34,077 bases of DNA from a virus. Below are positions 1-34,077 of this stretch, in pieces. Positions within the stretch are counted from its first letter, which is position 1. The number at the start of each line of letters is the position of its first letter. The translations under genes were made by a program, and so were the position numbers. The notes beneath the pieces are model-generated. The model did no database searches. It was not told the origin of the DNA and worked only from the letters and a program-made list of their open reading frames with translations. Location: positions 1-34,077 of IMG/VR virus record IMGVR_UViG_3300032278_004257. One strand, given 5' to 3'.

Positions 1-1038
1 ATGGCACCGGTCGCCACCACCCCGCTCGACCTGATCGGCAACACCCCCATCGTCCTGCTCGAGGGGCCCAGCGAGGCCGCCGGGTGCGAGATCTGGGGCA
101 AGTGCGAATTCCTCAACCCCGGCGCCTCGGTGAAGGACCGCGCCGCGCTCGGCATCATCCGCGATGCCGAGGCGCGCGGCGCGCTGAAGCCCGGCGGCAC
201 GGTGGCCGAGGGGACCGCGGGCAATACCGGGATCGGCATCGCGCTGGTCGCCAACGCGCTGGGCTACAAGACGATCATCGTCATGCCCGACAACCAGGCC
301 TCGGAGAAATACGCCACGCTGCGCGCGCTCGGCGCCGAGCTGGTGCTGGTCAAGCCGACCAAATTCAAGGACCCGAACCACTTCGTCCATACCAGCCGCC
401 GGATCGCGGAAGAGACAGATGGCGCGGTATGGGCCAACCAGTTCGACAACCAGGCCAATCGCCGCATCCACGAAGCCACCACCGCGCCCGAAATCTGGGA
501 GCAGCTGGAAGGCCGGGTCGACGGCTTCACCTGCGCGGTCGGCACCGGAGGCACGCTCGCGGGCGTCGGGCTGGGGCTCAAGGCGAAGGACGCAAACATC
601 CGCATCGCGCTGACCGACCCGCACGGCGCCGCGCTCTACGAATATTACGCGCATGGCGAGCTCAAGTCCGAAGGCAGCTCGGCCGCCGAGGGGATCGGCC
701 AGGGCCGCATAACCGGCAACCTCGAAGGCGCGCCCATCGACACCCAGTTCCGCATATCCGACGAGGAAGGCCTGCACTGGGTCGCCGAGCTGCTGCGCGA
801 GGAAGGCCTCTGCCTCGGCCTGTCGAGCGGCATCAACGTCGCCGGCGCGATCGCGCTAGGCAAGCAGCTGGTCGCCGACGGCCGCGACAACCCGCGCCCA
901 AAGCCAAGGGTCGCGACGATCCTGTGCGACACCGGTTTCCGCTACCTCTCGACCATCTACAACCGCGAATGGCTCGAGGCGAAGGGCCTGCCGGTGTTTG
1001 GGTTGTTAGGTGACAAGAGGGACTGGACGGCATTCTAG
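1..1038 (+). CDS. cysK: Cysteine synthase A family protein (host gene flanking the prophage)
   Basis: This is a PLP-dependent enzyme of the cysteine synthase / cystathionine beta-synthase fold, expected to make cysteine from O-acetylserine and sulfide in the cytoplasm. The PLP lysine is K45 in NPGASVKDR. The substrate loop is TAGNTG at about 72-77, where the classical CysK has TSGNTG. The phosphate-binding loop GTGGT is at 181-185. The 345-residue length is slightly above the usual 300-330. The protein reads normally up to GLPVF, about 12 residues before the end, and the remaining GLLGDKRDWTAF is not a tail I recognise. This could be a junction with the prophage or simply a divergent C-terminus. 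The ATG is at base 1, so any upstream promoter is outside the window. It is the only clear host gene here. Confidence 0.93.
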   Translation: MAPVATTPLDLIGNTPIVLLEGPSEAAGCEIWGKCEFLNPGASVKDRAALGIIRDAEARGALKPGGTVAEGTAGNTGIGIALVANALGYKTIIVMPDNQASEKYATLRALGAELVLVKPTKFKDPNHFVHTSRRIAEETDGAVWANQFDNQANRRIHEATTAPEIWEQLEGRVDGFTCAVGTGGTLAGVGLGLKAKDANIRIALTDPHGAALYEYYAHGELKSEGSSAAEGIGQGRITGNLEGAPIDTQFRISDEEGLHWVAELLREEGLCLGLSSGINVAGAIALGKQLVADGRDNPRPKPRVATILCDTGFRYLSTIYNREWLEAKGLPVFGLLGDKRDWTAF

Positions 1039-1441
1039 GCGGGATTTCTCGGTTGTTCGCGGTCTTACGTGGGAGTGGAATGGCTGAAAACCGCCATTGC
1101 GGGGCTCTCCAAAAAATTTGGCGCTCGCGAAGTCCACTGTCTGGACGGGTGGTTAATTTAGACAGCGGATTGTCGGGTCCGGCTGGAATTCGCGTCGCTG
1201 GCCGGTTGGCCTCCGAGGATCCTCTTAACGGCGGTTTTGCGCCCTCTGAGAGGCCGATGGGATAGCTGCAAGAGCGGCGAGGTCCGACAGGTGAGGCCGT
1301 GGAAGTGGGACTGCGGGCGTCCCGGTTCGGCGGATCGTGTCCCAGTTTCGGTTTGCCGCGGAAGTCCGGGACTTTCGGCGACGACCTGGCGACCGAGCGC
1401 GGCGGTCGCCAGGGACGGAACTGGGACAGTTTTTCGACCCT
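1039..1441. other. Gene-free left-end region of the prophage (about 400 bp), rich in inverted repeats
   Basis: No open frame here has convincing codon use or a ribosome binding site. The region lies between the host gene and the leftward lysogeny genes, which is where a Mu-like phage has its left end and transposase-binding sites. Visible repeats are CTGTCT/AGACAG (1137-1142 and 1160-1165), AAAACCGCC/GGCGGTTTT (1087-1095 and 1230-1238), GGGAC/GTCCC (1307-1311 and 1319-1323), and the nested structure at 1338-1428. Loosely similar CGGTT-containing stretches near 1050, 1324 and 1350 could be MuA-type sites, but I could not derive a firm consensus. Confidence 0.5.
1338..1428. repeat. Nested inverted repeats able to form a cloverleaf-like structure
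   Basis: The outer arms TGTCCCAGTTTCG (1338-1350) and CGGAACTGGGACA (1416-1428) pair over 13 positions with one G-U wobble. Inside them lie AAGTCCGGGACTT (1362-1374), a short odd palindrome, and a perfect 10-bp stem CCTGGCGACC/GGTCGCCAGG (1385-1394 and 1404-1413) with a 9-base loop. The inner long hairpin begins about 28 bases past the stop codon of the leftward lipoprotein gene, so it may end that transcript, although no U-run follows. It could instead be a protein-binding or recombination structure at the phage end. Confidence 0.6.
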
Positions 1442-1849
1442 TCACTCGGCGACAGTGCAGTCGCTCAGCATGGGAGAGCCCATCACTTCGCTGACGCCGG
1501 CGCAGCGTAAAACGATAGCCTGGCCTTTCTGGAGCGAGGCCGTCACTTCGGAAGCATCGCCGGCGAAGCTTGCTTGGGTAGTGGTGAAGTCGTCGGTCCC
1601 CGGCAGGGTGACGACGGGCTCGTCCATGAAGTCGAGCTCGATCGAATTGATCGTCCCCGAGACCAGCAATGGCGACGAGCCATATTTCTGCTGGGCGGCG
1701 ACCTCGTTATCGGCATAGGCCTGGGCCAATTCGACTGAGGTGACTTCGATAGCCGGTGCGGTGGGATCTACCGCGCTTGCTTCATCTTCGGGCAATTCGC
1801 CGCACGCTGCGCAAGCCAAAACCATGCAGCTGATCAGTATCTTCTTCAT
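1442..1849 (-). CDS. Small OB-fold (tRNA_anti-like) lipoprotein in the lysogeny operon
   Basis: The 135-residue product starts with a lipoprotein signal peptide (charged MKK, hydrophobic core, lipobox ending at Cys13 or Cys16), so it should be anchored in a membrane. Residues from about 36 to the end match the pattern of the tRNA_anti-like OB-fold family: a helix with an A-Q-Q-K-Y segment, LLVSGTINSI, then LQKGQAIVLRCAG and a closing DCTV. Two late cysteines may form a disulfide. The start is well supported: AGGAG lies 7 bases before the ATG. The gene follows the repressor by 22 bp on the same strand, so it is likely made in the lysogen. I infer a lysogenic-conversion or superinfection-exclusion role from this position only; a role for the fold itself is not known to me. 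Confidence 0.85.
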   Translation of the reverse strand: MKKILISCMVLACAACGELPEDEASAVDPTAPAIEVTSVELAQAYADNEVAAQQKYGSSPLLVSGTINSIELDFMDEPVVTLPGTDDFTTTQASFAGDASEVTASLQKGQAIVLRCAGVSEVMGSPMLSDCTVAE

Positions 1850-1871
1850 TCACCCTCTCCTGTTGCAACTC

Positions 1872-2540
1872 TCAAAGCCGTCCGATCTTTGCGACGACCT
1901 GACCGATGATGCGCACGTCGTCCGGGTCTACGGTGTAGTTCGGAACGTCGGCGTTATCGGACATGATCTCCAGCTGGCCGGCGTGGACGCGCAGCCGCTT
2001 GACCATGCCGATATCTCCCTCGGCGAGCGCCCAGACCTTGTCGTTCAACCGCAGCGCATCCTGGCTGAGATCGATCAGCAGCATGTCGCTGTCGTGAATG
2101 GTCGGCTCCATGCTGTCGCCGATGCCCTGTGCCCAGCAGAGCTTCTCGGCCGGGGCACGGGTGAAGGCCCGGATCATCGCGCGCGGGAAATATTCAACGG
2201 TCGCCTCGACCGGCCCATCAACGAAGCTGCCGCCCATCCCGTAGCCGAGATCGAGCATAGGGATTGGAAGACTGTCGAGGTCTTCGCGTGACGGTGACGC
2301 ACCCTTGGTGCGGGCCGATGGCACAGCGTCGAGCGATGGATCGTCGATCTCCCCAATCAGATATTCGGGCGTCGTGCCGAGTTCACGCGCGATCTGATGA
2401 AGATGCTTCGAGCCGGATCCGCGATGAATGATGCTGTTTATCGCAGTAGCGCTAATGCCGACCCGCCGCGCAAGCTCGGCCTGAGCCATATCGGCTCGCA
2501 TGAGGGCCTCTATCAATCGCTCGGGCTTGATCATGTGCAT
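1872..2540 (-). CDS. Phage repressor with XRE helix-turn-helix and S24 (LexA/CI-like) peptidase domain
   Basis: This 222-residue protein should keep the prophage silent and be inactivated by RecA-stimulated self-cleavage. Residues about 8-62 form an XRE-type helix-turn-helix (AELARRVGISATAINSI). The C-terminal half is an S24 peptidase with the nucleophile serine in GDSMEPTI and the general-base lysine in GMVKRLRV. The linker has a glycine-rich GYGMGG that may be the cleavage site, though it is not a classical Ala-Gly. Either of two ATGs, at 2540 or 2534, could be used; neither has a strong ribosome binding site. It is divergent from the Cro-like gene across an 80-bp operator region and is followed by the lipoprotein gene. 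Unlike Mu's own Ner/c system, an S24 repressor points to SOS induction. Confidence 0.95.
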   Translation of the reverse strand: MHMIKPERLIEALMRADMAQAELARRVGISATAINSIIHRGSGSKHLHQIARELGTTPEYLIGEIDDPSLDAVPSARTKGASPSREDLDSLPIPMLDLGYGMGGSFVDGPVEATVEYFPRAMIRAFTRAPAEKLCWAQGIGDSMEPTIHDSDMLLIDLSQDALRLNDKVWALAEGDIGMVKRLRVHAGQLEIMSDNADVPNYTVDPDDVRIIGQVVAKIGRL

Positions 2541-2632
2541 TGCTTAGCGTCCGGAGAAGCGACGCGCATTTCAACATTTGCGTATTGACATACGCTAAAC
2601 TTGCACGCAAAAGTTGTTGCATGTTTACGCAA
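2541..2632. promoter_or_regulatory. Divergent operator/promoter region between repressor and Cro-like gene
   Basis: Five copies of a TTWGCGTA-like half-site are visible: TTAGCGTC at 2544 (plus), TTTGCGTA at 2577-2584 (plus), TTAGCGTA at 2591-2598 (minus), TTGCGTG near 2604-2610 (minus) and TTGCGTA at 2626-2632 (minus). The second and third face each other across TTGACA (2585-2590), a perfect -35 hexamer. Binding at this dyad would cover the early promoter. With 17-bp spacing the -10 would be CAAAAG at 2608-2613, a poor match, and the transcript would begin almost at the ATG at 2621. A leaderless Cro mRNA is thus possible and agrees with the lack of a ribosome binding site. Confidence 0.75.
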
Positions 2633-2869
2633 CTCGACCCGCTCTCCGCCCTGCAGTTGGCTGTCGTCAAGGCAGGGTCCAATGCCAAGCTCGCCGAGAT
2701 CTGCGGCGTTTCGACGACTGCCGTGTGGCAGTGGGTGACGCGGATGAAGCGGATCCCGGCCGATTACGTGCTGCGGGTGGAAGCAGCGACGGGCGTGCGA
2801 CGCGAGGACCTGCGGCCGGACATTTATCCGCCCGAGGAATACCGAAAGCTGCGGAAGGTCTCGGCATGA
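2621..2869 (+). CDS. Cro-like regulator, YdaS/CII-type helix-turn-helix protein
   Basis: The 82-residue protein has the YdaS-type arrangement: DPLSALQLAVVKAGSNAKLAEICGVSTTAVWQWV, a helix-turn-helix at about 22-41, followed by a helix with RIPADYVLRVEAATGVRREDLRPDIYP. YdaS/Cro-type proteins sit opposite phage repressors and bind the same operator. It is the first gene of the rightward early transcript. There is no Shine-Dalgarno sequence before the ATG, and the ATG lies inside a repressor half-site (2626-2632 overlaps codons 2 to 4). This suggests tight autoregulation and perhaps leaderless translation. It overlaps the next gene by ATGA. Confidence 0.85.
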   Translation: MFTQLDPLSALQLAVVKAGSNAKLAEICGVSTTAVWQWVTRMKRIPADYVLRVEAATGVRREDLRPDIYPPEEYRKLRKVSA

Positions 2870-3117
2870 AGGCTCTCGATCCGAACTGCGCAGCGCTGCC
2901 GCTGCGCCATGCCGATGGTCGCCTACGGGCACAGCGCGCGCCCGGCTTCTGGCACGACGAGCCGGTGCGCCGCCGCGTGATCGAGCTGCATCGGACGATG
3001 ACGCTCGCGGAGGCGGTCCGACAGATGATCGATGAATTCGGCCAGGACAGGGCGCCGACAAAGAGCGCGCTGGGCCGGGCGTGGAAGATGCTGGACGTGA
3101 AGAGGGCCGAGGCATGA
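2866..3117 (+). CDS. Small early protein, possible DNA-binding helix pair (unknown family)
   Basis: This 83-residue protein is translationally coupled to the Cro-like gene by an ATGA overlap at 2866 and to the next gene by another at 3114. The N-terminal third (NCAALPLRHADGRLRAQRAPGFW) has no recognised domain. Residues about 45-77 read as two helices with a turn (TLAEAVRQMIDEFGQDRAPTKSALGRAWKML), resembling the helix-turn-helix cores of small phage regulators. I do not recognise the family. Codon use fits its neighbours. A regulatory or host-takeover role is inference from location only. Confidence 0.75.
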   Translation: MKALDPNCAALPLRHADGRLRAQRAPGFWHDEPVRRRVIELHRTMTLAEAVRQMIDEFGQDRAPTKSALGRAWKMLDVKRAEA

Positions 3118-3455
3118 TGGCGCAAGGTTCACGAGTTCACCGGCAGGCCGAGCGCGACACGGATTTCATCCTGCAGGCGCATGAGCTCGCGCGCTTCGGC
3201 GTGCTTCCCGCGGCGCGCGGCCGCGGCGGCTATCGCATCCGCCTGGCTCAGCGCCGCCTGCGCAAAGCCCTCGCAGGCGCGATCGAGCGTTACGAGGACG
3301 GATATCAGCAGGTCGCGCGTGGCCTGTTCGCCAGCGCTGTCATTTTCGGCGGCGAACCGCGGATCGGTCTGCATTTCGCTTCTCCATCGAAAGACGAGAT
3401 CGAGCGTATGAGCCGCCGACTGTGCGGTCACCGTCTAAGTCAGGTGGCGAAATGA
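3114..3455 (+). CDS. Small early protein of unknown function (strand assignment uncertain)
   Basis: The 113-residue frame begins at an ATGATG that overlaps the previous stop and ends with an ATGA that overlaps the ParB-like start at 3452, so it fits neatly in the plus-strand operon. The product is arginine-rich with a basic N-terminal half, and no domain is recognised. A caution is needed: the exactly complementary frame on the minus strand (3129 to 3374 or 3431) also reads as a plausible helical protein. G/C content at codon position 3 is about 75 percent here and about 77 percent for the antisense frame, so base composition does not separate them. Operon coupling favours the plus strand. 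Confidence 0.55.
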   Translation: MMAQGSRVHRQAERDTDFILQAHELARFGVLPAARGRGGYRIRLAQRRLRKALAGAIERYEDGYQQVARGLFASAVIFGGEPRIGLHFASPSKDEIERMSRRLCGHRLSQVAK

Positions 3456-4411
3456 ACAGTGGCGCGCGCGTGCTGACGATCGATCCCGACCTGGTGTTCG
3501 TGCCGGAGCGGATCGGCTTCTACTATCCCGACAAAGCCAAGGCGCTCGGCAAGCTGATGAAGGCGAGCGGGCAGCGCGATCCGGTGAAGATCGCCAAGCA
3601 CGACGGCGACAAGCCGTGGAAGCTGGTGACCGGTCTTCACCGCCATGCGGGTGCGATCTTCGAACAGCTGCTGCTCGATGCGATCGAGGTCGAGGGCGAC
3701 CGTCACGAACTGCTCGATATCGAGGCCTCGGAAAACCTCGAACGGCGCGACCTGCCTCCGTTGGAACGGGCGGCGTTCGTCGCGGCAAAGGTGGAAGCGG
3801 TGAAGCGCAAGCTGGCCGTGGAACATGGCGGCGTCAGCCAGCAGAAGCTGGCGGCGAAGGCGCGCTGGGACAAGGTGAAGCTCGGCGAGGCGCGTTTCGA
3901 CGAGGCGATGGACGACGAGGCCGAGGATGCGCGTGCAACGATTGCACACGCATATGGCTGGGAGGAGGAAGTCGCCGAGGCGATCGGTCTTTCGCGGCGC
4001 TCGATCCACAACGACCTGCTCCTCCATCGCACGCTGATCGCGCCCTTCCCGCAGCATGCCGCGGCGCTGGCCGCGCACCCGGTGGTCGGCAGCAATGCGA
4101 GCCAACTGATGAAGCTGGCGAAGGTCAAGGATGACGGACTGCGCGAGCGGGCGGTCGAGGCGCTGCTGCGCTGCCCAGGCATGGATGCCGGATGGGCACG
4201 CGAGGAAGTGGGCGTCGATACGCCGAAAGGCGCGACGACGCCGTTCCAGAAGCACTGCGACGCGATCACCGGAAACTGGGGGCGGCTGAGCCTGCCGCAG
4301 CAGCGCGCCTTCGTTCCCCAGCTCGCCAAGATGTTCACCCCGGAGATGAAACGCGTTCTGCGCGATCAACTCAATGCCGAGCTCGGAGAAGTGGAGCCGA
4401 CCGATGGCTAA
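3452..4411 (+). CDS. ParB/RepB/Spo0J-like nuclease-fold protein
   Basis: This 319-residue protein has a ParB N-terminal-like domain at about 10-110, recognised from GLHRH at 61-65 (equivalent to the ParB GxRR box) and ENLERRDLPPLERA at 94-107. The latter is nearly the textbook ParB box II. A helix-turn-helix follows at about 172-190 (EEVAEAIGLSRRSIHNDL), with a helical C-terminus. ParB-fold proteins bind DNA and often CTP. In phages they may act in early gene control or genome maintenance, not partition. No ParA-type ATPase is present in the window. The start ATG at 3452 has a good ribosome binding site (AGGTGG) and overlaps the previous stop. It overlaps the next gene by 8 bp. Confidence 0.85.
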   Translation: MNSGARVLTIDPDLVFVPERIGFYYPDKAKALGKLMKASGQRDPVKIAKHDGDKPWKLVTGLHRHAGAIFEQLLLDAIEVEGDRHELLDIEASENLERRDLPPLERAAFVAAKVEAVKRKLAVEHGGVSQQKLAAKARWDKVKLGEARFDEAMDDEAEDARATIAHAYGWEEEVAEAIGLSRRSIHNDLLLHRTLIAPFPQHAAALAAHPVVGSNASQLMKLAKVKDDGLRERAVEALLRCPGMDAGWAREEVGVDTPKGATTPFQKHCDAITGNWGRLSLPQQRAFVPQLAKMFTPEMKRVLRDQLNAELGEVEPTDG

Positions 4412-4631
4412 AGGCCACCCGTGTCCGATCGCCGCATGCACTCGATTTGCGAAGCCTAACCAGCTGATGTGCTGGCCTCATTGGCGGCGAGTTCCTCGCG
4501 CGCTGAACCACGCGGTTTTCGACACCTATCGCAACTTGCGGAACGATCCGGCTGCCTATCGGCAGGCGCGCGACGCCGCGATTGCGGCGGTTGAAGCCAA
4601 GGAAGCCGACGAAAGGGAGCTGGGCGAATGA
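4404..4631 (+). CDS. Small zinc-finger-like early protein
   Basis: The 75-residue product has four potential metal ligands close to its N-terminus, C7, C12, C23 and H26 (CPIAAC then CWPHW), followed by a helical, acidic C-terminus (AIAAVEAKEADERELGE). The spacing suggests one zinc site. I do not recognise the family. The start is the ATG at 4404 inside the end of the ParB-like gene, and the stop overlaps the next start as ATGA. It is one of four tiny Cys-rich proteins in this element (see also 10060, 12377 and 21997). Confidence 0.75.
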   Translation: MAKGHPCPIAACTRFAKPNQLMCWPHWRRVPRALNHAVFDTYRNLRNDPAAYRQARDAAIAAVEAKEADERELGE

Positions 4632-4921
4632 GCAGCGCGCCTTACCCCGCGACAGAGCACCAGTTGGAAGTGCTCCGCTTCATCGCGGGTTACATCGAAA
4701 CGCACGGTTATTCGCCGACCTATGCCGAGATCGGCAAGGCGGTCGGCCAGAAGTCGAAGGGCCGGATACACGAGTGCATCAGCGCACTCGAAGAGCGGGG
4801 CCATCTCCGCCGCCTGGGCCGAGGCCTCGAGCGCGCGATCGAAGTCCTCCACAAGCCTGCCTTGCCGCGCGGCCCGAAGGGCGAACCGATGCACTTCGTG
4901 CGCGTGGCGGAGCCGGCATGA
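4628..4921 (+). CDS. LexA-type winged-helix DNA-binding domain without a peptidase domain
   Basis: Residues about 8-72 of this 97-residue protein follow the LexA N-terminal winged-helix pattern: TEHQLEVLRFIAGYIETHGYSPTYAEIGKAVGQKS, then a second helix and a wing ending ERGHLRRLGRGLERAIEVL. LexA repressors have a linker and an S24 peptidase after this domain; here the protein simply ends. It could bind LexA-like or phage operators without being cleavable, or act as an antirepressor or competitor. That is inference. It starts at an ATGA overlap with the preceding gene and overlaps the next gene by ATGATG. Confidence 0.85.
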   Translation: MSSAPYPATEHQLEVLRFIAGYIETHGYSPTYAEIGKAVGQKSKGRIHECISALEERGHLRRLGRGLERAIEVLHKPALPRGPKGEPMHFVRVAEPA

Positions 4922-5148
4922 TGGCCCGCGCGAAACCCGAAACGCTGGCCGAACGCTATCGCCGCCACCGGCGCGCCTTCCGGCTCGCGCTGGAACTCGG
5001 CTGCACACCGAAGGAAGCCGAGCTGGAGATCGAGCGGCGCGAAACACGCGCCCGATGGCAGCGCGCTCAAGAACGTCTGCAGACGGCAATGGCCGGGCCG
5101 CGCCGCGGTCCTGCGCCTGCCGGTGCCCGCTGGATGATGCAGGACTGA
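4918..5148 (+). CDS. Small basic helical early protein of unknown function
   Basis: This 76-residue protein is strongly basic and predicted helical (YRRHRRAFRLALELGCTPKEAELEIERRETRARWQRAQERL), with an unstructured Pro/Gly/Ala-rich tail. The gene starts at the first ATG of ATGATG, which overlaps the previous stop, and ends 2 bp before the next gene. Nothing identifies a function. Nucleic-acid binding is possible from charge alone. Confidence 0.7.
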   Translation: MMARAKPETLAERYRRHRRAFRLALELGCTPKEAELEIERRETRARWQRAQERLQTAMAGPRRGPAPAGARWMMQD

Positions 5149-5150
5149 TC

Positions 5151-5501
5151 ATGGCAATTCCCTCACTCGGATATCCCAGCATGACGGCCGCTGCGGTTGC
5201 GCTTTCGGACGAAGGCGCAAGCGATCGCGAGATCGCGGACAAGCTCGAGATAGAGCCGCACCGGGTGCAGGCCCTGATCAGACAGGCGACCGAGCGTGCG
5301 AAGCGTGCTGCCGAAGGGAAGGTGCCGAACTATTTGGCTGTGTTCCTGCCCGAGCGCGCGGTCCTGCTGCCCGCTGCTGAAGCTCGCAACATCTCGATCT
5401 CCGAGCTGGTGCGGCGCATCGTGCTGGCTACCGCGCAAGACGGATTTATCGATGCGGTTCTCGATGACGGCGTGCTGACCTTGCCCGACGAGGTGCGCTG
5501 A
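5151..5501 (+). CDS. Early regulatory-type protein with helix-turn-helix and ribbon-helix-helix-like segments
   Basis: The 116-residue product has a clear helix-turn-helix-like stretch at about 20-46 (DEGASDREIADKLEIEPHRVQALIRQA). A second segment at about 61-92 (strand YLAVFLPE, then helices ending NISISELVRRIV) resembles the ribbon-helix-helix fold of small DNA-binding proteins. The C-terminus is acidic. It probably binds DNA, but its target is unknown. The previous stop is 2 bp upstream, and its stop shares one base with the next ATG. Confidence 0.75.
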   Translation: MAIPSLGYPSMTAAAVALSDEGASDREIADKLEIEPHRVQALIRQATERAKRAAEGKVPNYLAVFLPERAVLLPAAEARNISISELVRRIVLATAQDGFIDAVLDDGVLTLPDEVR

Positions 5502-5956
5502 TGGGTAAGGCGAAACCGCACCCCGATCAGATGGGCTTTGCGTTCGAAGCGCCGCAGGCGGCGACGGGCGAAGCGAGCCTGGCCGGTCTCGACGCGATGA
5601 TCTCGCGCACGGTCGGCCAGATCCTCAACAGCGACAGCCGGACGCGCGAAGTGATCGCGGCCGAGATGACCGTGCTGCTCGGCGAGGAGGTCAGCCGCGC
5701 GATGCTTGACGCCTATGCCAGCCCGGCGCGGACCTCGCACAGCATCTCGGCCACGCGCCTGCTGGCGCTGGTCGCGGTGACGAAGCGGCACGATCTGTTC
5801 GATCCGCTGGTGCGCCAGATCGGTGCCGGCCTGCTGGTCGGCGACGAGGTCATGACGGCACGGCTCGGCCATATCGAACAGCGGATCAAGGCGCTGCAGG
5901 CAGAGAAACGAGCGCTGGGCGGAACCGCGCCACTGATCCGAGGGGGACAGAACTGA
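5501..5956 (+). CDS. Conserved-looking early protein of unknown function next to the transposase
   Basis: This 151-residue protein has no domain I recognise. It starts with a polar segment, then mostly helical sequence (ISRTVGQILNSDSRTREVIAAEMTVLLGEEVSRAMLDAYAS, HSISATRLLALVAVTKRHDLFDPLVRQIG) and a C-terminal helix that could form a coiled coil (ARLGHIEQRIKALQAEKRAL). Its fixed place just before MuA suggests a function in transposition or in its control, but this is only positional inference. The stop lies 1 bp before the transposase start. Confidence 0.75.
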   Translation: MGKAKPHPDQMGFAFEAPQAATGEASLAGLDAMISRTVGQILNSDSRTREVIAAEMTVLLGEEVSRAMLDAYASPARTSHSISATRLLALVAVTKRHDLFDPLVRQIGAGLLVGDEVMTARLGHIEQRIKALQAEKRALGGTAPLIRGGQN

Positions 5957-5957
5957 C

Positions 5958-7919
5958 ATGGCTGGAGGGGCCGACATCGCCGCACAGACGGTCGCCGAGG
6001 AAACGCGCGAATGGTTCGGAGCGGCCGAGCTGGCCGAGCTGGGCCTGCCCGGCCTGCCGGGCGACAAGCGCATGATCAACCGCCGCGCACAGGACGAGAT
6101 GTGGGCTGGCCGCAGCGGAGCCGATGGCAGGCCGTTGGTGCGACGCCGGGCCGGTCGCGGCGGCGGGAACGAATTTCATGTCACCCTGCTGCCGAGCGCC
6201 GCGCGCGCCGAGCTGGCGCGGCGCGGCCTGGTCGCGAGCGCGCAGCCCGAACCGACCGAGGACCGGGGCGACTGGCGCTGGTACGAAGCACAGAACCGCA
6301 AGGTGAAAAGCGAAGCGGAGCACCGCCTCGCGATCGTGCGCGAAGTCGAGCAGGCCGAACAGGCCGGGCAATCGCGCAGCGCGGCGATCGAAGCGGTCGC
6401 CGCCACGCGCGGCACCGGCCGATCGACGATCTACAGCTGGTTCGCGATGATCGAGGGCGTGCCCCGCGCCGACCGGCTGCCGGCACTGGCACCGCGCCGC
6501 AAGGGTGGCGGTGCAGCGGCCGAGATCGATGCCGCGCTATGGCAGCTCTTCGCAAGCGATTACCTGCGGCCCTCGGCCCCGACGCTGTGCAGCTGCTATC
6601 GCCGCACCGCCGAAAAGGCGAAGGAGATGGGCATCGCGATCCCCGGCGAGCAGACATTCCGCCGCCGCCTGAAGAAGGAGATGCACCCCGACGTGATCGT
6701 GCTGAAGCGCGGCGGTGCCGAGGCGCTCGAACGCGCCAAGCCCGCGCAGCGACGGACGGTCGATCACCTGCATGCGCTTGAGCGGGTCAATATCGACGGG
6801 CATCGCTTCGACGTGTTCGTAGACATGGGCGACGGGAAGCCGGTGCGCCCGACCATGGTCGCGATCCAGGACGTTTACTCGAGCAAGCTACTCGCTTGGC
6901 GGATCGACATTTCCGAGAGCGCCGTGTTGACCCGGCTCGCCTTTGCCGACCTGTTCCGCAATTTCGGGATCCCCAAGCACTGCCACCTCGACAATGGCCG
7001 CGCCTTCGCCAGCAAGTGGATCACGGGCGGAGCCAAGACGCGCTTCCGCTTCAAGATCCGCGACGAGGATCCGACGGGCGTTCTCGTCGGCCTGGGCATC
7101 GGCGTGCACTGGGCGCGCCCGCATCACGGCCAGTCGAAGCCGATCGAGCGCGCGTTCCGCGATCTGTGCGACGACATTGCCAAGCACCCGGCGATGGAGG
7201 GTGCCTACACGGGTAACAGCCCGATGGCTAAGCCCGCCAACTACGGTTCGCGCGCGATCCCGATCGCCGAGTTTGAAGCGCATGTCGCGCGCGGTATCGC
7301 GGCGCACAATGCGCGCAGCGGGCGGCGCGGACGGCACTATCGTGGGCGCAGCTTCGACACGGTATTCGCCGAGAGCTATGCGACCGCGGAGATCCGCAAG
7401 GCGATGCCCGAGCAGCTGCGCATGGCGTTGCTCACGGCGGAGCAGAAGCTGGTCAATTCGCGGACGGGCGAGATCGAGCTCTACGGCAATCGCTACTGGT
7501 CGGCCGAGTGCAGCCAGCTGCGCGGCCAGCGGGTGACGGTCCGCTTCGATCCCGAGGACCTGCACAGCGAGATCCATCTCTACGGGCAGGACGGGGCCTA
7601 TCTGGCCAGCGTGCCGCTGCTGGCGGACGGCCGGTTCGACAATGTCGACGATGCGAAGAAGCAGGCCCGACGCGACGCCGAGCATCGCCAGCTGGTGCGA
7701 CAGGCGGCGCTGGCGGAAGACCTGCTGACAGCGCGCGAAGTCGCCGAGCGGCAGGCCGAGATCGAGGCATTCGAGGCCCCCGAGCCGAGCGTCGTGCGGC
7801 CGGTCGCGCATCGCGGCAACGTCGCCGCGGCGCGCAAGATCGCGCCCGAAAGAGCCGAAGAAGAACAGCGTCAGAGCAAGATATTCGGAGCAGTCGCCAA
7901 GTTGCGATTGGTCGAATGA
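5958..7919 (+). CDS. MuA-type DDE transposase
   Basis: This 653-residue protein, close to the 663 of Mu A, cuts and joins the phage ends during integration and replicative transposition. The N-terminus has the Mu DNA-binding helix-turn-helix (EWFGAAELAELGLPGLPGDKRMINRRAQ, about 18-45), followed by the end-binding region. The catalytic RNase H-like core carries D280 (VNIDGHRF), D345 (HLDNGRAF) and E397 (PIERAF); the spacing is nearly that of Mu A (269, 336, 392). A C-terminal Mu-type beta-barrel and basic region follow. It works with the MuB-type ATPase encoded 72 bp downstream. The frame is intact, so the element may be active. Confidence 0.97.
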   Translation: MAGGADIAAQTVAEETREWFGAAELAELGLPGLPGDKRMINRRAQDEMWAGRSGADGRPLVRRRAGRGGGNEFHVTLLPSAARAELARRGLVASAQPEPTEDRGDWRWYEAQNRKVKSEAEHRLAIVREVEQAEQAGQSRSAAIEAVAATRGTGRSTIYSWFAMIEGVPRADRLPALAPRRKGGGAAAEIDAALWQLFASDYLRPSAPTLCSCYRRTAEKAKEMGIAIPGEQTFRRRLKKEMHPDVIVLKRGGAEALERAKPAQRRTVDHLHALERVNIDGHRFDVFVDMGDGKPVRPTMVAIQDVYSSKLLAWRIDISESAVLTRLAFADLFRNFGIPKHCHLDNGRAFASKWITGGAKTRFRFKIRDEDPTGVLVGLGIGVHWARPHHGQSKPIERAFRDLCDDIAKHPAMEGAYTGNSPMAKPANYGSRAIPIAEFEAHVARGIAAHNARSGRRGRHYRGRSFDTVFAESYATAEIRKAMPEQLRMALLTAEQKLVNSRTGEIELYGNRYWSAECSQLRGQRVTVRFDPEDLHSEIHLYGQDGAYLASVPLLADGRFDNVDDAKKQARRDAEHRQLVRQAALAEDLLTAREVAERQAEIEAFEAPEPSVVRPVAHRGNVAAARKIAPERAEEEQRQSKIFGAVAKLRLVE

Positions 7920-7991
7920 AGCGGCGCGCGACGGTGAAGTGAGACACCCGCCGCGCGCCATGTCCCAGCGAAGGAACAAGGAACCAATAGC

Positions 7992-8951
7992 ATGAACGAC
8001 CCCGCAAAACAGCCCATCGATATCGACGCCGAGCGGCGCTGGCTGCTCGAGCACAAGGAGGCCGGCGGCCTCAGCTGGAGTGCGATCGCCAAGCGGATTA
8101 ATATCCCGCACGGCACGATCAGCAGCTTCGGCGGCGGCACCTACAAGGGCAACCAGGAGAATATCGCCAACACGATCTTCAAGTATCGCCAGCTGCTGCA
8201 GACGCAGGCGCAGATCACCACCGAGGTGCCCGAAGTGCCTGGATATTTCGAGACACCGACGAGCAAGGAACTCGAAGTCCTGCTGAAATGGGCGCAGCGC
8301 GGGCGGATCGTCGTCGCCGCGCTCGGCCCCGGCCTGGGCAAGACGAGCACGGCGCGCGAGTTCGTCGAATGCTATCCCAACGTGGCGCTGGCGACGATGT
8401 CGCCGTCTACGGCGGGCGTGAACAACATGCAGCTGGAGGTGCTCGCGGCGCTGGGTGACGGAGACGCGGTGGGAACGCCGCAGAAGCTGTCGCGCCGGAT
8501 CCGCGACCGGGTCCGCGATCTCGGCAATCCCGTGTTGATCATCGACGAAGCGCAGCACCTGTCGGAGAAATCGGTCGAGGAAATCCGCAGCTGGCACGAT
8601 GCCGAAGGCGTGGGGATCGCGCTGTTCGGAAACATCCAGGTGATGCAGCGGCTCGAAGGCGGATCGCGCAAGGCCGCCTATGCCCAACTGTTCAGCCGGA
8701 TCGGTCTGAAGCTGGTGCGCGAGCTGCCGCTGGAGGGCGATTGCGATGCACTGGCCGCGGCGTGGAACGTGACCGGAGCGCGCGAGATCGAGTTCCTCCG
8801 CAAGATCGGCCGGATGCCCGGTGGATTGCGGGGGGCGACGATGGCGCTCGAGATCGCGACGATGGTCGCCCAGGCCGATGGCGAGGCGCTGTCCGTGCAG
8901 CACCTGACCGATGCCTGGGCGCAGCTGTCGAGCCGGAGGGCCGCGGCATGA
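7992..8951 (+). CDS. MuB-type AAA+ ATPase, target-DNA selector for transposition
   Basis: The 319-residue protein has an N-terminal helix-turn-helix (LSWSAIAKRINIPHGTISSF, about 27-46) and an AAA+ domain with Walker A GPGLGKTS at 112-119 and Walker B VLIIDEAQ at 181-188. This is the domain order of Mu B, which polymerises on DNA with ATP, gives target immunity and activates the transposase. It follows the transposase gene by 72 bp, with AAGGAACC as ribosome binding site before the ATG. It overlaps a tiny membrane-protein gene by ATGA. Confidence 0.95.
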   Translation: MNDPAKQPIDIDAERRWLLEHKEAGGLSWSAIAKRINIPHGTISSFGGGTYKGNQENIANTIFKYRQLLQTQAQITTEVPEVPGYFETPTSKELEVLLKWAQRGRIVVAALGPGLGKTSTAREFVECYPNVALATMSPSTAGVNNMQLEVLAALGDGDAVGTPQKLSRRIRDRVRDLGNPVLIIDEAQHLSEKSVEEIRSWHDAEGVGIALFGNIQVMQRLEGGSRKAAYAQLFSRIGLKLVRELPLEGDCDALAAAWNVTGAREIEFLRKIGRMPGGLRGATMALEIATMVAQADGEALSVQHLTDAWAQLSSRRAAA

Positions 8952-9052
8952 GCGCGCGCGATCTGTTCCTCGACGCGATCGGCTCGCTCAGCGGGCTAGT
9001 CGCAATCGGCCTCTGCGGCGTTATCATCCTCTCGATCGGGGGAGGTTCGTGA
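8948..9052 (+). CDS. 34-residue single-pass membrane microprotein
   Basis: The frame starts with an ATGA overlap at the end of the MuB-type gene and its stop overlaps the next start (TGATG), so it is well placed for coupled translation. The product is a short polar N-terminus (MSARDLFLDAIGS) followed by one hydrophobic segment (LSGLVAIGLCGVIILSI). A GGGAGG ribosome binding site for the following gene lies within its last codons. No family is recognised. Small early membrane proteins of phages may alter host metabolism or exclude other phages, but nothing here shows that. Confidence 0.6.
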   Translation: MSARDLFLDAIGSLSGLVAIGLCGVIILSIGGGS

Positions 9053-9384
9053 TGGCCATGCTGCAGGAGACAGTCGCCCGCAGGATCGATGGGCACGTGA
9101 AGGAGGCGACGGCGATCGAGCCGCGCCTGCTGGCGGCACATGACCAGGACGAACCGCTGGAGCGGGCACGCGCGCTGTTCGTGTGGACCGCATTGCACGT
9201 CCGGCCGCAGACCGATCTCGCCTCGCTCGGCGGGTGGTTGGGTGGACGCACGGCCGGCGCAGTCAGGCAGCTGCACCTGAAGGCGGTGGTGCTGCGCATG
9301 ATCGATCCGCATTTCAAGGCGCTGACCCGCCGCATCGAAGCGGCCGAGCGCCGCGAAGGAGAGGTTCCCTATGGCTGCGATTAA
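9052..9384 (+). CDS. Small protein resembling DnaA domain IV (DNA-binding)
   Basis: This 110-residue protein carries a stretch at about 40-78 (RALFVWTALHVRPQTDLASLGGWLGGRTAGAVRQLHLKA). It resembles the C-terminal DNA-binding domain of DnaA, where the signature is a helix-turn-helix ending in FGGRDHTTVLHA. There is no AAA+ domain, so it would bind DNA without ATPase activity. It could bind DnaA boxes or phage sequences during replicative transposition; that is inference. The start ATG overlaps the previous stop and follows GGGAGG. It overlaps the gp16-like gene by 14 bp. Confidence 0.7.
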   Translation: MAMLQETVARRIDGHVKEATAIEPRLLAAHDQDEPLERARALFVWTALHVRPQTDLASLGGWLGGRTAGAVRQLHLKAVVLRMIDPHFKALTRRIEAAERREGEVPYGCD

Positions 9385-10060
9385 CGCCAAGCCGGCCCAG
9401 TTCGATCGCGCGTCACAGGCGCGGCGATCGATGCTGGGCAAGATCCATATCGCCAAGAAGCAGCTGGGGATGGTCGACGACGACTATCGCCAGCTGCTGT
9501 TCGATACGGCGGGCAAGACGAGCGCTGCGCAATGCAGCGACGCCGAGCTGACCATGGTAATCGATGCCCTGAAGGCAAAGGGGTTCAAGCCGCTGCCGCC
9601 GAAGGGCGGGGCCAGCGCGCAGCACAAGATGGCGAAGAAGGCCCGCGCGCTGTGGATCTCGCTCCATCATCTGAACGTCGTCCACAACCCGTCCGAACAG
9701 GCTCTCGAAACCTTCGCCCGTAAGCAGCTCGGCTGCGAAAAGCTCCAGTGGGCGCGCCAGTCCCACGGCGCAAAGCTGATCGAAGCCTTGAAGGACATGG
9801 CGGCGCGCAACGGGTGGAAGCAGGTCGACGACGCCGGCCGGCCGCTCTCGGTGCTGGCCCTGCAGGAGCAGCTCTGCCTGGCAATCCTCGACAAGCTAAA
9901 GGCGGCGGGCGCGGCCGACGATGGCTGGTCGCTTTCGAACGCGGCCTGGTCGCTCCATGGCTGGGTCCTCGGCGCAAGCGGTCCGGTCGGCACCGAGGAA
10001 TATGCCGCGCTTGCCAAGGCGCTCGGCGACGAGCTGCGCAAGGCGGGACCGGTCGCGTGA
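9371..10060 (+). CDS. gemA: GemA / Mu gp16-family protein
   Basis: The N-terminal part of this 229-residue protein matches the Mu gp16 (DUF1018) pattern: RRSMLGKIHIAKKQLGMVDDDYRQLLFDTAGKTSAAQCSDAELTMVIDAL. In Mu, GemA affects host gene expression and DNA supercoiling; its biochemical activity is poorly known. The C-terminal half (about 150-225) is helical and probably phage-specific. Its place after A and B matches the Mu semi-essential early region. It overlaps its upstream neighbour by 14 bp and its downstream neighbour by one base. Confidence 0.92.
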   Translation: MAAINAKPAQFDRASQARRSMLGKIHIAKKQLGMVDDDYRQLLFDTAGKTSAAQCSDAELTMVIDALKAKGFKPLPPKGGASAQHKMAKKARALWISLHHLNVVHNPSEQALETFARKQLGCEKLQWARQSHGAKLIEALKDMAARNGWKQVDDAGRPLSVLALQEQLCLAILDKLKAAGAADDGWSLSNAAWSLHGWVLGASGPVGTEEYAALAKALGDELRKAGPVA

Positions 10061-10269
10061 TGGGCCGGGTGACGCCAGCGCAGGTGGCCGATCGAAGCGC
10101 CATGCCGACCTATCGGATCGGCGCGGGCAATCGCTGCGGCCGGTGCGGCGGTGAGCAATGGCTCGTCGGCCGTGTCACCGCCGAGTGCGTCTTCTGCGAC
10201 GAAGTGCTGCCGCTCGATAGCTCGTCCTCGACGCCGGGCGTGGACAGGGACGACAGGAGGGCGAATTGA
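10060..10269 (+). CDS. Zinc-ribbon microprotein
   Basis: This 69-residue protein contains two CxxC knuckles, C26/C29 (CGRC) and C43/C46 (CVFC), separated by 13 residues, which is typical of a zinc ribbon. The tail is polar and disordered. The ATG at 10060 shares a base with the previous stop. The function is unknown; zinc ribbons of this size in phages often bind RNA polymerase or DNA. The next gene starts with an overlapping TTG. Confidence 0.75.
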   Translation: MGRVTPAQVADRSAMPTYRIGAGNRCGRCGGEQWLVGRVTAECVFCDEVLPLDSSSSTPGVDRDDRRAN

Positions 10270-10520
10270 GTGCGCCGCAGATCTCCGACCATGCGCTGGT
10301 GCGCTTTCTCGAACGCGTCGGCGGGATGGAAATCGAGGCGGTGCGCGATGCACTTGCCGCCTCGCTCCACCGGGCGCACCAGGCAGCGCGCACGCTGGGC
10401 CGGAACGACTTCCTGATCCGCGTGGACGGCGCGGTCTACGTCGTGCGGGGCGACGTTGTCGTCACCGTGCTCGACGACAAGGATCCGCGCGACCACGCGC
10501 ATTCGATCAGGCGCCGATGA
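10266..10520 (+). CDS. Small conserved-looking phage protein (ISDHALVRFLERV type), unknown function
   Basis: The 84-residue product begins SAPQISDHALVRFLERVGGMEIEAVRDALAASL and ends in beta-strand-like sequence (FLIRVDGAVYVVRGDVVVTVLDDKD). I have the impression that similar small proteins occur in other alphaproteobacterial phages, but I cannot name a family with certainty. The layout of helices followed by strands resembles small RelE- or DUF4258-like folds; no catalytic residues were identified. The start appears to be TTG at 10266, overlapping the previous stop as TTGA. No in-frame ATG or GTG would keep the conserved N-terminus. Confidence 0.7.
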   Translation: MSAPQISDHALVRFLERVGGMEIEAVRDALAASLHRAHQAARTLGRNDFLIRVDGAVYVVRGDVVVTVLDDKDPRDHAHSIRRR

Positions 10521-10906
10521 CGCACCGCCCCGCCTTGCTAGCCGAGATTGCCAAGGTCGCCGGCGACGACGCCGCGATCAAGGTCGCGCAGGCGCGGGGC
10601 GGAACGCGTGTCTATTTCCCGCCGAAGCCGGCCAAGGATCACTGGCTGGTCGACCTGGTCGGCCAGCAGCGCGCCGATGCGATCTGCGAGGAGCTGACGG
10701 CCGGGATCGGACCGGTGCGCGTCGACGTGCCGATCGGCACGGCGGGACAGGCGGGGCGCGGCGCACGCAAGGTGGACCGCCTGATCCGCGAGGGCAAAAG
10801 CGAACGTGACATCGCCCTGGCCACGGGCTACACCGAACGCGCCGTCCGGTGGCGCAAGCGGCGCATGAAGGACATGCGCGACACCCGACAGCAGGATCTG
10901 TTCTAA
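10517..10906 (+). CDS. Mor-type transcription activator (middle/late gene activator)
   Basis: This 129-residue protein follows the Mor/C family plan of Mu. A helical N-terminus (LLAEIAKVAGDDAAIKVAQARGGTRVYFP, about 7-35) and a second unit (DHWLVDLVGQQRADAICEELTAGIGPVRVDVP, about 41-72) form the dimerisation part. A basic helix-turn-helix follows (KVDRLIREGKSERDIALATGYTERAVRWRKRRM, about 85-117). In Mu, Mor turns on the middle promoter for C, and C turns on late genes; only one such gene is seen here, so it may do both. It ends the early/middle run and lies 16 bp before a 22-bp palindrome that recurs before the capsid gene. Confidence 0.85.
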   Translation: MTHRPALLAEIAKVAGDDAAIKVAQARGGTRVYFPPKPAKDHWLVDLVGQQRADAICEELTAGIGPVRVDVPIGTAGQAGRGARKVDRLIREGKSERDIALATGYTERAVRWRKRRMKDMRDTRQQDLF

Positions 10907-10922
10907 CTCAGGCGGCGCTACG

Positions 10923-10944
10923 GCCCCGGAAAATTTTCCGGGGC
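10923..10944. promoter_or_regulatory. 22-bp perfect palindrome upstream of the lysis genes (copy 1 of 2)
   Basis: The core CCCCGGAAAATTTTCCGGGG (10924-10943) is a perfect palindrome extended by one G-C pair on each side. It lies between the Mor-like gene stop and the endolysin start at 10980. The same 22 bp occur at 19196-19217, before the capsid gene. No U-run follows, so an intrinsic terminator is unlikely. Its placement at two late transcription starts suggests an activator operator. With the centre near -42, transcription would begin close to the endolysin ATG, which has no ribosome binding site. Confidence 0.7.
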
Positions 10945-10979
10945 GCGGGAGGCCCTGCAGAACGGCCAGAACGGCCCGC

Positions 10980-11612
10980 ATGGACGGGTCAAAACATCAT
11001 CTCATTATTCGCGGCTCGCGTCGCTACGCACGCGCCTTCAACGAGCTGCTCGGCATCGAAGGCGGTTTCGTCGACGATCCGGTCGATCGCGGCGGTGCGA
11101 CCAAATACGGGATCTCGCTGCGCTTCCTGATTGCCGAGGGCTCGATCGACCGCGATGCCAACGGCTTCGCCGATTACGATCTCGACATGGACGGCGACAT
11201 CGACGGGCGTGACATTCGCCGCCTGACGCTCGACGATGCCTTCCGCCTCTACAAGGAATGTTTCTGGGATCGCCTCGACTGCGAGAGCTTCCCCGAGCCG
11301 GTCGGCGAGATGATGTTCGACCAGGGCGTCAATGGCGGGCTGCACGCGGCGCGGGTGCTGCTGCAGCGCGCGCTCAATCAGCTGCTGGCAGAGACCCGGC
11401 GCAATACCCTGCTGGTCGATGGCAAGGTCGGCGAGAAAACCCGGCGCGCGCTCGACACGGTCCTGCGTTGTCCGCTGCTCGGCATGACGGCGTTCGTGGA
11501 AGCCTATCGCCATGCGGTGAAGCAGCGCTATCACGCGATCGTTCGCAGCAATCCAAGCCAGCGCCGGTTCCTTAAGGGCTGGCTCAACCGTGCCGATCGG
11601 CTCGGCGCATGA
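10980..11612 (+). CDS. GH108-type peptidoglycan hydrolase (endolysin) with EF-hand-like insert
   Basis: This 210-residue protein should cleave the peptidoglycan glycan strand at lysis. The family signature is E27 in IEGGFVDDPVDRGGATKYGIS, with E27 the likely catalytic acid. The C-terminal part (FDQGVNGG through RFLKGWLNR) is the peptidoglycan-binding-like region of GH108 enzymes. Residues 57-78 interrupt the fold with two adjacent calcium-loop-like motifs; the second, DLDMDGDIDGRD, is a perfect EF-hand loop (D at 1, 3, 5, 7, 9 and 12). No signal peptide or membrane segment is seen, so a holin is needed for export. The ATG at 10980 has no ribosome binding site. Confidence 0.92.
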   Translation: MDGSKHHLIIRGSRRYARAFNELLGIEGGFVDDPVDRGGATKYGISLRFLIAEGSIDRDANGFADYDLDMDGDIDGRDIRRLTLDDAFRLYKECFWDRLDCESFPEPVGEMMFDQGVNGGLHAARVLLQRALNQLLAETRRNTLLVDGKVGEKTRRALDTVLRCPLLGMTAFVEAYRHAVKQRYHAIVRSNPSQRRFLKGWLNRADRLGA

Positions 11613-12094
11613 GCTGGCTCAAGGGAAAGATGCTCACGATCGCAGCCGGCATCGGCGGCGTGATCGTGCTCGGCCTGGTGATCGCACTCGTCGTCACCAC
11701 CGGCCAGCGTGACGCGGCGCGCGAGAGCCTGGCCAAGCTGACCGAGCAGGCCGGCGACGTGCTGGCCTCGGCGCGGATCGCAACCGGCAACCCGAAGCTC
11801 ACCTGGAGGAATACCGGCACGCAAATCACGCTGCTGGGCTCGGCGCATCGCGAGCTGAAGCTGGCGACGGCGGGGCAGAACACGGCGATCGAAGCGCTGG
11901 GCCGCGAGACCGAACTGCTGCGCGATCAGGCGCGCAGTTTCGAAGCACTCGCCCGCGAGGCGGCGGCGACGCGCATGCCCGCCATGGCCGAACTGGAGCG
12001 GGTCGTGCGCGAGCCGGTGCCTGACGCCACTTGCGAGGCGCGGTTGCGGGCGATCGCCGACGCGCTCGATCTCGCTTACGAGGCCGGGTTGTGA
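11609..12094 (+). CDS. Inner-membrane spanin, Rz-like
   Basis: The 161-residue product has one N-terminal membrane segment (about 9-30, IAAGIGGVIVLGLVIALVV) and a long periplasmic helical region with coiled-coil character (ESLAKLTEQAGDVLASARI, HRELKLATAGQNTAIEALGRETELLRDQARSFEALAREAAATR). This is the plan of Rz proteins, which pair with an outer-membrane lipoprotein to fuse the two membranes in the last lysis step. It overlaps the endolysin gene by ATGA, and the following lipoprotein gene overlaps its stop by GTGA. Confidence 0.85.
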   Translation: MSWLKGKMLTIAAGIGGVIVLGLVIALVVTTGQRDAARESLAKLTEQAGDVLASARIATGNPKLTWRNTGTQITLLGSAHRELKLATAGQNTAIEALGRETELLRDQARSFEALAREAAATRMPAMAELERVVREPVPDATCEARLRAIADALDLAYEAGL

Positions 12095-12390
12095 AGGCCG
12101 CGATTGCCCTTGCAGCGCTGGCCCTGGCGGGTTGTGCGACCACGCCGGAAACGCTGGTGCAGGAGCGCGTCGTCGAGGTGAAGGTCCCGGTGGCGACCGC
12201 CTGCGCGACCGCGCGCCCGGTCCCGACCGAGCCGCTGAAGCAGCGCTTCACGGCCGAAGAATGGGCCGCGCTGACCGAGCTTCAGAAGGCGGCGCTGGTC
12301 GCCCAGCAGGGCCTTGCGCGACAGACCGAAGCCGAAGGCGTGCGCGCGGCGACCGCCGCCTGTCCGGAACTCGACGATGAAGATCGGTAA
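12091..12390 (+). CDS. Outer-membrane spanin lipoprotein, Rz1-like
   Basis: The protein (99 residues, GTG start overlapping the Rz stop) begins with a lipoprotein signal, LALAGC, lipidated at Cys15. The mature part is short and includes VEVKVPVATACATARPVPTEPLKQRFTAEEW. It lies right after the Rz-like gene in the two-gene spanin arrangement, not embedded in it as in lambda. The mature chain is longer and less proline-rich than lambda Rz1. The frame ends in TAA at 12390, overlapping the next gene by 14 bp. Confidence 0.82.
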   Translation: MKAAIALAALALAGCATTPETLVQERVVEVKVPVATACATARPVPTEPLKQRFTAEEWAALTELQKAALVAQQGLARQTEAEGVRAATAACPELDDEDR

Positions 12391-12586
12391 CCGGATGCTC
12401 GAGCGTGCCGAACAGTTCGTCCTCGAGGACGCCCAGCGCCGGGTGTCGGCGACCCGCGCCGCGCTCGCTGCGCCGGGCACGCCCGATTGCCAAGAATGCG
12501 GCGACCCGATCGGCGCGAAGCGGCGCAAAGCGATGCCCTCAGCGCGGACCTGCATCGATTGCCAGCGCAAGATGGAGCGCAAGTGA
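12377..12586 (+). CDS. DksA/TraR-type C4 zinc-finger protein
   Basis: This 69-residue protein has an N-terminal helix and the DksA/TraR finger: C38 and C41 (CQEC), then C59 and C62 (CIDC), with DPIGAKRRKAMPSART between. TraR-family proteins bind the secondary channel of RNA polymerase and mimic DksA with ppGpp. Being as short as TraR (73 residues), it may reprogram host transcription during the lytic phase. It sits between the spanin genes and the membrane protein gene. The ATG at 12377 overlaps the spanin gene. Confidence 0.87.
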   Translation: MKIGNRMLERAEQFVLEDAQRRVSATRAALAAPGTPDCQECGDPIGAKRRKAMPSARTCIDCQRKMERK

Positions 12587-13038
12587 TGCAGATCGAGCCC
12601 GTCTCCTTCGGCAAGTTCCTCGCTGGATGGCTGCCCGCTCTGGCAGTGAGCTCGGTCGCGGACCCTGCTCCGATCGTGACTGAATGGACCGTCGACCTGG
12701 GCGGCACCGCGATACCGGTGGTGAGCGCCGCGCTGGGTGCGCTTGGCGTGCTGGCAGCACGGCCGCTCGCGGTGAAGCAGGAGGCCCCGCACGGATGGGG
12801 ACGCTTCGCACTGGTCACCGCGATCCTGCTGGTCGCGATCGAACTGTGGATCATCCAGTCGCGGCCGGGCTGGCTGTTCACCTTCGTGGTCGGGATCGGC
12901 CTCGGTTTCTCGGGATATTCGATGATCGAGCTGCTGGGCGACGGGCTGAAGGGCCTCGTCTCCTCGGCCTTCGACCAAGCCAAGACGAAAGTGGGATCGG
13001 TGCTGGGCACCAAGAAGGACGGGAACGATGACGAGTAG
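12586..13038 (+). CDS. Multi-pass membrane protein, candidate holin
   Basis: The 150-residue product has hydrophobic segments at about 9-24 (weak), 40-61, 72-91 and 95-117, and a charged C-terminal tail (FDQAKTKVGSVLGTKKDGNDDE). A small membrane protein with a charged end next to endolysin and spanin genes is the best holin candidate here, since the endolysin has no export signal. No family match is obvious, and a head- or tail-associated membrane protein cannot be excluded. The ATG overlaps the previous stop, and the gene overlaps the next by 11 bp. Confidence 0.75.
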   Translation: MQIEPVSFGKFLAGWLPALAVSSVADPAPIVTEWTVDLGGTAIPVVSAALGALGVLAARPLAVKQEAPHGWGRFALVTAILLVAIELWIIQSRPGWLFTFVVGIGLGFSGYSMIELLGDGLKGLVSSAFDQAKTKVGSVLGTKKDGNDDE

Positions 13039-13609
13039 CCTCTACGAACTGGCGTTGATCGGGGTGATCCTGGTCGGCATCGCGATCGCGGTCTGGAAGG
13101 GTGGGCAAGCCAATCCGGTCGGCACCGGCAGCCTGCAGCGGGTTGTTTCGGGCATGCGCGGCGAAGTCGACAGCATGAAGGGCCGGCTCAAGACGCTCGA
13201 TAGCACCGTCGCGACCAAGCAGGACGTGCTGCGGCTCGACGAGAAATTGGCCGAGGAAGCGAAGAAGATGGGACGGGTGTTCGAAACGCTCGACCGGGTC
13301 GACGATGAACTCGCGGCGCTGGCCCGATCGCATGGCGCGCGAAATGCGGTGATCGAGGCGTTGTCCGACAGCGTGCGCCGGCTTTCCGAAGAGCTGAAGT
13401 CGCACCAGCAACATGTCGCGGCGCGGCTTACCGAGTTGAGCTCGATCCCCGACAAAGTCGAAGCGAACAGCAAGGCGATCGAGAAGCTTTCGAGCCAGAT
13501 GCCCGCAATCCGCGAGGCGCAGCGCGAGACCGCGAGCGATGTGAAACACATCGGTCGGCAGGTCGAGCGGCTCTACGATTTCTTGATCCCGGAGGGCATG
13601 AAGAAGTGA
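13028..13609 (+). CDS. Mu gp25-like protein (DUF2730), membrane-anchored coiled coil
   Basis: This 193-residue protein has one N-terminal membrane segment (about 5-22, LYELALIGVILVGIAIAV) and a long coiled-coil body with a tail ending HIGRQVERLYDFLIPEG. The pattern, length and position match the DUF2730 family that precedes the terminase genes in Mu-like phages (gp25 in Mu). Its function is not established. It overlaps the preceding gene by 11 bp and the next by 4 bp (GTGA). Confidence 0.87.
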   Translation: MTSSLYELALIGVILVGIAIAVWKGGQANPVGTGSLQRVVSGMRGEVDSMKGRLKTLDSTVATKQDVLRLDEKLAEEAKKMGRVFETLDRVDDELAALARSHGARNAVIEALSDSVRRLSEELKSHQQHVAARLTELSSIPDKVEANSKAIEKLSSQMPAIREAQRETASDVKHIGRQVERLYDFLIPEGMKK

Positions 13610-13914
13610 GCGTACAAGCAACTTTGGCCGAGGGTATCGCGCAGGATGCGCGGCTCGAAATTTTGCGGCAGCTGGAGAAGCAGGTCGACGGGCGACTGTC
13701 CGCGACGTTGCTGCGCCGAGCGCTCGATATCTACGGCATCACGCGCGATCGCGACTGGATCGAAACGCAGCTGCGCAAGCTGGAAGCGCTCGGCGCGATC
13801 GAGATCCTTTCGATCGGCGACATGCTAGTCGCGAAGATCCAGCGGCCAGGGCTCGACCACCTTCAGGAGCGCTCGCTCCTGGTCGGCGTCACGCGCCCGC
13901 GGGACGATAGCTGA
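13606..13914 (+). CDS. Mu gp26-like winged-helix protein
   Basis: The 102-residue product begins with a GTG that overlaps the previous stop. It reads as a small winged helix (ARLEILRQLEKQVDGRLSATLLRRALDIYGITRDRDWIETQLRKLEALGAIEILSIGDMLVAKI). Mu-like phages encode such a protein between the gp25 and gp27 homologues, and it is often annotated as a helix-turn-helix regulator. Whether it regulates transcription or acts in packaging is unknown. Confidence 0.85.
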   Translation: MSVQATLAEGIAQDARLEILRQLEKQVDGRLSATLLRRALDIYGITRDRDWIETQLRKLEALGAIEILSIGDMLVAKIQRPGLDHLQERSLLVGVTRPRDDS

Positions 13915-14489
13915 TGGCCGGCCAGCGCGGACGGGGACGGCTGTCGTCGATCGATCTCCTCCCCGAGGAGGCCGACGAGGATATCCGCTGGGCGTTGGAG
14001 CAGCTCCGCGAATGCAAGCTGCCGCAGAACACCATCCTCATCGAGTTCAACGAGCGGCTTGCCGACAAGGGTATCGACCCGATCAGCAAGAGCGCCTGGG
14101 GCCGCTACTCGGTGCGCAAGGCCAAGCAATTCCGCCGCCTCGACGACGTGCAGCGGATCTCGTCGGAGCTGGTCGGATCGCTCGGCACCGAGCACAGCGA
14201 CGAGGTGACGATCGCCGTGGCCGAGATGGTCAAGATGGCGGCGTTCCACGCGCTTGAAGGCGACGACGCGAAACCGAAGGACATCCTCGAACTCAGTCGC
14301 GCGTTGCAGGCCGCGGTCAGCGCCCAGCGCGGGTCGGCCGAGTATCGCAAACAGCTCGAGCAGCGCATCGCGCAGGAAGTCGCGCGGGCGGCCGACGTTG
14401 CGGAAACCATCGCCGCCGAGGCCGGCCTCGGTCCCGATCGCATTGCGCAGATGCGGCGCGAGTTCCTGGGCATCAAGGTCGATCAGTGA
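13914..14489 (+). CDS. Mu gp27-like protein (DUF3486), probable small terminase
   Basis: This 191-residue protein has the DUF3486 pattern: basic start GQRGRGRLSSIDLLPEEADEDIRWALEQL, then LIEFNERLADKGIDPISKSAWGRYSVR. The latter is a helix-turn-helix-like element, and a helical C-terminus follows. In Mu-like phages this gene precedes the large terminase and is taken to be the small subunit that recognises the packaging start. The ATG shares a base with the previous stop, and the terminase ATG shares one with its own stop. Confidence 0.92.
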   Translation: MAGQRGRGRLSSIDLLPEEADEDIRWALEQLRECKLPQNTILIEFNERLADKGIDPISKSAWGRYSVRKAKQFRRLDDVQRISSELVGSLGTEHSDEVTIAVAEMVKMAAFHALEGDDAKPKDILELSRALQAAVSAQRGSAEYRKQLEQRIAQEVARAADVAETIAAEAGLGPDRIAQMRREFLGIKVDQ

Positions 14490-16105
14490 TGGTCGAGCTC
14501 GACGAACTCCCGACCGCCGACCAGGCACCGCCGAAGTCGCCGGTCGACGAGCTGGTGATGGGCGACGTGCCGCCCGAGGGGTTCGACCCTTTGGCGGACG
14601 GGATCCTGATGGCACACCAGAAGGAATGGCTGGCCGACCAGTCGGACCTGAAGCTGTGCGAGAAAGGTCGGCGCACCGGGATCACCTTCGCCGAGGCGCT
14701 CGACACGACGCTGATCGGCGCGGCCGCCAAATCGGCGGGCGGGATGAACACCTATTACATCGGCGACACGAAGGACAAAGGGCTGGAGTTCATTGCCGTC
14801 TGCGCGCGCTTCGCCAAAGCCGTGGCGAAGGAGCTGCTGTCGGTCGACGAGTTCCTGTTCGACGACGTGCAGCCGGACGGCTCGACCCGGCAGATCGCAG
14901 CCTATCGCATCCGCTTCGCCTCCGGGAACGAGATCGTCGCACTGTCGAGCAACCCTGCGAACATCCGCGGCCTGCAGGGGCGCGTGGTGATCGACGAGGC
15001 GGCATTCCATCGCAATGTCGCCGCGGTGATCGATGCGTGCAACGCGATGCTGATCTGGGGCGGGACGATCCGGATCATCTCGACGCACAACGGCAACCTC
15101 AATCCGTTCAACGAGCTGATCTCGGAGACGCGCCAGGGCCAGTTCGACTATTCGATCCACACGGTCACGTTCGACGACGCGGTCGAGAACGGGCTGTACG
15201 AGCGCGTCTGCCTGATGCGGGGCTGGGAACCGACCGCCGAGGGCAAGCGCGAATGGTATCGCAAGATCCGCCGCGCCTATGGCAGCCGCGTCGAGGCGAT
15301 GCGCGAAGAGCTCGATGCAATTCCGCGCGAGGGCGAAGGCGTGCTGCTGCCGCTGGCTTGGATCGAGGCCTGCAGCGAGCAGCGCTACACGGTCGCGCGT
15401 TGGGAACCTCCCTATGAGGGCTTCGTGCGATCGAGCGAGGCGGCGCGGCGCGGGGAGATGGACGGCTGGCTGCATCGCGAGGTGCTGCCGGTGCTGCAGC
15501 GCTACGCCGATGAAGGTCACACCTGGTTCCTCGGCGGCGACTTCGCGATGCGGCAGGACCGGAGCTCCTATCCGATCGGCTTCGTCGACGACGGATTGAA
15601 GCGGCACGTGCCGCTGATCCTCGAAATGAAGCAGTGCCCCTATGACCAGCAGAAGCAGGCGCTGTTCTGGCTGATCGATCGGCTCGAAACCATGGGCGGG
15701 TTCGCGGCCGGCATCCTCGACGCGAACGGCAACGGCATGGCGCTCGCCCAGGAAGCCGCCCAGCGCTACGGCGATCGCATCACCGAGCTGATGCCGTCCG
15801 ATGCCTGGCGACGCGAGACCGGGCCGCGCTTTCGCGCCTCGTTCGAGGACGGGACGATCGCGATCCCGGCCGACAAGGACACGCGCGACGATCTGCGCCA
15901 GCTGCAGAGCGTGGGCGGCGTCGCCAAGATGCCGACCCATATCCGCAACGAAGGCAGCGACGGCACGAAACGTCACGGCGACAACGCGGTGGCGCTGTGG
16001 AACTTCCACGCCGCGACGATGCAGGATCCCGGCTTGCCCTGGCGACCGATGAACGCGGCGACCTCTCAGCAGCGCGACCCCGATGAAGATTGGATCCCGG
16101 CATGA
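14489..16105 (+). CDS. Large terminase, Mu gp28-like
   Basis: The 538-residue protein drives DNA packaging into the prohead and cuts the concatenated or integrated DNA. The ATPase part has a variant Walker A at about 58-66 (EKGRRTGIT), without the usual GKS/T, and Walker B RVVIDEA at 165-171. The RNase H-like nuclease part has candidate catalytic acids D351 (LGGDFAMRQD), D411 (GILDANGNG) and D498 (RHGDNAVALW). Length and motifs match Mu gp28 homologues, which package by headful and carry some flanking host DNA. It starts at 14489, one base before the small-subunit gene's end. Confidence 0.95.
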   Translation: MVELDELPTADQAPPKSPVDELVMGDVPPEGFDPLADGILMAHQKEWLADQSDLKLCEKGRRTGITFAEALDTTLIGAAAKSAGGMNTYYIGDTKDKGLEFIAVCARFAKAVAKELLSVDEFLFDDVQPDGSTRQIAAYRIRFASGNEIVALSSNPANIRGLQGRVVIDEAAFHRNVAAVIDACNAMLIWGGTIRIISTHNGNLNPFNELISETRQGQFDYSIHTVTFDDAVENGLYERVCLMRGWEPTAEGKREWYRKIRRAYGSRVEAMREELDAIPREGEGVLLPLAWIEACSEQRYTVARWEPPYEGFVRSSEAARRGEMDGWLHREVLPVLQRYADEGHTWFLGGDFAMRQDRSSYPIGFVDDGLKRHVPLILEMKQCPYDQQKQALFWLIDRLETMGGFAAGILDANGNGMALAQEAAQRYGDRITELMPSDAWRRETGPRFRASFEDGTIAIPADKDTRDDLRQLQSVGGVAKMPTHIRNEGSDGTKRHGDNAVALWNFHAATMQDPGLPWRPMNAATSQQRDPDEDWIPA

Positions 16106-18243
16106 ACTTCCTCACCAAGGCCCGCAATGCGATCGCGGCGTTCCGGCACGGCGGCTCGCCGCTGGCGATGACGCAGCTGATGCGGCGGACGCAGTTCGAC
16201 TATGCGCGCGAGGTCGGCGACGGGCTCGACGCGTCGGTCATCACCGCCCCGGTCCAGTGGCTGCAGCGATCGCTGCCCGAAGCGCGGCTGAAGGTCGAGA
16301 AAACCAAGCGCGACAGTTCGACCGAGGAACAGCGCACGCATCCGATGACGGCGCTGATCAGGCGGCCGAACCCGCATTACGGCGACATCGCGCTGTGGGC
16401 CGGGACGGTCCTGTCCTATTGCCTCGACGGCAACGCCTACTGGTACAAGGTTCGCAGTCGGGCCGGCAGCGTCGTCGAGCTGTGGTGGATCCCGAACTGG
16501 ATGATCGAGCCCAAGTACCCGGTCGACGGGTCCGAATTCATCTCGCACTATCGCTACGCGCCGGGCAACGGGGCCGCGCCGATCGCGATCGACCCGGCCG
16601 ACATCGTCCACTTCCGCCACGGGATCGATCCGCACAATACCCGCAAGGGCCTGTCGCCGCTGCGCGGCGTTCTGCGCGAGGTCTTCATCGATCTCGAAAG
16701 CAGCAATTTCTCGGCCGCGCTGCTCAAGAATTACGGCGCGCCGGGCGTGGTGATCAGCCCGAAGAGCGGCGTCGTGGCGGTGGGCGACGACGTGAAGGCG
16801 ACCGAGAGCTGGTTCCGCCAGAAATACTCGGGCGACGGGCGCGGCCTGCCGCTGGTGATGGGCGGGCCGACCGACGTGCAGGCGTTCGGTTTCAACCCGC
16901 AGCAGATGGAAACGGGCGGCGCGCGCGACGTGGCCGAAGAGCGTGTCTGCGCCTGCCTGGGCGTGCCGGCCGCGGTGGTCGGTTTCGGCGCGGGGCTCCA
17001 GGCGACCAAGGTTGGTGCGACCATGACCGAGATGCGCAAGCTCGCCTGGACCAATGGCGTGCTGCCGCTGGCACGATCGCTGGCCGACGAGATCAACCGC
17101 TCGCTCCTGCCCGAATGGGGCGATGCGCGCATGCTCGAGGCGGTGTGGGACACCGACGAGGTGCTCGCGCTGCAGGAGGACGAAGACCAAAAGACCGAAC
17201 GCTGGGGCAAGCGGCTCGCCAGCGGCGGCATCACCGTGTTTGAGTACCGCACCGCGCTCGGGATGAAGGCCGACGACAGCCACCGGTTCTATCTTCGCCC
17301 GATCGCGGCGATCGAGGTGCCGGAAGATGCTCCGATCGGAGACGGTCGCGAGGGCGGCGAGCCCGAGTCGACGAAGGGCACGAAGGCCAAGGGCGACGAG
17401 GACGACGAGGCGAGCCCTGACTACGTGCCGCCCGGTCCGCGGGCGAGCCGTGAAGCATATGAGCGTGGCGAGCGGTTCGCGCTGTTGCTGCGCCGGAAGG
17501 AGCGCGGGCAGATCAAGCGCTTCGGCAATGTGCTCGGCGGGCTGTTCGCCAAGTGGTCGGCCGAAACCAAAGACGCCGCCGAGAAGGCCTTGGCGGGCGC
17601 AGACCTGCCCGACGCCGGAAAAGCCAAGGGCGACGGTGCCGATGATCTTGGGGGCGATGCGGCGCTGAAGAAACTGGCCGAACGGGTGCTCAAGGCGCTG
17701 GCGATCGATATCTGGCGCGAGGAGCTGGTGAAGGCGTTCGAGGCGCAGTTCCTCAAGGTGGCCGAGGAGGTCGCCGAAGCGGGCGAGCTCGCCGGCATCG
17801 GCACCAACCTGCCCGATCCGGTGGCGCGCGCGATCGTTGGCACCGGGGGCACGCGGGTGGGCCTGATCGATCTCGACAAGCAAACCCGCGACGCGGTGTT
17901 CAGCGCGCTCGCCGAAGCGCGATCGCTGGGCGAAGGCGTGGACCAGATGGCGGCGCGGATCGCGGCCGACGTGGGCAGCGGCCCGTGGGAGGATACGCTG
18001 ACCCGCGCGCGGATGATCGCGCGTACCGAGACCAAGTTCGCGCAGAACATATCGACGATCCAGAAGGCGGCCGATGCCGGGGTCGAAAAGCTGATCGTGT
18101 TCGACGGCCGCTTCGGGCCGCCGCGATCGGAGGACACGCATATCGCGCGCGACGGCAAGATCGTGGACGCGGCGACCGCCGCGACCATGGCCGCGAACAT
18201 GCGGCCGAACTGCACGCTCAGCTTCGCCCCCTATTTTGAATGA
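16102..18243 (+). CDS. HK97-type portal protein fused to a MuF-like head-morphogenesis domain
   Basis: Residues about 20-420 of this 713-residue protein follow the HK97 portal family (LMRRTQFDYAREVGDG, ELWWIPNWMIEPKY, DIVHFRHGIDPHNTRKGLSPLRG, and a clip/crown region ending KRLASGGITVFEYR). A charged linker follows at about 410-450. The C-terminal 250 residues read as the minor capsid MuF / SPP1 gp7 family (RARMIARTETKFAQNISTIQKAADAGVEKLIVFDGRFG through MRPNCTLSFAPY). These are normally two genes in tandem. Mu itself has a different portal family (gp29), so this marks a head-module exchange. The ATG at 16102 overlaps the terminase stop. Confidence 0.9.
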   Translation: MNFLTKARNAIAAFRHGGSPLAMTQLMRRTQFDYAREVGDGLDASVITAPVQWLQRSLPEARLKVEKTKRDSSTEEQRTHPMTALIRRPNPHYGDIALWAGTVLSYCLDGNAYWYKVRSRAGSVVELWWIPNWMIEPKYPVDGSEFISHYRYAPGNGAAPIAIDPADIVHFRHGIDPHNTRKGLSPLRGVLREVFIDLESSNFSAALLKNYGAPGVVISPKSGVVAVGDDVKATESWFRQKYSGDGRGLPLVMGGPTDVQAFGFNPQQMETGGARDVAEERVCACLGVPAAVVGFGAGLQATKVGATMTEMRKLAWTNGVLPLARSLADEINRSLLPEWGDARMLEAVWDTDEVLALQEDEDQKTERWGKRLASGGITVFEYRTALGMKADDSHRFYLRPIAAIEVPEDAPIGDGREGGEPESTKGTKAKGDEDDEASPDYVPPGPRASREAYERGERFALLLRRKERGQIKRFGNVLGGLFAKWSAETKDAAEKALAGADLPDAGKAKGDGADDLGGDAALKKLAERVLKALAIDIWREELVKAFEAQFLKVAEEVAEAGELAGIGTNLPDPVARAIVGTGGTRVGLIDLDKQTRDAVFSALAEARSLGEGVDQMAARIAADVGSGPWEDTLTRARMIARTETKFAQNISTIQKAADAGVEKLIVFDGRFGPPRSEDTHIARDGKIVDAATAATMAANMRPNCTLSFAPYFE

Positions 18244-18254
18244 GGAACGGGACC

Positions 18255-18980
18255 ATGCAGACCAAGAATATGACGATCGAAGAGATGGACGAAGCGGGCA
18301 AGGGCCTCGCCCGGCTCGCGATCCTGTCCGAAGTCGATCACGACGGCGACACCTACAAGGCCGGGGCCTTCAGCTGGAAGGAAGGCGGCGACCAGTGGGC
18401 ACCGATCCTGCCGGCGCACAACCGCTCGAAGATGCCGTTCGGCAAGGCCCGCGTGTTCGAGCGCGACGGGGCGGCCTTCGCCGAGCTCAACATCAATCTC
18501 GGCACGCAGGTCGGCAAGGATTGGCATTCGGCGCTGAAGTTCGACCTCGACACCGGCAAGCCCGTTCAGGAATGGTCCTACGGCTACGACGCGCTCGAGG
18601 CCGAGCAGGACTACCAGAGCGGGCGCGGCGCGAAGCGCGTGCTGACCAAGGTCGACGTGTCCGAGGTGAGCACCGTGATCCGCGGGGCCGGCATCGGCAC
18701 CGGCACGCTGTCGATGAAGGCGGCGAAGGATACCGGCGAGCTGAAGGCGGCGCATTTCGAGCGCCTGCTCGGAGATCTCGGCGCGCTGGCCGACGCGCTC
18801 GAGACCGACCCGTCGATCGCCAGTGCGACCGGCATCAAGCAGCTGACGCAGATCCATGGCGAGCTGGGCGATGCCCTGGCCGAGATTGCGAGCGCGGATC
18901 CGTCAGCGATGAATGCGGCCGGGCAGAAAGCGCTGTTCGACTATCTCAGCGGCATGGCGGCGAAGCATCTGCGAGCGTAG
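18255..18980 (+). CDS. HK97-family prohead protease
   Basis: The product (241 residues from 18255) is the maturation protease that trims capsid and scaffold inside the prohead. Key features are the beta-strand start GLARLAILSEVDHDGDTYKAGAF, the likely catalytic His55 in LPAHNRSK, and a serine (about 139) in VSEVSTVIRG. The C-terminal helical part could act as a scaffold. Two starts are possible: ATG at 18240 overlaps the portal stop, and ATG at 18255 has GAGGA 8 bases upstream; I prefer 18255. The gene is followed by about 300 bp without genes. Confidence 0.92.
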   Translation: MQTKNMTIEEMDEAGKGLARLAILSEVDHDGDTYKAGAFSWKEGGDQWAPILPAHNRSKMPFGKARVFERDGAAFAELNINLGTQVGKDWHSALKFDLDTGKPVQEWSYGYDALEAEQDYQSGRGAKRVLTKVDVSEVSTVIRGAGIGTGTLSMKAAKDTGELKAAHFERLLGDLGALADALETDPSIASATGIKQLTQIHGELGDALAEIASADPSAMNAAGQKALFDYLSGMAAKHLRA

Positions 18981-19027
18981 GATGCTACCGGCCTGAAATG
19001 GCCACAGGAGCGATTTGAGGGCGGTTG

Positions 19028-19054
19028 GGGCGGATTGGTGCGTCCGAGCCGCCC
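19028..19054 (+). terminator. Terminator-like hairpin after the prohead protease
   Basis: GGGCGGATTGG (19028-19038) pairs with CCGAGCCGCCC (19044-19054) around a TGCGT loop, giving an 11-position stem with one mismatch and one G-U pair. Downstream is GATTGCGTTCTTT, only weakly U-rich. It lies 48 bases after the protease stop and would separate the packaging transcript from the capsid transcript. Confidence 0.45.
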
Positions 19055-19194
19055 GATTGCGTTCTTTGCCCCTCTTAAATCGATCCTAGAGCCTTCCGGA
19101 CGGTTTCCCTGACCCGCGATCGGCGACGATCGCTTGCGTTTGCCTGCCGGTCGCGCGATACAGCACCCGATCCCGACATCGCCGCAATCTTTCC

Positions 19195-19218
19195 CGCCCC
19201 GGAAAATTTTCCGGGGCG
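19195..19218. promoter_or_regulatory. 24-bp perfect palindrome upstream of the capsid gene (copy 2 of 2), with possible promoter
   Basis: The 20-bp core CCCCGGAAAATTTTCCGGGG (19197-19216) is identical to the one at 10924-10943. Here two more pairs on each side match, making 24 bp. The capsid ATG is 65 bp downstream with its own ribosome binding site (GGGAG). CATAAG at 19240-19245 could be the -10 element; transcription would start near 19252, placing the palindrome centre at about -45, a common activator position. The first copy lies just after the Mor-like activator gene. Confidence 0.7.
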
Positions 19219-19283
19219 CAGAGCGTCGTCCCGCACCCGCATAAGGCCCTCGATATCACGGCCAACATGACGGGAGCCAGCAG

Positions 19284-20615
19284 ATGAAGATCAAGGATAT
19301 GAACCTGGAACAGGCGAAGGCTCGCCTTGCGACGGTCCAGGAAACCATGGGCAACGTGCTCGAGGAAGCCGAGACCGATGGCAACAGCTACGATTTCAGC
19401 CAGGTCAAGTGCCTCGGCGACGACGTGAAGGGCCAGTCGGCTATCACCGCGAAGTTCCGCGAGCTCAACGACGAAGCCACCGACCTCGCCAAGCATATCG
19501 AGGACCTGTCCGAGACCGACCAGGCGGTGAAGGACTACAAGGGGCGCGAGCGCGGCGTCACCCGCCTCCCGTTCGGCTCGCCCGCTGGCGGCGCACACGG
19601 CGGCGACCCGTCCGTGATGCAGCAGATCAAGGCGCTGGGTCGCCAGGTGATCGAGAGCAAGGCGTTCAAGGACTGGGCCGACAACGGCAGCAGCGACGGC
19701 GTCCGCATCGAGGCCGAAAGCTCTTATCCGTCCGACGTGATGGCCAAGGGCGCGTCGACCGAGACGGTCGGCACCAAGGCGGTGATGAGCACCGGGGCCG
19801 GCTTCGCGCCCGAAAGCCTGCGCATCGGTCGCCTGGTCGAAGCGGTCACCCGCCCGATCCAGCTGCTCGACATCATTCCGATGGGTCGCACCAGCATGGC
19901 TGCGATCAAGTACATGGAAGAAACGACCCGCACGCACGCCGCTGCCGAGGTGGCCGAGGGTGCGGCCTATCCTGAAAGCACGTTCGTGTTCACCGAGCGG
20001 ACCGCCACGGTCCAGAAGGTGGCGGACAGCGTGCCGGTGACCGACGAGCAGCTGGAAGACGTGCCGCTGATCGAAAGCTACCTCAATGGCCGTCTCAGCT
20101 TCGGCCTGCGCCAGCGGGTCGATGCGCAGTCGGTCGCGGGCGATGGCACTGCCGGCACCCTGACCGGCATCCTCAACACGGCCGGCATCCAGACCCACGC
20201 CAAGGGCGCCGACACCGTGATCGATGCCACCTTCAAGGCGATGACCAAGGTCCGCACGGTCGGCCGCGCGATCCCGACGCACGTCATCTACAACCCGGCC
20301 GACTGGGAGCGCATCCGCCTCTCGAAGGATGCCGACGGCAACTATCTGTACGGGCCGCCCAGCCAGACCGGCGAGGCGCGCATCTTCGGCCTGCCGGTGG
20401 TGCAGAACGAAGTCGTGCCCGAGGGGACGGCGATCGTCGGCGCGTTCGAGGCGGCTTACATCTCGATCTACGAGCGCAAGGGCATCGACGTGCAGGTGGG
20501 CTTCCGTGGCGACCAGTTCGTCGAGGGCAAGCGCACGATCCGCGCCGATATGCGCCTCGCGCTGATCATCTTCCGCCCGGCCGCCTTCTGCGAAGTGACC
20601 GGCCTCAACCTCTGA
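19284..20615 (+). CDS. HK97-fold major capsid protein
   Basis: This 443-residue protein has the HK97 gp5 layout. The N-terminal delta/scaffold region is helical and coiled (about 1-90, LEQAKARLATVQETMGNVLEEAE). A low-complexity linker (FGSPAGGAHGGDP) near residue 95-108 is a likely maturation-cleavage zone, and the capsid fold follows (STETVGTKAVMSTGAGFAPESLR through IFRPAAFCEVTGL). LLDIIPMGRTSMAAIKYMEET and VQKVADSVPVTDEQLED are typical of the family. It would be cut by the protease encoded just upstream. Mu's own capsid is different at the sequence level. It is followed by two strong hairpins. Confidence 0.96.
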   Translation: MKIKDMNLEQAKARLATVQETMGNVLEEAETDGNSYDFSQVKCLGDDVKGQSAITAKFRELNDEATDLAKHIEDLSETDQAVKDYKGRERGVTRLPFGSPAGGAHGGDPSVMQQIKALGRQVIESKAFKDWADNGSSDGVRIEAESSYPSDVMAKGASTETVGTKAVMSTGAGFAPESLRIGRLVEAVTRPIQLLDIIPMGRTSMAAIKYMEETTRTHAAAEVAEGAAYPESTFVFTERTATVQKVADSVPVTDEQLEDVPLIESYLNGRLSFGLRQRVDAQSVAGDGTAGTLTGILNTAGIQTHAKGADTVIDATFKAMTKVRTVGRAIPTHVIYNPADWERIRLSKDADGNYLYGPPSQTGEARIFGLPVVQNEVVPEGTAIVGAFEAAYISIYERKGIDVQVGFRGDQFVEGKRTIRADMRLALIIFRPAAFCEVTGLNL

Positions 20616-20622
20616 TCCTGAT

Positions 20623-20647
20623 CGGGCCGGAGCGAACCTCCGGCCCG
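20623..20647 (+). terminator. Strong hairpin after the capsid gene (first of a pair)
   Basis: A perfect 10-bp stem, CGGGCCGGAG / CTCCGGCCCG, closes a 5-base CGAAC loop, 8 bases after the capsid stop. No run of T follows. It could end a share of transcripts or protect the capsid mRNA 3' end from decay, raising capsid output over downstream genes. Confidence 0.6.
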
Positions 20648-20658
20648 GTTCACCCGAG

Positions 20659-20683
20659 GGGCGCGGCCGCACGCGCCGCGCCC
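20659..20683 (+). terminator. Strong hairpin after the capsid gene (second of a pair)
   Basis: A perfect 9-bp stem, GGGCGCGGC / GCCGCGCCC, has a 7-base loop CGCACGC and is followed only by TTCC. It lies 11 bases after the first hairpin and before the ribosome binding site (AAGGAG) of the next gene. Confidence 0.55.
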
Positions 20684-20709
20684 TTCCAGTGAGCCAAGGA
20701 GAAGAACCG

Positions 20710-21201
20710 ATGAAAGCCAAGTCAGTAGTCTGCACCGAGCGCCTCTATCTCAGCAAGGACCGCAAGGCGGTGGTGCTGGAAGGCGACAAGCGTGCCGCCA
20801 CCCTCTACGCGACGCCGGGGCACAAGATCCCCGGCACCGCGGTCGAGAAGTTCGGCCTCGAAAATGGGACGCTGTCGGGCAAGGCCCGCACCGCCTCGAT
20901 CGCGAAGGGCGGCCGCGACGGCACGAAGGAAAAGGCCCCGGCCGGCGACAAGGAAATGCCCGCTGGCGGGAACAAGGACGGGCAGAACACGCCGCCCAAG
21001 CCGCCGCAGTTGACCGATATTGCCGGCATCGGCCCGGCGACCGCCAAGGCGCTGGTCGACGGCGAGATCGCCGATGTCGCCGCGCTGGCCGCAGTCGATC
21101 CGGCCGCCGCGCCCGAGATCGCCAACCTTCCGCCCGCCTTCGATTGGGCTGCGGTGGTCGGCAGCGCCAAGACGCTCGTCGCCGCGCAGCCGGCCGGCTG
21201 A
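20710..21201 (+). CDS. Head-region protein with C-terminal helix-hairpin-helix motif
   Basis: This 163-residue protein has a compact N-terminal part (MKAKSVVCTERLYLSKDRKAVVLEGDKRAATLYATPGHKI), a Lys/Gly/Pro-rich linker at about 65-98, and a helix-hairpin-helix-like segment at about 101-128 (LTDIAGIGPATAKALVDGEIADVAALA). HhH motifs bind DNA backbone in a sequence-independent way. Lying between capsid and head-tail connector genes, it may be a minor head or DNA-contacting protein. The start at 20710 has AAGGAGAA upstream. Confidence 0.85.
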   Translation: MKAKSVVCTERLYLSKDRKAVVLEGDKRAATLYATPGHKIPGTAVEKFGLENGTLSGKARTASIAKGGRDGTKEKAPAGDKEMPAGGNKDGQNTPPKPPQLTDIAGIGPATAKALVDGEIADVAALAAVDPAAAPEIANLPPAFDWAAVVGSAKTLVAAQPAG

Positions 21202-21221
21202 CGGGCTGACGGGAGGGACGC

Positions 21222-21785
21222 ATGCTGCTGGACCGGGTCAAGGAACGCACGGGGAGCGATCTCTCCGATGCCGAGCTGCAGGCGATGATCGACGCGATCA
21301 CCGCCGAGCTCGACGCGCGCCTTGGCCCGGCCGGGCCGATCAAGGAAGTGCTGGGCGATCCAAACGACCCGCGTTCGCGCCGGCTTTCCACGCTGCGCCT
21401 GGCGCGCCCGATCGACGAGGCGCAGCCGGTATCGGTCGAGGAGTTCGATCCGGGCAATGCCCAGGCGGACGAAACGCTGGTGCTGGCCGCCGACGATTAT
21501 TCGATCATCCACGGCGGGCGCACGCTGGTCCGGCTGCCGGGCGGGACCAACGGCCGGAGCTTCTGGGCTCCGCTGGTCCATGTTTCCTACACGCCGCTCG
21601 GCGCCGCCGCGCAGCGCGAGGAAGCGACCATCAAGCTGATGATGCTCGATCTGACCTACAAGGGCGCGATCAAGAGCGAGCGCGCGGGCGATTACCAGGT
21701 CTCGTTGAGCGGCGATCCGGCAGCCGATCGCGAGGCGATCATCGCGCCGCTCGAACAGCGCGCTGGCGGCATGGTGATGGCATGA
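21222..21785 (+). CDS. Head-tail connector protein (adaptor-like)
   Basis: The 187-residue product is encoded where siphophages have the gp6-like adaptor that sits under the portal. It has an N-terminal helix (MLLDRVKERTGSDLSDAELQAMIDAITAELDARLGPAG), which is typical of gp6-type connectors, and a beta-rich C-terminal half (VLAADDYSIIHGGRTLVRLPGG, ATIKLMMLDLTYKGAIKSERAGDYQVSLSG). The assignment rests on order and pattern. The start follows GGGAGG. Confidence 0.75.
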   Translation: MLLDRVKERTGSDLSDAELQAMIDAITAELDARLGPAGPIKEVLGDPNDPRSRRLSTLRLARPIDEAQPVSVEEFDPGNAQADETLVLAADDYSIIHGGRTLVRLPGGTNGRSFWAPLVHVSYTPLGAAAQREEATIKLMMLDLTYKGAIKSERAGDYQVSLSGDPAADREAIIAPLEQRAGGMVMA

Positions 21786-21997
21786 TCGCCGACACCATCC
21801 TCGTGCTGGCCTGGCTGATCGTCGGGCTCGGTTGCTATCTCGGGACCCGCGCCCTGCGGTTTCGCCCCGGCTTCGCGCTGTCGTGCTTCCTCGTCGCGAT
21901 CGGGCCGCTGGTGCTGCTGAGCGTCTTGCTCGCCGCGGCGATCGACGGCGCGGAGATCGTCTGGCGCGAGCGCGGCGGGCGGGAGTGGCCGCAGTGA
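21782..21997 (+). CDS. Small two-segment membrane protein
   Basis: This 71-residue protein has two hydrophobic stretches, about 4-22 (DTILVLAWLIVGLGCYLGT) and 31-54 (FALSCFLVAIGPLVLLSVLLAAAI), and a charged C-terminus (RERGGREWPQ). It lies in the connector region and overlaps both neighbours by one to four bases. A membrane protein inside the head-tail gene run is unusual; an accessory holin or exclusion factor is possible, without direct evidence. Confidence 0.65.
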   Translation: MIADTILVLAWLIVGLGCYLGTRALRFRPGFALSCFLVAIGPLVLLSVLLAAAIDGAEIVWRERGGREWPQ

Positions 21998-22134
21998 TGG
22001 ATCCCGATTTCCATGACACCGATGACGGTTTCGACGCCTGTGCCTGGTGTGGGGGAGACTTCGTGCCGGACGACATGGATGGCGAACATTGCCGGCAATG
22101 CGCAGCCGACTTGTTCGGCGAGGACGAATTGTGA
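21997..22134 (+). CDS. 45-residue acidic zinc-finger microprotein
   Basis: The protein has two CxxC pairs, C15/C18 (CAWC) and C32/C35 (CRQC), in a very acidic context (DDGFD, DDMDGEH, FGEDEL). It would hold one zinc. The start ATG shares a base with the previous stop, and its stop overlaps a GTG start. Family and function are unknown. Confidence 0.65.
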   Translation: MDPDFHDTDDGFDACAWCGGDFVPDDMDGEHCRQCAADLFGEDEL

Positions 22135-22478
22135 TCGCCGGTCGCCTCACCATGCGGGCGCATGTCGAGCGCAACCAGGCGGCCGCCACGGGCGGCGACT
22201 GGGGCGGCGCGGCCGCGCCCGATTTCCAGCCTCACGGCGTGCTGCCCTGCTTCGTCTATTCGAAGAGCGGCCGCGCGATCGAGGACGGCAAGAAGCTGGC
22301 CGATATCGAGCAGCTGCGGATCATGGTCGGCAAGAACGCCGACCTGAAGCCGGGCGACGAGATCGCGCAGGTGACGAACCGCGCCGGCGAGGTGCTCTAT
22401 CCCGATCGGCTGCGGATCGATGGCCCGGTCCAGCTCAAGCACACGCACCGCGAAGCGGCGCTGGAGGTGGTGAGCTGA
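22131..22478 (+). CDS. Head closure / head-tail joining protein
   Basis: This 115-residue protein has the size and plan of phage head-tail joining proteins: start IAGRLTMRAHVERNQ, a short aromatic segment (DWGGAAAPDFQPHG), and beta-strands with LKPGDEIAQVTNRAGEVLYPDRLRIDGPVQLKHTHREAALEVVS. It should plug the portal-adaptor channel. The start is GTG at 22131, overlapping the previous stop (GTGA). The next gene starts on its last base. Confidence 0.8.
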   Translation: MIAGRLTMRAHVERNQAAATGGDWGGAAAPDFQPHGVLPCFVYSKSGRAIEDGKKLADIEQLRIMVGKNADLKPGDEIAQVTNRAGEVLYPDRLRIDGPVQLKHTHREAALEVVS

Positions 22479-22906
22479 TGCCCCGCGAAAACCTGACCTG
22501 GAACGGTAAGGCCGTCAGCGACAAGGTGAAGCGCGCGCAGGTCGCGGGCATCAACCGCACGCTCGCCGAGTGCACGGTCCACGCGAAGCAGAACCACGAC
22601 TGGAAGAACGACACCGCCGTGCTCGAGGGCGGGATCTCGATCGTCGAGTACGGCCGCGCGCTGAGCGAAGGCGGCGCGCGCGGCGTGTGGGGCGTGGCCG
22701 ACGTGATCTATGCCCGGATCCACGAGCTGGGCGGAACGATCAGGCCGGTGCGCGCGAAGAAACTGGCGATCCCGCAGGACGACGGATCGGTGCGCCTGGT
22801 CGACAGCGTCACCATCCCGGCGCGGCCCTATCTCCGGCCCGCGGCCGACGCGGTCTATCCCGACCTGCCGGCCAACATCCGTCGCGCATACGAGCAATCC
22901 GCATGA
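22478..22906 (+). CDS. Neck/tail-completion protein, HK97 gp10-like
   Basis: The 142-residue product has the features of this family: an amphipathic N-terminal helix (NGKAVSDKVKRAQVAGINRTLAECTVHAKQNHDWKNDT), IYARIHELGGTIRP in the centre, and IPARPYLRPAADAVYPDLPANIRRAYEQ at the end, where the PARP(Y/F)LRPA box is characteristic. It is expected at the head-proximal end of the tail. It overlaps its neighbours by 1 and 4 bp. Confidence 0.85.
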   Translation: MPRENLTWNGKAVSDKVKRAQVAGINRTLAECTVHAKQNHDWKNDTAVLEGGISIVEYGRALSEGGARGVWGVADVIYARIHELGGTIRPVRAKKLAIPQDDGSVRLVDSVTIPARPYLRPAADAVYPDLPANIRRAYEQSA

Positions 22907-23331
22907 CCGAGCCCGCAGACATCATCGAAGCGCTGCGCCAGCTGTTCCTCGATCGCGAGGACGTGACCGCGGTGGTCGCCCAGCGGATCTATGGCGGCGA
23001 GCTGCCGCAGGACGAAGTGAAGGATCAGCCGCGCCCGGCGCTGCTGATCCAGCCCTCGGGCGGGACGAGCCTGACGGGCGGATCCTTCATCGGTGCCGAT
23101 GCCCAGCGGATCGACCTGTTCGCCTTCGGCGCGACGCTGCCCGAGGCGGCGCGCATCGCGGCGATCGCGAGCCGGACGCTCGGCCGGGTCAACCGCCAGT
23201 CCTATGCCGGCGTGCTGATCCACTGGGCCAATTCGGCGGGCGGATATTCGAACAGCCGCGACCCCGATGGCGGGTGGCCGCGCGCCTTCCGCAGTTTCCA
23301 AGTCTTCCACGCGCTCGACAAGTCGCAATGA
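22903..23331 (+). CDS. Tail terminator / completion protein (DUF3168-like)
   Basis: This 142-residue protein resembles DUF3168 tail terminators: DIIEALRQLFLDREDVTAVVAQRIYGGELPQDEVKDQPRPALLIQPSGG at the start, QRIDLFAFGATLPEAARIAAIASRTL in the centre, and a strand-rich end (WPRAFRSFQVFHAL). It should cap the growing tail tube. It starts by an ATGA overlap with the neck gene and is followed by 48 bp before the tail tube gene. Confidence 0.8.
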   Translation: MTEPADIIEALRQLFLDREDVTAVVAQRIYGGELPQDEVKDQPRPALLIQPSGGTSLTGGSFIGADAQRIDLFAFGATLPEAARIAAIASRTLGRVNRQSYAGVLIHWANSAGGYSNSRDPDGGWPRAFRSFQVFHALDKSQ

Positions 23332-23379
23332 CGATGGGCCGCGTGATGCACAACCAGTCCAACAGGAAAGGATCGAACA

Positions 23380-23967
23380 ATGTTTGAAGAAATCGTGGCA
23401 GGGCCGATCACGCTCTACCTCGCGCCGGTGGGCACCGCCTTCCCGGCGCTGGGCGCAGCGCCGGCCGCCGAATGGAAGAAGGTCGGCAAGGGTGGCGCGG
23501 AGAACTACGACGAGAGCGGCGTCGCCGTTTCGCACCCGCAGAAGATCGAGACCTTCCGCGGCGCGGGCAGCACCGGGCCGCAGGCCGCGTGGCGCACCGA
23601 GGAAGATCTGATGATCGCGGTCGCGCTCGCCGATATCTCGGCCGAGCAATATGCCCGCGCGCTCAACGACGCGACGCTCGACACCACCGCGGCCGGTGCC
23701 GGCACGGTCGGGTTCCATTCGATCGGGCTGCACCAGGGGCAGGAAGTCGCGACCTTCGCGCTGCTCGCGGTCGGCCAGAGCGCCGAAGGCGTGGGCATGG
23801 CCGCGCAGTACCAGGTGCCGCGCGTGTTCCAGTCGGCCAATCCCAAGCCGACCTACGTCAAGGGCAAGCCGGCGCTGCTCGAGCTGGAATTCACCGCCCT
23901 GGTCGATCGCAACTCGCCCGACGATCCGTTCGGCAAGCTGCTGATCCAGCACCAGGTCGCAATCTGA
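23380..23967 (+). CDS. Major tail tube protein
   Basis: The 195-residue protein lies between the tail terminator and tail chaperone genes, the conserved position of the tail tube gene. It is beta-rich with few charged clusters (EIVAGPITLYLAPVGTAFPALG, EDLMIAVALADISAEQYARALNDAT, LLELEFTALVDRNSPDDPFGKLLIQHQ). AERY-like helix motifs plus a strand-rich body are usual in tube proteins. AAAGGA lies 8 bases before the ATG. Identification rests on order and general character. Confidence 0.82.
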   Translation: MFEEIVAGPITLYLAPVGTAFPALGAAPAAEWKKVGKGGAENYDESGVAVSHPQKIETFRGAGSTGPQAAWRTEEDLMIAVALADISAEQYARALNDATLDTTAAGAGTVGFHSIGLHQGQEVATFALLAVGQSAEGVGMAAQYQVPRVFQSANPKPTYVKGKPALLELEFTALVDRNSPDDPFGKLLIQHQVAI

Positions 23968-23972
23968 GCCTG

Positions 23973-24110
23973 ATGCGCGCTCCTCCCGCTTCCGACCTCG
24001 CCGCCGCACGGGACGAGCTGAAGCGGGAGAAGCGCAAGCTGCGGGTGCAGCGGCTCCGGGTCCAGCAGGCGGCGACGCGGGTCGCGGCACTGGAGCGAGC
24101 CGGAAACTGA
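23973..24110 (+). CDS. 45-residue basic helical protein
   Basis: Placed 5 bp after the tail tube stop, this tiny frame encodes an Arg/Lys-rich single helix (AAARDELKREKRKLRVQRLRVQQAATRVAALERAGN) that could form a coiled coil. Third-position G/C is high, as in its neighbours, but there is no clear ribosome binding site. It may be a tail-associated accessory protein. Moderate to low confidence. Confidence 0.5.
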   Translation: MRAPPASDLAAARDELKREKRKLRVQRLRVQQAATRVAALERAGN

Positions 24111-24133
24111 TCAACCAGGCGAAGGGGGAACTC

Positions 24134-24649
24134 ATGGCCGACGAATTGCTGAAATTGACCACCGCGCTGGAGCGGCCCGTCGTCCAGATCGACGGCAAGG
24201 AATACGAGATGTCGGCCCCGGCCGAGCTGACGGTGATGGAAACCGCCCGGCTCGATCGCCTGGGCAAGAAGCTGGACGCACTGATGCGCGAAGAGCTGGA
24301 CGAAGACGACGACACGGCGATCGAGGCGCGCGAGGAACAGGTCGAGAAGCTGCTCGACCAGCTGACCAAGATCATTCTTCGCCCGGTGCCTCGCGCGGTC
24401 CGCGCGGGCCTCGGCCAGGCCAACAAGATGGCCGCGATCGAGGTTTTTACGATGCTCCTGCTGGCTCGCAAGTCGAAGCTGGCGGGAGCGACGATGCTCA
24501 AGAGCCTGTTCGGCCCGGCGATCGCGCAGGCGATGGCGCAGGTGGCGAAGGACAAGACGGTGACCGGCACGGCGACGGATCAGGCGGATGGTTCGAGCGA
24601 GCCGCCCGCTGCCAAAGGTTCTTCGGCGGAGACCCGTGGCGATGGCTGA
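24134..24649 (+). CDS. Tail assembly chaperone (G-like), upstream part of a probable frameshift pair
   Basis: This 171-residue protein starts MADELLKLTTALERPVVQIDGKEYEMSAPAEL, has a helical acidic body, and ends in a low-complexity tail (about 148-171, TDQADGSSEPPAAKGSSAETRGDG). The position between tail tube and tape measure genes is that of lambda G and T. Codon use in the last 15 codons is poorer in third-position G/C than in the -1 frame. In that frame the sequence reads CQRFFGGDPWRWLNDMPIGVL and continues into the next frame. The chaperone probably exists as a short form and a longer frameshifted form that guides the tape measure protein during tail assembly. Confidence 0.82.
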   Translation: MADELLKLTTALERPVVQIDGKEYEMSAPAELTVMETARLDRLGKKLDALMREELDEDDDTAIEAREEQVEKLLDQLTKIILRPVPRAVRAGLGQANKMAAIEVFTMLLLARKSKLAGATMLKSLFGPAIAQAMAQVAKDKTVTGTATDQADGSSEPPAAKGSSAETRGDG

Positions 24650-24654
24650 ACGAC

Positions 24655-24909
24655 ATGCCGATCGGCGTGCTCAATGCCTATGCCGGCGCGCTTTCGCGCC
24701 TGCAGGCCGAAGAGCTCCTGGCGGCACAGCAGACCGCGCTGATCGGCCATTCGGGCCGGTTCGACGAGCGCACGGTCCGTTCGATCCAGCGCGACCTGGA
24801 GCGCATGGCGAATGGCGGCCGGCGCAGGTGGAAGAAGGCCAGCGCCGCATCGCTCGCAGCAATGGGGATCTCGGTCGAGCGGGTGGCCGTGCCGCCCAAG
24901 CCGGAGTGA
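24655..24909 (+). CDS. Tail assembly chaperone, downstream (T-like) part, probably reached by -1 frameshift
   Basis: The frame from the ATG at 24655 gives 84 residues (MPIGVLNAYAGALSRLQAEELLAAQQ and following). The ATG has no ribosome binding site. Coding-like sequence continues upstream in the same frame to about 24605 (RCQRFFGGDPWRWLND), yet no ATG, GTG or TTG occurs in that frame between 24301 and 24654, and no stop interrupts it. It is therefore most likely translated as the C-terminal part of a fusion with the preceding gene, by a -1 slip near 24605-24620. The CCAAAGG at 24612-24618 is a candidate site but not a classical heptamer. Independent initiation at 24655 is the alternative. Confidence 0.75.
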   Translation: MPIGVLNAYAGALSRLQAEELLAAQQTALIGHSGRFDERTVRSIQRDLERMANGGRRRWKKASAASLAAMGISVERVAVPPKPE

Positions 24910-24915
24910 CCCGCA

Positions 24916-27333
24916 ATGTCTGAGCAGCTCGGCAAAGCCGTCCTCGTCCTGGAGACCGACGACAAGGCGTTCGACGCCGGGATGGACCGCGCGCGTCGCG
25001 GCAGCGAGCAGCTGGCCGACGATCTGAAGGCGACCGGATCGGCGCTGCGCAATACTGGCAAGAACCTGTCGCTCGCGGTGACCGCCCCCATCGTGGCGAT
25101 GGCCGCCACCAGCGTGAACGCTTTTCGCCAACAGGAAAAGGCGGTCGCTCAGCTCGACGCGGTTCTTGCCAGCATGGGCGACCGCGCGGGCTTCACAAGC
25201 CAGCAGCTGCAGGCAATGGCGAGCGAGCTCCAAAACAACTCGCTGTTCGGCGATGAGGATATCCTCAACGGTGTCACCAATAACCTGCTGACCTTCGGCA
25301 ATATCGCCGGGCAGGAATTTTCTCGTGCACAGCAACTCGCCGTCGATCTGTCCGCCCGGTTCGATCAGGATCTGAAGAGCTCCGCGATCCAGCTGGGCAA
25401 GGCGCTCAATGATCCGGCGAAGGGTCTGGCCGCTCTCGGCGAGGTAGGTGTGTCCTTCACCGAGCAGCAGAAGGAACAGATCAAGGCGATGAGCGAAGCC
25501 GGCGACATGGCCGGCGCGCAGGCATCGATGCTGTCAGTTCTCGAAGAGCAATTCGCCGGCCAGGCCAAGGCGGCAGCCGAGGCCGATGGCGGGATCACGC
25601 AACTGGGAATGGCGTGGGGCGATGCGCAGGAGCAGATCGGTGCGGTGGTGATGGAACTGCTGCCGATGGTTGTCCCGGCAATTCGCAGTGTCGTCGATTG
25701 GATACAGAACCTTGACGAAGGCACGCGGCGGTGGGTGGTCGGTATCGCGCTCGCTGCGGCGGCGCTCGGCCCGCTGCTGGTGGTGCTCGGCCTGGTCGCA
25801 TCGGGCGTCGGCATGATCATCGGGCCGATGGGCACGCTGGTGTCGATCCTGAAGCTGCTGGCCCCCTCGATCGGGCTGGTCGGCAAGGCGCTGATGGTGT
25901 TCGCCGCCAACCCCGTCTTCCTCGCGATCGCGGCGGCAGTGGCGGCGGTCTATCTCGCGTGGCAGAACTGGGACAAGATCCAGCCGATCATCGCCGGCGT
26001 CGGCCGCGTGATCTCGAACTGGTGGAAGTCCACCGTCGAGCCGGTGTTCGCGGCGATCGGCAAGGCGGTCGAGCAGGTCGTACAGCTGTGGCGCGACACC
26101 TTCGGCAAGCAGTTCGAAGCGGTGATCGCCGGGCTGCGGGCGCTGATGACCGGCGATTTCAGAGGCGTGTGGGATGCCGCCAAGAGCTTCGTCACGGCAC
26201 CGATCGTGGCGATCCTGAAGTCGGTCGAGGGGCTGGTACCGGGCGCGACCGCGGCGTTCCGCAATCTGTATCTCGGTGCGAAGCAGTGGCTCCAGGACCG
26301 CTTGGGCGCGGCGATCGACTGGGTCGCCGACAAGCTCAGCTGGGTCGGCGACATGTTCAAGAAGCTGTACGTCCGCGTCGTCGGCAATTCCTACATCCCC
26401 GACATGGTGCGCGGCATCGGCGAGTGGATGGCGAAGCTTGAAGAGCAGATGGTCAAACCGGCCGAGAAGGCCGCGAAGAAGACCGGCGACGTGATGCAGG
26501 ATGCCAAGGATCGCGTGCTGGCGATCATGAAGGAGCTGTTCCCCGAGATCGAGCGGTTCAACCAGTTCGAGGCGAAGCGCAAGGATATCGAGGCGTCCGA
26601 CCTGCCGGCCGAGATGAAGGCCGAGGCGCTGCGGCGGTTGTGGGCCGGATATTACGGCGAGTTCGACGGGCTCGACGTGCCCGAGCTCAACATCAAGCCG
26701 GGCGACAATGGACGGGTCGACCCGCCGAGCGCGAGCGGTGCCCCCGGCAGCGCCGAACCGCCCGTACAGGTCGGGTTCGACGAAAACAGCGGCCAACGGC
26801 TGCAGCAGAACGCCCAGCGGTTTTTCGCAGCCGGGATCCGCGCAGCGATCGACGGCGACCTGGGCGGGTTCCTGAAGAACTGGCTGACGCGCCTGGGCGA
26901 CAGCCTGATCAACAATCTGATCAACGGCGTGGCGAGTGCGCTGGCCTCGGGCCTCGGCCAGATCGTGGGTGGCAATTCCGGCCTCGCCGGCATGCTCGCA
27001 TCGATCTTCGCGGGCGGCTTCCATACCGGGGGCATGATCCCGCAGGGACAGTTCGGGATCGTCGGCGAACGCGGACCGGAGCCGGTCTGGGCCACGCCGC
27101 GCGGCGCGCTCGTGCGGCCCAACCGGGTGCTCTCGCAAGGCATTGCAGGCCCGGCCGCGCCGAACGTGGTGATGCCGATCACGATCGATGCGACCGGGGC
27201 CGATGCGGCCGCGCTGGGCCGGGTGAAAGCCAGCCTCGACGAGCTGAAGCGCGACATGCCGGGGATCGTGGTCGGCACGGTGAACGATGCCGGTGAACGC
27301 GGGATGCTCGGCATCCGGGGATGGAGGAACTGA
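24916..27333 (+). CDS. Tail tape measure protein
   Basis: This 805-residue protein sets tail length and is ejected with the DNA. The N-terminus (EQLGKAVLVLETDDKAFDAGMDRARRGSEQL) and the segment ALGEVGVSFTEQQKEQIKAMSEAGDMAGAQ are typical of phage tape measures. A strongly hydrophobic region spans about 272-350. The end has the usual GGFHTGGMIPQGQFGIVGERGPEPVW followed by a C-terminal domain. By the rule of thumb of about 0.15 nm per residue the tail would be near 120 nm. It directly follows the chaperone pair, and its last codons carry the ribosome binding site of the next gene. Confidence 0.96.
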   Translation: MSEQLGKAVLVLETDDKAFDAGMDRARRGSEQLADDLKATGSALRNTGKNLSLAVTAPIVAMAATSVNAFRQQEKAVAQLDAVLASMGDRAGFTSQQLQAMASELQNNSLFGDEDILNGVTNNLLTFGNIAGQEFSRAQQLAVDLSARFDQDLKSSAIQLGKALNDPAKGLAALGEVGVSFTEQQKEQIKAMSEAGDMAGAQASMLSVLEEQFAGQAKAAAEADGGITQLGMAWGDAQEQIGAVVMELLPMVVPAIRSVVDWIQNLDEGTRRWVVGIALAAAALGPLLVVLGLVASGVGMIIGPMGTLVSILKLLAPSIGLVGKALMVFAANPVFLAIAAAVAAVYLAWQNWDKIQPIIAGVGRVISNWWKSTVEPVFAAIGKAVEQVVQLWRDTFGKQFEAVIAGLRALMTGDFRGVWDAAKSFVTAPIVAILKSVEGLVPGATAAFRNLYLGAKQWLQDRLGAAIDWVADKLSWVGDMFKKLYVRVVGNSYIPDMVRGIGEWMAKLEEQMVKPAEKAAKKTGDVMQDAKDRVLAIMKELFPEIERFNQFEAKRKDIEASDLPAEMKAEALRRLWAGYYGEFDGLDVPELNIKPGDNGRVDPPSASGAPGSAEPPVQVGFDENSGQRLQQNAQRFFAAGIRAAIDGDLGGFLKNWLTRLGDSLINNLINGVASALASGLGQIVGGNSGLAGMLASIFAGGFHTGGMIPQGQFGIVGERGPEPVWATPRGALVRPNRVLSQGIAGPAAPNVVMPITIDATGADAAALGRVKASLDELKRDMPGIVVGTVNDAGERGMLGIRGWRN

Positions 27334-28028
27334 TGCTGGTGCTCGATCTTCCCGAGCCCGATTGCGGCAGCGGCCGGGTGCGCTTCAAGGTGATCCGCCG
27401 CGATCTCGGCAGCACCACCGCGAGCGCGATCGGCGGCGGCGTGCAGGCCGGATGGCCGCTATGGCGCGCCGAGTACCAGCTCGATCGGATGGATCCTCGA
27501 TCGGGCGATCAGTGGGGCGCGTTTCTCGACCGCTTGCGCGGGCGCCAGCGGCTGTTCCTGGGCGGCGATACCGCGCGCCCGTTTCCTGCAGCCTATCGCA
27601 ACGGCTTCGGCGGGATGGTCCGCGCCGGGGGTGGGGCGTTCGACGGTTCCGCTCTGACCTGGGCGCAGGCGATTGATGGCGATGGCGATGCGCGGATCAC
27701 GCTGACCGGGCTGCCGGCCGGCCTGGAGCTGCGCACGCGCGATGCGATCGGCTTCAAGTGGGACGCGGCGGGCGAGGCCGCCGGCAGCTATCGCCGTGCT
27801 GCGATGGTGCGACTGGCTGAAGACGCGACTGCGGACGGCGCGGGTAGCGTCACCGCGCTGGTCGAGCCGCCCCTGCACGGGATCGTGCCCGTGGCCGCCG
27901 TGGCGCATCTCGACAGGCCGCGATGCATGTTGCGGCTCGTGCCGCGCGAGAGCGACCTTTCGGGCGTCGGCACCGGCTCTGCCTATGAAGGCGGGACGAT
28001 CGTCGCGATGCAGGAGCTGCACGCATGA
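27333..28028 (+). CDS. Distal tail / minor tail protein
   Basis: This 231-residue beta-rich protein lies right after the tape measure gene, where siphophages encode the distal tail (Dit-like) component. Features are RVRFKVIRRDLGSTTASAIGGGVQAGWPLWRAEYQLDRMDPRSGDQW, then a Gly-rich middle and strands to the end. The ATG at 27333 follows GGAGG closely; an in-frame ATG at 27321 is a less likely start. The family is not firmly recognised. Confidence 0.75.
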   Translation: MLVLDLPEPDCGSGRVRFKVIRRDLGSTTASAIGGGVQAGWPLWRAEYQLDRMDPRSGDQWGAFLDRLRGRQRLFLGGDTARPFPAAYRNGFGGMVRAGGGAFDGSALTWAQAIDGDGDARITLTGLPAGLELRTRDAIGFKWDAAGEAAGSYRRAAMVRLAEDATADGAGSVTALVEPPLHGIVPVAAVAHLDRPRCMLRLVPRESDLSGVGTGSAYEGGTIVAMQELHA

Positions 28029-28702
28029 AGAGCATCGTGCAGGCCGCGAAAGATGCCCTGGCGGACGGTTCGGCGATCGTTGCCGGCGCGGTCGAGATCG
28101 CGGCTGTTGGCGGCGAAGGCCCGATCCGCATCTGGGGAGGCTGGGGCGAAGTCACGATCGACGGCGCGGTCTTCACCGGGATCGGCGATGACAGCCTGGT
28201 CGAGCTTTCGGGCGGGGCGCTCGGGGCGTCGTCGCGCGCCACGCGACTGGTGCTTTCGGCAATCGACCCGGAGACGATCGATCCCGACGAGCTCGATGCG
28301 CTGGGCGGCGCGACCGTCACGCTGTGGCGGCTGATCTTCGCGGGCGACGGGCAGACCCTGCTTGATGCAACGGTGTGGGAGCGCGGCCGGCTCGACCAGG
28401 TGACGCGCGATGATGAACTGCCCGATGCCGAGGAGCAGAAGGAAGGCGAAGCGACGATCTCGGCCGAGATCGAGACCGCGGCACGAAGCCTCGGCCGCCG
28501 CGGGGCGCGGATGCGTTCGGACGCCGACCAACGACTGGTCGATCCGCAGGACGGCTTCTTCAAACACACCAGCTTCGCCGCGCAGAAGATGCTCTACTGG
28601 GGTGGGCTGCGGCCGACGCGCGCGGGAGACGCGGTGGGCGGCGGCAGCCGTGGCGGCGGATCCGAGCGCGGCAATCCGATCGAGCGACGCCATGCCTATT
28701 GA
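28025..28702 (+). CDS. Tail hub-type minor tail protein
   Basis: The 225-residue protein overlaps the previous gene by ATGA. Its N-terminal half is a beta-rich domain (AVEIAAVGGEGPIRIWGGWGEVTIDGAVFTGIGDDSLVELS). The C-terminus carries RMRSDADQRLVDPQDGFFKHTSFAAQKMLYWGG, a pattern seen in tail-hub proteins next to the DUF6950 and tip genes. The end is Gly/Arg-rich and likely disordered. Assignment is from position and pattern. Confidence 0.72.
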   Translation: MKSIVQAAKDALADGSAIVAGAVEIAAVGGEGPIRIWGGWGEVTIDGAVFTGIGDDSLVELSGGALGASSRATRLVLSAIDPETIDPDELDALGGATVTLWRLIFAGDGQTLLDATVWERGRLDQVTRDDELPDAEEQKEGEATISAEIETAARSLGRRGARMRSDADQRLVDPQDGFFKHTSFAAQKMLYWGGLRPTRAGDAVGGGSRGGGSERGNPIERRHAY

Positions 28703-29114
28703 GCGCGATCTCGACGCCCTCACGGCGCTGCTGGCCGAACGGCTGACAAAGCCGTTCCGCTGGTCAGGCCGCGGGTGCTGTATCGGCCTCGGCTCGCGGG
28801 CGGTGGAAGCGCAGATCGGGATCGATCCCCGGTTCGGCCTGTCCTGGTCGACCAAGGCCGAAGCGCTCGCCGTGCTCGCGGCCGAAGGCGGGATCGAGGC
28901 GGCGATGGATGCGCGGTTCGACCGGATCGCCCCGGCATTGGCACCGCGTGGCGATCTGGCCGCGGTCCCCTGCGACGAACTCGGTTGCCGGATCATGGTG
29001 ATCGAGGGCGCGACCCTGGCCGCACCCGGCGCGCGGCGGCTCGAACGGCTCCCGCGCAGCGCAATGACGATCGCCTGGAACATCCTGACCGTGCGCGAGC
29101 CCGATCATGGGTAG
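28692..29114 (+). CDS. DUF6950-like tail protein, related to NlpC/P60-type tail components
   Basis: This 140-residue protein reads like the DUF6950 pattern: DLDALTALLAERLTKPFRWSGRGCCIGLGSRAVEAQIGIDPRFG, then AVLAAEGGIEAAMDARF and GDLAAVPCDELGCRIMVIEGATL. The family appears between tail hub and tip genes, like the NlpC/P60 protein K of lambda, and is thought to be a degraded or specialised cell-wall hydrolase. The usual DC is CC here (C29 and C30). It overlaps both neighbours by 8 to 11 bp. Confidence 0.75.
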   Translation: MPIERDLDALTALLAERLTKPFRWSGRGCCIGLGSRAVEAQIGIDPRFGLSWSTKAEALAVLAAEGGIEAAMDARFDRIAPALAPRGDLAAVPCDELGCRIMVIEGATLAAPGARRLERLPRSAMTIAWNILTVREPDHG

Positions 29115-32100
29115 AGTGGTCAAGGGCATTATCGGGATCGGCGCGGCGGTTGTCGGCGTCGTCACCGGGAACTGGCTCCTGGTCGCCCAGGGCGCGGCGC
29201 TGGTCGGCAGCGCGCTGATCCAGCCCGGCGAGCAGGCCGAGGCGCGCGAGCGCAATGCATCGAGCAGCCAGATCCAGCTCGGAGAAGTTCCCCGCGAGGC
29301 GGTGGTCGGCCGCGCGGCCGTGACCGGCAGCCTGGTCGACGGGTTCAACTATGGCGGCGAGCACGGCACCGACTGGGAAGTGCTGATCCTCGATCTGGCC
29401 GATCACCGCAGCGATGCGTTGGAAGGCTTCTTCGTCAACGACACCTATGTGCCCTTCGCGGGTGACGGCATGGTCGCCGGCTACAACAACCAGCTGCAGG
29501 TCTATTTCCGTGACGGGCAATGGGACCAGGCGCTGCCGGCGATCGTCACCGCCAACGGGCCGGGCTGGACCGCGAACGATCGCGGGCGCGGGATCACCTA
29601 TGTCGTCGTCGCCTACAAGGCGGACGATCAGGAGGCCGAGAACCCGGTCTGGACCGCTGGGCGTCCGCGCTTCCGCTGGGTTCTGCGCGGCCTCAAATGC
29701 TACCAGGCGCGCAAGGATGCCAGCGTGGGCGGCAGCGGCGCGCATGACTGGGCCGATCCGGCGACGCGTGAATGGACCGACAACCCGATCGACTGCCGCT
29801 ACAACTGGGCTCGCGGGATCTACCTCGGCGACAGGGTCGACGATCCGAACGCGCTTGTCGTCGGGCGCGGGCTGACCACGGTCGAGGCCCCTCCTGCCAA
29901 CGTCTTTGCGCGCGCCAATCTGTGCGACGAGCTGGTCGACGGCGAGAAGCGCTACCGCGTCGGCGGCGCGATCCGATCGACCGAACGCTATCTCGATGTC
30001 GAAAGCGATTTCGCCGCGGCGTGCGCCGGCACGATCGTGCAGCCCGAAGGCGCGGTCGAGATTGATCCGGGCGCGGCGCGAGCGCCGGTCGCGCATATCA
30101 CCGATGCCGACCTGGTCGACGGGACCAAGGTGATCTTCGCGCGCCGCCTGTCGATCAATGACGATGGCTGGATCAACACCGTGTTCGCGCGTTTCGTCTC
30201 TCCCGAGCAGGGCTGGACCGGGCACACCGCGCCGGTCCGGCGCGTGCTGGCCGACGTGGTCGCCGATGGCGGGCCGCGCGAGGCCGGGCCGACCCTGAGC
30301 TTCGTGCAGTGGGTCAAGCAGGCGGGGCGCATCGCCGAGATCATCCGCGCGCTCGGCCGGCTCTGGGGCCGCGCCTCGATCACGCTGCCGCCCGAGTTCT
30401 GCGAGCTCGAGGAAGGCGACTGGGTCACGTGGCAGTCCGATCGCTACGCCAAGGGCGCGACGATCACGTTCCAGATCGAGGCCTGGGGATCGGACAAGGC
30501 GTGGCGGCACCACGTGAAGCTGCGCGAGATCGAGGCGGGCGCGTTCGGCGGTGCCGTGCTCGAGGACGATGGTGCGGTCGCCAATCAACCCGGTCCGCCC
30601 GCTGCGATGCTGCCGCCCGGCATCGGAACCTGGACCGCCGATGCGGGCTATCTCGCATCTGGCGACATGAAGCTTCCGGCGCTTGTCCTCGAAGGCGCGG
30701 CCGATGATAGCCGAGCCCAGCTCGTGCGGGTCGAATATGTTCAGCAGGCGGCGGCACCGGATGCCGGAACGAGCTGGACCGATGCGGGCGCGATCAGCCC
30801 TCGCGCGACCAAGCGGGAGATACCGGCTGCGCCGGGGGCGACCTACTATCTCGGCGTCTCCTACCTGGTCGACGGCGTGCCGGGTCCGCGTCGTGTGCTC
30901 GGTCCGGTGACGGCCGGACCTCTGCGTTATTCCGACGACACCCTGGTCGATGCAGTGAAGCCGGCCGAACCGGGTGCGCAGGCAAATCCGGCCGATCTCG
31001 CCGAGCTTGATCCCACGGCCAACACCAAGCTCGGCGGGATCGCTGCGGGGGCGACGGTCGGCGCGACGTGGGGAGACAACGTCTTCGGTCGCCCGGCCGA
31101 ACTGATCGACGGCAGGGTCGCGGCCGGTCTCAGCCAAAGCGGCGACGTACTGCGCAACCTGCCGTCGACGATCAAGAACCTGATCAACGTCGATCAGATC
31201 AGCGATGGATCCACCTATCGCCGCTATCCGCTGGTCGACAAGACCAAGCTCGGCACGATCGAACAGTTCGCCAGCCCATCCGACAGCTTCGTCGCAAACC
31301 CGCAGTTCGAGAATGCCGGAGAGCATTGGTCGCTTTCCGGGGCATATTACGTGAGCACCGACGCGAACGTTCCCGGCAAGTTCTTCCTGCGGATGACAGG
31401 CGATCCAGATACCACGCGGGCCTTCGCAAATGGGGCCTCGCCAACCAAGATCGCGGGCAACCGCGCCTATTTCAGCATGTATGTGCGGATGGGCAACATC
31501 TCCGACTATCTCTTGGTCTTCGCCCGGGTCCGAGACAGCGCCGGAGCCGCCTTTAGCTACCCGACGGCCGTCTGTGCCCAGACCGGAACGACACTGTGGC
31601 GCACGAGCATCGCGGGACCGTTCCAGCTGCTCACCGGTTACATCGATCTTCCGGCAGGGGCCGCGACCGCTGACTTCTACCTGCAGTTCGGCCCCGGCAT
31701 GGCGAGCTATTGCGATGTCACGAATGTCCGTGCCACGCAGTCCGAGCTTAACTCGACCAAGGGCGCAGTCGCCGGAGACAACCTGCGGAAGAGCAACGGC
31801 ACCATTGCTACCGATGCCGATATCTCGGTGCCCACGCTGAACCAGGACGGCACGATGACGATCGTGACGCCGTCCGGGCCGATCAATCAAGGCGCGATCG
31901 CGCTCGACTGGGTACCCGAGGGCGTGACCAACAAGTTCCTGCTCGCAAGCGAGCGAAGCAAGCTCGGAGGGGTCGAGGCGAATGCCACGGTCGGCGCTCC
32001 GGCCGGAACGAATGTCGGCGGGACCGAAGCTTCGGCAGTGGCGGCCGGCGCGGGCCGCGCGAATGTCGGCCTGAGCGCAACCGGCGATGTCGCTCGGGAA

Positions 32101-33096
32101 GTGCCGTTCGCGCAGATCCCATCGGGCGCGCGCAACAGCGAGCTGACCGCCTCGATCACCGCAGCTGGAGAAACGGCGCAGTGGAGCCAGACCTCCGGCC
32201 GACCGACGAACCTCAGCGAGCTGGACAGCGCCAGGGCGACCAAGCTCGACGGCGTGCAGGCCGGTGCGCAGGTCAACCCTGCGGATCTGGCTGCGCTCGA
32301 TGCGACTGCCAGCAACAAGCTCGCCGGGATCGAGGCGAATGCCGACGTGACCGCCAATGCTCAGATCACCTTCACCGACGTGACGCCTTACACCATCCAG
32401 GCGGACAGCGCGGGGGCGACCACCACCGGAATGCCGGTGGCGAAGGTTATCAACGTCTATCGCGGTAACGGGCAGGTGACCTCGGGCGTTTCGGTTGGCG
32501 CGGTGACCACATCTCCTTCCGGGGCGATTACCGCCACAGCTTCGCAGTCTGGCGGCGTCGTGACCGTATCCCTCACCAAGGCAGATGCGGCCGGCAGCAT
32601 TACCATCCCGATCACCGTTGCCGGCATCACGTACAGCAAGACGATCACGGTCAACCGCACGCTGGCCGCGCCGGTCTCTGGCGGAGGATCCGGCAGTGTC
32701 AGCTTCACCGACCAGCAGTGGGAGAACGTCAATTCGACCACCGCGGTTCAGGTGACCGACGCGGGCGCGATCGTGCGGTCCGATGCCTCCGGCCAGATCG
32801 AGTTCTCGGCCTCGGCCATGTACGACGGGTCCGGAGCCGCGACGATCGTGGCCGAATATCGTCCAGCGGCGGGCGGGGCATGGTCGACGGCATTCTCGGC
32901 CACTGGCTCGGTCGCCGTCGCCGAGGATCCGGGGCCGCCCGCGGTCTTCGGCGAGGCGGGCTTCGTCGGTGGAAGCGCGACAAAGACCGGCCTGACCGCC
33001 GACGCGGATTACGAGGTCCGCCTGACCGGGCGACGGGCCAGCGGTTCCGGTACCCTGAGTTGGGCCAGCCCCAGCTTCACGGCAAAACAGCCGTGA
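29107..33096 (+). CDS. Tail tip / host-recognition protein (J-like) with C-terminal fibre repeats
   Basis: This 1329-residue protein is the largest in the window. The N-terminus has a hydrophobic stretch (GIIGIGAAVVGVVTGNWLLVAQGAALVGSAL). Residues about 50-520 look like the hub part of J-like proteins (REAVVGRAAVTGSLVDGFNYGG, GRITYVVVAYKADDQEA, FCELEEGDWVTWQSDRYAKGA), followed by fibronectin-like strands near 520-620. From about 626 it carries repeats of the type KLGGI(A/E)AGATV with NPADLAELD (about 626-655, 950-965, 1040-1080), separated by a lectin-like segment at about 730-880. The end is a beta-sandwich-like domain. It should contact the host surface, and the repeat region is where variation is expected. 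Confidence 0.9.
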   Translation: MGRVVKGIIGIGAAVVGVVTGNWLLVAQGAALVGSALIQPGEQAEARERNASSSQIQLGEVPREAVVGRAAVTGSLVDGFNYGGEHGTDWEVLILDLADHRSDALEGFFVNDTYVPFAGDGMVAGYNNQLQVYFRDGQWDQALPAIVTANGPGWTANDRGRGITYVVVAYKADDQEAENPVWTAGRPRFRWVLRGLKCYQARKDASVGGSGAHDWADPATREWTDNPIDCRYNWARGIYLGDRVDDPNALVVGRGLTTVEAPPANVFARANLCDELVDGEKRYRVGGAIRSTERYLDVESDFAAACAGTIVQPEGAVEIDPGAARAPVAHITDADLVDGTKVIFARRLSINDDGWINTVFARFVSPEQGWTGHTAPVRRVLADVVADGGPREAGPTLSFVQWVKQAGRIAEIIRALGRLWGRASITLPPEFCELEEGDWVTWQSDRYAKGATITFQIEAWGSDKAWRHHVKLREIEAGAFGGAVLEDDGAVANQPGPPAAMLPPGIGTWTADAGYLASGDMKLPALVLEGAADDSRAQLVRVEYVQQAAAPDAGTSWTDAGAISPRATKREIPAAPGATYYLGVSYLVDGVPGPRRVLGPVTAGPLRYSDDTLVDAVKPAEPGAQANPADLAELDPTANTKLGGIAAGATVGATWGDNVFGRPAELIDGRVAAGLSQSGDVLRNLPSTIKNLINVDQISDGSTYRRYPLVDKTKLGTIEQFASPSDSFVANPQFENAGEHWSLSGAYYVSTDANVPGKFFLRMTGDPDTTRAFANGASPTKIAGNRAYFSMYVRMGNISDYLLVFARVRDSAGAAFSYPTAVCAQTGTTLWRTSIAGPFQLLTGYIDLPAGAATADFYLQFGPGMASYCDVTNVRATQSELNSTKGAVAGDNLRKSNGTIATDADISVPTLNQDGTMTIVTPSGPINQGAIALDWVPEGVTNKFLLASERSKLGGVEANATVGAPAGTNVGGTEASAVAAGAGRANVGLSATGDVAREVPFAQIPSGARNSELTASITAAGETAQWSQTSGRPTNLSELDSARATKLDGVQAGAQVNPADLAALDATASNKLAGIEANADVTANAQITFTDVTPYTIQADSAGATTTGMPVAKVINVYRGNGQVTSGVSVGAVTTSPSGAITATASQSGGVVTVSLTKADAAGSITIPITVAGITYSKTITVNRTLAAPVSGGGSGSVSFTDQQWENVNSTTAVQVTDAGAIVRSDASGQIEFSASAMYDGSGAATIVAEYRPAAGGAWSTAFSATGSVAVAEDPGPPAVFGEAGFVGGSATKTGLTADADYEVRLTGRRASGSGTLSWASPSFTAKQP

Positions 33097-33145
33097 TGCC
33101 CAAACCCTCCATTTCATTCGAGTTCCGTTCCCTAACGGGGGCGGC

Positions 33146-33165
33146 CGGGCCGCGCCAACGGCCCG
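33146..33165 (+). terminator. Hairpin after the tail-tip gene
   Basis: CGGGCCG (33146-33152) pairs with CGGCCCG (33159-33165) around CGCCAA, 50 bases after the tail-tip stop. There is no U-run, so termination is possible but weak. The 156-bp gap also holds GGTCG/CGACC arms (33192-33196 and 33204-33208), which might be an operator for the methyltransferase gene. Confidence 0.35.
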
Positions 33166-33252
33166 AACCGCGAGCGCACACTCGCACCTTTGGTCGGCTA
33201 GCTCGACCTCCAGCGCCCCCGGCCGATACGGCGGCGCAACCGATAGAGTGCA

Positions 33253-34077
33253 ATGATGAAGAAGGAATTGAAGACCTCGGATTTTCAAGCGGTGGAACCG
33301 GTGCGGCCGCTCGCACCGTATGTCGGCGGGAAGCGCGCGCTGGCGAAGACGCTGATCGAGCGGATCGATGCAACGCCGCACGAGCTGTACGCCGAGCCGT
33401 TCGTCGGGATGGGCGGCGTGTTCTTCCGCCGCGCGCGCCGGCCGAGGAAAGAGGTGATCAACGATATCTCGCGCGACGTGGCGAACCTCTTTCGGCTGCT
33501 TCAGCGCCACTACCAGCAACTGCTCGACGTGCTGAAATGGCAGGTTTGCAGCAGGGCTGAGTTCGACCGCCTGATGCGTGTGGAGGCTGAGACGCTGACC
33601 GATCTCGAACGCGCTGCGCGGTTCCTCTATCTGCAACGGACTGCCTTTGGAGGACAGGTCGCCAGGCGCAACTACGGCGTCTCCCGCACCGGTCCGTCGC
33701 GCTTCGATCTGACCAAACTGGTGCCCTTGCTCGAAGCGGCCCACGATCGGCTTTGCGGCGTCGATATCGAGTGCCTCTCCTATGGCGACCTGATCGCGCG
33801 GTACGACGAGCCATTCACGCTGTTCTATCTCGACCCGCCATACCACGGCACCGAGGACTATTACGGCGAAGAGCTGTTCTCAGAGGCCGATTATCAGCGT
33901 CTGAGAGACCTCTTGGAGGGCATCAAAGGCCGCTTCATCATGTCGATCAACGCCACCGACATGATCCGCGACACCTTCGCCGGGTTCGAGATCGAGGAGG
34001 TGCCGGTGAACTACCGCCTCAGCGGCAAGGTGACACCGGCCCGTGAACTGATTATCAGCGGCGGCCGAGGGAGCTGA
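33253..34077 (+). CDS. Dam-type DNA adenine methyltransferase (D12 class)
   Basis: The 274-residue protein methylates adenine N6 in DNA. The S-adenosylmethionine-binding motif is APYVGGKRALAKTL near 21-34, the FVGMGGVFF segment follows near 50, and the catalytic DPPY is in FYLDPPYHGTEDYYGEE near 195. The sequence matches the D12 class by order and spacing. It could protect phage DNA from host restriction. No restriction partner is seen here, so it is an orphan enzyme. It sits at the far right of the element, where Mu has its modification gene mom. The ATGATG at 33253 offers two starts, with only a weak ribosome binding site. The window ends on its stop codon. Confidence 0.93.
   Translation: MMKKELKTSDFQAVEPVRPLAPYVGGKRALAKTLIERIDATPHELYAEPFVGMGGVFFRRARRPRKEVINDISRDVANLFRLLQRHYQQLLDVLKWQVCSRAEFDRLMRVEAETLTDLERAARFLYLQRTAFGGQVARRNYGVSRTGPSRFDLTKLVPLLEAAHDRLCGVDIECLSYGDLIARYDEPFTLFYLDPPYHGTEDYYGEELFSEADYQRLRDLLEGIKGRFIMSINATDMIRDTFAGFEIEEVPVNYRLSGKVTPARELIISGGRGS

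Follow-up and report, generated by a model that had tools for sequence, protein, structure and literature searches.

A palindrome repeated before the lysis and capsid genes of a Mu-like phage is a likely late operator for a Mor-family activator with a clamp-type C-terminal tail

Introduction

What reads a perfect palindrome that stands once before the lysis genes and once before the capsid gene of a Mu-like phage, and to what end? The stretch of DNA that raises this question (hereafter the window) is a 34,077-nt virus record of IMG/VR, IMGVR_UViG_3300032278_004257, analysed over positions 1 to 34,077. It encodes MuA, MuB, GemA, a match to phrog_836, a GH108 endolysin, a portal protein, an S78 protease and an HK97 capsid protein; no tRNA was found in it. 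An earlier note on this DNA had proposed a late operator for the product of a Mor-like gene in the window, and had named a host-factor or partition-type site as the alternative.

Results

The palindrome occurs twice in the window

The sequence GCCCCGGAAAATTTTCCGGGGC is present in exactly two copies in the window, at 10923-10944 and 19196-19217, where none is expected. As described in the earlier note, both copies are exact and perfectly palindromic, and the dyad at the second reaches 24 bp (19195-19218). The same note judged a chance repeat very unlikely. No copy arose in 100 dinucleotide-preserving shuffles of the window, and the window itself has no further copy at up to three mismatches. 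A third operator was sought by scanning the window with a position weight matrix built from relatives, and was not found: two sites only were recovered at ~28 bits, the next best match reaching 7.0 bits at 32506. Copy 1 starts 16 nt past the end of the Mor-like gene (stop at 10906), and the endolysin ATG (10980) comes 57 nt after that start. Copy 2 lies within the 303-nt gap separating the protease gene from the capsid gene, 88 nt upstream of the ATG of the latter (19284), and a Shine-Dalgarno-like stretch, GGGAG, is found before the capsid gene at 19272-19276. The window gave no Rfam match that would point to the palindrome as an RNA element. The features discussed below are collected in Table 1.

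Table 1. Positions of the two operator copies and associated features in the window
Feature	Position	Strand	Remarks
Mor-family late transcription activator, P0001, 129 aa	10517..10906	+	predicted binder of both operators
Activator recognition-helix start, residues 107-117 (ERAVRWRKRRM)	10835..10867	+	R111 and W112 are the predicted base-reading residues
Activator C-terminal beta-clamp-binding-type motif QQDLF, residues 125-129	10889..10903	+	
Operator copy 1 (lysis-gene promoter, Plys-like), GCCCCGGAAAATTTTCCGGGGC	10923..10944	+	3' half TCCGGGGC faces the promoter
Predicted -10 of lysis promoter, CAGAAC	10967..10972	+	offset 44 from operator start; conserved column block; predicted
Endolysin gene (GH108 and PG_binding_3)	10980..11612	+	ATG is the predicted +1 (leaderless mRNA)
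Prohead protease (S78)	18240..18980	+	final gene between operator copies 1 and 2
Operator copy 2 (capsid-gene promoter, PI-like), 24-bp perfect palindrome	19195..19218	+	
Predicted -10 of capsid promoter, CATAAG	19240..19245	+	offset 44 from operator start; predicted
HK97-type major capsid protein	19284..20615	+	predicted ~31-nt leader

A conserved element in related phages

An exact 20-mer search of IMG/VR returned a single match, in the unrelated phage L003, where the copy looks terminator-like, and a direct search with P0001 gave only helix-turn-helix (HTH) look-alikes (L004-L009). The exact search misses the operator family because its spacer and flanks vary. Relatives were reached through a capsid protein search, yielding 80 loci. 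These carry repeated palindromes of their own at the same places, with other sequences (GCCCCGGAACGCGTTCCGGGGC, GCCCCTGAACGCGTTCAGGGGC, GCCCCGGACATGTGTCCGGGGC and others). In all, the alignment of 65 distinct sites gives CCGGA[C/A]nnnn[G/T]TCCGGGGCG, every site having the same orientation and TCCGGGGCG being common to all; two of the 65 (L031 at +3458, and L050) resemble chance matches, and later counts exclude them. Candidate operators were also seen in a divergent group (StopSmel, L029, L041, L043, L055 and L061).

The sites fall at three places. Those of the capsid gene lie 83-126 nt upstream of its ATG in 35/80 capsid relatives, in addition to the window, always in a single orientation. 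The lysis sites adjoin the endolysin gene, 7-8.9 kb upstream of the capsid start, and in some relatives tail-region sites stand before a third operon, 5.4-7.7 kb downstream of the capsid start. The endolysins behind the operator belong to differing families (phrog_7 or phrog_315), which argues that the site is conserved for itself and is no by-product of gene conservation. Judged from these alignments, the element is a conserved feature of Sphingomonadales Mu-like phages, and the window pair is one copy-set of it.

The operator is set at a near-fixed distance from a predicted promoter

A -10-like block (CATAxx, CAATAC, CCACAT, CATCCA or CAGAAC) is found at offset 43-49 from the motif start across the 65 sites. 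A start codon follows at offset 55-58 in 18/21 lysis sites, while ATG lies at exactly 57 in five of the ten tail sites and in none of the 32 capsid sites. This near-fixed spacing to the -10-like block and to ATG indicates that the element belongs to a promoter. The natural reading is a predicted +1 at approximately offset 57, placing the centre of the dyad near -46; the lysis and tail transcripts are accordingly predicted to be leaderless, with ATG at the +1. The search that the earlier note had suggested in other Mu-like phages revealed the element upstream of both the endolysin and the capsid genes, its orientation constant and its distance to a -10-like element fixed.

P0001 is a Mor-family protein

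Encoded between GemA and the lysis genes of this MuA/MuB phage, P0001 matches the late transcriptional activator family phrog_836 (1.2e-19), which Mu Mor and C match too. Against the Pfam Mor family (PF08765) P0001 by itself falls below the cut-off (14.9 versus 24.9 bits), and 23/23 aligned relatives match at E<1, the best at 3.5e-8. The structural model (mean pLDDT 81) has helices at 96-103 and 107-128, forming a C-terminal HTH for which weak HTH profile hits were also obtained. A fold search against the PDB gave no match at E<0.001, and 9l0x (a Mu C complex, one of the recent structures of Mu C and Mor together with 9vw8 and 9l0y) came 24th. No second Mor homologue was found in the window, and the presence of one only suggests a single activator in place of the Mor-then-C cascade of Mu.

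Operator letters co-vary with the recognition helix

In 30/30 phages, GACnnnnGTC operators occur with Arg at residue 112 of the activator and GAAnnnnTTC operators with Lys, Trp, Leu, Met or Asn, Trp being the residue of the window (Fisher 1e-8 for operator class against residue 112, phages being treated as independent). Six loci (L049, L057, L047, L050, L110 and L112), in which no operator pair could be read clearly, are not part of this count. When the helix is excluded from tree building, the operator class changes 9 times (8-9) on the tree, with residue 112 concordant at each tip. Three independent co-variation pairs sit on well-supported branches and all are concordant, a number too small for a sign test when taken alone (p 0.25); in the close relatives L014 and L045, operator and residue 112 differ together. 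At residue 111, Arg accompanies CCGGA flanks, and His, Trp or Tyr accompanies CTGA flanks (L015, L105, L108 and L109). The predicted recognition helix begins with the segment that holds these two residues. Both the AATT operator centre and Trp112 are unique to the window among these phages, a point against the reading that follows.

Because the letters of the operator co-vary with its recognition helix, the Mor-family protein is almost surely what binds the operators. We consider it very likely that the palindromes serve as late operators of this activator, before the lysis and the capsid genes.

Distribution in host chromosomes

Lysogen G003 carries three copies of the motif in 3.7 Mb, every one inside the prophage, and in lysogens G005 and G009 the symmetric copies likewise cluster in the prophage. 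Prophage tracing covered part of the matches in 14 genomes, and several asymmetric matches elsewhere look like chance. Across 299 host-order genomes the motif is present in 26, no more commonly than a reversed control. The earlier note had held that a palindrome widespread in the host outside prophages would count against a late operator; it is about as rare as the control.

The activator ends in a clamp-type motif

P0001 terminates in RQQDLF, and its relatives end in QLSLF, QLDLF, QGDLF, QMSLF, QMSLL, QLPLL and similar sequences. The pattern Q..[LMF][FLI] falls within the last 15 residues of 43/49 distinct relatives, compared with 73 of 11,676 other ORFs (0.6%) and 1.2% of shuffled tails. Homologues of 18 other gene families of the window gave no tail-motif match, save one stray each for GemA and one unknown family. 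Gln125 is invariant in 23 close relatives, while the preceding linker differs among them in both length and sequence. The activator of Microcystis phage Mwe-Yong1 carries QLKLPL, which we take to be the known hexapeptide form of the clamp motif, as in Hda. Mu Mor itself ends in QPSLL, and QPDLF lies close to the C-terminus of Mu C; similar tail ends are found in Mu-like phages of Vibrio, Pasteurella, Shewanella, Pseudoalteromonas, Pseudomonas, Sinorhizobium and Ochrobactrum. When Pfam Mor proteins were sampled more widely across Pseudomonadota, those whose tail extends past the HTH mostly showed the motif or the hexapeptide form, and a second group ended directly behind the HTH, without the motif; by regular expression the tail motif was detected in 8/30 of this sample. 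The bacterial clamp-binding consensus has been given as QL(S/D)LF at the C-terminus (PMC9690074) and as QLxLF (PMC4549789). The QQDLF of the window fits Q-x-D-L-F, with Leu absent at position 2 of the QL[S/D]LF consensus.

We therefore regard it as probable, on this motif evidence, that the activator tail binds the host beta clamp. An alternative is that the conserved tail contacts RNA polymerase and not the sliding clamp. Mor and C act through contact with RNA polymerase (PMC4287176, PMC4461284) and the tail could be an activation patch, which gives this reading some weight, yet we think it unlikely for several reasons: the tails are clamp-ligand sequences (QLSLF, QLDLF and QMSLL among them), the pentapeptide and hexapeptide forms both occur, and the variable linker resembles that of T4 gp55 (PMC2988020). 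In addition, our structure library counts 105/140 residues for the Mu C chain of 9l0x, suggesting that the ends of Mu C are disordered.

Discussion

Weighing other readings of the palindromes

A perfect GC-rich inverted repeat so soon after a stop codon (within 16 nt for copy 1) could be taken for an intrinsic terminator, with the two RNA hairpins ending the early operon and the protease operon; the identical palindrome in the unrelated phage L003, in an A/T-rich setting, has just such a look. Neither copy, however, is followed by a T run or appears in a terminator scan, and the near-fixed spacing to -10 and ATG is foreign to this idea. The 3' half of the element never varies, whereas its outer 5' half does (C stands at position 1 in only 27/65 sites, opposite a G in every site), which is not how an RNA stem would be conserved. 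With a GC-rich stem that lacks a T run and is not conserved, we rejected the terminator reading, which we judge very improbable. Dyads can equally be repressor sites, and a place near -46 would permit interference: the phage repressor (an S24/HTH protein, 1872-2540) or another phage regulator might bind there and silence the late genes in the prophage. Such repressors usually act at the early promoter too, and no motif copy is present in the early region of the window; moreover the operator letters follow the Mor-like recognition helix through the 8-9 changes on the tree. There is, in our estimation, only the slimmest likelihood of a repressor site.

As a matter of general knowledge, perfect GC-rich palindromes are typical of parS-like sites and of host regulator sites, in keeping with the alternative named in the earlier note. 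That the copies always precede operons argues against this, and the clustering in the prophages of lysogens together with a control-level frequency in the 299 genomes led us to reject a host-factor or partition-type site, to which we attach next to no probability. The late operator for a Mor-like activator, which the same note preferred, has in turn gained support from conservation in relatives, from helix co-variation and from a non-host distribution.

A model for late activation

In the mechanism that we propose, the early operon probably yields P0001 as its final product. A dimer of P0001 would bind both palindromes, ~46 bp ahead of the start point, substituting for a -35 element, and would recruit host RNA polymerase to two late promoters. 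The former would start at the endolysin ATG and run into the lysis, packaging and protease genes; the latter would start just before the capsid gene, and relatives would have an additional third promoter in the tail region. The P0001 tail probably docks on the host replication clamp, in which case late transcription would depend on ongoing phage replication, activation being strongest on replicating phage DNA.

That tail-clamp docking plays a role in coupling late transcription to replication is in our view an evenly balanced proposition. Marrs and Howe reportedly described, in 1990, a dependence of Mu late transcription on DNA replication. We put at about even chances, too, the broader statement that Mor/C activators of Mu-like phages dock on the host beta clamp via QxxLF, with late transcription (and in Mu also middle transcription) coupled to replication. 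Expression of the Mu late genes follows the onset of replication (PMC4461284). A strict requirement for the clamp in Mu is unlikely because in vitro assays with RNA polymerase show transcription activated by Mor (PMC4287176); the clamp would thus be an enhancer or coupling device and no absolute requirement. We found no paper linking Mor or C to the sliding clamp in the open literature, most subscription journals being outside the search.

These observations define a late regulon signal for a broad group of alphaproteobacterial Mu-like phages, and the two-residue activator-operator code makes late promoters and regulators predictable, and testable, from sequence. If the code holds, the targets of an activator could be read from its sequence. 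If the clamp-type tail, present also in Mu Mor and C, acts as proposed, transposing phages could delay their late genes until replication is underway, and would possess a DNA-bound-activator counterpart of the T4 gp45 system that operates through the bacterial clamp.

Comparison with known systems

The operator system is a Mu-type late promoter system, in which the strongly dyadic operator and the single activator are new. Mu Plys, PI and PP (Pmom) work with C, and Pm with Mor, likewise Mor-family activators. The Mu late and middle promoters have a dyad upstream of -10 and no -35, like the promoters predicted in the window, and the late ones stand before lysis and head genes, as they would here, the tail-region operon finding its match in the relatives. 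The Mor site at Mu Pm is centred at -43.5 (PMC4390567), compared with ~-46 here. In contrast to Mu, the operator is of unrelated sequence with a longer and more perfect dyad, one activator is present where Mu has two, the lysis (and tail) genes are predicted to start leaderless, and the predicted capsid promoter is placed between the protease and capsid genes.

Sinorhizobium phage StopSmel and similar capsid relatives share the gene order, an annotated Mor regulator preceding the lysozyme gene, and the StopSmel activator ends in RQMDLFPA. However, StopSmel has other dyads before its capsid gene (CAGCCCGCGCAGACGCGGGCTG, and a CGCA-type dyad further upstream) and a recognition helix of another type.

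A C-terminal QLxLF-type motif is also borne by IS transposases, where it has been shown to bind beta (PMC4549789). The likeness is that these too are proteins of transposing elements, although there the motif sits on the transposase, while here MuA is without it and the late activator has it. Among the window genes scanned there was no match to a T4-type sigma (gp55) or co-activator (gp33), nor was a phage sigma, co-activator or clamp identified. In T4 late transcription (gp55/gp33 with the sliding clamp gp45), a transcription factor bears a C-terminal clamp-binding epitope behind a variable linker (PMC2988020), as does P0001 by its sequence, and the clamp tail would similarly couple late transcription to replication. 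Unlike T4, the phage of the window would achieve this with a sequence-specific DNA-binding activator, host RNA polymerase and, as we infer, the bacterial beta clamp of its host.

Palindrome copy and dyads in other phages

The identical 20-bp palindrome also occurs in L003, an unrelated A/T-rich phage, where it lies 3' of a gene end with TTAA and TTTAAAA as flanks and looks like a terminator hairpin. Its identity with the window palindrome is convergence. Phages related through the capsid protein that carry a different activator type have other dyads upstream of the capsid gene (L199, L021, L025, L026, L029, L036, L041, L043, L055 and L061), some CATCCACGCnnnnGCGTGGATG-like at about -140 and others CAGCCCGCGCnnACGCGGGCTG-like at about -85.

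Coordinates of additional features
Sequence	Position	Feature
Window	1-1038	apparent host gene
Window	29107-33096	long open frame
Window	31020-32343	repeated 23-28-nt units
L003	2965-2984	20-bp palindrome
L199	11870-11945	pre-capsid dyads
L091 (Mu)	82-99	Mor N-terminus, MTEDLF
L091 (Mu)	1264-1281	C N-terminus, MQHDLF

Ends of the window

The window appears to open with a host gene, cysteine synthase-like as judged by reading, and the prophage left end therefore probably lies just beyond it. Towards the other end, the units repeated within the long open frame (CAAGCTCGG.GGGATCGAGGCGAATGCC) are possibly a tail-fibre repeat.

Terminal motifs of Mor-family activators

A few activators (L188, L067 and L110) end in EPDLF, in which the tail motif is kept and the Gln is gone. 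The Pfam Mor proteins also include another class (L207-L231), frequently present in multiple copies per genome, whose members have no clamp-like tail because the chain ends directly at the close of the helix-turn-helix; these may not be transposable-phage activators. In Mu itself, both Mor and C also carry DLF at the N-terminus, and this terminus may therefore hold a second motif, either clamp-like or RNA-polymerase-contacting.
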